This document shows, piece after piece, positions 1 through 44,814 of a DNA stretch of 44,814 bases. A program made the translations under genes and the position numbers. Under the pieces are notes generated by a model. The model was not told the DNA's origin. It saw only the letters and a list, made by a program, of their open reading frames with translations, and ran no database searches. The stretch is from Desulfobacterota bacterium AH_259_B03_O07 (GTDB taxonomy: Bacteria > Desulfobacterota_D > UBA1144 > Nemesobacterales > CSP1-2), in assembly GCA_027717645.1 (NCBI GenBank), contig JALLOG010000012.1:1-44814 (forward strand), read 5' to 3'. How positions within the stretch are numbered: position 1 is the first letter of the stretch; every line of letters begins with the position of its first letter.

Positions 1-56
1 TTTTCCGTGGCAAATTGCCGTTCAAATTCCATGAGATTTCGTGGGTAAGATTCCAT
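1..56 (-). CDS. IS1595/ISXO2-like transposase, N-terminus only (cut by window edge)
   Basis: The minus strand opens with an ATG at 56-54 preceded by a GCAGGT ribosome site, and codes MESYPRNLMEFERQFATE before leaving the window. This resembles the conserved start of IS1595-group (ISXO2-like) transposases, which usually begin with a Y-P-x-x-x-x-E-F-E segment before a zinc-binding domain. Only 18 residues are visible, so the family call rests on this short stretch. A GGGCTATGCACTT-like string on the minus strand near 96-108 could be the insertion-sequence terminus. The element lies just downstream of uppP and would extend leftwards out of the window. Confidence 0.5.
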   Translation of the reverse strand, partial: MESYPRNLMEFERQFATE

Positions 57-117
57 ACCTGCCTATACTATATGTTGTGGTAACTTCAGTCAAGTGCATA
101 GCCCTATTACTTTAATT

Positions 118-143
118 AAAAAAATGATAATAGCATAGCTATT
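118..143 (-). terminator. Intrinsic terminator of the uvrA-uppP unit
   Basis: On the minus strand AATAGC-TAT-GCTATT forms a 6-bp stem with a 3-nt loop, followed by ATC and a run of seven T. The hairpin overlaps the last codons and stop of uppP. The stem is short and AT-rich, so the call is moderate. Confidence 0.5.
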
Positions 144-942
144 GTCTTAGATAGAGAAACACTATAAATATAGCAAGCACTATCCTATATATAACAAAGA
201 TTGTGTAACTTCCTCTCTGAACATATTTCAACAAGTATTTAATAGCTAAGAACCCGAAAAATGCTGAACTTAAAATACCAGCTAAAAATGAAAGGCTAAT
301 AATAATTTCCCTATCAAGGTGTCTTGATTCAAATATTGCCGCCCCCGCAATTATTGGCGCAGCTATTAAAAAAGAAAACTTTGCCGCATCAACCCTGTTA
401 AAACTTCTCAATAGCCCCCCTGTGATAGCTATTCCAGACCGAGAAACACCAGGGAATATCGCTATAGCCTGAAAAATTCCAATCGCAAGAGAATCCCAAA
501 TACTCATATTTGAAATCCCTTTTTCTTTTGATGAATATCTATCAGAAAAATAAAGAACTAATCCAAAGAAAAAGAGTGAGCATGCAATAGCAAGTGGATT
601 TCTTAGAATTCCGCTAGCTTCTTTTTCAAATAAAATTCCGATTATACCTCCTGGGATCGTTGCTATTATAATAAAAAATCCAATCCTTCCATTTGGAAAA
701 TCTCCAAACCCTCCTCTGAATATACCCTGAATAAACTCTTTCACGATTTTCTTCCATTCATTCCAGAAATAATAGATAAGGGCAAAAAGTGTTCCAATAT
801 GGAGAGCAACATTAAAAGGCAATCCCGGATCATGCCAAGACAATATCCATGGTAATAGGAAAAGGTGAGCAGTACTGCTTATAGGAAAAAATTCTGTAAC
901 TCCCTGGATGAAACCAAGAATTAATGACTGAATCAGATCCAA
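139..942 (-). CDS. uppP: Undecaprenyl-diphosphatase UppP (BacA)
   Basis: This integral membrane phosphatase recycles the cell-wall carrier lipid by converting undecaprenyl diphosphate to the monophosphate; family members also confer bacitracin resistance. The 267-residue length is typical. Both family signatures are visible: GVTEFFPISSTAHL (residues 14-27, with the catalytic Glu17 and His26) and PGVSRSG (164-170, with Arg168). Several hydrophobic helices separate them. The start is a TTG at 942 with a GGAAATC-type ribosome site upstream. It lies 24 bases downstream of uvrA on the same strand and probably shares its transcript, ending in the hairpin at 118-143. Confidence 0.95.
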   Translation of the reverse strand: MDLIQSLILGFIQGVTEFFPISSTAHLFLLPWILSWHDPGLPFNVALHIGTLFALIYYFWNEWKKIVKEFIQGIFRGGFGDFPNGRIGFFIIIATIPGGIIGILFEKEASGILRNPLAIACSLFFFGLVLYFSDRYSSKEKGISNMSIWDSLAIGIFQAIAIFPGVSRSGIAITGGLLRSFNRVDAAKFSFLIAAPIIAGAAIFESRHLDREIIISLSFLAGILSSAFFGFLAIKYLLKYVQRGSYTIFVIYRIVLAIFIVFLYLRQ

Positions 943-966
943 TTAAGATTTCCTTGAATATTAGGT

Positions 967-3777
967 TTAGTTTCCCAGTACTTTCTTTAAAAAGATTCCC
1001 GTATAAGACCCTTCAGTTCGTGAAACTTCTTCTGGTGTTCCACAGGCCACGACCCAACCCCCCTTTTCACCACCTTCTGGACCCAAATCGATGACATAGT
1101 CTGAACATTTTATGACATCAAGATTATGCTCAATAACAATAACTGTGTTCCCTGCATCAACAAGTCGATGAATGACTTCAAGTAATCTTTTTACATCCTC
1201 GAAATGTAAACCAATGGTAGGTTCGTCTAATATATAGATGGTCTTACCAGTGGCGATCTTTGACAACTCCTTCGAAAGTTTTATTCTCTGAGCTTCACCT
1301 CCTGAAAGTGTCGTAGCATATTGACCAAGCTTAATATAATCAAGACCTACTGCATGAAGTACCTGAAGTTTCTTCTTAATTTTTGGAATATTCGAAAAAA
1401 AGTCCAAGGACTCGCTTACAGTCATTTCCAAAACATCTGAGATGTTCTTTCCCTTGTATTTAACCTCGAGAGTCTCTGAATTGTACCTTTTGCCACCACA
1501 TTCTTCGCATCTGACATAGACATCAGGCAGAAAGTGCATTTCAATCTTTACTGTTCCATTACCATGGCAACCGCTACATCTACCCAACTCAATATTAAAG
1601 CTGAACCTGCCGGGGTTGTATCCACGCATTTTTGAATCAGGAATCATCGAGAATAATTCTCTAATCTGAGTAAAAACACCGGTGTAAGTTGCTGGATTCG
1701 ATCTGGGGGTTCTTCCTATAGGGGACTGATCAACATTTACTACCTTATCAACTTTACTGTCCCCTATAATTTTTTCATGTTTTCCTACCTTTCCCCTACC
1801 ACGATACAATTTATTACAAAGCGCGTTGTATAGTGTGTCTATTGCAAGAGTACTTTTTCCGGAACCAGACACTCCTGTTATACACGTAAACACACCTAAT
1901 GGAATTGATACATCTAAATTTTTAAGATTGTTTTGGCAGGCACCTTTTATCTTTAAAAATCCCCTAGGTCCCCTTCTTTTTTTTGGAATTGGAATTGAAA
2001 GTTGTTTTGAAAGGTAACTTCCGGTTAGAGATTCTCTATTACTCATTAAATCGTATATATTTCCTTGGGCTATAATCTCTCCACCTTTTTCACCTGCTCC
2101 TGGGCCCATATCGACTATAAAGTCTGAATTTCTTATGGTTTCTTCGTCATGTTCAACTACAATAATCGTATTTCCACTGTCCCTTAATGATTTTAATGTC
2201 CTAATTAATCGTTCATTATCTTTTGGATGCAAACCTATCGTAGGTTCATCCAGGACATACGTGATGCCTGTAAGCATCGAACCTACCTGTGTTGCAAGCC
2301 TTATCCTCTGAGCTTCACCTCCCGAAAGAGTTGGCGCAGAACGGTCAATCGCAAGGTATCCGAGACCTACATCTGTTAAGAACTCGAGTCTTGATTTGAT
2401 TTCCTTTAGTATTCTCTCGCCAATTTCTTTTTCTGAACCCAACAAATTAAGATGGTCAAAAAAATATTGGATTCCATCCACTGTAAGCTTTGCTATATCG
2501 GAAATCGAATTGCCATTCAACAAAATGTTAACACTTTCCTTTTTAAGCCTAGAACCGTTACATGTGGAACAAACAACAGTACGAATATATTTAGATAGTT
2601 TAATTCTAACTTCGTCCGAAGAAGTTTCATGATACCAATCAGACATAATACCGATAACACCGGGGAAAGTATCCCAATATTCGATGACTCCTCTCCTCCC
2701 CTCTCTATAAAATCTGATTTCCTCAATTCCGGATCCAAACAAGATAATGTTTTTCATTTTTGAAGAAAGCTTTTTAAAGGGTGTTGCTAAGCTGATTCCA
2801 TAATGATCGGCTACACATTCAATTACTCGACTAAAGTAACTAGAATTTCTCCATGGTGCTATTGCACCTTCTTCAATCGACTTATCTACATTATCGATGA
2901 TAAGCTTTGGATCGAAAGATGTCTTTTCACCCATACCCTCACAATCAGGACATGCTCCGTATGGACTATTAAATGAAAAGAGTCTTGGTGAAATTTCTGG
3001 ATAGCTTATACCACATGTGGGACAAGCAAATTTCTCACTGAATATAATTACTTCACCACTTGAAGATTCTACCTTTGCAACACCCCCTGATCTTTTCAAG
3101 GCCAGCTTTAAAGAATCTTCAATGCGTTTTTCTAAATCCCCCTTACCAAGAGCAAGAGCATCAACAAGGAGTTCAATAGTGTGTTTCTTTTGTCTTTCAA
3201 TTTGTATTTCATCACTATCAAGATCGAAAAGCTCTCCATCTATCCTCACTCTAAGAAACCCCTGGCTTCTAAGATCATCGAGTTCCTTTCTATACTCGCC
3301 CTTTCTCCCCCTCACAATAGGTGAATAGATGTAAATTTTCTCACCCTCGGGAAGTTTATATACCCGCTCTTTCATTCTATCAATGCTCTGCGGTAATATC
3401 TCATTTCCACATTTATAACAGTAAGGTTTTCCAATCCTTGCAAAAAACAACCTCAGAAAATCATAAATCTCGGTGATCGTACCTACCGTTGAACGTGGGT
3501 TTCGTAGAAATGTCTTCTGATCAACCGAGATTGAAGGAGAAAGTCCCTCAATTGAATCGAAATCAGGCTTATCAATCTTTTCAACAAATTGCCTTGCATA
3601 TGCAGAGAGCGACTCCATATATCTTCTCTGACCTTCTGCAAATATCGTATCAAATGCTAGTGAAGACTTTCCTGAGCCACTTACCCCAGTTATTAAGACT
3701 AATTTCTCCCTGGGGATTTCAATGTTTATGTTTTTTAGGTTGTGCTCTCTGGCCCCAATGATTTTGATGCTTTCCAA
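967..3777 (-). CDS. uvrA: Excinuclease ABC subunit A
   Basis: UvrA is the damage-recognising ATPase of nucleotide excision repair, acting as a dimer with UvrB. At 936 residues it is full length. Two ABC ATPase modules are visible: Walker A GVSGSGKSSLAFDT near residue 31 and GVSGSGKSTLAID in the second half, two LSGGEAQRI signatures, and two DEPTIGLH Walker B/D-loop motifs. The zinc sites appear as CxxC pairs (CYKC, CPTC, CPDC, and CSGC with CEEC). The start is a TTG at 3777 with no good Shine-Dalgarno sequence. It is transcribed with uppP. The upstream gap contains a cluster of REP hairpins. Confidence 0.97.
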   Translation of the reverse strand: MESIKIIGAREHNLKNINIEIPREKLVLITGVSGSGKSSLAFDTIFAEGQRRYMESLSAYARQFVEKIDKPDFDSIEGLSPSISVDQKTFLRNPRSTVGTITEIYDFLRLFFARIGKPYCYKCGNEILPQSIDRMKERVYKLPEGEKIYIYSPIVRGRKGEYRKELDDLRSQGFLRVRIDGELFDLDSDEIQIERQKKHTIELLVDALALGKGDLEKRIEDSLKLALKRSGGVAKVESSSGEVIIFSEKFACPTCGISYPEISPRLFSFNSPYGACPDCEGMGEKTSFDPKLIIDNVDKSIEEGAIAPWRNSSYFSRVIECVADHYGISLATPFKKLSSKMKNIILFGSGIEEIRFYREGRRGVIEYWDTFPGVIGIMSDWYHETSSDEVRIKLSKYIRTVVCSTCNGSRLKKESVNILLNGNSISDIAKLTVDGIQYFFDHLNLLGSEKEIGERILKEIKSRLEFLTDVGLGYLAIDRSAPTLSGGEAQRIRLATQVGSMLTGITYVLDEPTIGLHPKDNERLIRTLKSLRDSGNTIIVVEHDEETIRNSDFIVDMGPGAGEKGGEIIAQGNIYDLMSNRESLTGSYLSKQLSIPIPKKRRGPRGFLKIKGACQNNLKNLDVSIPLGVFTCITGVSGSGKSTLAIDTLYNALCNKLYRGRGKVGKHEKIIGDSKVDKVVNVDQSPIGRTPRSNPATYTGVFTQIRELFSMIPDSKMRGYNPGRFSFNIELGRCSGCHGNGTVKIEMHFLPDVYVRCEECGGKRYNSETLEVKYKGKNISDVLEMTVSESLDFFSNIPKIKKKLQVLHAVGLDYIKLGQYATTLSGGEAQRIKLSKELSKIATGKTIYILDEPTIGLHFEDVKRLLEVIHRLVDAGNTVIVIEHNLDVIKCSDYVIDLGPEGGEKGGWVVACGTPEEVSRTEGSYTGIFLKKVLGN

Positions 3778-3908
3778 GGTGGTTTTATTTTACCAGCAAT
3801 TAATTGGCTTGCTTAGTGACAGTCGGAGAGACTTTAAGCCATAATACTCAGGCGATGTTTAAAACCTCGACCATCGACAGGATGTTCGTATTTATCTATC
3901 GAAACCCA

Positions 3909-3998
3909 AGAGGACTTTAGTCTTCCATAACATCAATCAAATCGAAACCTGAAGGTTTCCTCTACGAAATATATGTCGCACCGAGATGGTGCTCCTAC
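3909..3998. repeat. REP/BIME-like palindrome cluster 1
   Basis: Three short stem-loops sit close together: a degenerate GAGGACTTTAGTCTTCC at 3910-3926, CGAAACCTGAAGGTTTCC followed by TCTAC at 3943-3965, and GCACCGAGATGGTGC followed by TCCTAC at 3978-3998. The last two end in CTAC, which is GTAG at the 5' foot when read on the other strand, the tetranucleotide of REP elements. The stems differ in sequence but keep pairing. It is related to, but more diverged than, the clusters at 5463-5551 and 17298-17387. Confidence 0.7.
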
Positions 3999-4049
3999 TT
4001 GGGTATATTCATCGAGCTGGGGGTGTTTTATACACGAGGCAAAGAGGAA

Positions 4050-4736
4050 CTACCACTTTTTACACTCCTCTATAAACGCCTTGAATATTTTGTCGGATGT
4101 TTCATTCTCTTCCCTTTCAGGATGCCACTGTACCCCTAGTATAAATGAATTGTGAAATTCAATTCCTTCTATAACATTATCCTGACTCTTTGCACAAACC
4201 CTTAGACCATCACCCAATGCCTTTACAGATTGATGATGATAACTTTTCGACGAGAAACTTTTATGGCCAATAATTTTTCGAAGGTTTGTGTTTTCCTCTA
4301 CATAAATATCATGGATGGATCCACTTTTATGGCATAGCGCATCAGGAATCTGAGAATCAATGTCTTGATAAAGAGATCCTCCCATGAAAACGTTAATAAG
4401 CTGCATTCCACCGCATATCCCCAGAATCGGCATTTTCCCACTTAAAGCTTCATCAAGTATTTTCAACTCTGACTCAGTTCTTTGATCTTCAATTGGTCTA
4501 AGCTTAGGGTGTGGTTCTTCATTATAGTGTTTTGGATCCATATCCCTTGAACCGGGAAGCAGTAGACCATGAATTCGTGTAACAATATCCTTTAGCAGCT
4601 CTTTATTCTCAGAAATCGATGGTATGAGAATTGGGATGCCCCCAGCATTTGCCACTGCTCTAGAATATTGTTCTTCTATTAAAAAATATTGATCTCTAAT
4701 GTCGGTAGTTATTCCAACAATGGGTTTTGATGGCAT
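4050..4736 (-). CDS. Class-I glutamine amidotransferase, gamma-glutamyl-GABA hydrolase-like (peptidase C26)
   Basis: The protein resembles the PuuD/peptidase C26 family, which hydrolyses gamma-glutamyl bonds such as that of gamma-glutamyl-GABA in putrescine breakdown. The nucleophile elbow GICGGMQL gives Cys108, and GVQWHPERE gives the His205 and Glu207 partners of the catalytic triad. The N-terminal PIVGITTD is typical of the family and the 228-residue length is slightly short. No other polyamine genes surround it, so the natural substrate is uncertain. It is a single gene, divergent from the small membrane gene at 4838. Confidence 0.85.
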   Translation of the reverse strand: MPSKPIVGITTDIRDQYFLIEEQYSRAVANAGGIPILIPSISENKELLKDIVTRIHGLLLPGSRDMDPKHYNEEPHPKLRPIEDQRTESELKILDEALSGKMPILGICGGMQLINVFMGGSLYQDIDSQIPDALCHKSGSIHDIYVEENTNLRKIIGHKSFSSKSYHHQSVKALGDGLRVCAKSQDNVIEGIEFHNSFILGVQWHPEREENETSDKIFKAFIEECKKW

Positions 4737-4837
4737 GTCGTAATTTAATTTAACAAAATTTATGACCTTAAGCCAACACTTCCCAACTCGAAAAATATTT
4801 ATTTTAATACTTTAAGAATATTTTTTTTGCATTATGC

Positions 4838-5383
4838 TTGTTAAGTAGGGTGTATAGCGTTAAAAAAAGAACAACCATAGCAATAGTTTTTATTGCCCTA
4901 TCGCTGATCATAGGTACAGGATTCTTCTACCTATTTGGTCAAATCTCTGGTTTTAAGCATCAATTTACGAGTAATTCTTTCATAGAAATATTTCTCGCAT
5001 GTAATGTTGCTTTGTCTCTAATTATATATCTTGTTTCGTTAAGAAAGGATTTGATGGAGACCCATGGTAAAGATTTTAAAAGAACATTGACTATAATCCT
5101 TGTTTTAGTTCTCGCACAGATACTATCTTCAATTTTCCCGACGAGTGCAACAATTGGGCTATACCCAGTTCAAATGGCAATATTTCATTCACTAATTCTA
5201 TTCTTTAGTGGACAATGTTTTAGCTCTGTCATATTGGCAGCGTATATTTCGATCCTTCTTTGTGGATACAAGTTGCCAGCATTAAAAACTCTTCTCTTAT
5301 TCACTGGAGTAATAATCATGTTAGCGATTTCGTATTACTCCTTAGCAATTTTTGATTCATTAGTGGTAGGTCAATTAAGATAA
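4838..5383 (+). CDS. Small membrane protein of unknown function
   Basis: The 181-residue product is not recognised. It has about five hydrophobic segments: roughly residues 12-33, 48-66, 82-104, 113-140 and 150-172. The short connecting loops are Lys/Arg-rich, for example VSLRKDLMETHGKDFKR. There is no lipobox and no catalytic motif. The TTG at 4838 gives the longest frame; a GTG at 4850 is an alternative and neither has a strong ribosome site. The frame is probably real because it is long, ends at a plausible place, and its hydrophobic pattern fits a membrane protein. It stands alone, followed by a long repeat-rich gap. Confidence 0.6.
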   Translation: MLSRVYSVKKRTTIAIVFIALSLIIGTGFFYLFGQISGFKHQFTSNSFIEIFLACNVALSLIIYLVSLRKDLMETHGKDFKRTLTIILVLVLAQILSSIFPTSATIGLYPVQMAIFHSLILFFSGQCFSSVILAAYISILLCGYKLPALKTLLLFTGVIIMLAISYYSLAIFDSLVVGQLR

Positions 5384-5462
5384 CCTGCTATCATAATATA
5401 TTTTAGAAATTTCTTGTTTACTTCAATATTCAAAATTACTATTAATAACAGATACGGTAAAT

Positions 5463-5551
5463 GGAGGACTAAAGTCCTCCGCTACAAATGAATTAAAGGT
5501 AGCGGCGACCTTCAGGTCGCCATCATAATCGCAGCTAGAAGCTGCTCCTAC
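5463..5551. repeat. REP/BIME-like composite cluster 2 (three hairpins)
   Basis: Three near-perfect stem-loops alternate in orientation: GGAGGACTAAAGTCCTCC then GCTAC (5463-5485), GTAGC then GGCGACCTTCAGGTCGCC (5499-5521), and GCAGCTAGAAGCTGC then TCCTAC (5531-5551). Each carries GTAG (or its complement CTAC) at the foot of the stem, the REP hallmark recognised by REP-associated tyrosine transposases. The alternating layout is that of a BIME. A reverse-complement copy of the whole cluster, with the same order and spacers, lies at 17298-17387. Confidence 0.85.
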
Positions 5552-5812
5552 ATCATAACAAGTACCAGCTGTTGAACAATCATTTATCAAGTGCATTGTA
5601 TCTTCTTAGGGACACAAAGATTAAGCGGTCATTGCTGTAGATGCTAGATATTTTGGGGGCGGTCTTTTCGATTGTAAATGAGCATTCAAAAAATTGCCAA
5701 AATCAATTCCAGAAGCGTTAAAAAAAGATTTAGGGTTGGGGTAGAATTAAAGATTTTTAGCTGTAGGAATTGATTTAATAAATCCTAATTTTTTGTCAGC
5801 CCTTGATTTTTG

Positions 5813-5836
5813 TTTCTTTGTATCAAGACAAAGAAA
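5813..5836. repeat. Perfect 9-bp stem-loop in intergenic DNA
   Basis: TTTCTTTGT and ACAAAGAAA are perfect complements around a 6-nt loop. An overlapping alternative helix pairs CTTGAT (5802-5807) with ATCAAG (5822-5827). There is no T-tract directly after it on either strand, so it looks more like a small interspersed element than a terminator. Confidence 0.45.
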
Positions 5837-5850
5837 ATAAAATATTAAAC

Positions 5851-5890
5851 GATGGATCCCCGATTCAAACATTCGAGGATGACGGATGAG
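5851..5890. repeat. Interspersed repeat, GTCATCC-CGAATG...GGGGATCC family
   Basis: On the minus strand this reads GTCATCCTCGAATG, then TTTGAA, then TCGGGGATCCATC. The same two blocks flank a longer insert at 26769-26857 (GTCATCCCCGAATG and TCGGGAATCCA). The shared end blocks indicate one repeat family in two states. Confidence 0.6.
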
Positions 5891-5944
5891 CAAAGTTCGA
5901 GAAAATTTATTATTTTTTTGGATTCTATCCTCGAATTACATGAC

Positions 5945-6062
5945 ATCTACAATTGCGAGAAGTGAAACGATAAAGCATCCCCAACATCGTCATCGCGCGT
6001 CTCAATTGAAGCGATCTCTTGCCATCTCTGGAGATTGATTCACATTCGTTTGCAATGACAGT
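5945..6062. repeat. Degenerate inverted repeat, CATTGCGAG...GCAATGAC family
   Basis: The left arm contains ATTGCGAGAAGTGAAACGAT and the right arm contains GATTGATTCACATTCGTTTG followed by CAATGAC. These match a widespread intergenic repeat type in which a CATTGCGAG...GAAGCGAC arm faces its complement. The copy here is decayed. A second, more scrambled AATTGCGAG fragment lies near 26866. Confidence 0.55.
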
Positions 6063-6178
6063 TGAAACCCTGTAGCAGGCTATAGAGAATTATTAAATTA
6101 AATTTCTGTATTTGAATTTTGACTTTCTAACTGGTAAAAAGAAAGACTCCAAAATTTAATAATTAAAAGGTTGACTTG

Positions 6179-6385
6179 ATGCTCAAAGAAGGTACTAGAT
6201 TTATATTGACTCAATCAATTGAAGGGAAAATTCAAGAATTTAATCAAGGTCTTGAAGGAACAGTTATTGAATGTGTAGATAGAGAGTCAGGTCTGTCTTA
6301 TAGGGGACAATTTATTGATGGCAGAGTAGCTGCTTTTCCTTCTGAGTTATTAACTAAAGCAACTGAGACAATTAAGGAGGAATAA
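6179..6385 (+). CDS. Small hypothetical protein, SH3-like barrel candidate
   Basis: The 68-residue product begins MLKEGTRFILTQSIEGKI and has alternating short beta-like stretches with glycines (LEGTVIEC, LSYRGQFIDGRVAAFPSELL), the look of a small SH3-like barrel; that fold is inferred from pattern only. The ATG at 6179 is preferred because AAAAGG lies 8 bases upstream; a TTG directly before it is the alternative. It ends 4 bases before the next gene, whose ribosome site AAGGAGG (6374-6380) lies inside this frame, so the two are probably translationally coupled. Confidence 0.65.
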   Translation: MLKEGTRFILTQSIEGKIQEFNQGLEGTVIECVDRESGLSYRGQFIDGRVAAFPSELLTKATETIKEE

Positions 6386-6389
6386 AATT

Positions 6390-6779
6390 ATGAAAAGCAT
6401 TAAAAAATCATTATCTTGTTTGTCCTTGTTAGTTATTCTCCTATATTCTCTGGGATGTGCCTCGCTGTCAGGAGATCCAATGGGTACTCCTCCCGATCCG
6501 GTAACTGTTAAAGAGATTGTTGAGATGACTAAGGCAGGCATACCACCAGAGATAATAATAGATAAAATGAAACAATCCCGTACTGTTTACAGACTCAAGG
6601 CAAGCCAATTAGTTCAGCTAAAGGAAATGGGTGTTTCCGATGAAGTTATCAATTACATGCAACAAACATATGTAGAGGCTGCTCGTCAGGATCAAGCCTA
6701 TGATGACTGGAACAATTTTTTCCTGGCAGATGATGGTTTCTGGTACGGAGGTCCATACTATGGTGGACCCTGGTGGTAA
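6390..6779 (+). CDS. Putative lipoprotein with aromatic/glycine-rich tail
   Basis: The protein starts with a Lys-rich n-region and hydrophobic core ending in the lipobox LGCA (Cys near residue 24), so it should be lipidated and exported. The mature part has a helical repeat-like domain, EIVEMTKAGIPPEIIIDKM followed by LVQLKEMGVSDEVINYM; two halves with this spacing are common in small bacterial lipoproteins of unknown function. It ends in a Gly/Tyr/Trp tail (YGGPYYGGPWW). AAGGAGG lies 9 bases before the ATG. It is coupled to the small gene before it. Confidence 0.75.
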   Translation: MKSIKKSLSCLSLLVILLYSLGCASLSGDPMGTPPDPVTVKEIVEMTKAGIPPEIIIDKMKQSRTVYRLKASQLVQLKEMGVSDEVINYMQQTYVEAARQDQAYDDWNNFFLADDGFWYGGPYYGGPWW

Positions 6780-6851
6780 ATAACCCCCTTTTAAACATAA
6801 CTAGATTAAAAAATAGATAATAAAAAATTTTTTTAAGAATATCCTGTATAT

Positions 6852-7121
6852 ATGATTAGCAGTCTTTTGGGAGCATTTATAAATGTTACCCTTCTCACTC
6901 GCGGGGCTCATTGGTTATTAAAGAAAAAGATTCGAAGTGATAAATATAGGGCATTCGTTGTGTTTGGGGCCGTTACATTAATCGATTTCGCTGTTTGGTC
7001 CATCAACAAAGATTTGCCATCGGCAATTCACACAATGCTCTTCTATTACATCCCTTTCTTAATTCTATGGCTTTTAACCGATATCTTAAGGGCAAGAAGA
7101 AACAAAGCAATTATACAATAA
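6852..7121 (+). CDS. Small membrane protein of unknown function
   Basis: The 89-residue product is not recognised. Hydrophobic segments lie at about residues 2-20, 36-52 and 60-80, separated by basic stretches (LLKKKIRSDKYR) and ending in a basic tail (RARRNKAIIQ). There is no clear ribosome site before the ATG. It follows the lipoprotein gene on the same strand with a 72-base gap and may be cotranscribed. Confidence 0.55.
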   Translation: MISSLLGAFINVTLLTRGAHWLLKKKIRSDKYRAFVVFGAVTLIDFAVWSINKDLPSAIHTMLFYYIPFLILWLLTDILRARRNKAIIQ

Positions 7122-7207
7122 CAAAACCTAACGTTTGTTATTCTGGTCAAACGACGATAACATCATGTAAAAAATATAAAAATTAACGACATGAGGAGGT
7201 TTTTAAT

Positions 7208-7308
7208 ATGAATTTTTAAAATATTATCCATGTTTAATCGCTTTATTATTAGTCTCGATTATTAGCATCGTGATAGACCAATCCGATGAGTTAACTTCCC
7301 TGGGATAG
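7208..7308 (+). pseudogene. Frameshifted single-span membrane peptide gene
   Basis: A strong ribosome site (GAGGAGG) precedes an ATG at 7208, but the frame stops after MNF. One extra T in the T5 run would give a 33-residue peptide, MNFLKYYPCLIALLLVSIIS followed by IVIDQSDELTSLG, with one transmembrane or signal-like segment. The good ribosome site and hydrophobic profile argue for a real small gene carrying a 1-base deletion or a sequencing error. The function is unknown. Confidence 0.4.
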
Positions 7309-7454
7309 ATCTTTTTCAGTCTTAACTATAGAAAACGCTTTTAAAATTCTGAGACTAAAACTAATAAGCATCTTCTAAAGTGGATTCAGTTAATATTATT
7401 ATTTAGATATGATTTAATAATTTAAGATTATTAGTTTACTTCTGTGTTAATCAC

Positions 7455-8459
7455 ATGACGTATGAATATGAACGAATTATAGCTGTTCAAGCTGTTTTGA
7501 AAGCATCCAGGCTCTGTAAGGAGATACGTACTTCTTTATCCTCCGAAGGGTCAATTGAAAAACAGGACAAGAGTCCGGTCACGATTGCCGATTTTGGATC
7601 ACAGGCTGTGATCACGCATGAACTCATGAGTGAATTTAAGGATCCAATTATGGCTGAAGAAGATAGTTCGATTCTAAGATCATCAGACGGCAAAGAGATA
7701 AAACAAAAACTTTTAGAGAACGTTAACTGCATTTTGCCAGATCTAACTGAAAATCAGATACTTTCATCACTGGACCGCGGAAAATACGAAGGTGACCAAA
7801 AAGGGCGTTACTGGGCACTTGATCCAACAGATGGCACTAAAGGCTTTCTTCGTGGCGGACAGTACGCTATAGCACTAGCGCTAATAGAAGATGGAGAAGT
7901 CGTTCTGGGGGTCTTGGGATGTCCTAATCTTCCTATTGACAATTCTCATTCAGATGCAGCTAACGGCTGCGTATTCATTGCGGTGAAGGGACAAGGCGCA
8001 CATATTAGATCACTAGATGATGATGTAGAAAAGAAAATTAAAGTATCTGACATAGATGACCCATATTTTGCCGAGATTTGTGAGTCAGTCGAATCTGCTC
8101 ACTCCTCACTAAACGATTCTGAAAAAATCAGAGAATTACTCCGCATAGAGTCACCACCAATACGTATGGACAGCCAATGCAAATATGGAGTACTCGCACG
8201 TGGCGAAGCTTCAATTTACTTAAGAATACCAACAAACGCTCGGTATATGGAAAAAGTCTGGGATCATGCCGCGGGGTGGATTGTAGTTAACGAAGCAGGC
8301 GGTCAGGTCACAGATGTTCTTGGAAATCCACTCAATTTCTCTGTCGGTCGAAATTTAGACCGTAACAAAGGTATTGTCGCAACTAACAACAAACTCCATT
8401 CTAGGGTAATCGAGGCAGTTAGGAAAGTACTACATAAGAAGGAACAGATTCTTTCATAG
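7455..8459 (+). CDS. 3'(2'),5'-bisphosphate nucleotidase, HAL2/CysQ-like
   Basis: The protein belongs to the lithium-sensitive inositol-monophosphatase superfamily and most resembles HAL2-type enzymes, which remove a phosphate from pAp and PAPS, clearing an inhibitor made in sulfate assimilation. The metal-site motifs are present: AEEDS (Glu68/Glu69), DPTDGT (residues 123-128) and WDHAAG near residue 272. The spacing between the first two motifs is long, as in HAL2 rather than inositol monophosphatases. The 334-residue length fits. It is a single plus-strand gene facing the minus-strand hydrolase; no cys genes are adjacent. Confidence 0.85.
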   Translation: MTYEYERIIAVQAVLKASRLCKEIRTSLSSEGSIEKQDKSPVTIADFGSQAVITHELMSEFKDPIMAEEDSSILRSSDGKEIKQKLLENVNCILPDLTENQILSSLDRGKYEGDQKGRYWALDPTDGTKGFLRGGQYAIALALIEDGEVVLGVLGCPNLPIDNSHSDAANGCVFIAVKGQGAHIRSLDDDVEKKIKVSDIDDPYFAEICESVESAHSSLNDSEKIRELLRIESPPIRMDSQCKYGVLARGEASIYLRIPTNARYMEKVWDHAAGWIVVNEAGGQVTDVLGNPLNFSVGRNLDRNKGIVATNNKLHSRVIEAVRKVLHKKEQILS

Positions 8460-8495
8460 ACGAATCAAGATATACGATTTTATCTCTTAACTTTC

Positions 8496-9050
8496 CTATT
8501 TAACAAGCTTAGAGATTATCTTAAATTCCTCAGTACCGGCGCGTTCTAAAAGCTGAAAAAGGAATGTCTCTGTAGTACCGACAACTGCACCGGCCTTTTC
8601 AATGAGGCTTATTCCCTTTTCCCAATCCAGCTCTTTTCTGGATGTAACAGCGTCGGCAGGAACATAGACTTTATATCCATCCTTAATAAGATCCATGGTT
8701 GTTTGAAGCACACAAACGTGGGTTTCTATACCGCAGATAAGCACTTCACGCCTGCGTGTTTCTTCAATGGCTGATCTAAATTCCGGCGATCTTCCACAGC
8801 TAAATACAACTTTTTCTATAGGACTAAACCCATCTCCAACTCCGTCCCTTATATCGGAGATTGTTGGTCCTAAGCCCTTTGGATACTGTTCCGTAACGGT
8901 AATTGGTATATTCATTACTTTTGAAGCTTCAATCAAAATTAGGGCATTTTTAGTAGTTGATTCCCTTTTATCCTCAGGGATTGCGTTCATTAGCCTTTCC
9001 TGCATGTCTATTACAACGAGCGATGTTTTGTCCTTTTCAATAAATTCCAT
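8496..9050 (-). CDS. Isochorismatase-family cysteine hydrolase
   Basis: The catalytic triad of isochorismatase/nicotinamidase-type hydrolases is visible: Asp15 in VVIDMQ, Lys80 in SPIEKVVFS and Cys113 in ETHVCVLQ. At 184 residues with IEKVVFSCGRSPEF it is closest to the YcaC-like branch, whose true substrates are mostly unknown. The ATG at 9050 is chosen because GGAG lies 7 bases upstream; a GTG two codons earlier is possible. It is the last gene of the minus-strand block after the DHH gene (41 bases apart), so it may be cotranscribed with trp genes without a pathway link. Confidence 0.8.
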   Translation of the reverse strand: MEFIEKDKTSLVVIDMQERLMNAIPEDKRESTTKNALILIEASKVMNIPITVTEQYPKGLGPTISDIRDGVGDGFSPIEKVVFSCGRSPEFRSAIEETRRREVLICGIETHVCVLQTTMDLIKDGYKVYVPADAVTSRKELDWEKGISLIEKAGAVVGTTETFLFQLLERAGTEEFKIISKLVK

Positions 9051-9091
9051 TTTCACACTCCAATTTATCGATATCTTTAGTTTTTTTTACA

Positions 9092-10417
9092 TCAACCTAA
9101 TTCTTCAGCTTCTTCCACAACTGCGCTTCCAAACCGTTTAGTTACCCACTTTTTTATGTGCTCTTGTGAACCTTTCCCCACAATTTTCCTAACTTTACTC
9201 AACGAGATCACTGCTTTAGCTGCTGACCTATGTCCCCCTGCGCTTCCTACTTCTCCAAATAAATCCCTTACTACCCTTCCAGCGCTTTTTTTATAGCCAA
9301 CATTTCTTACAGAAATTATCAGGTAGGAATTATTAATTACGCCAAATGCAACCGACCAATCAACTCCTTTTACTTGAATTCCAAAATCCGCCATTTTTGG
9401 TATTAAATATTCTCTTTTTACTCTTCCTAAATTTACAAAAATAATACCATTCGATATCCAGTGATCTGCTAGGGCTTGCCCAAAACACTTCAACTCTGAT
9501 GGAGGTATTTCTGCCCTTTCGATGCGTCTTAAAAGTCCTAGGTTTGCTTGAGGATAGAGAAAGGTGAAAGCTTCAACATCGTCTGGATTTGCATCCCGGT
9601 TTAAAGAAACCGTATCAGTCTTTATTCCATATACAAGAGATGTGGCAAGTCTTTCAGATATCTCGACTTGTGCAGCTCGAAGAAAACCTGTCAATATAGT
9701 AGAAGTTGCTCCCTCCTCAGTCCTAATCTCCGAAAACTTTGATTTATTAGGGCCGACTTGAGGATGATGATCAATAACACTGCCTACCTCCGGTAGTATG
9801 TCTCCAAAGTAAGATGGTTGTACATCAACTAAAGCAATTGAGTCAAAATCCTTGATATCTGAATTATCGAGTTCCTCTAGATCAATATCGAGTAGTTCGA
9901 TCATTGCAACATTTTCTGGTCTAGATATTTGCTCCCCAAGGTGTCCGATTATAGCAGTCTGTCGATTTCTCTTTAGCAAGGCTCTTAATGCAAGGGCACT
10001 GGCAATTGCGTCAGGATCGGGATTGTAATGAAGCAGGATCAACATCTTTTTTGCATCACAATGTACTCGCCTGAGTTCCTCCACTCTAAGCTCAGTCCTC
10101 GCAAGTTTTTCTTCCCTTGATATTTCACTCAACAGTATTTCGTTGAATGGAACGAATCTAACAGAAGGAGGTGGCTCTGCTGGTTTTTCATAATCACTCA
10201 CAATAATCGGTGTGTTTGGATAGTGGACGTTGATTTCTTTAGAAACATTCGAGGAAAAATAATTTTTATCAACCAATATTATTGTAAAATGCCCTGTCTG
10301 ATTTAAAGCCTCTTCCATCGAACTTACCCATATTACCTCTCCTCTTTTTGAAAAGAGTCCATGAAGCAAAGAATCAAAATCCCCAATAAATAGATATCTC
10401 TTCAATTCATCTTGCAT
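9092..10417 (-). CDS. DHH/DHHA1 phosphoesterase with N-terminal regulatory domain (NrnA-like)
   Basis: DHH proteins such as NrnA degrade nanoRNA, pAp or cyclic-dinucleotide breakdown products. Here the first about 120 residues form an alpha/beta, TrkA-N/receiver-like domain (RYLFIGDFDSLLHGLFSKRG). The DHH part follows, with NPDPDAIASALALRALL near residue 130, the DVQ segment, and SVIDHHP near 217. The C-terminal DHHA1 part carries SAGGHRSAAKAVI. The extra N-terminal domain and 441-residue length separate it from plain NrnA. It begins 16 bases after trpA ends and is likely in the same transcript. Substrate and the role of the N-domain are not deducible. Confidence 0.8.
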   Translation of the reverse strand: MQDELKRYLFIGDFDSLLHGLFSKRGEVIWVSSMEEALNQTGHFTIILVDKNYFSSNVSKEINVHYPNTPIIVSDYEKPAEPPPSVRFVPFNEILLSEISREEKLARTELRVEELRRVHCDAKKMLILLHYNPDPDAIASALALRALLKRNRQTAIIGHLGEQISRPENVAMIELLDIDLEELDNSDIKDFDSIALVDVQPSYFGDILPEVGSVIDHHPQVGPNKSKFSEIRTEEGATSTILTGFLRAAQVEISERLATSLVYGIKTDTVSLNRDANPDDVEAFTFLYPQANLGLLRRIERAEIPPSELKCFGQALADHWISNGIIFVNLGRVKREYLIPKMADFGIQVKGVDWSVAFGVINNSYLIISVRNVGYKKSAGRVVRDLFGEVGSAGGHRSAAKAVISLSKVRKIVGKGSQEHIKKWVTKRFGSAVVEEAEELG

Positions 10418-10433
10418 ATACAGAACCCGCCGG

Positions 10434-11264
10434 TTACATAATTTTCATATCTTTGTGTTTCAGTTCTTGTTTTATACAAGCCTGGCTTAAACCCCGCACA
10501 AATTCCGACAACTCACCAAATAGTTTTCTCTTGTTATTTCGATGCTTTTCGATTAATCGAACAATTGAACTCCCAACTATGACTGCATCAGCCATTCCAG
10601 CTATTTTTTTTGCCTGCAGTGGGGAAGAAACGCCAAACCCGATCCCAACTGGAAGTTTTATATACGTTCTTATCTCCTTGATAATAGAATCAAGCGAATA
10701 ATCGAAATTTGGTCTTTCTCCTGTGACACCTGTAACCGATACTAGATAGACAAATCCACTTGCATGATCGGAAACAAGTTTTATCCTCTCGGTCGTGCTA
10801 GTAGGCGCAAGAAGAAATACCAGATCAAGTCCCTCATTATCCGTGTGTACCTTCACTTCCTCTGCTTCCTCAGGCGGCAGATCTACTACAAGAATCCCGT
10901 CTGCACCCACCTCCCTTGCATCTTCTGCTAGCTTTCTTAAACCGTATGCGTAAAACGGATTGTAATAGCCAAAGAGTAGAATAGGTATTTCGGAATGCAT
11001 TCTCACTTTTCTTACCGTATCAAGAACCCCATGAAGTGTTGTTCCACTTTCAAGCGCCCTCTCGGAGGCAAGCTGGATAGCAGGCCCATCAGCCATAGGA
11101 TCCGAAAATGGCACACCAAGTTCTACTATATCGGCACCACTCTCCTCCAACTTAAATACAATATCCGGAGTAACATCGAGGGAAGGATCTCCCGCCGTGA
11201 CGTATGTTATTAATGCCGATCTATCTTTTATACTGATTTCTTTAAACTTCTTTTCAATCCTCAT
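10434..11264 (-). CDS. trpA: Tryptophan synthase alpha chain
   Basis: TrpA cleaves indole-3-glycerol phosphate and channels indole to TrpB. The catalytic residues are in place: Glu48 in VELGVPFSDP and Asp59 in MADGPAIQ. The phosphate-binding GIGFGVSSP and VIVGSSIV are also present. At 276 residues it is normal length, with a slightly long C-terminus. Unusually, 316 non-coding bases separate it from trpB, whereas the pair is normally overlapping or adjacent. Confidence 0.96.
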   Translation of the reverse strand: MRIEKKFKEISIKDRSALITYVTAGDPSLDVTPDIVFKLEESGADIVELGVPFSDPMADGPAIQLASERALESGTTLHGVLDTVRKVRMHSEIPILLFGYYNPFYAYGLRKLAEDAREVGADGILVVDLPPEEAEEVKVHTDNEGLDLVFLLAPTSTTERIKLVSDHASGFVYLVSVTGVTGERPNFDYSLDSIIKEIRTYIKLPVGIGFGVSSPLQAKKIAGMADAVIVGSSIVRLIEKHRNNKRKLFGELSEFVRGLSQACIKQELKHKDMKIM

Positions 11265-11580
11265 TATTAAGTACCTACATTTATAAGCTACTTGCTAGCA
11301 ATTTCTTTTCATAAGTTGTAAGTGGAATTTGTTTTAGGGATTCTGTCTTTGAAAGAAGGACTTATTCTTATATGAAAATTTCTTAAGTTGAAATTGAGGT
11401 TCTCTGAGTAGAGGAACTGTAACAGTTTCTCTGTTAAAGTCAAGAATGAAAACATTATGCTTCGTTTATCTGGGGCCCCCATCTTTTACACGATTGTAAA
11501 CCATGGAGAGAAAAGCATCAAGTGCCTACTTGGGCTAAAGGGGGAGAATCATATGCAAAGGCAAGTAACTATTTGAAATT
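11265..11580. other. Gap between trpB and trpA
   Basis: No coding frame was recognised in these 316 bases. An AACTGT-A-ACAGTT palindrome at 11415-11427 overlaps an alternative AACAG/CTGTT pairing, and a GGGGCCCC block lies near 11472. No clear terminator, promoter or riboswitch could be assigned. The gap is odd because trpB and trpA are usually tightly coupled. Confidence 0.4.
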
Positions 11581-12774
11581 TTAACCTAAAACGTCTGCGA
11601 CCGAATGTATATCCTTGTCACCTCTTCCAGAAAGGCAGATAATAATAATTGAATCCTTTGACATTTTGGGTGCAATTTTCATTGAATAAGCTAGACCATG
11701 CGCCGTCTCAAGGGCGGGAATAATTCCTTCTATTTGAGATAGAAATTTGAACGCCTCCAGTGCCTCATCATCTTCTACTGCTGTGTAGGTAACACGTTTG
11801 GAGTCATTTAGCAATGAATGCTCGGGCCCGACGCCCGGATAATCTAGTCCAGCGGCTATTGAGTGCGTACCGGTTACTTGACCATCACTGTTCTGTAAGA
11901 TGTAAGTTTTGCTTCCATGTAGCACGCCAACTTCCCCTGCAGTAATGCTGGCAGCATGTTTACCTGTACCGAGCCCGTAACCAGCAGCCTCCACTCCAAT
12001 CATTTTCACTTTTTTATCTTCTATAAAAGGATAAAAAAGCCCCATGGCATTTGAACCGCCTCCAACACACGCAATGAGAAGATCCGGCAGCCTCCCTTCC
12101 TTGTCCATTATCTGCTCTTTTGCTTCCTTACCAATTATTGATTGAAAATCCCTGACCATCATGGGATAGGGATGAGGTCCTGCAACGCTTCCAATCATGT
12201 AAAAAGTATTTCCGACATTTGTTATCCAATCCCTCATAGCCTCATTCATTGCATCTTTCAAAGTCTTTGTGCCTGAGTTGACTTCATTGACTTTTGCCCC
12301 AAGAAGCTTCATACGGAAAACATTTATAGCTTGTCTCTTCGTATCTTCAAGACCCATAAATATTTCACATTCCATTTTAAGTAATGCCGCTACTGTCGCT
12401 GTCGCCACCCCATGCTGACCTGCCCCGGTTTCGGCTATAACCCTTCCTTTTCTCATCCTTGATGCGAGAAGGGCTTGTCCTAACGTATTGTTAATCTTGT
12501 GTGCCCCGGTATGGGCCAGGTCTTCACGCTTGAGGTAAATTTTAGCCCCGCCCAAATCTCTTGTCATCCTTTCGGCAAAATAGAGTGGAGTCGGACGTCC
12601 CGCATACTCACTAAGGTAATAGTCTAACTCCTCAATAAACTCAGGATCATCTTTTGTCTCGAAATATGCCTCCTCCAATTCCAATAATGCGGGCATTAAT
12701 GTCTCCGATACATACCTTCCTCCATATTTGCCGAATCGCCCCATTTCATCAGGGTATTTTAATTTAGTCTCCAT
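11581..12774 (-). CDS. trpB: Tryptophan synthase beta chain
   Basis: TrpB condenses indole with serine using pyridoxal phosphate. The Schiff-base lysine is Lys93 in [12 protein letters not shown], and the phosphate-binding glycine loop [10 protein letters not shown] is present. The N-terminal [19 protein letters not shown] is characteristic of the TrpB1 type that works with TrpA. The 397-residue length is standard. Its start overlaps the 3' end of trpF by 11 bases, showing trpF-trpB translational coupling. Confidence 0.97.
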
Positions 12775-13378
12775 TTCTCACTACCTCTATAAACCGTTTT
12801 AACTTAACTGGATTCTTCTTACCTGTATATTCCTCAATCCCCGAACTGACATCTACTGCATAAGGTCTCACAATTTTAATGGCCTGAGACACGTTCTTTG
12901 GAGTTAGACCCCCCGAGAGAATCACTTTTTTTGAAAGAACAATATTCTTTAACAATTCCCAATCAAAACTTTTCCCGGTGCCGCCGTACTCAACAGGAGA
13001 GTAAGTATCAAATAAAACTGCATTTACTGGATATGACTCTAAATCACTATAGTTTGTTTCGTTCTTAACACGAATCGCCTTAATAATGCTGCCGCCAAGT
13101 TTGGTGCAGTAATCTGGGGATTCATCGCCATGAAGCTGGAAAACGTCAAACCCAACCTCTTCTTTTACACTTATTAGTTCTTCTATATCCTGGTTAACAA
13201 AGACTCCAACAGTAGAGACGAAGGGTGGAAGTTGAGACTTTATACTAAGAGCATCTTCCGAAGAGATATACCTCTTACTATCTTTATAAAATATAAATCC
13301 TAGAGCATCCGCCCCAAATCCCACGGCTAAAAGAGCATCTTCAATATTTGTAATTCCACAAATCTTAACTTTAGTCAT
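12764..13378 (-). CDS. trpF: Phosphoribosylanthranilate isomerase
   Basis: TrpF performs the Amadori rearrangement in tryptophan synthesis. The start VKICGIT contains the general-base Cys, [15 protein letters not shown] follows, and FDTYS carries the general-acid Asp; the phosphate-binding [10 protein letters not shown] and VDVSSGIE complete the barrel. I choose the ATG at 13378 because the family begins M-x-K-V-K-I-C-G; an upstream GTG at 13417 would add 13 residues encoded by a GC-rich hairpin that belongs to the decayed transposase unit. No strong ribosome site is visible. It begins a trpF-trpB-trpA group; trpC, trpD and trpE are not here. Confidence 0.9.
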
Positions 13379-13410
13379 TATTAAAAGGGGGCGCACCCCT
13401 TTTTCTCTAT
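13379..13410. repeat. Hairpin between trpF and the transposase remnant
   Basis: An AAAAGGGG / CCCCTTTT stem encloses a short GC-rich loop at about 13383-13402, with a T-rich tail on the plus strand. Such G-run/C-run hairpins often flank REP-associated transposase genes, which fits the remnant next to it better than a trp attenuator, though an effect on trpF expression is possible. Confidence 0.5.
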
Positions 13411-13417
13411 TTTTCAC

Positions 13418-13648
13418 TCACTCAATTTTCTTAGGCCGTCCCATTGGTCTATAACGTAATATTCTACCTGCAGTTCTCTCCAATTTTCTAATGAATTTAT
13501 CAGAACCACATGGTAATCCCTTTTCGATATTCCGTCTTATTAGCCTTACTTCTTCAGTCTCATCCCCTTCTGCCAACCAATTAGACCAGTCTTTGATTTC
13601 GTTTAACAGCCCTGTCCACCTCTTATCTTTAGTTAATATTTTATCCTC
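13418..13648 (-). pseudogene. REP-associated tyrosine transposase, C-terminal remnant
   Basis: A minus-strand frame without a start codon encodes about 76 residues: RWTGLLNEIKDWSNWLAEGD, then EEVRLIRRNIEKGLPCGSD, KFIRKLERTAGRILR and GRPKKIE before a stop. The block RRNIEKGLPCGSDKFI and the terminal GRPKK tail are typical of the C-termini of REP-associated tyrosine transposases (Y1/HUH superfamily). The catalytic HUH and tyrosine region is missing, so this is a 5'-truncated remnant. It matches the GTAG-foot REP hairpins found elsewhere in the window and lies directly upstream of trpF. Confidence 0.75.
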
Positions 13649-13785
13649 CTAACCGCATCCCATTTATTTCAACTTTTTTTTCACTATATTTAAAATACTT
13701 ATCTTGTCGCAATCAAACATAATTTGAAAAATGTAACAAAACGCGAGATTAAGTCGTTTATATTTTAAAGGATCTATATTACCTC

Positions 13786-13814
13786 TTGAAAAAAAATTCT
13801 AGAATTTATAGAAT
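13786..13814 (+). promoter_or_regulatory. Predicted sigma-70-type promoter of the clpX-like gene
   Basis: TTGAAA (13786-13791), a 17-base spacer and TAGAAT (13809-13814) lie 27 bases before the ATG. The spacer contains a perfect AATTCTAGAATT palindrome that could be an operator. An AGGGGGG ribosome site follows at about 13823. Confidence 0.5.
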
Positions 13815-13840
13815 AATTAACTCAGGGGGGCCACCTAATT

Positions 13841-14956
13841 ATGAGAAGAGAAGAAAGGGTTTATTACGTTAAAGATTTCATTCAGAATGTTCCTCTTTAC
13901 TCCCCTAAAAAGGTTTTTGAAGAGCTGGAAAAGTTGGGTTACCGTGGGCAGGCAAGGGCAAGGCGCGCCATTTCCCTCGCCGCCTACAGACATGTTAAAA
14001 GGCTTCAGCTTCTCCACAATAAAAGAGTTCCCAGATCCGAATTACCGCCCAGACCTAATACCATACTGATGGGTCCGACAGGTTGTGGAAAAACATATTT
14101 AATTGAACTACTCTTCGGTGAAATATTTAAACTCCCGTTTGTCATTATAGATATGACAAAATTCACCGAATCTGGCTATGTTGGGGATGACGTTGTGAAT
14201 ATCCTTGTTCAACTTGTTTATGCCGCTAATGAAAGCATCGACATTGGTGAATGCGGCATTGTCGTTTTAGATGAATTCGACAAAATCGCTGGGGCTTATA
14301 GTAACGCAAGATTCGCAGGTCAGGGTACTACAAAAGATGTGTCAGGCTATGGAGTCCAAAGGGAGCTTCTTAAAATCCTTGAAGGAACTGATATTCAGAT
14401 TCCACTTGACTTTGGCTTCTCTAGCAGAGGACCAAGAGCACTAATTTCAACGAGAGATATTTCCTTCTTTGCGGTAGGAGCATTTTCAGGGATAAGAAGC
14501 CTCTTTGAAAAAGGAGGATTAGGATTTCTACAAAAGGTTGAAGAGAACCTCGATGGAGAGGCCATAGCCTATAAGCTGACTGAAGAAGAAGCGGATGATG
14601 TATCGAGATTTCATTTGTTTGGGTTTCTACCCGAACTTATCGCGCGATATAACAGAATTGTGCCATTCGCTCCTCTAGATAACGACACCCTAAAAGAAAT
14701 ATTTTTTCTCAAGGTCGAGAAATATATTAGAGAGTTCCAAGAAGAGGGATTCAGATTGCATTTAGAGCCAAGGGTTGCTGATTTTATTATTACGGAGGCA
14801 ATAAGGAGGCAAACAGGTGCAAGAGGACTTGATGTCCTCATCTCTAAACATTTAGAAGAGGTAGCCTTCGAAATTTTTGGTAAGGGTGATGAGGGAGAAG
14901 TTATCTTAAGGGTTGCTTCTGATAAAGTTTCCCACACAATCAAGAGACGTGCATAA
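13841..14956 (+). CDS. ClpX-like AAA+ ATPase lacking the zinc-binding domain
   Basis: The 371-residue protein has the ClpX/HslU-type AAA+ core: Walker A GPTGCGKT (residues 78-85), the pore-loop region ESGYVGDDVVNI (110-121, compare the GYVG of ClpX), Walker B VVLDEFDK (141-148), and a sensor-2 TGARGLDVLI. ClpX normally starts with a CxxC zinc-binding domain for adaptor and substrate binding; this protein instead begins with a short basic helical segment. No clear IGF loop for ClpP docking is seen, so it may be a stand-alone unfoldase; that is inference. Its 3' end overlaps the start of fmt. Confidence 0.8.
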   Translation: MRREERVYYVKDFIQNVPLYSPKKVFEELEKLGYRGQARARRAISLAAYRHVKRLQLLHNKRVPRSELPPRPNTILMGPTGCGKTYLIELLFGEIFKLPFVIIDMTKFTESGYVGDDVVNILVQLVYAANESIDIGECGIVVLDEFDKIAGAYSNARFAGQGTTKDVSGYGVQRELLKILEGTDIQIPLDFGFSSRGPRALISTRDISFFAVGAFSGIRSLFEKGGLGFLQKVEENLDGEAIAYKLTEEEADDVSRFHLFGFLPELIARYNRIVPFAPLDNDTLKEIFFLKVEKYIREFQEEGFRLHLEPRVADFIITEAIRRQTGARGLDVLISKHLEEVAFEIFGKGDEGEVILRVASDKVSHTIKRRA

Positions 14957-15902
14957 CACCAGCGAGGTAAATTCCAGGATCAGAATAATATTCATGGGAA
15001 CCCCTGGATTTGCAGTACCCTCTCTAAGAGCCTTAGTTGAATCAGAAAACGATGTGGTAGCAGTCGTCACTAAAGAAGACAAACCACAGGGCCGCGGCCG
15101 TAGGATAATTCCAACACCAGTAAAAGTTGTCTCTGAACAATATAACATCCCGGTCCTACAACCGGGAAAAATCAAAACAGATGAATTTTACGCGGAATTA
15201 AAGAGCTTTAAACCTGATCTAATCTCTGTTGCAGCTTACGGGAAAATACTCCCGAAAAACATATTAGATCTTCCCCCCAAAGGTTGTATTAACGTTCATG
15301 GATCCATACTTCCAAAATACAGAGGGGCCGCGCCAATAAATTGGGCTATTATAAGAGGAGAAACGATCACCGGTATTACCACTATGCTAATGGATGAAGG
15401 CATGGATACTGGGGATATGTTACTTACAAAAAAAATGGCAATTAATAATAATGATACTGCCGAAACACTTTCAGAAAAACTCTCGGTAGTGGGGGCCGAG
15501 CTATTGATTGAGACAATCAGGCTGTTGAAAGAAGATAAACTCATTCCAGTTTCACAAAACGACCCCGATGCTACGTACGCACCAATGCTCAAGAAAGAAG
15601 ACGGACAAATAGACTGGACTAAACCAGCTGAAGAAATAAATAATCTCATTCGTGGCACTTATCCCTGGCCAGGAGCCTTTACTTCTTATAGTGGGAAAGT
15701 CCTCAAAATCTATAAAGCATCTGTTACAACTGGTCACGGAACACCGGGGGAAATATTAAAATCCGATTCAAGCGGTTTGAGTGTTGCTACAGGAGATGGA
15801 GCACTTGACATTTTAGAGCTTCAGATAGAGAGTGGGAAGAGATTGCCTATAAATACTTTCCTCCTCGGAAGAAAAATTGAAGAGGGTAGAATCCTTGGAT
15901 GA
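14949..15902 (+). CDS. fmt: Methionyl-tRNA formyltransferase
   Basis: Fmt formylates initiator Met-tRNA using 10-formyl-THF. The family start RIIFMGTPGFAVPSLR, the formyl-transfer signature INVHGSILPKYRGAAPINW and the MDEGMDTGDML segment are clear, followed by the C-terminal OB-like domain (PWPGAFTSY). The start is uncertain: the position that is Met in M-R-I-x-F-M-G-T-P homologues is an ATC codon here, with GAGGT 10 bases upstream. I annotate the GTG at 14949, which adds 12 residues; an ATG at 14913 is also in frame. It overlaps the clpX-like gene by 8 bases. Confidence 0.9.
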   Translation: MHNTSEVNSRIRIIFMGTPGFAVPSLRALVESENDVVAVVTKEDKPQGRGRRIIPTPVKVVSEQYNIPVLQPGKIKTDEFYAELKSFKPDLISVAAYGKILPKNILDLPPKGCINVHGSILPKYRGAAPINWAIIRGETITGITTMLMDEGMDTGDMLLTKKMAINNNDTAETLSEKLSVVGAELLIETIRLLKEDKLIPVSQNDPDATYAPMLKKEDGQIDWTKPAEEINNLIRGTYPWPGAFTSYSGKVLKIYKASVTTGHGTPGEILKSDSSGLSVATGDGALDILELQIESGKRLPINTFLLGRKIEEGRILG

Positions 15903-16029
15903 AGGTTTTAGTACCCACAGTTTGAAGAGCCCATTCCCCAAATGGCAAATGGCCACCGGCTCCCACCTTAATTTCTTTACGTGTATGGTCATTTCTACGT
16001 CCCATAGGAACATATTATACCCTAATTTT

Positions 16030-16121
16030 TAAACAGTGTTAAATAAATTTTTGAACAATGTTAAATTACCTATTGACAAGTGTTCAATAAAGTGATATAA
16101 GTAAAATTAACACTGTTCAAT
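16030..16121. promoter_or_regulatory. Four-copy operator-like array
   Basis: Related motifs occur at 16030-16043 (AAACAGTGTTAAAT-like), 16050-16065 (TTGAACAATGTTAAAT), 16072-16088 (ATTGACAAGTGTTCAAT) and 16106-16121 (ATTAACACTGTTCAAT). All share a dyad of the form TTGAACA-n-TGTTmAA. They overlap and flank the promoter at 16073-16101, as expected for a dimeric repressor of TetR or similar type. No regulator gene is adjacent. Confidence 0.6.
16073..16101 (+). promoter_or_regulatory. Strong predicted promoter of the lipoprotein gene
   Basis: A consensus TTGACA (16073-16078), a 17-base spacer and TATAAG (16096-16101) lie 71 bases before the ATG at 16173. The -35 box sits inside one operator-like dyad, so binding there should block polymerase. 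Confidence 0.7.
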
Positions 16122-16172
16122 TACAGTACGCGGTGTGAGAGGGAAAAAATTAGAGTAAAGGAGGTATAGGAT

Positions 16173-17156
16173 ATGAAGAGATTGATTAATAATCCTTTTG
16201 GAAAAAGGTTAATGCTTGCCTTTATAATTGCCACCTTAATTACTGCTTCCTGTGCAAAAAGTACAAGAACCATAACTCCGTTAACCCAATCTAATCGTTT
16301 AAATGTTAAAAAGATTGCTATTTTTGTTGAAGCGGATGAGGAATTAGATGCTTCTGTGGGGGCGCCGGAAGGTCTTGGAGCGGTAGCAGTGGTAACAGCA
16401 GGGGTGGTGGTTGCTACGATTTTATATGGACCCGGGCCTTTGATAATACCTATTGCCCTTCTTGAACACTCTCAAGAACAAAAGAATGAGGCGATTTTGG
16501 AATCAAAATTAATTCAATTTCACCCTGATGAACTAATGTCAGACAGATTGAAACATTACTTAGAATCATCTAATGCTGGTTTCACTGCCGAAATCTCAGA
16601 AGTTAAGTCCCCTAGTTTGTTGAAAACAAAAGGATTTGACGCCATTTTGGAAGTTAATTTAAAAGAATGGGGGATTGTACATTGCCCAACCCCGAAAAAC
16701 ACAAAAAAAATTAAAAAAACTTATTGGAATTTAGACCCAGAGGAAAGAGAAATATTGAACCAATGGAGTAAATATGAACCTAAGGTAGGAAAGCCTAGGC
16801 AATTGTTATTTAGCGAAGACACCTTACATTTCACACAAGAGGAACTAGAAGAAATAGAAAGACTTAAACCTTTGGCTCAAAAAATACAGTGGGAAATAAT
16901 TAAGGATGATATTTTGGGTGTTGAGTCAGGTGATAGTGGGGACTTGAAACGAGGATTAGTTAGAACGGGGATTATATTGTTTGGAAGAATGATTCTAATT
17001 GAGGATAACAGTACGGTGTGGGAGCGAGAAGAACTTTATGAGGATCAAAATTGTTATCCGCTTGAAGACTTAAAAACGCAGCCCGAGTTATTAGTAGATA
17101 TTCTTGCAAGAGCAATACAAAATCTAGCAGAAAATACAGTGAATGAGATTCTATAA
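16173..17156 (+). CDS. Putative lipoprotein of unknown function
   Basis: The 327-residue product starts with a basic n-region, a hydrophobic core and a lipobox ASCAK (Cys near residue 27), so it is probably an exported lipoprotein. A second hydrophobic Gly/Ala/Val-rich stretch, EGLGAVAVVTAGVVVATIL with LYGPGPLIIPIALL, follows near residues 67-100. The rest is soluble and acidic-helical (EERE, EELEEIERL). No domain was recognised. AAAGGAGG precedes the ATG. The tightly regulated promoter suggests an inducible envelope function, perhaps linked to the unknown repressor's ligand. Confidence 0.7.
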   Translation: MKRLINNPFGKRLMLAFIIATLITASCAKSTRTITPLTQSNRLNVKKIAIFVEADEELDASVGAPEGLGAVAVVTAGVVVATILYGPGPLIIPIALLEHSQEQKNEAILESKLIQFHPDELMSDRLKHYLESSNAGFTAEISEVKSPSLLKTKGFDAILEVNLKEWGIVHCPTPKNTKKIKKTYWNLDPEEREILNQWSKYEPKVGKPRQLLFSEDTLHFTQEELEEIERLKPLAQKIQWEIIKDDILGVESGDSGDLKRGLVRTGIILFGRMILIEDNSTVWEREELYEDQNCYPLEDLKTQPELLVDILARAIQNLAENTVNEIL

Positions 17157-17297
17157 AACAACAAACTAGAACTTTCTTTTCCTTTAGCATTTCTAAGTTT
17201 AAAACTCATTTCTGCTCGGGGATTTACTAGTCAATAAGAACCTTGAAATTATCATAAAAAATTGCTCCGATTAATTTAAGCAATGTTCGCGGATCAG

Positions 17298-17387
17298 GTA
17301 GCAGCTTCTAGGTGCGATTATTATGGCGACCTAAAGGTCGCCGCTACATTTCATGTCTATCAGTAGCGGAGAGATTTGGCCCTCCAT
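17298..17387. repeat. REP/BIME-like composite cluster 3, inverted copy of cluster 2
   Basis: Read on the minus strand this matches 5463-5551 element by element: a degenerate GCAGCT...AGCTGC hairpin, GGCGACCTAAAGGTCGCC with GCTAC (17325-17347) and a decayed GGAGG...CCTCC hairpin with GTAGC (17362-17387). The linkers GATTAT-ATGGCGACC are also shared. The central hairpin keeps perfect pairing while its loop differs. It lies between two convergent genes. Confidence 0.8.
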
Positions 17388-17442
17388 TTCTTTGTCACCT
17401 GAATTTATTAGAGTACGTCTATTTACAAGGATTTATGTTATT

Positions 17443-17811
17443 TCAAGTACTTAATAGCACGTCAAAAAAACCTATTTTTACCTTTGAGGCTATTCCGTTT
17501 TTCCAACATAAATCCCTAGCAGCGTTTTGCATCTCCTTGGGAACCAAGACTACCAGCTGAGCACCCAATTGTGATAATTCCTTCCATTGATCTATTTCTT
17601 GTTCATTGATTGATTCCTTTGTTTCAACCTCAATTATCAACATTATCTGACCGTAGTTTACACAAACAGCATCTGGAAAGTGCCCCTTAAGTTCATAATT
17701 TTTCTCATCTCCCGGATTTATTTGCACTTCTTTATAGAGTTTTGAATATTTTTCTTTCAGCTTTCTTATGAGCCAGTCATGAAGAAACTGTTCATCGTTC
17801 GTACGTTTCAT
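17443..17811 (-). CDS. Small PD-(D/E)XK nuclease-like protein
   Basis: The 122-residue product has the outline of a minimal restriction-nuclease-like fold: an acidic PDAVCVNYGQIMLIIEVET segment (compare PD...(D/E)-x-K), then a helix with QWKEL and a strand LVVLVPKEM. The usual final lysine is replaced or shifted (EVETKE), so catalysis is uncertain. The ATG has GGGGA upstream, inside the end of nadK, only 1 base away, so it is coupled to nadK. No family was recognised with certainty. Confidence 0.6.
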   Translation of the reverse strand: MKRTNDEQFLHDWLIRKLKEKYSKLYKEVQINPGDEKNYELKGHFPDAVCVNYGQIMLIIEVETKESINEQEIDQWKELSQLGAQLVVLVPKEMQNAARDLCWKNGIASKVKIGFFDVLLST

Positions 17812-17812
17812 A

Positions 17813-18661
17813 TCATCTTCCCCACATTAGTTTTGTCTTGAGGATTGTGAAATAATCCCTGTAGGGTGACTTTATCAGCTTCACCGAGGTCTCAGATTTT
17901 TTTACTTCGATCTCGTCACCCATCTCTAAGTCAACTCCGACCTGCCCATCAAGTGTTAAATATATGTCTGGAGTCTCTGTGAGGACCTTAATCTTAATTG
18001 TCGTCTTATTCGATACGACGAGAGGCCTGTTGGTAAGGGTATGTGGTGAAATCGGGGTAATTATGGTAAGGGGGAGTGTCGGATAAACTATTGGTCCGCC
18101 TGCGGAAAGTGAATATGCTGTAGAACCCGTAGGCGTTGAAAGTATTAAACCGTCTGCCCGGTAAGAGGTCACATGGGAACCATCTATATAGATTGCAAGA
18201 TCAATAATCCTTGCTATAGCGCCCTTGTTTATCACAACATCATTTAAAACGAAATGGCTGCTTATGATTTTAGAATCTCTATGGATCGTAGCCGAGAGCA
18301 TTTCCCTCTTTTCGGTTTTATATTTACCTTTGATTACTTTCTCAAGAACCGCATGGAGTTCATCAATCGATATCTCAGTTAGAAATCCCAATCCTCCGAG
18401 ATTCACCCCTAAAATCGGGATATCGTTTTTGCAAACCAGACGTGCAACGTCAAGAATAGTGCCATCGCCACCAAAAACCAAGACAACATCTGAGTTTTCG
18501 GGAAGTTTTGTACGTGGTACGGTGTTTGGATGCCCTATTTTTGAGCCAATTTCCTCTTCAACAAAGGTCTCAACCCTTCTTTCCTCAAGCCATTTGCATA
18601 GCTCCTGTGTTATCTCGAAGACCTCTTTCCTATTGGTCTTACCAATGATACCTACTCTCAA
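17813..18661 (-). CDS. nadK: NAD kinase
   Basis: NadK phosphorylates NAD to NADP. The diagnostic GGDGT (residues 64-68) in VLVFGGDGTILDVAR and the glycine-rich TPTGSTAYSLSAGGP are both present; the protein is 282 residues, as usual. It lies 111 bases downstream of prfB on the same strand. A possible own promoter is TTGATT-17-TATTAT on the minus strand near 18729-18757. The small nuclease-like gene follows immediately. Confidence 0.95.
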   Translation of the reverse strand: MRVGIIGKTNRKEVFEITQELCKWLEERRVETFVEEEIGSKIGHPNTVPRTKLPENSDVVLVFGGDGTILDVARLVCKNDIPILGVNLGGLGFLTEISIDELHAVLEKVIKGKYKTEKREMLSATIHRDSKIISSHFVLNDVVINKGAIARIIDLAIYIDGSHVTSYRADGLILSTPTGSTAYSLSAGGPIVYPTLPLTIITPISPHTLTNRPLVVSNKTTIKIKVLTETPDIYLTLDGQVGVDLEMGDEIEVKKSETSVKLIKSPYRDYFTILKTKLMWGR

Positions 18662-18772
18662 GGCGAACAGCCTCCGCAGTATTAAAACACCAATAGATTT
18701 AAACTAAATTTTTTGAACGTGGATATAATATACTTGTGTCTCTTAGTAATCAAATCAAAGAAAGCTTAAGAC

Positions 18773-19907
18773 TTACTGGCTCGAATGTGATGATGATCTA
18801 TCCTCTCCCTCTTTTGCCGAAAACAGTAAAAACCTTTTTATAAATTCACTCAGGTCGCCATCGAGGACCGGATCAACATTTCCTGTTTCATATTCAGTTC
18901 TGTGATCTTTTATCATTTTATATGGATGAAGAACGTAAGAACGAATTTGGCTCCCCCAGCCAATCTCCTTCTTAGTCGAATGCAGTTCTTGAAGTTTCTC
19001 TCTTTGTTTTTCTTTTTCAAGCTCATATAGGCGCGCACGGAGGATTTTCATCGCATTTGCTCGGTTTTGGTGTTGAGAGCGCTCGTTTTGACAGCTAACA
19101 ACTACTCTAGTAGGTAGGTGTGTAATTCGAACTGCTGAATCGGTTTTATTGACATGTTGACCACCCTTACCACTGGCTCGAAACGTATCAATTCTCAAAT
19201 CACCTTCATCAATTTCCACGTCAATAGAATCATCTATTTCAGGTGAAACAAAAACAGAAGAGAACGAAGTGTGTCTCCTTCTATTGGAGTCAAATGGAGA
19301 GATCCTGACCAGACGGTGAACGCCCGATTCACCCTTTAAATAACCATAGACATATGGTCCCTTCACTAAAAAAGTAGCACTCTTTACACCGGCATCGTCC
19401 CCATCCTGCAGATCCAACATTTGTACATCGTAGTCGTTTCTCTCGCAGTATCTTATATACATCCTAAGAAGCATCTCAGACCAATCTTGTGCCTCGGTCC
19501 CACCAGCTCCAGAGTTTATAGAAACAATTGCGTTTCTCTCATCGTCGGGATCACCTAAAATTCGCTTGAATTCCAATTTTTCTACTCGGTGCTCGATCTC
19601 AGACAATTTATCCTTAGCTTCCAATGCCGTTTTTTCATCCTTTTCCTCGAAAGATAGCTCAGCTAAGATCTCAGCATCCCCAAACTCAAAATATAAATTA
19701 TCCAGTTCCTCTATAACACCATTTATCTGTGATTGTTCTCTAAGAAATTGCTGAGCCTTTTCTGTATCATCCCAAAAATCCGGCTTAGCTATTATGGTTT
19801 CTAATTCTTTTATTCGTGTTCTCTTACTGGGCAGGTCAAAGAAAGCCTCTTAGCATTTGTATTCTCTCTCTAAGTTCATCTATTTTCTCCTTATTCTCTG
19901 CAAACAT
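18773..19907 (-). CDS. prfB: Peptide chain release factor 2 (programmed +1 frameshift)
   Basis: RF2 ends translation at UAA and UGA. The gene starts at the ATG at 19907 with GGAGG upstream and reads MFAENKEKIDELRERIQMLR then GFL before an in-frame TGA at 19838-19836. The site CTTTGAC (19841-19835) with an AGAGG internal Shine-Dalgarno-like string shortly before it is the classical autoregulatory +1 shift; in the new frame translation continues DLPSKRTRIKELE to 18773, giving about 377 residues. The SPF codon-recognition motif (RISPFDSNRRRH, near 203) and GGQ (KGGQHVNKTD, near 248) are intact. Frame-blind gene calling yields only a 283-residue fragment. Confidence 0.96.
19835..19841 (-). promoter_or_regulatory. 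prfB programmed frameshift site
   Basis: CTT-TGA-C: ribosomes pausing at the TGA when RF2 is scarce slip +1 from CTT to TTT and read GAC next. The upstream AGAGG acts as internal Shine-Dalgarno. Codon 24 is the stop, close to the codon 26 of E. coli. Confidence 0.92.
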
Positions 19908-19934
19908 AGAATTACCTCCAACGATTTCATAAAT

Positions 19935-19963
19935 AATATAAGTATCAGTAGGTATGATTTCAA
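19935..19963 (-). promoter_or_regulatory. Predicted prfB promoter
   Basis: On the minus strand TTGAAA (19963-19958), a 17-base spacer and TATATT (19940-19935) lie about 28 bases before the prfB ATG. Confidence 0.5.
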
Positions 19964-20033
19964 CAAAGTTGAATTATATCCAATTTTGGGTAGATTCTTA
20001 AATTCATTTTTTAATTAACGTGAGATCCCTAAG

Positions 20034-21173
20034 GTGAAGAAATTCCTTTTTACTCCAGGACCGGTGCCAGTCCCAGAAGAAGTTCTTTCTGAGATGTCCA
20101 AGCCGATAATTCATCACAGAACAGAGGAGTTTGAAAGTTTATTCGCAGAAATAAGAGAAGGACTTCGATACATTTTCGGAACAAAGGAAGAGGTATTTGT
20201 TTTAGCTTCATCGGGCACAGGTGCCATGGATGCAGCGGTTGCTAATACCCTTTCGCGTGGTGATAAAGTTCTTGTTATAAACGGGGGTAAATTCGGGGAG
20301 AGATGGGGAAAAATTTGCAGTGCCTATGGGTTAAACGTTAAAGAGATAAAAGTCGAATGGGGCGAAGCAGTAGATCCTGATCAAGTTAAGGATGCTTTGG
20401 AAAATGATACTTCAATCCGCGCAGTTTTAATCCAGGCAAGTGAGACTTCCACTGGAGTAAAGCACCCCACTACTGAGGTTGCAGAAATTACACGAGAAAG
20501 AGACGATGTAATAATCATTGTAGATGGCATAACTGCAGTTGGGGTATTCCCCCTCCCTTTTGATGACAGTGGCATAGACGTGCTCGTAGGAGGTTCGCAA
20601 AAGGCATTCATGCTACCACCTGGACTAGCCTTTGTTTCCATGAGTGAAAAAGCATGGAGATTTAACCAAGAATCAAATCTACCAAAGTTTTATTTTGATT
20701 TAAAAAGCTATTTGAAGAGTGCAAAAAACAACACCACTCCATGGACTCCCGCAATCACTCTAGTGATCGGACTTGCACTAGTCCTTAGAAATTATAGAGA
20801 ACAGGGACTGGAGAAAATTTACAATCGTCATGCAAATCTAGCATTGGCTACCAGGGAGGCGATGAACGCAATAGGGCTAGAACCCTATGCCAAGAATTCT
20901 CCCAGCCCCGCCCTAACAGCCGTAGTTGCACCACCAGATATAGGTGCTGGCAAGATAATAAGCGGTCTTAGGGACAAATTTGGAATGACGGTTGCAGGTG
21001 GTCAAGACCAGGCAAAGGGAAAGATTTTCAGGATCTCTCACATTGGTTTCATAGATAAGGCAGACACAATTGCTGTAATATCAGCAGTCGAGTCTATCCT
21101 CAAAGATCTAGGATACAGCTTCGATTTTGGAAGTGGGTTAAGAACCGGGGCAGAGATCCTGGCTATGGAATAG
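20034..21173 (+). CDS. Class V aminotransferase, alanine/serine-glyoxylate type
   Basis: This PLP enzyme belongs to the alanine-glyoxylate / serine-pyruvate aminotransferase family. The N-terminal FTPGPVPVP and HHRTEEF, the Asp164 in IVDGITAVG and the Schiff-base lysine Lys190 in GGSQKAFMLPPG are all present; 379 residues is normal. The start is a GTG at 20034 with a weak upstream site. The amino-group partner cannot be told from sequence; in some bacteria such enzymes act in serine or glycine metabolism. It is divergent from prfB and convergent with the CDF exporter. Confidence 0.85.
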   Translation: MKKFLFTPGPVPVPEEVLSEMSKPIIHHRTEEFESLFAEIREGLRYIFGTKEEVFVLASSGTGAMDAAVANTLSRGDKVLVINGGKFGERWGKICSAYGLNVKEIKVEWGEAVDPDQVKDALENDTSIRAVLIQASETSTGVKHPTTEVAEITRERDDVIIIVDGITAVGVFPLPFDDSGIDVLVGGSQKAFMLPPGLAFVSMSEKAWRFNQESNLPKFYFDLKSYLKSAKNNTTPWTPAITLVIGLALVLRNYREQGLEKIYNRHANLALATREAMNAIGLEPYAKNSPSPALTAVVAPPDIGAGKIISGLRDKFGMTVAGGQDQAKGKIFRISHIGFIDKADTIAVISAVESILKDLGYSFDFGSGLRTGAEILAME

Positions 21174-21196
21174 GTTTATCTTGACGTAATTACCCA

Positions 21197-22117
21197 CTAC
21201 GACTGTGGTGTAGTCTCATAGCAAGACATACCTCCTGACTCACATTCATTGGTTTCGACCTGAAGGGTGACATGGCTAATGCGAAATTTATCAAAAAGTA
21301 CCTTTTTTAGATCCTTGATAAGATTTTCAGATAATCCCATATCCTCTATTACAAGATGCGCACTCAGTGCTTCAAACCCTTGCGTCAACGTCCAGGCATG
21401 GAGATCATGCACACCCAAGACTCCGGCTTGAGATCTAATTGCACTTTCTACCGCACTTAATTCAATCCCCTTAGGAGTCCCCTCAAGGAGAATATGAACT
21501 GATTCCCGAAACAGTCCCCAAGCACCTCTGATAATCAAGAGCGAGATTGCAATACTAATTATTGAGTCGGCGTAGTACCACTTGGTTTTCAAAATGATAA
21601 GACCGGCTATAAGCGTCCCAACTGATCCAAGTGCGTCGCTGATTACATGATAAAATGCACCACGTATGTTTAAATTTTCTCTCTGATACTTTGACAAAAG
21701 ATAGGCGCCGATAATATTTATTATCAATCCAATTCCAGCAACAATCGTCATCTCCAGGCTTTTTACTTCGCTAGGATCGAGTAGTCTTTTATAAGCTTCA
21801 ACAATAATTACTAGTGATATAGCGAATAGAAGTAAACTGTTAAAAAAAGCAGCCAGAATCTCAGCCCTATAAAACCCAAAGGTCTTTCCCGAAGTTGGGG
21901 GCTTTAGTGAAAACCATAGGGCAAGGAGAGCAATAGAGATAGCAAACACATCGGTAAACATATGTACGGCGTCGGAAAGCAATGCCAAGCTTCCTGTATG
22001 AAAGCCGGCGATTACCTCAATTACCATGAAACCTGCAGTCAGACAAAGGACTATTACGAGGACATTCTTCTCTTTCAAGTCCTTAAAACTATGGCTATGT
22101 TGACCGTGTGCTTTCAT
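21197..22117 (-). CDS. Cation diffusion facilitator, CzcD/ZnT-like
   Basis: A proton-coupled exporter of Zn2+ or similar divalent ions. Two H-x-x-x-D metal sites, His52/Asp56 in SDAVHMFTD and His157/Asp161 in YHVISDALGS, form the intramembrane zinc site of the Zn-CDF type. Six transmembrane helices and a cytoplasmic C-terminal domain (HDLHAWTLTQGFEALSAH) are visible in 306 residues. The His-containing N-terminus HGQHSHS may bind metal. It follows the acetolactate-synthase-like gene on the minus strand by 28 bases, with no functional tie. Confidence 0.9.
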   Translation of the reverse strand: MKAHGQHSHSFKDLKEKNVLVIVLCLTAGFMVIEVIAGFHTGSLALLSDAVHMFTDVFAISIALLALWFSLKPPTSGKTFGFYRAEILAAFFNSLLLFAISLVIIVEAYKRLLDPSEVKSLEMTIVAGIGLIINIIGAYLLSKYQRENLNIRGAFYHVISDALGSVGTLIAGLIILKTKWYYADSIISIAISLLIIRGAWGLFRESVHILLEGTPKGIELSAVESAIRSQAGVLGVHDLHAWTLTQGFEALSAHLVIEDMGLSENLIKDLKKVLFDKFRISHVTLQVETNECESGGMSCYETTPQS

Positions 22118-22144
22118 CTCAGATATTATTTGGATTTGAAAAAA

Positions 22145-23776
22145 TCAAACGAAAGTAATTAATGCTCCAAATTTCTCCATTATTTTAAGGTTCTCTCTAT
22201 AATCAACCGGACAATCGATGACGACTGGCCTATCTCTTGAAAACGCTTCCTCAAGGACTGGCTTAAGCTCATCCGCTCCTTCTATTCTATAACCATGCGC
22301 ACCAAAACTTTCAGCAAACTTAACAAAGTCCGGATTCTCGAAGTTTACATGTGACTTTCTTCCATAAGATATATGCTGCCTTATCTCTATCAAGCTATAG
22401 CTCTTGTCATGGAAAATCAAACCGACAAACGGAATATCTTCTCTTACGGCTGTTTCCAACTCCTGAGAATTCATTAAAAATCCACCATCTCCAGTTACCG
22501 TAACCACTTTTTTGTCTGGATGGAGTACCTTAGCAGCCATGGCACCAGGCACACCTATCCCCATTGTTGCGTAACCGTTTGAAATAATACACGTATTTGG
22601 TTTGTAACATGGATATACCCTTGCAACCCAGAGTTTATGGGCTCCGACATCGGAGATCACGATATCATCTTCACCCAAGATATCCCTTAAATCAGCCAGA
22701 ATCTTCTGAGGCTTTGGAGGAAAGGACCTATCATCCTTATAAGTCTCATACTCTCTTAGTATGGATTTTCTGAGTTCAATCGAATAATCAGCTTCATTAG
22801 GAGTCGCCTTATCGGCAATTTCTCTAAGTGAAACCTTGATATCTCCTACTACTCCTACACTGACTATATAATGCGCATCAACCTCAGCCGGAGACATATC
22901 TATCATTACAATCTTCTTATCTCTATTCGGATTCCACTTCTCGGGTGCGTATTCAACATTATCATAGCCGACCGTTATTATTACATCAGCTTTCGCAAGA
23001 CCCGATGCTATATAATCTCCAGCCTGCAGACCAACGGTAAAAAGCGAAAGATCGTGATGATCGGGCAGTGCTCCCTTACCCATAAAGGTATGTGCAACTG
23101 GAATATTTAATTCCTCAGCAAAATAAAGCAGCTCTTCGGAGGCGTTTCCCCTTATAACTCCATTTCCTGCTAGTATTATAGGATATTTCGCCTCAGATAT
23201 AATATTGGATGCTCTCTCAACCTTATCATGACGTGGATGAGGCTTTGAAGGAAACTGTACAAACAGTGGACTCTCATTTACTTCCATATCCGCCACATCC
23301 TCGGGTAAATCTATATGTGCGGCACCAGGCTTTTCGGTTTGACAAAGCTTAAATGCCTTTCTTACGGCTTCAGGCATAATCTCGGGCAATTTAACCTGTG
23401 TATTCCATTTTGTTATTCGATCAAATATCCCCACAATATCTATGTATTGATGTGATTCTTTATGCATTCTATCCAGCGACGCCTGACCAGTTATTGCAAC
23501 AAGTGGTGCCATGTCCATATTAGCGTCCGCCACACCCGTCATCAGGTTTGTTGCACCGGGACCGAGAGTTGAAAGACATACCCCCGCTTTCCCACTTAAC
23601 CTTCCATACACATCGGCCATGAATGCTGCTCCCTGTTCGTGCCGAGTCAATATAAATCTGATTTCGGAGTCCAAAAGTGCATCCATTATTGCGATATTCT
23701 CTTCCCCAGGTAATCCAAAAATATACCTCACATTTTCATTCTCGAGACACTTAATAAGTAGTTCGGCAGCCTTCAT
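22145..23776 (-). CDS. Acetolactate synthase-like thiamine-diphosphate enzyme
   Basis: The three-domain ThDP fold is complete: the activating Glu in FGLPGEENIAIM (near residue 26), RHEQGAAFMADVYGR, the central domain, and the ThDP/Mg motif GDGGFLMNSQELETAVRE. The 543-residue length and absence of an obvious small subunit gene nearby suggest the catabolic AlsS-like branch rather than biosynthetic IlvB, but the sequence alone does not separate them with certainty. The second half of the metal motif (FHDKSYSLI) deviates from the usual NN. It stands next to two small hypothetical genes on the same strand. Confidence 0.85.
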   Translation of the reverse strand: MKAAELLIKCLENENVRYIFGLPGEENIAIMDALLDSEIRFILTRHEQGAAFMADVYGRLSGKAGVCLSTLGPGATNLMTGVADANMDMAPLVAITGQASLDRMHKESHQYIDIVGIFDRITKWNTQVKLPEIMPEAVRKAFKLCQTEKPGAAHIDLPEDVADMEVNESPLFVQFPSKPHPRHDKVERASNIISEAKYPIILAGNGVIRGNASEELLYFAEELNIPVAHTFMGKGALPDHHDLSLFTVGLQAGDYIASGLAKADVIITVGYDNVEYAPEKWNPNRDKKIVMIDMSPAEVDAHYIVSVGVVGDIKVSLREIADKATPNEADYSIELRKSILREYETYKDDRSFPPKPQKILADLRDILGEDDIVISDVGAHKLWVARVYPCYKPNTCIISNGYATMGIGVPGAMAAKVLHPDKKVVTVTGDGGFLMNSQELETAVREDIPFVGLIFHDKSYSLIEIRQHISYGRKSHVNFENPDFVKFAESFGAHGYRIEGADELKPVLEEAFSRDRPVVIDCPVDYRENLKIMEKFGALITFV

Positions 23777-23811
23777 GCATGAAACCTCTGATATAGATCA
23801 CGTTTAAATTC

Positions 23812-24096
23812 TCAATTTCTGAAATGCCTATCAACAAGTGGATCCTCATCCAGTTCCGATATGAGGTATCCTACCTCGTATTGGTCACCTTGATTCCAAT
23901 AAATCTTGATTCCCTGTGGCGTTACTAAGTACAACCCTTCTTTTTTGGTCCCCCCCGGCAATCTTACTTCATACACGGAATATCCAACAGTACCGCTTCC
24001 AATATTTACTATCCTTCTCTCGCTCCTTAGCTTCTTGACACTGTTAGCAATATCCCAAACTTTTGGAAATACCTGACCTTTGACTTCCACCTTCAT
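23812..24096 (-). CDS. Small hypothetical protein
   Basis: The 94-residue product is not recognised. It is predicted soluble, with a mixed pattern: KVWDIANSVKKLRSERRIV (helix), then strands VGYSVYEVRLP and GLYLVTPQGIKIYW and an acidic end. An AGAGGTG ribosome site precedes the ATG. It lies between a zinc-ribbon gene and the acetolactate-synthase-like gene in a tight minus-strand run. Confidence 0.6.
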   Translation of the reverse strand: MKVEVKGQVFPKVWDIANSVKKLRSERRIVNIGSGTVGYSVYEVRLPGGTKKEGLYLVTPQGIKIYWNQGDQYEVGYLISELDEDPLVDRHFRN

Positions 24097-24131
24097 AAGA
24101 CACCTCTTACAAATCAGCGTATTAACAGAAT

Positions 24132-24473
24132 CTAATCTATGACTTCAATTCTTGTGATCATCCCTATACAGGTAAAAAGCATATCAAGATTGTCATTTCG
24201 ATCATAAATGTAAAGCTCTTTCAAAACCCCTTTGCATTTTGTACAACTAATATACTCTTCATACCAATTATCACACTTCTCACAATAAAAACCCTTCTTT
24301 TCATACCATGCGAGATGAGAATACAGGAGTTCGTTTAGCCCCCTCTTCCCCAATGAGTCAGCCCACTCACTAATATCTTCAACAATTCCCTCGCGAAACT
24401 TTTCAGGAACCTCAGTCAGTCCACCGGAATAAATTTCATCTTCATCGACATAGATTTTAAATAATGATCCCAT
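24132..24473 (-). CDS. Small hypothetical protein with zinc-ribbon motif
   Basis: The 113-residue product contains CEKCDNWYEEYISCTKC, a CxxC-x10-CxxC zinc ribbon, in its second half. The N-terminal half is acidic and helical (EKFREGIVEDISEWADSL). No family was recognised; such ribbons occur in nucleic-acid- or protein-binding factors. It is 35 bases before the next gene of the run. Confidence 0.6.
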   Translation of the reverse strand: MGSLFKIYVDEDEIYSGGLTEVPEKFREGIVEDISEWADSLGKRGLNELLYSHLAWYEKKGFYCEKCDNWYEEYISCTKCKGVLKELYIYDRNDNLDMLFTCIGMITRIEVID

Positions 24474-24562
24474 ATGAGCCCTTAAAAAGCGATGGTTACC
24501 GATAATCTTGATGACGGGCGCTTAAGCTACTTCAGAAAAAATATCGAGAATAAAAATCTTGA

Positions 24563-25633
24563 TCAAATTCTCGAAACTTTTGACATTAACAGATGATCTA
24601 CCAGAACAAGGTTAACCATTGCCTCAGCAATCGGCACAGCTCTCGGACAAAGGCAGGGATCATGTCTGCCTTTTACAACCAAATCTTTTTGTTTGCCATG
24701 TTTATCTACAGTTTTCTGGATCTTTGGGATTGAAGAGGTAGGCTTGATCGCTATTCGAACAAGCAAATCCTCTCCATTAGTAATACCACCTTGTAAACCA
24801 CCCGCATTGTTTGTCCTAAATCTGAGGTTTCCTGAATCATCTTTATACATCATGTCATTAACCTCTGACCCCATTCTCCTGGCAGTTTCAAATCCCATGC
24901 CAACTTCAAATCCCCTGATGCCACCTATGCTCATTAAGGCTCCCGCGAGATCGGCCTCAATTTTATTAAAAACGGGGCTACCAAGCCCTGGAGGTACGCC
25001 TCTTGAAACGACCTCAACGATTCCACCGATTGAATCTCCCTCACGCCTTACCTTCTCGATTTGCTCAATCATCTCCTCGGCCTTCTTAGAATCAGGGCAT
25101 CGAACGAGGTTCTTTTCTATTTGATCTAGATCAATATTATCAGCTACAATATCGCCAACCTGCTTCACATAGCCAGTGGTTTTTATGCCATCAAAACTCA
25201 ATATTTTCTTCGCAATTGACGCTGCGGCAACACGACCCACGGTCTCCCTGGCGGATGATCTACCACCACCTCTATAATCTCTTATCCCATATTTTTTTTC
25301 GTATGTATAATCGGCGTGCCCAGGTCGATATGTATCTTTTATATCCTCATAGGATTTAGAAATAACATCGGCATTCTTAATCATGAGCGAAATGGGAGTG
25401 CCAAGGGTTTTTCCGTCAAATATTCCGGAGAGTATTTCAATTCTATCCGGCTCTTTTCTCTGTGTGGTGATTTTGCTCTGACCAGGACGACGCCTATCAA
25501 GCTCATGTTGAATATCATCTTCGGAAATATCTATTCCCGAAGGGCATCCATCAATTATAACCCCGAGGGCAAGGCCATGAGACTCACCCCAGGTTGTTAT
25601 ACGAAATAAATTTCCGAATGAATTCCCAGGCAT
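24563..25633 (-). CDS. aroC: Chorismate synthase
   Basis: AroC makes chorismate from EPSP with reduced FMN, the last shikimate step and precursor of tryptophan. GNSFGNLFRITTWGESHG, the RPGHADYTYEKKYG segment and RDYRGGGRSSARETVGRVAA are the family signatures. At 356 residues it is standard. The ATG lies near the start of the signature, supporting the 5' end. It is separated from the trp genes by other operons. Confidence 0.96.
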   Translation of the reverse strand: MPGNSFGNLFRITTWGESHGLALGVIIDGCPSGIDISEDDIQHELDRRRPGQSKITTQRKEPDRIEILSGIFDGKTLGTPISLMIKNADVISKSYEDIKDTYRPGHADYTYEKKYGIRDYRGGGRSSARETVGRVAAASIAKKILSFDGIKTTGYVKQVGDIVADNIDLDQIEKNLVRCPDSKKAEEMIEQIEKVRREGDSIGGIVEVVSRGVPPGLGSPVFNKIEADLAGALMSIGGIRGFEVGMGFETARRMGSEVNDMMYKDDSGNLRFRTNNAGGLQGGITNGEDLLVRIAIKPTSSIPKIQKTVDKHGKQKDLVVKGRHDPCLCPRAVPIAEAMVNLVLVDHLLMSKVSRI

Positions 25634-25682
25634 CCAAAAATGTTATATGAATGAAAAAGGAGTTTCAAACGACAGGAGTTTT

Positions 25683-26672
25683 TTAACTGTCTATAAAACC
25701 ATTGTTTTTAAACCATGAGACGGTCTTTTCAACAGATTCTTCGATTGAAGATTGAGTATAACCAAGCTCATTCACGGCCTTAGAACTGTCACAATACCAA
25801 ACGTGTTTCAATAACTTAACAGAATCGATGTCCATAGAAGAGTAATTTGGAAAAGATAATCCCAGAATTCGCTCTACAACAAAAGCCGATGTAAGCGCCA
25901 TGATATAAGGTATCTTTAGCTTCGGCCTTGGAATTCCAGTAACAGCCTCTAGCAGTTCAAAGAGCTCTTTAATGGTTACATTCCTATTGCCTAAAATGTA
26001 ACGTTCACCTGGACGACCCTTTTCTGCGGCCCTTAAATGACCATTTGCAACATCATCGACGTCTACCAGATTCATCGTACCATCCATATATCCAGGGAAT
26101 TTCTTTTTACAATACCGGAGGATCATACCCGTACTTGAAAGATATAAATCTCCCGGACCTATCACGACGGAAGGATTTACTATTACAAGGGGCAGACCTT
26201 TTTCATGAGCTTTAAAGGCTTCTTGTTCACCATAATATTTAGTGTTTAAATATTGAATACCTAAGGGTTCCAGAGTAAACGGTGTATCCTCATTTGCTAT
26301 CCCACCAGATGGATCAACTCCAACTGCAGCCTGACTACTCGTATAAACAGCTTTTTTAACACCGGCTTCCAAAGCAGCATTAAGGACATTTGCCGTACCC
26401 TTTACATTGACGTCATACATCCTCTGATAATCGGCCTTTCTGAAGGATACAAATCCAGCGGTGTGGAACAACATTTCGCAACCTTTAAGGGCCTCCTTTA
26501 ATGAGTCTGTATCGAGAACGTCTCCATAAACCCTTTCAGCATCTATATCATCAATATTTAATGTTCTACTTGTTTTTCTCAGGAGGATTTTTACTTTTTC
26601 ACCTCCTTCAACAAGCTTCCTCGCAATATGAGAACCTATAAATCCAGTTGCCCCGGTAACCAAAGTAGCCAT
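25683..26672 (-). CDS. NAD(P)-dependent epimerase/reductase, extended SDR (HpnA/DFR-like)
   Basis: The Rossmann start MATLVTGATGFIGSHIARKL with GATGFIG, the middle YTSSQAAVG and the Y-x-x-x-K (YLNTK) identify an extended short-chain dehydrogenase. It resembles the dihydroflavonol-reductase-like group that includes HpnA of hopanoid loci; no hopanoid genes are adjacent, so the substrate is open. I choose the ATG at 26672, with GAGGG upstream, because the longer frame to 26774 adds 34 residues unlike the family and runs into a repeat. Confidence 0.8.
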   Translation of the reverse strand: MATLVTGATGFIGSHIARKLVEGGEKVKILLRKTSRTLNIDDIDAERVYGDVLDTDSLKEALKGCEMLFHTAGFVSFRKADYQRMYDVNVKGTANVLNAALEAGVKKAVYTSSQAAVGVDPSGGIANEDTPFTLEPLGIQYLNTKYYGEQEAFKAHEKGLPLVIVNPSVVIGPGDLYLSSTGMILRYCKKKFPGYMDGTMNLVDVDDVANGHLRAAEKGRPGERYILGNRNVTIKELFELLEAVTGIPRPKLKIPYIMALTSAFVVERILGLSFPNYSSMDIDSVKLLKHVWYCDSSKAVNELGYTQSSIEESVEKTVSWFKNNGFIDS

Positions 26673-26768
26673 GTTATTTCCCTCGCTTATCTTTATTCGA
26701 TTGAGAACAAATTTTACTATAAAAAAGTAGAAATGTAACCCCAAATCAATTTTTTTCTCCACTACCCC

Positions 26769-26857
26769 TGTCATCCCCGAATGCTACCCGATAGACTTGT
26801 CCTCGAAAGTATTTATCGGGGAAACATTCGGGCACAAGAGTAATCGGGAATCCACTT
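26769..26857. repeat. Interspersed repeat, longer form of the 5851-5890 family
   Basis: GTCATCCCCGAATG at the left and TCGGGAATCCA at the right match the end blocks of the 5851-5890 element. Inside, ATCGGGGAAACATTCGGG pairs back on the left block. A further AATTGCGAG-type fragment follows to about 26925. The whole gap of 26673-27005 shows no gene. Confidence 0.55.
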
Positions 26858-27005
26858 AGACCTAATTGCGAGCACTTCGACTGGCTCAATATAGACTCCG
26901 CGAAGCAGCATTTCATTTTGCAATAACGTAATTGTCAATTGAAGAATTGACCCGCTCTTTTGTTTTCTAAGAAAATGGTTCGCGATTCTTTTGATTTGCC
27001 TCCCT

Positions 27006-28172
27006 TTAAAGATTTTCGTTACTTGATCCTGATAGCAACGTCATTAATTCAGAAGCAATAAAGAGTTTATTTCTTCTTCTTCCTTCCGTTTCTCGAAGTA
27101 TCCCAATTTGAATGAGTCGTGACACACCAGTTTTGACTGAATTGAATGGCAAATTCCATTTTTTACTCAGCCCCGAAATTGAAATTACAGGATTAAGAAA
27201 AATCTCGTCAATCAACCTGTGTGCTGATTCAGGAATTTTTTTCGTTTTTTCGAGTTTATTCTTATAATCAGCATGTATATGTAGGATCTTTTTCGCATCG
27301 GATATGGCGTCTTTGGACTGATATATTACGCCTCGCAAGAAAAACTCAATCAATTTCTGCCAATCCCCTCTTTGACTAACACCCAGGAGCCTAGAATAAT
27401 ACTCAGCTCTATATTTTTCAAAAAATTCAGATAGATAAAGAATCGGTTGAGTTAAATACTTTCTTTCACAGAGGAAAAAAGTTATTAAAAGCCTTCCAAC
27501 ACGACCATTACCATCAAGAAAAGGATGGATTGCCTCAAACTGGTAGTGCATAAGAGCACATTGTATCAGGGGAGGCTCCTCTGGATTTGAGTGAAGGTAT
27601 TTCTCCCAGTCGCTAAGTGCCTGATTCATCTCTTCTACTGGTGGAGGTACATAGGTTGCATCATTCAGCAAACAACCCGGCGGACCAATCCAGTTCTGGC
27701 TTTGGCGAAATTCCCCCGGAGTAAGATAGTCACCTCTTACTCCTTCCATTAAAACTCCATGAATTTCGCGAATTAACCTTCCAGAGATAGGCAAACCTTT
27801 TAATCGTTCAAGTCCATATTCCATTGCTCGAACGTAGTTGCGCACCTCACGAACATCAGGGACTCTTGGCACCTCTGACTCAACAGCTTCAAAGAAGAAT
27901 AAATCGTCAAGAGAGGCTTGCGTCCCTTCTATTCGTGAACTTGACACTGCCTCTCGTCGTATATATGGTGCAATAAGAAGATAGGGATTTGGTAGTAATC
28001 TTCCGGTCCCCGATAGTTCTCCTAATAATCTGTCAGCATCGGAAAGAAGCCGGATAAGCTCTCCATCATAAGAAATTTCGGGCGGCAAGGGATTAGGCAC
28101 AAACGCCCAATATCCTGTCAGCGTGTTTATACATCTTCCCGCCGTAGAGTGTTCAAATTCTTTTGGGTTCAC
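27006..28172 (-). CDS. Fic-family protein AMPylase with inhibitory helix and C-terminal winged helix
   Basis: Fic enzymes transfer AMP from ATP to Tyr/Ser/Thr of target proteins. The active site HPFLDGNGRVGR (residues 216-227) is complete. SSSRIEG (77-83, Glu82) is the N-terminal autoinhibitory helix of class II Fic proteins. The C-terminal part, SISGLSKKWNLPFNSVKTGV, then LIQIGILRE, is a winged-helix DNA-binding domain, so the protein could repress its own promoter. The palindrome at 28220-28245, 47 bases upstream of the ATG, is a candidate operator. The target is unknown. It borders the restriction island and may belong to it. Confidence 0.88.
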   Translation of the reverse strand: MNPKEFEHSTAGRCINTLTGYWAFVPNPLPPEISYDGELIRLLSDADRLLGELSGTGRLLPNPYLLIAPYIRREAVSSSRIEGTQASLDDLFFFEAVESEVPRVPDVREVRNYVRAMEYGLERLKGLPISGRLIREIHGVLMEGVRGDYLTPGEFRQSQNWIGPPGCLLNDATYVPPPVEEMNQALSDWEKYLHSNPEEPPLIQCALMHYQFEAIHPFLDGNGRVGRLLITFFLCERKYLTQPILYLSEFFEKYRAEYYSRLLGVSQRGDWQKLIEFFLRGVIYQSKDAISDAKKILHIHADYKNKLEKTKKIPESAHRLIDEIFLNPVISISGLSKKWNLPFNSVKTGVSRLIQIGILRETEGRRRNKLFIASELMTLLSGSSNENL

Positions 28173-28503
28173 TTTCCTGTAGCCTCTAATTAATTATTCT
28201 GCAATAAGAAAATCATATGTTGCAGGATGTGTCAATATCCTGCAATTATAAACCCTGTAATTCAAATCATGCAATAAGCAAAATCCTTATTTCTTCTTAA
28301 GCTTAAATCCTGCAAGAAAATAGCTGACTACCTATTTGTATTCCTGTCCCAAGTACAGCAATAGGGAATTCACCAGTAAGTCATTCTGAACTCGTTTCAG
28401 AATCTTAAAAAATTGTGTCTTCTGTCGATATTTTTGCACCATTATCTAGATTTTAGCTTTTCTTGATGATAGGATTCATTCTGCAATCCTTTTAGGTGAC
28501 GAA
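28173..28503. other. Divergent Fic/hsdM intergenic region with repeated TGCAGG words
   Basis: No coding frame was seen in these 331 bases. The words CTGCAATAAG, TTGCAGGAT, CCTGCAATTA, ATGCAATAAG and CCTGCAAG recur between 28199 and 28317. hsdM has AGGTGA 4 bases before its ATG. Confidence 0.5.
28220..28245. promoter_or_regulatory. Perfect palindrome, candidate operator of the Fic gene
   Basis: TTGCAGGAT and ATCCTGCAA are perfect complements with an 8-base centre. The site is 47 bases before the Fic start on the minus strand. Further half-sites lie at 28199, 28285 and 28309. Confidence 0.55.
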
Positions 28504-30072
28504 ATGCAAACAGGTTTATTTATGAATGACATTGAGAAAAGGCTTTGGGAGTCGGCGGATCAGTTGAGGGCTAATTCCAAGCTCAAATCGTCGGAATATT
28601 CAGTACCAGTTTTGGGATTGATCTTCCTCCGTTATGCTGACCATAAGTTCACTGTTGCAAAAGAAGTAATAGAAAAGAAGTTTATGGAATCAGGAAGCCG
28701 GAGGACTATTTCTAAAGCAGATTATCACGCGAGAGGAGTTCTTTACCTTCCAGAAAAGGCTCGTTTTTCAACTCTACTAAACCTACCAGAGGGTGAAAAT
28801 ATTGGAAGGTTTATTAATGATGCGATGAGGGAAATCGAGGCTGAGAATGAAGACCTGAAAGATGTACTTCCAAAGACTTATAACAGGCTTGAAAATGATG
28901 TCCTTGTTACATTGCTCAAAATCTTTTCAAGCATTCCGATGGATCTTGAAGGGGATGTGTTTGGAAAAATTTATGAATATTTTCTCGGCAAGTTTGCAAT
29001 GGCCGAAGGACAGCGTGGAGGTGAGTTTTTCACTCCTACTTCTTTAGTAAAGCTGATTGTCGAGGTTATAGAGCCCTATCATGGAAGGATCTACGATCCG
29101 GCTTGTGGTTCAGGAGGTATGTTTGTTCAGAGTGCTAAATTTGTTGAAAGACACAAGAAGAATCCAAGCTCTGAAATTTCTGTTTACGGGCAAGAGAAAA
29201 CGGCAGAAATTGTGAGGCTCTGTAAGATGAATCTTGCTGTTCATGGTTTGTCTGGAGATATTCAACAAGGAAATACTTATTACGAGGATATACATAATTC
29301 TCCCGATAAGTTTGATTTTATGATGGCTAATCCTCCTTTTAACGTGAATGGAGTCGATAAAGAGAAGATTAGAGACGACAGGCGCTTTCTATTTGGCATT
29401 CCAAGACCTGATAATGCGAATTATCTCTGGATTCAGATTTTTCTTAGTGCTTTAAATGATAACGGTAGAGCAGGTTTCGTAATGGCAAACTCGGCAAGTG
29501 ATGCTAGACAATCGGAATTAGAAATCAGAAAACAAATTATAGAGGATAATTTAGCAGATGTAATGATATCAATCGGTTCAAATTTCTTTTACACCGTAAC
29601 ACTTCCATGCACATTATGGTTCTTTGATAAAGGGAAGAAGAATACAGACCGAAAAGATAAAGTGCTTTTTCTTGATGCCAGAAATATCTATAACCAAATC
29701 GACCGTGCACACAGAGAATTCACTCCTGGACAAATAGAGTTTATTTCAAATATTGTACGATTATATAGAGGTGAAAACATAGAGACAGGTTTGGGGAGTG
29801 AAAAGTTGATGGTCGAAAATTTCCAGGATGGAAGATATAAAGACATCCCTGGACTATGTAAAGTCGCAACTTTAGATGAAATACTAGAGCAGGGCTATTC
29901 ACTCAACCCGGGACGTTATGTTGGGGTGTCTCAAGTTAAAGAAGACGATTCAGATTTCTATGTAAAATTGGAAGAACTGAATGAAGAACTTGAACAGCTA
30001 AATGTTGAGGCCAGGGAATTCGAGGATAACATATCAATTAATATGTCTAGTTTGCTCAATAACAAAGTCTAA
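28504..30072 (+). CDS. hsdM: Type I restriction-modification DNA methyltransferase HsdM
   Basis: HsdM methylates adenine in the HsdS-defined target and forms the M2S core. SAM-binding motif I is [10 protein letters not shown] (198-207), catalytic motif IV is NPPF (276-279), and the [14 protein letters not shown] segment precedes them. The N-terminal helical domain ([11 protein letters not shown]) is typical, as is the 522-residue length. hsdS starts 3 bases after its stop, so they are one operon. This part looks intact. Confidence 0.95.
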
Positions 30073-30075
30073 TAA

Positions 30076-31338
30076 ATGCTTCGGTTAGAATGGGACGAGA
30101 GAAAATTAAATGAATTAGGTTTTGTCGGTAGAGGGAAGTCGAAACACCGTCCTAGAAATCACCCATCTTTATATGGAGGAAAATATCCTTTTATTCAAAC
30201 TAGCGATGTAAAAACCGCTAATATGTATATAAGTAACTATACACAAACATATAATGAAAACGGTTTAGCTCAAAGTAAATTATGGAACCCAGGCACACTT
30301 TGTATAACGATAGCAGCCAATATAGCTGAAACAGCGATATTAAAAATTAAAGCTTGCTTTCCAGATAGTATTGTTGGTTTTATTGCTGATCCTGAAAAAG
30401 CTGATGTTAGGTTTATTAAATACTATGTAGATTACATTAAGTTAAAAATGCAAAATGTTTCTAAGGGAACCACACAAGATAATTTAAGTTTAGATAAACT
30501 TCTAAGTTTAGATTTTTTAGTTCCGCTCCTCCCAATCCAACGCAAAATAGCTTCAATCCTTTCAGCTTATGATGATCTCATTGAAAACAACACAAAGCGA
30601 ATAAAGATTTTAGAAGACATGGCACAAGCCATATACAAAGAATGGTTTGTCAACTTTCGTTTTCCCGGACACGAAACAGCAAAAATGGTTGATTCTGAAT
30701 TGGGGAAGATACCTGAAGGGTGGGAGATTTCTGAAACCAAAAACAAATTTGAAACTGTGTTAGGTGGAACTCCTTCTAGGAAAAATCCCGATTACTGGAC
30801 GAATGGAAAAATTGCTTGGATAAATTCTGGAAAGGTTAATGATATTCGCGTTGTGGATGCAAGTGAATTTATAACTCATGAGGCATTGAAAAAGTCTTCA
30901 GCGAAACTAATGCCTAAAAGAACAACTGTTCTTGCGATTACAGGTGCAACTTTAGGACAAGTAAGTCTCTTGGAGATTGAAGCCTCAGCGAATCAATCTG
31001 TGGTTGGTGTTTTTGATGATAACAAGTTGTATAACGAATATATATATCTCAAGTTTTGTGAAATTATAAATAAAATAATACAAAGTGCTGGAGGCGGTGC
31101 ACAACAACATATTAACAAGGAAATTGTGAATAAAACAAAAATTCTTATCCCACCGTTGCAATTAATAATTAACTTTAATACTTATGTCATCCCTTTATTT
31201 GATTTGTTATCTAATTTACTTTTTGAAAAAAAGATATTGGCTCAAACACGTGACCGCCTCCTTCCTAAGCTCATCAATGGTGAAGTTGATGTTGAAAACT
31301 TGGATGTAAAGGAAATTTTAGATGAACGAGCAATTTAA
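30076..31338 (+). CDS. hsdS: Type I restriction-modification specificity subunit HsdS
   Basis: HsdS sets the DNA target through two recognition domains. TRD1 spans roughly residues 5-165 and TRD2 220-385, separated by the conserved helical spacer PIQRKIASILSAYDDLIENN to EWFVNFRFPGHE. The second half begins GKIPEGWEI and ends with another helix RDRLLPKLINGE, as expected. At 420 residues it is full length. It overlaps the next gene by 17 bases. The bipartite target cannot be read from sequence. Confidence 0.93.
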   Translation: MLRLEWDERKLNELGFVGRGKSKHRPRNHPSLYGGKYPFIQTSDVKTANMYISNYTQTYNENGLAQSKLWNPGTLCITIAANIAETAILKIKACFPDSIVGFIADPEKADVRFIKYYVDYIKLKMQNVSKGTTQDNLSLDKLLSLDFLVPLLPIQRKIASILSAYDDLIENNTKRIKILEDMAQAIYKEWFVNFRFPGHETAKMVDSELGKIPEGWEISETKNKFETVLGGTPSRKNPDYWTNGKIAWINSGKVNDIRVVDASEFITHEALKKSSAKLMPKRTTVLAITGATLGQVSLLEIEASANQSVVGVFDDNKLYNEYIYLKFCEIINKIIQSAGGGAQQHINKEIVNKTKILIPPLQLIINFNTYVIPLFDLLSNLLFEKKILAQTRDRLLPKLINGEVDVENLDVKEILDERAI

Positions 31339-31819
31339 TGAATTTGAATGGCTCAAAGAATACACTGGTATACATGAAGATCGGATGAAATTTGAGAATA
31401 TTAAAAATTTCGTTTTCTTCTGGAGCCTATTTGAAACTAAAGTATGTAAAAACAATGCGAATGTTAAAAGCATTTCTGATAGTGTTGATGAACTGGCAAA
31501 CCGAAGAGAATTTATCTTTGAAGATTATAGGGATTTTTTTGATTATTTTAGGGATCGATACACAGACTCAGGAAAAGTAAACGATAGATTTGAAAGTTTG
31601 AATTTTAGAAGACCAGATAAAAAAGAGTTCGTTAAAGATGCCCTTGAAGGTGATATTAATAAACCATATGAAATTATTAAGGCTTTATTGATTATAGTTT
31701 ATAGACTGCGTAGCAATCTTTTCCATGGAAAAAAGAGAGTTGAAACTCTTAATACACAAATAGAAAACTTTAAAATTGCAAACAAGTTATTATCAAAAGT
31801 AATTAAAAGTTTCGATTAG
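31322..31819 (+). CDS. HEPN-like protein of the Type I island (1)
   Basis: The 165-residue protein carries RLRSNLFHGKKR near residue 138, an R-x4-H motif in a helix like the RNase motif of HEPN-domain proteins. The rest is acidic, Asp/Phe-rich and helical (FEDYRDFFDYFRDRYTDSG). Family identity beyond this motif is not certain. It overlaps hsdS by 17 bases and so is translated with it. HEPN proteins in defence islands often cleave RNA to stop infected cells; here that role is inferred from motif and place. Confidence 0.65.
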   Translation: MNEQFNEFEWLKEYTGIHEDRMKFENIKNFVFFWSLFETKVCKNNANVKSISDSVDELANRREFIFEDYRDFFDYFRDRYTDSGKVNDRFESLNFRRPDKKEFVKDALEGDINKPYEIIKALLIIVYRLRSNLFHGKKRVETLNTQIENFKIANKLLSKVIKSFD

Positions 31820-31931
31820 TTGTTAATTTTGTCTGCAACCAATTGTGCATTAGAATCAGTTCACACCATTAGAGGATTATGAATTAATGACTTAAGCATT
31901 ATAATTTTCTTATCCTTTTAGAGTTATATTT

Positions 31932-32627
31932 ATGGAAAGAGAGGACAGCCGTCAGATTTACATTTTCAAATCATATATAAACAGCTTTCATTATCTGTAC
32001 CAAGATGCTGAATATTTCCATAAAATTGCTAAGGACAAGAGTCTATCTGGTAAATTAGATCGAGTAAGGTTCTCAAGGAACGCAATACTTCTATATGTCT
32101 TGAGCCTAGAAGCTCTGGTAAATAGAGCCATAGATTTCTTTTTATCAGGAAAAGCTAGAGATATTATTTTAGAAAGAGAAGATAGATTTTCAATAACCGA
32201 TAAGTGGTTAATATTACCGATATTAATTAATAAAGACGATGAATCAACTTTTGATACCTCAAGATATCCCTGGAGTCACTTCAATGAATTAGCTAAAATC
32301 AGAAACGATTTTGTTCATCCTAAACATGATCGTGTCGCTTTTTATAAGGCAGTATCTAATAAGACACATGATTGTTTGGATTATAATGAAGTCCCAAAAG
32401 ATAGTGATATTAAAGAAACAGATATAGTCTATAGAAATACAAGAATTCCAAAAGATCCTTACTGTTTATTGCCACATCACACAGACACGGTTAAAAAGAT
32501 TGTAGATGATATTATTGACAATCTGGATAAATTATTAGAAGGGAAAATCAAAAAAGATAATTGGTTGCATTCGGATGCATTCCAATTGATATATCCAAAA
32601 GGTGCAAAAATTAATGACATCAACTAA
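31932..32627 (+). CDS. HEPN-like protein of the Type I island (2)
   Basis: The 231-residue protein also has an R-x4-H motif, RNDFVHP in LAKIRNDFVHPKHDR near residue 124, with an upstream helix RFSRNAILLYVLSLEALVNR, the usual HEPN/Apea-like layout. It shows no clear similarity to the neighbouring HEPN gene outside this motif. It is separated by 112 bases and may have its own start signals (no strong ribosome site). Together the two form a tandem of possible RNase effectors between hsdS and hsdR. Confidence 0.65.
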   Translation: MEREDSRQIYIFKSYINSFHYLYQDAEYFHKIAKDKSLSGKLDRVRFSRNAILLYVLSLEALVNRAIDFFLSGKARDIILEREDRFSITDKWLILPILINKDDESTFDTSRYPWSHFNELAKIRNDFVHPKHDRVAFYKAVSNKTHDCLDYNEVPKDSDIKETDIVYRNTRIPKDPYCLLPHHTDTVKKIVDDIIDNLDKLLEGKIKKDNWLHSDAFQLIYPKGAKINDIN

Positions 32628-32671
32628 TTTCGTTTCTTCTTTATAGTTAAAAGTTTTTTTGATTAGATTCT

Positions 32672-32839
32672 ATGAGTTATACAAATTTACATACTGAGTC
32701 ACCTCTAATTGAAGAACCTTCTAATGGACTGTTTAAATCCCTAGGTTATCAACATCTAGACTGTTTCTATGAAAAATTTAGTAAAAACAGTACATTAAGT
32801 CGAGAAACTTCTACTGACGTTGTTATTTTACCGATCTAA
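32672..32839 (+). pseudogene. Truncated hsdR 5' end, remnant 1
   Basis: The frame starts with ATG and encodes 55 residues that align with the start of the hsdR at 34922: FKSLGYQHLDCFYEKF versus FRSLGFQHQNCFNERF, then NSTLSRETSTDVVILPI versus NSTLGRETPNDVVLVPI, ending at a TAA. The sequence is diverged from the downstream hsdR at many bases, so it comes from a different allele, not a recent copy. It joins directly to a toxin-like remnant. Confidence 0.8.
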
Positions 32840-33134
32840 AAGAGATCACACAACTGGAGAAAGACTACTAGAAAATAGACGTGCTGAACGCTTAAGCTGG
32901 TGTGTTCCTATTATATGCAATTGAAATGATGATGAAGTAAAAGTATGGGATTATAAAGAATCAACTGGGAGGGTACGCACTTATCTTTGGCTTAAAAACA
33001 TGGATTACGTTGTTGTTTTAGAAAGAAAACAAATGAAGTTTAAAGAAGTCTTTTTCCTAATAACAGCATATTATGTAGATGGAGCATCAAGAAGAAGGCA
33101 CTTACATAAAAAGTACGAAAGAAGAATATTATAA
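32840..33134 (+). pseudogene. Remnant of a BECR-fold RNase-like toxin gene
   Basis: In the other frame, joined to the hsdR remnant, the DNA codes ERLLENRRAERLSWCVPIIC, then a TGA, then DDEVKVWDYKESTGRVRTYL, WLKNMDYVVVLERK and FFLITAYYVDGASRRRHLHK to a TAA. The blocks W-x-x-P-I-I, TYLWLK-x-x-DYVVVL and FLITAYYV match my memory of phage-type BECR (barnase/EndoU/ColicinE5/RelE-like) RNase domains. There is no start codon and one internal stop, so it is not functional. The family call is moderate. Confidence 0.5.
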
Positions 33135-33135
33135 A

Positions 33136-33170
33136 TACAATCGCCGTCCATTAATTTAGGGCGGCGATCG
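33136..33170. terminator. Hairpin after the toxin remnant
   Basis: ATCGCCGTCC and GGGCGGCGAT pair (one bulged base) around an AT-rich loop directly after the toxin remnant. No T-tract follows, so it may be a relic of a terminator or of a mobile-unit end. Confidence 0.4.
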
Positions 33171-33267
33171 ATCTCCTTCCACACATGGTAGATGAGTCTT
33201 ATATATTTATTTTAAACATATTTTATTGTAAATCAAGCACTTTTTATCTGGATATGGATATTTAGAT

Positions 33268-33396
33268 ATGAATATTTACACTGAAGCATATTTAATAGAA
33301 TTACCCGATATTGAACTGTTTAAATACCTAGGCTATCAACATCAGAATTACTTATTATTTTATAGAATGAAATTACATTTTTGGTGTTTGTGTTAA
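33268..33396 (+). pseudogene. Truncated hsdR 5' end, remnant 2
   Basis: A second ATG-started relic reads MNIYTEAYLIELPDIELFKY, then LGYQHQNYLLFYR before diverging to a TAA. It aligns with MYEYTESSLVEIPAIELFRS and LGFQHQNCF of the complete hsdR, and shares the DNA string CTGTTTAAA and CTAGG(C/T)TATCAACAT with remnant 1. So at least three hsdR alleles have occupied this locus. It is followed by the darT remnant. Confidence 0.8.
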
Positions 33397-33445
33397 CTGA
33401 TTTCACAATACAAGGGTACGAATTTTTTTAGAGTGAATAGTTTTG

Positions 33446-33780
33446 ATGAAACGCTCGGATATCGAACACCTATATTACATCACTCACATTGATAATGTAA
33501 TGTCTATTCTTAATAACGGTATCCTGAGTCATAATAAAATTAAGAGCAAATAGATAGAACACAAACAGATTTATGATCCTGCTGTTCAGGAGATAAGGAG
33601 CAACAAAAAGCTACCTAATGGCAAGGGATTGCACGATTATGCAAACTTATATTTTAATCCGAGAAATGCTATGTTGTACAAATGGAAAGATAAACATAAA
33701 CAAAAGTAAAAGAGTTATTATCTGAATCGCCGCTTAAACATAAGGTCTTAATTAATAATGACTTATTCTTTCAATGGTGA
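33446..33780 (+). pseudogene. darT: DarT toxin pseudogene (internal deletion and stop)
   Basis: DarT ADP-ribosylates thymidine in single-stranded DNA. The N-terminus is clear: MKRSDIEHLYYITHIDNVMS, ILNNGILSHN, then a TAG, then EHKQIYDPAVQEIRSNKKLP and LHDYANLYFNPRNAML, matching the YITH and NAD-binding parts of DarT. The frame then breaks and jumps to the family's C-terminal end, HKVLINNDLFFQW, before a TGA. About 110 central residues, including the catalytic Glu region, are deleted. The intact darG starts 10 bases later, as in darTG operons. Confidence 0.85.
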
Positions 33781-33790
33781 GTAGAAAACA

Positions 33791-34906
33791 ATGGCTAATA
33801 AGAGGGTAAGAGTTTTAATAGGCGATATTTTTAAATCTAGTGCCCAAACATTGGTGAACACGGTAAATACTGTAGGTGTGATGGGAAAAGGGCTCGCTTT
33901 AGAGTTCAAAAAAAGATTTCCTGATATGTATAAGGACTATGTTGAAAGATGCAAGAAAGGAGAAGTTAGGCTGGGGCGGCCATACCTTTATAAAAAGTTG
34001 ATTACTCCTTGGATTTTGTTGTTTCCAACAAAGCAAGACTGGCGGTCGGTTTCAAAACTCTCAGATATTGAAGTGGGGCTTAAACATCTGGAGAAAAATT
34101 ATAAAAGCTGGGGTATTACTTCATTAGCAATTCCACCCCTTGGTTGTGGACTAGGAGAATTAAACTGGGATATTGTAGGTCCAACATTATATCGTTATTT
34201 AAACAGATTGGAAATTCCCGTTGAACTTTATGCACCCTATGGAACACCGGTGGGTAAGTTGAAACCTGAATTTCTTGGAGAACCCAGTGAGTCGCAGTTA
34301 ATAGAACAGGCGAAAAGACCCGAGTCGAAGATAGAACCTGGATTCATATCTATACTAGAAGCTCTTAGCAGACTGGAAAATATTCCGTATCACTGGCCTG
34401 TTGGTCGAACAACTTTTCAAAAAATAACCTACTTTGGAACTCTTATGGGTTTGGAAACGGGTCTTAGGTATACAAGAGCTAGTTATGGTCCATTTTCTTC
34501 TAAATTAAAATCAAAATTAACTAAGTTAGTAAACAACGGACTTATTAAGGAACGAAAAATCGGAGAAACCTTTAAGGACGCAAGGGATATTAATAAAAAC
34601 GAAATTAAATCAAATCAGGAGATTATAGATAAGTTAATAGACCTCTTTTGTCGTCTGAATACCAAACAAGCTGAGATGGCAGCAACTGTGCATTTTGCCT
34701 ATTCCGAATTGAAAAAGAGTAATGGAGGGAAACTCAATGAGGATGAATTGTTAAATAAAGTAATAAATTGGAAACATAGACGAAAACCAAAATATAATGA
34801 AACTGAAGTAGCTAATACCATTAGAAATCTTGCAGTCCATGGTTGGCTTGATATCGATCCAGGTGAAAAGATGGCTGAGAAAATTGGCGCCGAGTTAGAA
34901 TTTTAG
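33791..34906 (+). CDS. darG: DarG antitoxin: macro domain plus C-terminal DarT-binding domain
   Basis: DarG reverses DarT's ADP-ribosylation of DNA through its macrodomain and also sequesters DarT with its C-terminal part. The macrodomain (residues 4-155) shows VNTVNTVGVMGKGLALEFK and IPPLGCGLGELNWDIV, the ADP-ribose-binding loops. The C-terminal domain (about 180-371), LSRLENIPYHWPVGRTTFQK to NLAVHGWLDIDPGEK, is the usual DarG extension. It is complete with no stops, although its darT is destroyed. It could still protect against incoming DarT or other DNA ADP-ribosylation; that is inference. Confidence 0.9.
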   Translation: MANKRVRVLIGDIFKSSAQTLVNTVNTVGVMGKGLALEFKKRFPDMYKDYVERCKKGEVRLGRPYLYKKLITPWILLFPTKQDWRSVSKLSDIEVGLKHLEKNYKSWGITSLAIPPLGCGLGELNWDIVGPTLYRYLNRLEIPVELYAPYGTPVGKLKPEFLGEPSESQLIEQAKRPESKIEPGFISILEALSRLENIPYHWPVGRTTFQKITYFGTLMGLETGLRYTRASYGPFSSKLKSKLTKLVNNGLIKERKIGETFKDARDINKNEIKSNQEIIDKLIDLFCRLNTKQAEMAATVHFAYSELKKSNGGKLNEDELLNKVINWKHRRKPKYNETEVANTIRNLAVHGWLDIDPGEKMAEKIGAELEF

Positions 34907-34921
34907 GACAGTAAGATATTT

Positions 34922-36223
34922 ATGTATGAATACACTGAATCATCATTAGTCGAAATTCCCGCCATAGAGCTCTTCCGATCCCTCGGATTTCAACATCAAA
35001 ATTGTTTTAATGAAAGATTTGGAGAAAATAGCACATTAGGACGAGAAACGCCTAATGACGTTGTTCTTGTCCCAATCTTAAGAGAATCTCTCATAAGACT
35101 TAACCCAGAACTAAATACTGAAAGTATCGGTCTAGCTATTGAGGAGCTAGTCAGAGATAGGAGCTCGTTAAATCCAGTGGCTGCCAATCGAGAGATTTAT
35201 AAGATGCTGAGGGATGGTGTGAAAGTTCATACAAGAAATGAGCTGGGAGATGAGGTTGTAGAAACCGTAAAAGTTATAGATTTTGATAACCCTCAAAATA
35301 ATGATTTCTTTTTGAGCTCACAATTCTGGATATCTGGAGAAATTTACAAACGGCGAGCTGATCTGGTTGGATTTATGAACGGTTTGCCACTTATTTTTAT
35401 TGAATTAAAGGCTTCACATAGAAGATTGGAGAATGCTTATCAGAATAATCTAAGGGATTATAAGACCACTATTCCTCAAATCTTTTGGTATAACGCTTTT
35501 ATTATTCTATCAAATGGTTCCGAAAGCAGGGTTGGTACTATAACTTCTGACTACGAGCACTTTAATGAGTGGAAAAAGATTAATAGCGAGGGAGAGGAAG
35601 GTATAGTATCTCTCGATACGATAATCAGAGGGACTTGTGATAAAGATAAGTTTTTAGACATATTGGAAAATTTTATTTTATATCAGGACGGCCAGGGGCC
35701 CAGAATAAAGATTCTTGCTAAAAATCATCAATATCTCGGTGTGAACAACGCCATAGAGTCATTCGGGCAGATCGATGAGAATCGGGGAAAACTTGGTGTT
35801 TTCTGGCACACGCAGGGAAGCGGTAAGAGTTTCTCAATGATTTTCTTCTCACAGAAGATTCACAGAAAGTTTCCAGGGAACTACACATTTGTCGTTGTCA
35901 CAGACAGAAAAGAGTTGGATGATCAGATTTACAAGAATTTTTTAAACGCCGGTGCAGTCACTGAACAAGAAGTTCATGCAGAAAGCCGAGAACATTTGGA
36001 GCAACTACTAAGAGAAAACCATCGAAACATTTTCACATTAATACATAAATTTTGGACCGAAGCCGGAGAGGAATTCCCACTACTTTCAGATCGGTCTGAC
36101 ATTATCGTGATAACAGATGAAGCACACCGTACACAATACGATACCCTTGCAATGAATATGAGAAAGGCTTTACCTAATGCTTCATTTATTGCCTTCACAG
36201 GTACTCCATTGATTGTAGGATAA
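34922..36223 (+). pseudogene. hsdR: Type I restriction subunit HsdR, 5' part up to an in-frame stop
   Basis: HsdR is the motor and nuclease of the Type I complex. This part holds the PD-(D/E)XK nuclease (Asp147 in RADLVG, Glu161 and Lys163 in IELKAS), Walker A HTQGSGKS (296-303), the TDEAH box (398-402) and motif III FTGTP. Reading stops at TAA in GTPLIVG-stop-ERTKTTFGDY at codon 434. Homologues have Glu or similar there, so one GAA-to-TAA change explains it. The frame continues without shift to 38080. Without readthrough the protein lacks the second helicase half and the HsdM-binding domain. Confidence 0.9.
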
Positions 36224-38080
36224 GAACGAACAAAAACTACCTTTGGAGATTACATAAGCATTTACAACTTCAAACAATCAGTGGATGATGAGGCTACAGT
36301 TCCCCTGTATTATGAAAATAGAATCCCTGAGGTTCAACTTGAAAATGAGCATTTCACGGAAGAGTTTGAGGAAATCATTGAAGAATCAATAATGGATGAA
36401 GAGCAGGAAAAGAAATTGGAGAGAGAATTTGCGAGACAATACCACATCATCACCAGGGATGACCGACTGGAGAAAATAGCCGAGGACATCGTTTCTCACT
36501 TTGTTAATCGCGGTTATCAAGGAAAGGCAATGGTGGTTTCAATTGATAAACCAACAGCAGTAAAAATGTATGACAAAGTTCAAAAGCATTGGAAAGACTA
36601 TATTGAGAAACTAAAAAGAGATTTGAATTCGTCCAAGAATATCGAGGAGAAGAAGGAATTGGAAGAAAAGATTAAATATATGGAAGAAACAGACATGGCG
36701 GTTGTAGTTAGTGGCGAACAAAATGAGGCTGAGAGGTTTAATAAGTTGGGTTTGGACATCATGTTACACCGAAGAAGAATGGTAAAAGAGGATCTTGCAA
36801 CAAAATTCAAAGTTCCTGATGACCCTTTTAGAATGGTTTTTGTTTGCGCTATGTGGATGACGGGGTTTGATGTACAGCCTCTGTCGACAATATATCTTGA
36901 TAAACCAATGAAGAACCATACGTTGATGCAAACGATAGCGAGGGCAAATAGGGTATTTAAGGACAAACCAAATGGTCTCATTGCCGATTATGTTGGCATT
37001 TTTAGAGACTTGCAGAAGGCTCTTGCAATATATGGAACAAGTAGCGGAGGTGGGATAGAGCCAGGGGATACTCCTGTTAGACCAAAGGAAGAACTGATAA
37101 AGGCGCTTGAAAAGGCCATTAATGAAACGAGGACTTTTTCTAAGGGGAAGGGTATTGAACTTGAGAAAATTCTTCAGGCTGAAGCCTTATATAAGATCAA
37201 ATACATAGATGATGCCGTAGATGCAATATTGGTTGATGAAGACACCAAGAGAAAATACATTTCGCTATCAGGCAATGTAAGGAAATTATTTAGAGCAATA
37301 CTTCCCGATCCAGTCGCTGGAAATTATAAAGAAATTTGTGATTTAATAAATGTAGTCGCTGATAAGATTAGGTCACTCTCACCGGATGTTGATATTTCTG
37401 AGGTTATGGAAAAGGTAGAAGACCTGCTGGATAGATCAATAAAAGCCAAGGGGTATGTTATAAGAGAGCATAGAGAAAAATATGGTTCCGATTATATAGA
37501 TCTCAGCAAAATCAATTTTGAAGAATTGAAAAGGAGATTTATTAGAGGAAGAAAGCATATAGAGGCAGAACGATTAAGAGGGGCGATAAATTCTAAATTG
37601 AATAAACTGATAAGGTTAAACAAGCTAAGAATTAATTTATTGGAGAAATTAAATAAATTGATAGAGGATTATAATTCCGGAGCAATTAATGTTGAAATAT
37701 TCTTTGATAAATTGTTAGTTCTCGCAAAGGAATTAAACGAGGAAGAAAAGAGAGGAATTGCTGAGAACCTTTCTGAAGAAGAGCTCTCGGTTTTTGATTT
37801 ACTTTATAGACTAGATCTAAACCAAAACGAAAAGAAGCAGGTAAAACTTGCCGCTAAACATTTGATTGAAGTACTTAAAAAAGAGAAATTTGTACTCGAC
37901 TGGCGGAAAAGGCAGCAGACTAGAGCTTCGGTTCTTATTACTATCAGGGATGTGCTCGATAAGGAGCTACCCAGGAGTTATACTCCAGAAATCTATCAAC
38001 AAAAATGTGATCTTGTATATCAGCATATTTACGATTCTTATTACGGAGCAGCGAAAAGTTTGTATGCTAGTTTAATGTGA
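36224..38080 (+). pseudogene. hsdR: Type I restriction subunit HsdR, 3' part in the same frame
   Basis: Directly after the TAA the frame reads ERTKTTFGDYISIYNFKQSV and runs 618 codons. It contains the second RecA-like domain (MVFVCAMWMTGFDVQPLSTI, with QTIARANRVFKDKPNG as motif VI) and a long helical C-terminal domain that contacts HsdM. Codon use and conservation look normal, so the stop is recent or is a sequencing error. A GTG at 36281 gives a 599-residue separate frame, but independent function is unlikely. Confidence 0.88.
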
Positions 38081-38114
38081 AGGGAAGCAGAACATCTAAT
38101 TTTAGGAATTTACA

Positions 38115-38269
38115 ATGTCGAAAAAGAATAAAATGTGGATGGTAAGGGCTGGGGAAAGTGGAATAGAAATAAAGTCTAGCCCCCCCTTTTTAATCTCAGT
38201 TTGTCAAACTTCAGTTTCTCAGGTAATATTTAATGTTAAAGTCTATTTAAGTTGTCGGCTTTGAAGATA
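38115..38269 (+). pseudogene. Stub of an Mrr-like restriction gene
   Basis: After AGGA, an ATG opens MSKKNKMWMVRAGESGIEIK. The string MWMVRAGE-x-G is typical of the N-terminus of Mrr-type restriction proteins found beside Type I systems. After it the frame loses any recognisable similarity and stops at about 38269. It is interpreted as a gene whose body was deleted. Only about 12 residues carry the signal. Confidence 0.4.
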
Positions 38270-38406
38270 AATAGTTTGTTCTTTTAGAGTAATCCGATTT
38301 ACTCTCCAAGTTAGCAGAAAACTTATTTTTTATCCTCCTGGTACGAATAACTGAAAAAGACAAAAAACATAATGAGCGTCCAATTGTGGCGACCAGGAGG
38401 TCTAAT

Positions 38407-39546
38407 TTGAAGTTTGAAGATTTTTCTCTATCAGATAGCGTTGTTAAGGCTATAAAGGAAATAGGATTAAGCACCCCTACTCCTATTCAGGAGAAATCGA
38501 TTCCACAACTTCTAAGTGGGATTGATTTAATAGGTCAGGCTAAAACGGGAACGGGTAAAACCTTTGCCTTTGCGATACCAATTGTGGAAAAGATAAATCC
38601 TTCCGAAAGGGTAGTTCAGGGAATAGTTCTAACCCCGACAAGAGAGCTTGCAGTTCAGGTGGCAAAGGAATTTGAAAAAGTCGGAAAGCATAAGCGAACA
38701 TTTGTTGTTTCGATTTATGGTGGTCAGCCTATCAGAAAACAGCTAGCTCAGCTTAGCAAAGGGGTTCATATAGTAGTGGGAACTCCTGGGAGGGTAATTG
38801 ATCATATTAAGCGTCGCACCTTAAACCTTAAGTCCATTCGCTTTACGGTATTGGATGAGGCCGACCGGATGCTTGATATGGGATTTATTGACGACATGAA
38901 ATTTATCCTTGCCCAAATCCCGAAGAAATCGCAAAAAATGATGTTTTCGGCGACGATACCATCACAGATTACATGGCTTGCAAAACGGTATATGAGAAAC
39001 CCGGTAGAATTGAGACTCTCAAAAGATACGCTAACGGTCCCCGAAACCAGACAGCTATTTTACGAGGTGAAGGAGTTTTATAAGTTTAATGTTCTGTGTA
39101 ACTTGCTTGACGCTGAAATGGGCGGATTATTTCTTGTATTCCGAAGGACAAAGTCAGGTGTTGATGAACTTGCGGCCGCTCTCAATGCCAAGCGGTATAA
39201 CGTTCGTGCGCTCCATGGGGATTTTTCTCAAAGAGAGAGGGATAGGGTTATGAGGCACTTTAGAAAGGGTCGCGTTGATATTCTTGTTGCCACCGATGTT
39301 GCTGCGAGAGGGCTTGACATAGATGGTATTACTCATGTCGTGAACTATGACGTCCCTCAGGACCCTGAAAGCTATATACACAGAATTGGTAGAACAGGTA
39401 GAGCCGGGAAAGAGGGCGTGGCCATCACCCTTATAACTCACTGGGAATATAGTGAGCTAAAACGCATACAAACCTTATCAAAAGTTAAGATTGAAAGGCT
39501 AAATATTCCGGCTGTTGTGAATCATTCTCGTGCAGCCAGAGCTTAA
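38407..39546 (+). CDS. DEAD-box RNA helicase
   Basis: An ATP-dependent RNA helicase of the RhlE/CsdA type, remodelling RNA in ribosome assembly or decay. All motifs are present: Q motif with TPTPIQE, AKTGTGKT (I), PTRELA (Ia), TPGR, LDEADRMLDMGF (II), FSATIP (III), and HRIGRTGRAGKEG (VI). It lacks a long C-terminal extension. I choose the TTG at 38407 because AGGAGG lies 5 bases upstream and homologues begin M-x-F-x-D-F; a GTG at 38386 would place the ribosome site inside the gene. Confidence 0.93.
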   Translation: MKFEDFSLSDSVVKAIKEIGLSTPTPIQEKSIPQLLSGIDLIGQAKTGTGKTFAFAIPIVEKINPSERVVQGIVLTPTRELAVQVAKEFEKVGKHKRTFVVSIYGGQPIRKQLAQLSKGVHIVVGTPGRVIDHIKRRTLNLKSIRFTVLDEADRMLDMGFIDDMKFILAQIPKKSQKMMFSATIPSQITWLAKRYMRNPVELRLSKDTLTVPETRQLFYEVKEFYKFNVLCNLLDAEMGGLFLVFRRTKSGVDELAAALNAKRYNVRALHGDFSQRERDRVMRHFRKGRVDILVATDVAARGLDIDGITHVVNYDVPQDPESYIHRIGRTGRAGKEGVAITLITHWEYSELKRIQTLSKVKIERLNIPAVVNHSRAARA

Positions 39547-39574
39547 CAGTCTTTATTTTCAGCAGGGACAGATG

Positions 39575-39625
39575 TATTAGCGCGGGAGCGACAGCGAAGG
39601 CGTCTAATTGAGGCGCTTGTTATGC
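39575..39625. other. Degenerate attC-like site (uncertain)
   Basis: GTTATGC (39619-39625) with GAGGCGCTT before it resembles the R''/L'' half of the neighbouring attC sites read on the minus strand. ATTAGCGC (39576-39583) can pair with GCGTCTAAT (39600-39608) with one extra base, but no good R' core follows. It could be a decayed attC closing the cassette of the next gene. Confidence 0.35.
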
Positions 39626-39628
39626 AAT

Positions 39629-39949
39629 TCACTTTTTGCCAAGCAAATGAATTACTTTACCGGAACTTTTAGGCTTTGTAGTATTTTTTACCTTACTAAG
39701 TAAATGTGGAGAAACATTCCACTTTTGTCCAGAGTCGGTAATGACGGTGACTGTTTTTTTGTTGAACTTAACAAGAGTGCCTATTTGTCTGCCTCGACCA
39801 GATGGTTCAAAGCTGACTTGCTCTCCTGGGCTAAATTGCATCATCTCATTGTGAGTATGCATAGATTCTAAAAATTTAAGCCTCTCAACAATTCTGTGAT
39901 TCAACTCGATTAGTTCTTCTTCACTTAATCTATCGATATCTATAGTCAT
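39629..39949 (-). CDS. Small KOW/SH3-like protein, possible cassette gene
   Basis: The 106-residue product has an N-terminal helix LSEEELIELNHRIVERLKFL and a beta-rich part FSPGEQVSFEPSGRGRQIGT with KKTVTVITDSGQKWNVSP, as in a family of small conserved proteins with a KOW/SH3-like fold that may bind nucleic acid. The basic C-terminal tail KPSSGKVIHLLGKK fits. It is on the same strand as the integron cassettes and lies between attC 40236-40293 and a degenerate half-site, so it may be a cassette gene. Function unknown. Confidence 0.65.
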   Translation of the reverse strand: MTIDIDRLSEEELIELNHRIVERLKFLESMHTHNEMMQFSPGEQVSFEPSGRGRQIGTLVKFNKKTVTVITDSGQKWNVSPHLLSKVKNTTKPKSSGKVIHLLGKK

Positions 39950-40235
39950 AATTTGTCTCGTTTTTTACAGGCGCATAAAATATATTATTAAGTCGATTCA
40001 TGCTTTCTAACCATTTTACAATATCTTCTGCTCAAATTACAAAGAGTAATTTAGGTACTTTACACATGAGAGGATCGAGACTCAACTGGCTGGGCCTAAA
40101 TCTTCTTAAAATCATATGAAGCAAGACAAAATTAGAAAAGGTTGTATCAAAAGAATAGCTGTCGCTTTTTTTGCTTTGATAGGGATTAGTTAAGTCAATC
40201 TTCATGCCAGACCCCGAAAACAGTTAAAGTTCCAG

Positions 40236-40293
40236 GTCTAACGCAAAACTCAGCGGCGCGCGTTAGCGCGCCCGCTGGAGTGCCTAGTTGGGC
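40236..40293 (-). other. Integron attC recombination site 1
   Basis: The 58-bp site has GTCTAAC (40236-40242) and GTTGGGC (40287-40293) as outer cores and an imperfect palindrome CTCAGCGGCGCGCG / CGCGCCCGCTGGAG between them. The extra base lies on the right arm (CTGGAG versus CTCAG), so the L'' side is on the right and the site belongs to the minus-strand gene ending at 40319, 25 bases away. Confidence 0.85.
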
Positions 40294-40857
40294 TTACTGC
40301 TATCCCCTATCGGGCTCTTCAAAGTCTGAATAGTAGAATTATTAACAGGGCAGATGCCAGGCTCGCAAAGGCCGCCCTGATTGAGTTCCATAGGTTCCAA
40401 TGCGGTTCGAAGTCTTTACGAGCCGCTTTTTGCGTTGTTTCATTCATAGCGTCGACATCCAGAGTTTGTAGTTTGTTATTCAGCGGTATGTTAATAGTGA
40501 CGGTCGGCAATTGGACGCCGAGAAGATAGGCGAGTGCGGCGAAGATTATGAGCAGACGCCCAGCTCCATCCAATTGCCCGATGCCAAGCACAGCCGACGC
40601 CACCAAAGCCACAACTGAACCGACCCAAACCAACACAAAAATCGGCTGATTATTCTGGATAACGCGATCCATCACCTGAAAAGCTCGGATAAACTCCCGG
40701 TCATTTAAACTTCTTATGCCTGGCATCACCACTAAGGCAAAAACAAACAGCAAGCCTGCCACCAGGGAACACAGAAATGTAGCCAAGATCAATGCAATCT
40801 GAAAGATTCCCATGATTCATCCTCCATCACGTGAATAATGTTTCGTGTTCCTTAGTG
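40237..40857 (-). mobile_element. Integron gene cassette A (DUF1772 gene)
   Basis: Bounded by the R' cores of attC 1 and attC 2, this 621-bp unit holds a single minus-strand gene followed by its attC, a standard cassette layout. The gene's ribosome site GGAGG lies shortly inside the upstream boundary. Confidence 0.82.
40319..40813 (-). CDS. DUF1772 (anthrone-oxygenase-like) membrane protein
   Basis: The 164-residue protein has four transmembrane helices: about residues 4-30, 58-77, 84-100 and 142-162. It shows the DUF1772 family features: G-L-x-F-V-F-A-L-V-V-M-P-G, the short VTINIPLNNKL after the third helix, and W-x-x-W-N near the last. Fungal relatives act in polyketide oxygenation, but bacterial members are uncharacterised and common in integron cassettes. 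GGAGG precedes the ATG by 7 bases. It is the only gene of its cassette. Confidence 0.85.
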   Translation of the reverse strand: MGIFQIALILATFLCSLVAGLLFVFALVVMPGIRSLNDREFIRAFQVMDRVIQNNQPIFVLVWVGSVVALVASAVLGIGQLDGAGRLLIIFAALAYLLGVQLPTVTINIPLNNKLQTLDVDAMNETTQKAARKDFEPHWNLWNSIRAAFASLASALLIILLFRL

Positions 40858-40928
40858 CCTAACGACCAAGCTCACCTGCCGCTAGGAAGCGCAGCGGAAT
40901 AGCGGTCAGGTGCAGCGCCTTGTTAGGT
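40857..40928 (-). other. Integron attC recombination site 2
   Basis: The 72-bp site runs from GCCTAAC (40857-40863) to GTTAGGT (40922-40928). The arms CAAGCTCACCTGCCGCT and AGCGGTCAGGTGCAGCGC pair imperfectly around a GAAGCGCAGCG centre. AGCGCCTTGTTAGG on the right and, on the minus strand, GAGCTTGGTCGTTAGGC on the left match the known L''/R'' and L'/R' consensus forms. This fixes the orientation: it is the attC of the mcrBC cassette. Confidence 0.9.
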
Positions 40929-40959
40929 GTTTTTTTAATCATCAATTTCTCAACGTTTG

Positions 40960-41007
40960 CCGATATACGAAGTTTTGTGCGCTCTTTGCGCAAAATTTTG
41001 TATACCG
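40960..41007. repeat. Long imperfect hairpin between mcrC and its attC
   Basis: CGATATACGAAGTTTTGTGC and GCAAAATTTTGTATACCG form a stem of about 21 paired positions with few mismatches and a tiny TCTT loop. No T-tract follows on the minus strand. It may be a transcript-stabilising 3' structure or a relic of another element. Confidence 0.6.
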
Positions 41008-41056
41008 GTTGTTGTGCGAAGTGCTTGGGAGGCGGGCTTGCCTGTCTATTATTGCT

Positions 41057-42175
41057 TTACACATGTACGTTCTGTTTTTCAATATTTATTACTTCTAACA
41101 AATCCTTTTCTATTTTATTCCATGGTTGTGCAAGGTCTATTGTTTCCCATTTAATTGTATGACCTTGTATACATGTTTTTTGAGGCAGATGCTTATTTAC
41201 AGTTGGATAAAGCAATATGCCGGTAGCCTTTTTATATTGCTTTGAAACTTCTTCCTGAGTCCGCAGGTATGTATATATTTGAAACATGTGATCGCGATTA
41301 AATGTTAGATTTCCCCATTGACCTTCTGTAATACTTGCTTTTGTAAATTTTGTATCAATTATAATAATTTGACCTGTTTCCTTATGCTGTAGAATTAAAT
41401 CAGGTTTCATTATTGGTATGTAATCTAAACTGTCTTCAGATGGCCAGCTTAAATGAGATTGCGGCTTAATATACCACTGTGTTAAATGATAATTATAAAA
41501 TTCAGCAACAAATATTTCATAAATATTATATAAAATCAGGTCATCCCGATTAATATCCACTAGAGAATAAACCCCTTCCTCTTCACGAGGCATTAAGCAC
41601 CGACATAAAAGATAACAAAGCGACAGCATTAAACTGTAATCTCTATCTCTTTCGTTTATTTGCGTCCGTCTAACTTCATCAGGTTTTATTTCAGTAGTTT
41701 CAATCCATCCCATTTTCTGTACTATACAACGCAGTTCATTCCTTTTTTCTTTTGCTATGTTTTTATTTTTTCCAAAATCACCAATTTGAATCATACGGGT
41801 TAGTATGCTTTTAATTATCTGATTTTTTTTGGTATTTGTTAAGTAAACCTGATAACGTGAAAAAGTGCGTCCATGCGAAAAAGACATTAACTTAAAACTT
41901 TTATCAAAATCAATACGTCCGCGTACGCCATAGATTTCATTCCCTCTTTTACAATAATTGCGGCCAAGCCCAATACGTAAACGCTGCTGAATTTGTTTCG
42001 CTAATATAGATGAAAGTAGAGTATCAAGATTAGGCGCTTTTTCTATTTCTGATTTCCACCGTTTTTTAAGATGTAAAATTTTTAAAGCATAAAGCAGCAT
42101 ATACCATATATTTTCTATTGGTATTCCTGAGTCTGTCTTTTGGATATTTTGACTTTTAATGGCGACATTGTTCAT
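41057..42175 (-). CDS. mcrC: McrC-like subunit of the McrBC restriction system
   Basis: McrC supplies the endonuclease and stimulates McrB's GTPase, cutting modified DNA. The 372-residue protein shows the N-terminal McrC part (PIENIWYMLLYALKI, then RGRIDFDKS and FSRYQVYLTNTKKNQIIKS) and a C-terminal PD-(D/E)XK nuclease, MKPDLILQHKETGQIIIIDT with DTKF, followed by Q-x-Y-T-Y (MFQIYTYL). All catalytic acids and the lysine are present. Its ATG overlaps the mcrB stop by 4 bases (ATGA), indicating translational coupling. Confidence 0.92.
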   Translation of the reverse strand: MNNVAIKSQNIQKTDSGIPIENIWYMLLYALKILHLKKRWKSEIEKAPNLDTLLSSILAKQIQQRLRIGLGRNYCKRGNEIYGVRGRIDFDKSFKLMSFSHGRTFSRYQVYLTNTKKNQIIKSILTRMIQIGDFGKNKNIAKEKRNELRCIVQKMGWIETTEIKPDEVRRTQINERDRDYSLMLSLCYLLCRCLMPREEEGVYSLVDINRDDLILYNIYEIFVAEFYNYHLTQWYIKPQSHLSWPSEDSLDYIPIMKPDLILQHKETGQIIIIDTKFTKASITEGQWGNLTFNRDHMFQIYTYLRTQEEVSKQYKKATGILLYPTVNKHLPQKTCIQGHTIKWETIDLAQPWNKIEKDLLEVINIEKQNVHV

Positions 42176-42969
42176 GGCGCTAGCAATCTATCTCTCAGTT
42201 CATTAACGCGATCAGAGTTATCAAACCAGTATTCCTGTATTAAAGGGATAATTTCTGATTTAACAACATTTTCGTACCAGCTTCGCTCCAGTTGACTGAA
42301 ATCTATTTTATTGGGACAAAAATAACTATGTCCAATCCAGAAATTTGGCCCTAATAAATTATCTTTGCCAATCTCTTCATTTAACGCACTCATACGATTT
42401 CCAATTAAATTAATCAATTCATCTTTCATGTTACGGTCTTTAAGCCATTTATGATAAATTTCAGTTTTATATTTTGGCGTTAAAGAAATAAATGCAAAAC
42501 GTCTCCTGAGAGCATAATCAACTAGGGCGAGAGAGCGATCTGCCAGATTCATTAAGCCGATAATAAAAACATTTGGCGGAATAAAAAAACGTTCCTCGTT
42601 TTCGCGGCTATACATAAGAGGCACTGCATATTTGCTATTTCTTTTATCCGCCTCGATAAGCATAAGTAGTTCACCAAAAATCTGGCTGATATTTCCCCTA
42701 TTAATTTCATCAATTATAAAAACATATTTATTTTCGGGATCGTTTTCTGCTTTTTTACAAAATATATAAAAAACAGCATCTTTAAGCTCAAACATGCCAT
42801 TACCTTCTGCTGCCGGTCTATACCCGCGAACAAAATCTTCATAACAATAAGATTGATGAAACTGCACCATTTCAATATAATCATCATTCTTTTCTTCTAT
42901 AAGAGCATAGGCCAGTTTTCTCGCAAGAAATGTTTTGCCGACACCCGGCGAGCCTTGAAGAATTATATT
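42172..42969 (-). CDS. mcrB: McrB-like GTPase domain (3' part of mcrB, after frameshift)
   Basis: Once past the A7 run, the -1 frame reads IILQGSPGVGKTFLARKLAY, so Walker A GSPGVGKT is intact. It continues to MVQFHQSYCYEDFVRGYRP, Walker B KYVFIIDEINRGNISQIFGE and the McrB nucleotide signature MNLADRSLALVDYALRRRF. This is the AAA+ GTP-driven motor of McrBC. The frame has a TAA directly upstream and its first ATG (42870) lies beyond Walker A, so independent expression would give a dead motor; it needs joining to the upstream part by a -1 shift. Confidence 0.88.
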   Translation of the reverse strand, partial: NIILQGSPGVGKTFLARKLAYALIEEKNDDYIEMVQFHQSYCYEDFVRGYRPAAEGNGMFELKDAVFYIFCKKAENDPENKYVFIIDEINRGNISQIFGELLMLIEADKRNSKYAVPLMYSRENEERFFIPPNVFIIGLMNLADRSLALVDYALRRRFAFISLTPKYKTEIYHKWLKDRNMKDELINLIGNRMSALNEEIGKDNLLGPNFWIGHSYFCPNKIDFSQLERSWYENVVKSEIIPLIQEYWFDNSDRVNELRDRLLAP

Positions 42970-44252
42970 TTTTTATTTTCTATTGCTTCAATAATGTTTT
43001 CGATTTCCTCTTTTTCAAGGAACACTCCTGAATTAATAATGTCATCTATACTATAAAAAATTTTCTCTTGTGCATCATCTGTTTGTTCACCATACCATTG
43101 CTTTAAAAACCATTCATAATCCTGCTGTTTATCATTCCAGATATAGTCGACTAATTTTCTGGAGTATTCAATAAGTCTATAATCATCAGTCAAACTTAAT
43201 CGCCAGATAGTGCTGCGCCCTGTATAAAAGAACCAGTCTTTAGTTTTGAAATCACTATCCCACTCAACCTCAACTGTTTGGCCATCTTGCCTGTTGGTAA
43301 TTATTGTGCCACGAGCCTTTATTATTAATTTTGAGATTGTTCTTCCTTGATTATTAAATGGTAAATTATTTTTTTGTGTGGCCGAAGCTTTAATGGCAAT
43401 TTTATCGCCCGATTTCATCGATTTCACTTCTTCTAATAATTTATCTTCATAACCATTCTGCCACATTCCTTCATCAAGAAACCGTTGTGTCTGATCATCA
43501 CCACTCCAGTAAGCGCCAACCAGCCAGTAATTATTTTCATCCGGCTCAGGAAGCTTTTCTTTTGTTCGTTTATCAGATGTGGCAGCAAGATACGCTTTAT
43601 ATGATAAATCAGGAAGAGATTTAGTTTTTGCAGTAACTTTATTCAGCGTATTAAAATAGAATTTGGAACTAATGCCATCTGCGGGAAATTTAATTTTTAA
43701 ATATGTCCGGTTTGTTTTATCTAGGTTTAAAAACTGTTCAGGGCGCATCCAATATAGTCCCATTGTCAGGTTTGTATTTACTCCCCAAACCTGAAGTGCC
43801 TCATCAAAAGCTTTATGAAAATCTTTATTCTCTTTTGCGTCTTTTCTCAATGCAAGTTTGAACACATGCCATAATTTTGGAATGTCTTCTTTTTTTCTCT
43901 TATATTGATAACCAAAAAACCATGATCTTTGGTTATTAAGTATTGGTATGCCGGTAAAGTCCTCAGGCAATGGACTATTAATATCAAACTTTTTTTTGAA
44001 CTCGGATAAAATAGCAATTCTTTCTTTTTCAACAATTCCCCGGTTGAAAACACCAAAAACTGTAAATGGATCAATTTCTGTTAATAAAAACCTGTCATCC
44101 TGGTCATCCTGGTCATTAAGTGGAGTGACTTTAAGATTTTTCTTTCTTAATACTTCAATAAACTCAATCAATTCGTTTTGACGATTTTCCCAGTCTTCCA
44201 AGTTGTCAGCAAGTTCTTTGTAAAATGGTATCCATGAAAAGTTATTTGTCAT
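42963..44252 (-). CDS. mcrB: McrB-like N-terminal reader part (5' part of mcrB)
   Basis: The 429-residue frame contains an N-terminal alpha-helical region (about 1-230) known from long McrB-type AAA proteins (RSWFFGYQYKRKKEDIPKLW, GLYWMRPEQFLNLDKTNRTY). An EVE-like reader domain (about 240-345) begins NYWLVGAYWSGDDQTQRFLD and runs to GTIITNRQDGQTVEVEWD. EVE/PUA-type domains read modified bases. It ends in IIEAIENKKI-stop within the A7 run just before Walker A. The ATG has GAGG upstream. With the shift, full McrB would be about 693 residues. Confidence 0.88.
   Translation of the reverse strand: MTNNFSWIPFYKELADNLEDWENRQNELIEFIEVLRKKNLKVTPLNDQDDQDDRFLLTEIDPFTVFGVFNRGIVEKERIAILSEFKKKFDINSPLPEDFTGIPILNNQRSWFFGYQYKRKKEDIPKLWHVFKLALRKDAKENKDFHKAFDEALQVWGVNTNLTMGLYWMRPEQFLNLDKTNRTYLKIKFPADGISSKFYFNTLNKVTAKTKSLPDLSYKAYLAATSDKRTKEKLPEPDENNYWLVGAYWSGDDQTQRFLDEGMWQNGYEDKLLEEVKSMKSGDKIAIKASATQKNNLPFNNQGRTISKLIIKARGTIITNRQDGQTVEVEWDSDFKTKDWFFYTGRSTIWRLSLTDDYRLIEYSRKLVDYIWNDKQQDYEWFLKQWYGEQTDDAQEKIFYSIDDIINSGVFLEKEEIENIIEAIENKKI
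42968..42974 (-). other. A7 slippage or indel site in mcrB
   Basis: On the minus strand AAT-AAA-AAA-ATA-TAA is the reader frame; reading one base back after AAA gives AAT-ATA-ATT-CTT and the Walker A. A run of seven A suits -1 ribosomal slippage or transcript slippage, but a one-base deletion from A8 explains it equally. Confidence 0.75.
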
Positions 44253-44695
44253 ATAATTAATCCTCTATTATCTTTCTAAGCTATAGTTTATGCATGATTT
44301 TTAGATTTATATTTTATTTTTATTCTTTTTAACGCACATGTGTCTTTTTAAAAATAGACTTAGCCCCCCATCCTTTCGCACAACGTTTGTGTATATTCAT
44401 TGTTGTTATTTCACAAAATTGGAGGGATAACATCTTACATTTATCATCTTCACTTTGTTCTCGATACACATAACATTATTTATTAAGATGACACATACTT
44501 TTTTACCATTGTATAGTTTATTCTTATAAAATCAAACGACGAATCTATGTTTATCATTACTAATTGCTACATAATAATTGCATTACTAATATTTTTATAA
44601 CTCCTATCAATGCTGTCCAAATCTGAGTCATAAGAGCATTTTCGTCTGTTATCGAGATTCTGAAACTAGCCTGTCCTGATATAGATAAGGATTCG
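44253..44695. other. Leader region of cassette B
   Basis: No coding frame was recognised in these 443 AT-rich bases. The part nearest mcrB carries GAGG before the ATG. No convincing -35/-10 pair was found on the minus strand, yet a leader this long suggests the cassette has its own promoter or lost a further gene. Confidence 0.45.
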
Positions 44696-44767
44696 GTATA
44701 ACGACAAAGCTCAGCCGCAGACAAGCCGCGAAGCGGGTTGGCTGTCGGCTGCAGCGCCTTGTTATGT
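44696..44767 (-). other. Integron attC recombination site 3
   Basis: The 72-bp site runs from GTATAAC (44696-44702) to GTTATGT (44761-44767), with arms CAAAGCTCAGCCGCAGACA and TGTCGGCTGCAGCGCC that pair around GCCGCGAAGCGGGT. The right arm repeats the AGCGCCTTGTTA of site 2. It would be the attC of a preceding cassette whose gene lies beyond the right edge. Confidence 0.83.
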
Positions 44768-44814
44768 CTCTCCTTTTATAGCTAAGCGACGCCTCGCCGA
44801 GGTCAGCCCCTCAG

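What the first reader, a model, noticed from the sequence alone, without database searches (positions are those of the whole stretch)
40858..44696. A complete McrBC restriction system packaged as one large integron cassette
Seen: two 72-bp attC sites (40857-40928 and 44696-44767), same orientation, enclose mcrB and mcrC on the strand expected for cassette genes. Known: typical cassettes are under about 1 kb with one gene; defence genes in sedentary integron arrays are a recent theme, but a multi-gene modification-dependent restriction system of 3.8 kb is unusual. Inference: the cassette can move a full anti-phage system in one step.
Basis: partly seen in the sequence, partly recalled or inferred. 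Interest (0 to 1): 0.9.

Follow-up and report, generated by a model that had tools for sequence, protein, structure and literature searches.

The report
Broken McrBC cassette between attC sites
In a bacterium known only from metagenome DNA, a two-gene restriction system (a defence that cuts DNA with modified bases) sits between two integron recombination sites as one unusually large 3.8-kb cassette, but one of its two genes is frameshifted in this sequence and no working integron recombinase was found, so it is an interesting though probably inactive example of a known theme.

Summary
The attC sites are real. A covariance model built only from attC sites of class 1 plasmid integrons ranks exactly three sites first in the window (40236-40293, 40857-40928, 44696-44767), all on the minus strand, the sense orientation for mcrB, mcrC and the two neighbouring cassette genes. 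The attC-bounded segment is 40863-44701 (3,839 bp). Two claims need correcting. First, mcrB is not complete as sequenced: a 7-A run (8 in a 95%-identical relative) causes a frameshift just before the P-loop, splitting it into ORFs of 429 and 232 aa. McrC is intact. Second, the near-identical copy (MAG CSMAG_2461) has an intact 697-aa McrB but no attC beside it, and homology ends inside the attC-bounded segment, so mcrBC also exists outside a cassette. No integrase is on the contig; the MAG has about a dozen scattered attC sites and only an IntI fragment; relatives have broken intI genes. McrB carries an EVE/YTH-like modified-base reader plus an E. coli-type GTPase. Type IV restriction cassettes are already reported, usually size-reduced; this full-size one is an outlier, probably decayed. 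New member of a known kind, moderate interest.

The parts
44696..44767 (-). attC site at the upstream (5') end of the mcrBC segment; belongs to the preceding cassette
   Evidence: R1 21.2 bits with filters off, 26 bits; R2 46.8 bits; DNA fold z -4.6
40857..40928 (-). attC site downstream of mcrC (the cassette's own attC)
   Evidence: R1 16.3 bits with filters off, 31.3 bits; R2 50 bits; DNA fold z -2.4
40236..40293 (-). third attC site, downstream of the 40319-40813 gene
   Evidence: R1 22.9 bits, best hit of the window with filters off
40863..44701 (-). attC-delimited segment (cassette by anatomy), 3,839 bp from G^TT to G^TT
   Evidence: positions of the R' boxes
42963..44252 (-). mcrB, first part: N-terminal module and EVE-like module (429 aa)
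   Evidence: 95% identical to L039 McrB
42968..42974 (-). A7 run carrying the frameshift (A8 in the intact relative)
42172..42962 (-). mcrB, second part in the -1 frame: AAA+ GTPase domain with P-loop; the first start codon of this frame (42870) lies after the P-loop
   Evidence: AAA_5, 1.5e-18
43089..43538 (-). EVE/YTH-like modified-base reader module of McrB
   Evidence: model pLDDT 92, PDB fold search
41057..42175 (-). mcrC, intact, 372 aa
   Evidence: PF10117 3.2e-24; catalytic residues conserved; E. coli McrC structures matched
40951..41014 (.). long inverted repeat between mcrC and attC; not scored as attC; homology with L039 ends in it
40319..40813 (-). next cassette gene, DUF1772/anthrone-oxygenase-like membrane protein, attC directly downstream
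   Evidence: PF08592 1.7e-16
39629..39949 (-). last gene of the array, 106 aa, no family; only a degenerate attC-like stretch (39544-39622) follows
44762..44814 (-). 3' end of an open frame of a further upstream cassette, its TAA stop inside the R'' box of the attC; the contig ends here
   Evidence: read from the sequence; contig C33 is 44,814 bp long

Best explanation
This is the tail of an integrase-less cassette array (a CALIN) in an uncultured bacterium. One attC-delimited segment of 3,839 bp holds an EVE-type mcrB and mcrC in cassette orientation. Shown: the attC sites and their strand, the gene content and orientation, and the frameshift in the assembled sequence. Inferred: an integron integrase acting in trans, now or in an ancestor, could fold and cut the two attC bottom strands and move the segment as one circle. 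Inferred by homology: in its intact form McrB reads modified bases with its EVE module, forms a GTP-driven ring, and with the McrC nuclease cuts modified phage DNA. It is a large cassette in a lineage whose integrases are decaying.
For: An independent plasmid-derived model finds the three sites, all on the minus strand; covariation. McrC intact with catalytic residues. McrB GTPase matches E. coli McrB (3e-92; TM 0.89); EVE/YTH module by fold. Frameshift: A7 against A8 in L039, all seven aligned relatives in frame. dN/dS 0.14-0.26 between window and L039, 0.22 downstream of the shift, and no second lesion, so the shift is recent or an artefact. Thirteen attC matches at E<1 in the MAG, no intI over cut-off; intI in relatives broken or partial.
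Against: The L039 copy lacks attC sites and its homology stops inside the segment, so capture by IntI as this exact unit is not shown. attC function was not tested. No attI or intI is on the contig, which ends 47 bp beyond the attC. No promoter signal clearly exceeds chance.
Confidence: 0.62

Rival explanations
1. The mcrBC unit was not captured as a cassette. It moved by another route (homologous or illegitimate recombination, or a defence-island element) and landed inside an existing small cassette, or several cassettes fused when intermediate attC sites decayed. The attC sites then flank it only by position.
For: The block shared with CSMAG_2461 spans window 44437-40995 and its ends do not coincide with the attC sites; no attC in that contig although its MAG has attCs elsewhere. 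A 26-bp match begins at GTTATGTG (44477-44452), as if another cassette junction lay there. The HSG9 homologue sits beside lactate-utilisation-type genes without attC.
Against: mcrBC lies in sense orientation with an attC a short way downstream, which a random insertion gives only half the time. The 5' flank of the segment resembles that of a neighbouring cassette. L039 may simply have lost its attC sites. L079 has an attC-like site 245 bp upstream of another mcrB, same orientation (23.5 bits with fast filters; not recovered with filters off).
Confidence: 0.3
2. The frameshift is a sequencing or assembly error, and the cassette carries an intact McrBC system.
For: It is a one-base difference in a homopolymer (A7 against A8); no other lesion and purifying-type divergence throughout mcrB, also after the shift.
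Against: The run is only 7 A, not long for short-read assembly. A second restriction gene on the same contig, hsdR, is broken by a base substitution that is not of the homopolymer type. Several intI genes in the family are broken too.
Confidence: 0.35
3. The A7/A8 run is a switch: slippage in DNA, RNA or translation turns McrB on and off in a cell population.
Against: Only two alleles known, one each; the run is short; the in-frame codons TAA AAA A do not form a canonical -1 slippery heptamer; more distant relatives do not keep the run.
Confidence: 0.06
4. The attC sites are chance hairpins.
For: Single weak hits of the models do occur by chance.
Against: Three top hits clustered on one strand, each with correct geometry and each downstream of a gene; covariation; further sites elsewhere in the MAG and its family.
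Confidence: 0.02

Closest known systems
Integron gene cassettes with defence genes (sedentary and mobile integrons; Darracq 2025, Kieffer 2025, Getz 2025 as cited in PMC12409362 and PMC12444791)
   Same: attC-bounded gene unit carrying an anti-phage type gene in cassette orientation; type II and type IV restriction genes are already reported in integrons
   Different: Reported restriction cassettes are significantly reduced in size; this one carries full-size McrB and McrC in 3.84 kb, with no integrase found and a frameshift in mcrB
CALIN (cluster of attC sites lacking an integron integrase; PMC8618304)
   Same: Three clustered attC sites without intI, with further scattered attC sites in the genome
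   Different: The contig ends 47 bp beyond the last attC, so an intI further on cannot be excluded; off-array single cassettes are unusually frequent in this MAG
E. coli K-12 McrBC (PDB 6hz4, 6ut6)
   Same: McrB-type AAA+ GTPase domain (48% identical in the aligned fold) next to an McrC nuclease, gene order mcrB-mcrC
   Different: The N-terminal specificity part is an EVE/YTH-like module plus a second module of unknown fold rather than the DUF3578 domain; mcrB frameshifted here
EVE-McrB restriction systems (PMC7641849)
   Same: EVE-superfamily module fused to an McrB GTPase, paired with McrC
   Different: Two N-terminal modules that occur in either order among relatives; found here within an attC-bounded segment

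Membership tests
attC site / integron cassette | R'' and R' boxes with AAC/GTT cores, L boxes with an unpaired extra base, hairpin | tested here: met
   plasmid-derived model and alignment
attC site / integron cassette | genes in the sense orientation of the attC, attC shortly downstream of the stop codon | tested here: met
   all three sites score on the minus strand, genes on the minus strand; distances 25 to 128 bp
attC site / integron cassette | ends of the mobile unit coincide with the attC crossover points in independent copies | tested here: not met
   the only near-identical copy (L039) ends inside the segment and has no attC; one copy only
attC site / integron cassette | excision and integration by IntI | not testable with these tools
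   needs a recombination assay
complete integron | intI gene and attI site with the array | tested here: not met
   none on the contig; no intI over the family cut-off in the MAG; the assembly is incomplete
McrBC (type IV restriction) | McrC with DUF2357-type N-terminus and PD-(D/E)xK nuclease residues | tested here: met
   PF10117, NF007277 (below its cut-off), D259, D274, K276 invariant
McrBC (type IV restriction) | McrB GTPase domain with Walker A, Walker B and the NxxD signature | tested here: met
   GSPGVGKT, DEINR and MNLADR all encoded, but in the second frame
McrBC (type IV restriction) | one continuous McrB joining reader and GTPase | tested here: not met
   frameshift at A7 in the sequence as given
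McrBC (type IV restriction) | cleavage of modified DNA, phage restriction | not testable with these tools
   needs an experiment
EVE-McrB | EVE/YTH-superfamily reader fold in McrB | tested here: met
   model pLDDT 92; the only matches at E<=0.001 are MJECL36 and PH1033, then YTH domains, 2eve and THYN1; TM 0.3-0.5, so superfamily level only
CoCoNuT branch of McrBC | NxD instead of NxxD GTPase motif, coiled coils | tested here: not met
   motif is MNLADR, that is NxxD; criterion from PMC11090510

The most novel reading that the evidence does not exclude
A full-size, two-gene type IV restriction system is a genuine movable integron cassette, breaking the reported rule that restriction genes in integrons are size-reduced, and its activity is set by the length of an A7/A8 run between reader and GTPase.
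Probability: 0.08. Interest if true: 0.65.

Novelty: new member of a known kind. Interest (0 to 1): 0.4.

Why it matters
Defence systems in integrons are a current topic, and published surveys, as reviewed in PMC12409362, say they are streamlined to small size, with systems of more than two genes absent. A full-size McrB plus McrC between two well-scored attC sites tests the upper size limit of cassettes and where the line lies between capture by integrase and passive flanking. The nearly identical copy outside an attC context is a natural comparison. The frameshift and the decayed integrases caution that attC-bounded does not mean mobile or functional.

Tried and rejected
Rfam at gathering threshold found nothing in the window, so attC had to be tested with a model of my own. 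A first MAFFT alignment of full attC sites misaligned the loops; I used cores with the variable loop masked instead. Orientation: I first suspected that the genes ran against the attC strand; the position of the unpaired L-box base and the models put both on the minus strand. The 40951-41014 inverted repeat was considered as a second attC type and rejected by both models; it has no other copy in the MAG and none in plasmids. A related end motif and McrC relatives were not found in viral contigs. L093 looked like a second mcrC beside an attC, but that degenerate site belongs to a convergent cytosine-methyltransferase-like gene. The L039 hairpin at 1698-1750 resembles an attC by eye but is not scored. 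PADLOC models do not name McrC or the McrB N-terminus. The promoter scan is hardly better than shuffled.

Full report
What was checked. The window is the whole of contig C33 (44,814 bp) of a 712-contig, 3.78-Mb metagenome-assembled genome. The finding is the last 4.5 kb of it. Reading on the minus strand from the contig end, the order is: end of an open frame whose TAA stop lies in the R'' box of an attC; attC 44767-44696; mcrB; mcrC; inverted repeat; attC 40928-40857; a DUF1772-like gene; attC 40293-40236; a 106-aa gene; a degenerate attC-like stretch; then a DEAD-box helicase gene on the other strand.

attC test. I fetched class 1 integrons from plasmid records, cut out nine attC cores, masked the variable loop and built a covariance model. 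With filters off it ranks the three window sites first over both strands of 44.8 kb, all on the minus strand. Over 917 kb that includes 80 other mcrC loci they are again the best three. A simple geometric rule gives these three and one other hit, against a mean of about 1 per shuffled window. Adding sites from the window and the MAG gives an alignment with strong covariation in the L and R stems; these rows were chosen partly by an earlier match, so the covariation is supportive rather than independent.

Segment. Cleavage at G^TT of each R' box puts the segment at 40863-44701, 3,839 bp. mcrC ends 128 bp before its attC; mcrB begins 449 bp into the segment.

Proteins. McrC (372 aa) belongs to PF10117 and keeps the residues D259, D274 and K276 that form the nuclease motif. 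The McrB GTPase domain is E. coli-like (TM 0.89 to 6ut6). The McrB N-terminus has two modules, which relatives carry in either order. A 150-residue module (239-388) folds with pLDDT 92 and matches EVE and YTH domains best, at superfamily-level TM-scores. So this is an EVE-McrB system, the most common EVE fusion in defence (PMC7641849). It is not of the CoCoNuT branch, which has an NxD motif (PMC11090510); here it is MNLADR.

Frameshift. mcrB is not one ORF. The frame ends at ENKKI*, and the P-loop KNIILQGSPGVGKT is in the -1 frame. The first start codon of the second ORF lies after the P-loop. In the 95%-identical copy L039 the run is A8 and McrB is one ORF of 697 aa. All seven full-length relatives aligned read through. 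dN/dS between window and L039 is 0.14-0.26 in all parts, 0.22 after the shift, and there is no second lesion. The shift is thus recent, or an assembly error; I cannot tell without reads.

Related loci. A scan of named genomes with a McrC alignment found L039 (MAG CSMAG_2461, 95%), L040 (Desulfococcaceae HSG9, 63%) and more distant loci. L039 shares 3.44 kb at 95.6% with the window, but the shared block ends at about 44437 and 40995, inside the attC-bounded segment, and a 26-bp match precedes it at 44477-44452. No attC is scored in that contig, although its MAG has attC sites elsewhere. L040 lies beside lactate-utilisation-type genes (my reading of the ORFs) without attC. So mcrBC of this kind occurs outside an attC context, and the segment's ends are not shown to be transfer ends. 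A weaker attC-like site lies 245 bp upstream of mcrB in L079, same orientation; it scored 23.5 bits with fast filters but was not recovered with filters off, and that contig ends before a second site could be seen.

Integron state. The MAG has 13 attC matches at E<1 on nine contigs, some beside single genes with ordinary host genes between. No intI passes the family cut-off; one N-terminal fragment is on C51. In the same family one genome has an intI with three internal stops and another has pieces. A mobile role would therefore need an integrase in trans, which is inference. The DEAD-box gene beside the array has 72-77% identical relatives in three genomes of the family, so the contig fits this taxon.

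Literature. I found no open paper reporting McrBC in an integron cassette. Restriction and methylation functions in cassettes are long reported (PMC8618304). A review of Darracq et al. states that type II and type IV restriction genes in integrons are significantly reduced in size and that systems of more than two genes are absent (PMC12409362). This case is full size: McrB is 697-699 aa in the intact relatives L039 and L040, with the same domain set here.

Conclusion. The attC observation is right; 'complete' is wrong for the sequence as given; 'movable in one step' is possible but unproven. New member of a known kind, with an unusual size.

Noticed in passing
window 28504-38080: Type I restriction-modification system (hsdM, hsdS, a Macro-domain gene, hsdR) close to the array; hsdR is interrupted by an in-frame TAA at 36221-36223, a second broken restriction gene on this contig.
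   Followed up: partly
G000 contigs C510 (L149), C9 (L150), C91 (L151), C155 (L152), C99 (L153), C707 (L019), C51 (L017): Scattered attC sites and single-gene cassettes between ordinary host genes, e.g. an MFS transporter and a hydrolase on C510; looks like off-target cassette insertion or a broken-up array.
   Followed up: partly
G004:C51:30605-31516 (L144), G006 pieces (L145, L147, L148), G000:C51:1952-2119 (L007): Integron integrases in this family are broken or fragmentary while attC sites persist.
   Followed up: partly
window 40951-41014: Long inverted repeat 43 bp after mcrC, where homology with the CSMAG_2461 copy ends; neither attC model scores it and it has no other copy in the MAG.
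   Followed up: partly
window 44440-44550 and 39942-40055: The 5' flanks of the mcrBC segment and of the 106-aa gene cassette share about 110 bp of similarity (score 63 against 29 +/- 5 in shuffles, 0/500).
   Followed up: partly
loci L072, L078, L086, L104, L105, L113, L114, L117 and others: McrB relatives carry the N-terminal module (1-222) and the EVE-like module (243-382) in either order, a domain swap in the specificity part.
   Followed up: no
L093 1160-2470: A cytosine-methyltransferase-like gene converges on mcrC with a degenerate attC at its 3' end: a possible methylase cassette beside a modification-dependent restriction gene.
   Followed up: no
L079 1682-1757: attC-like site 245 bp upstream of another mcrBC (Clostridia MAG T3Sed10_282), same orientation; scored with fast filters only; the contig ends before a downstream site could be seen.
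   Followed up: partly
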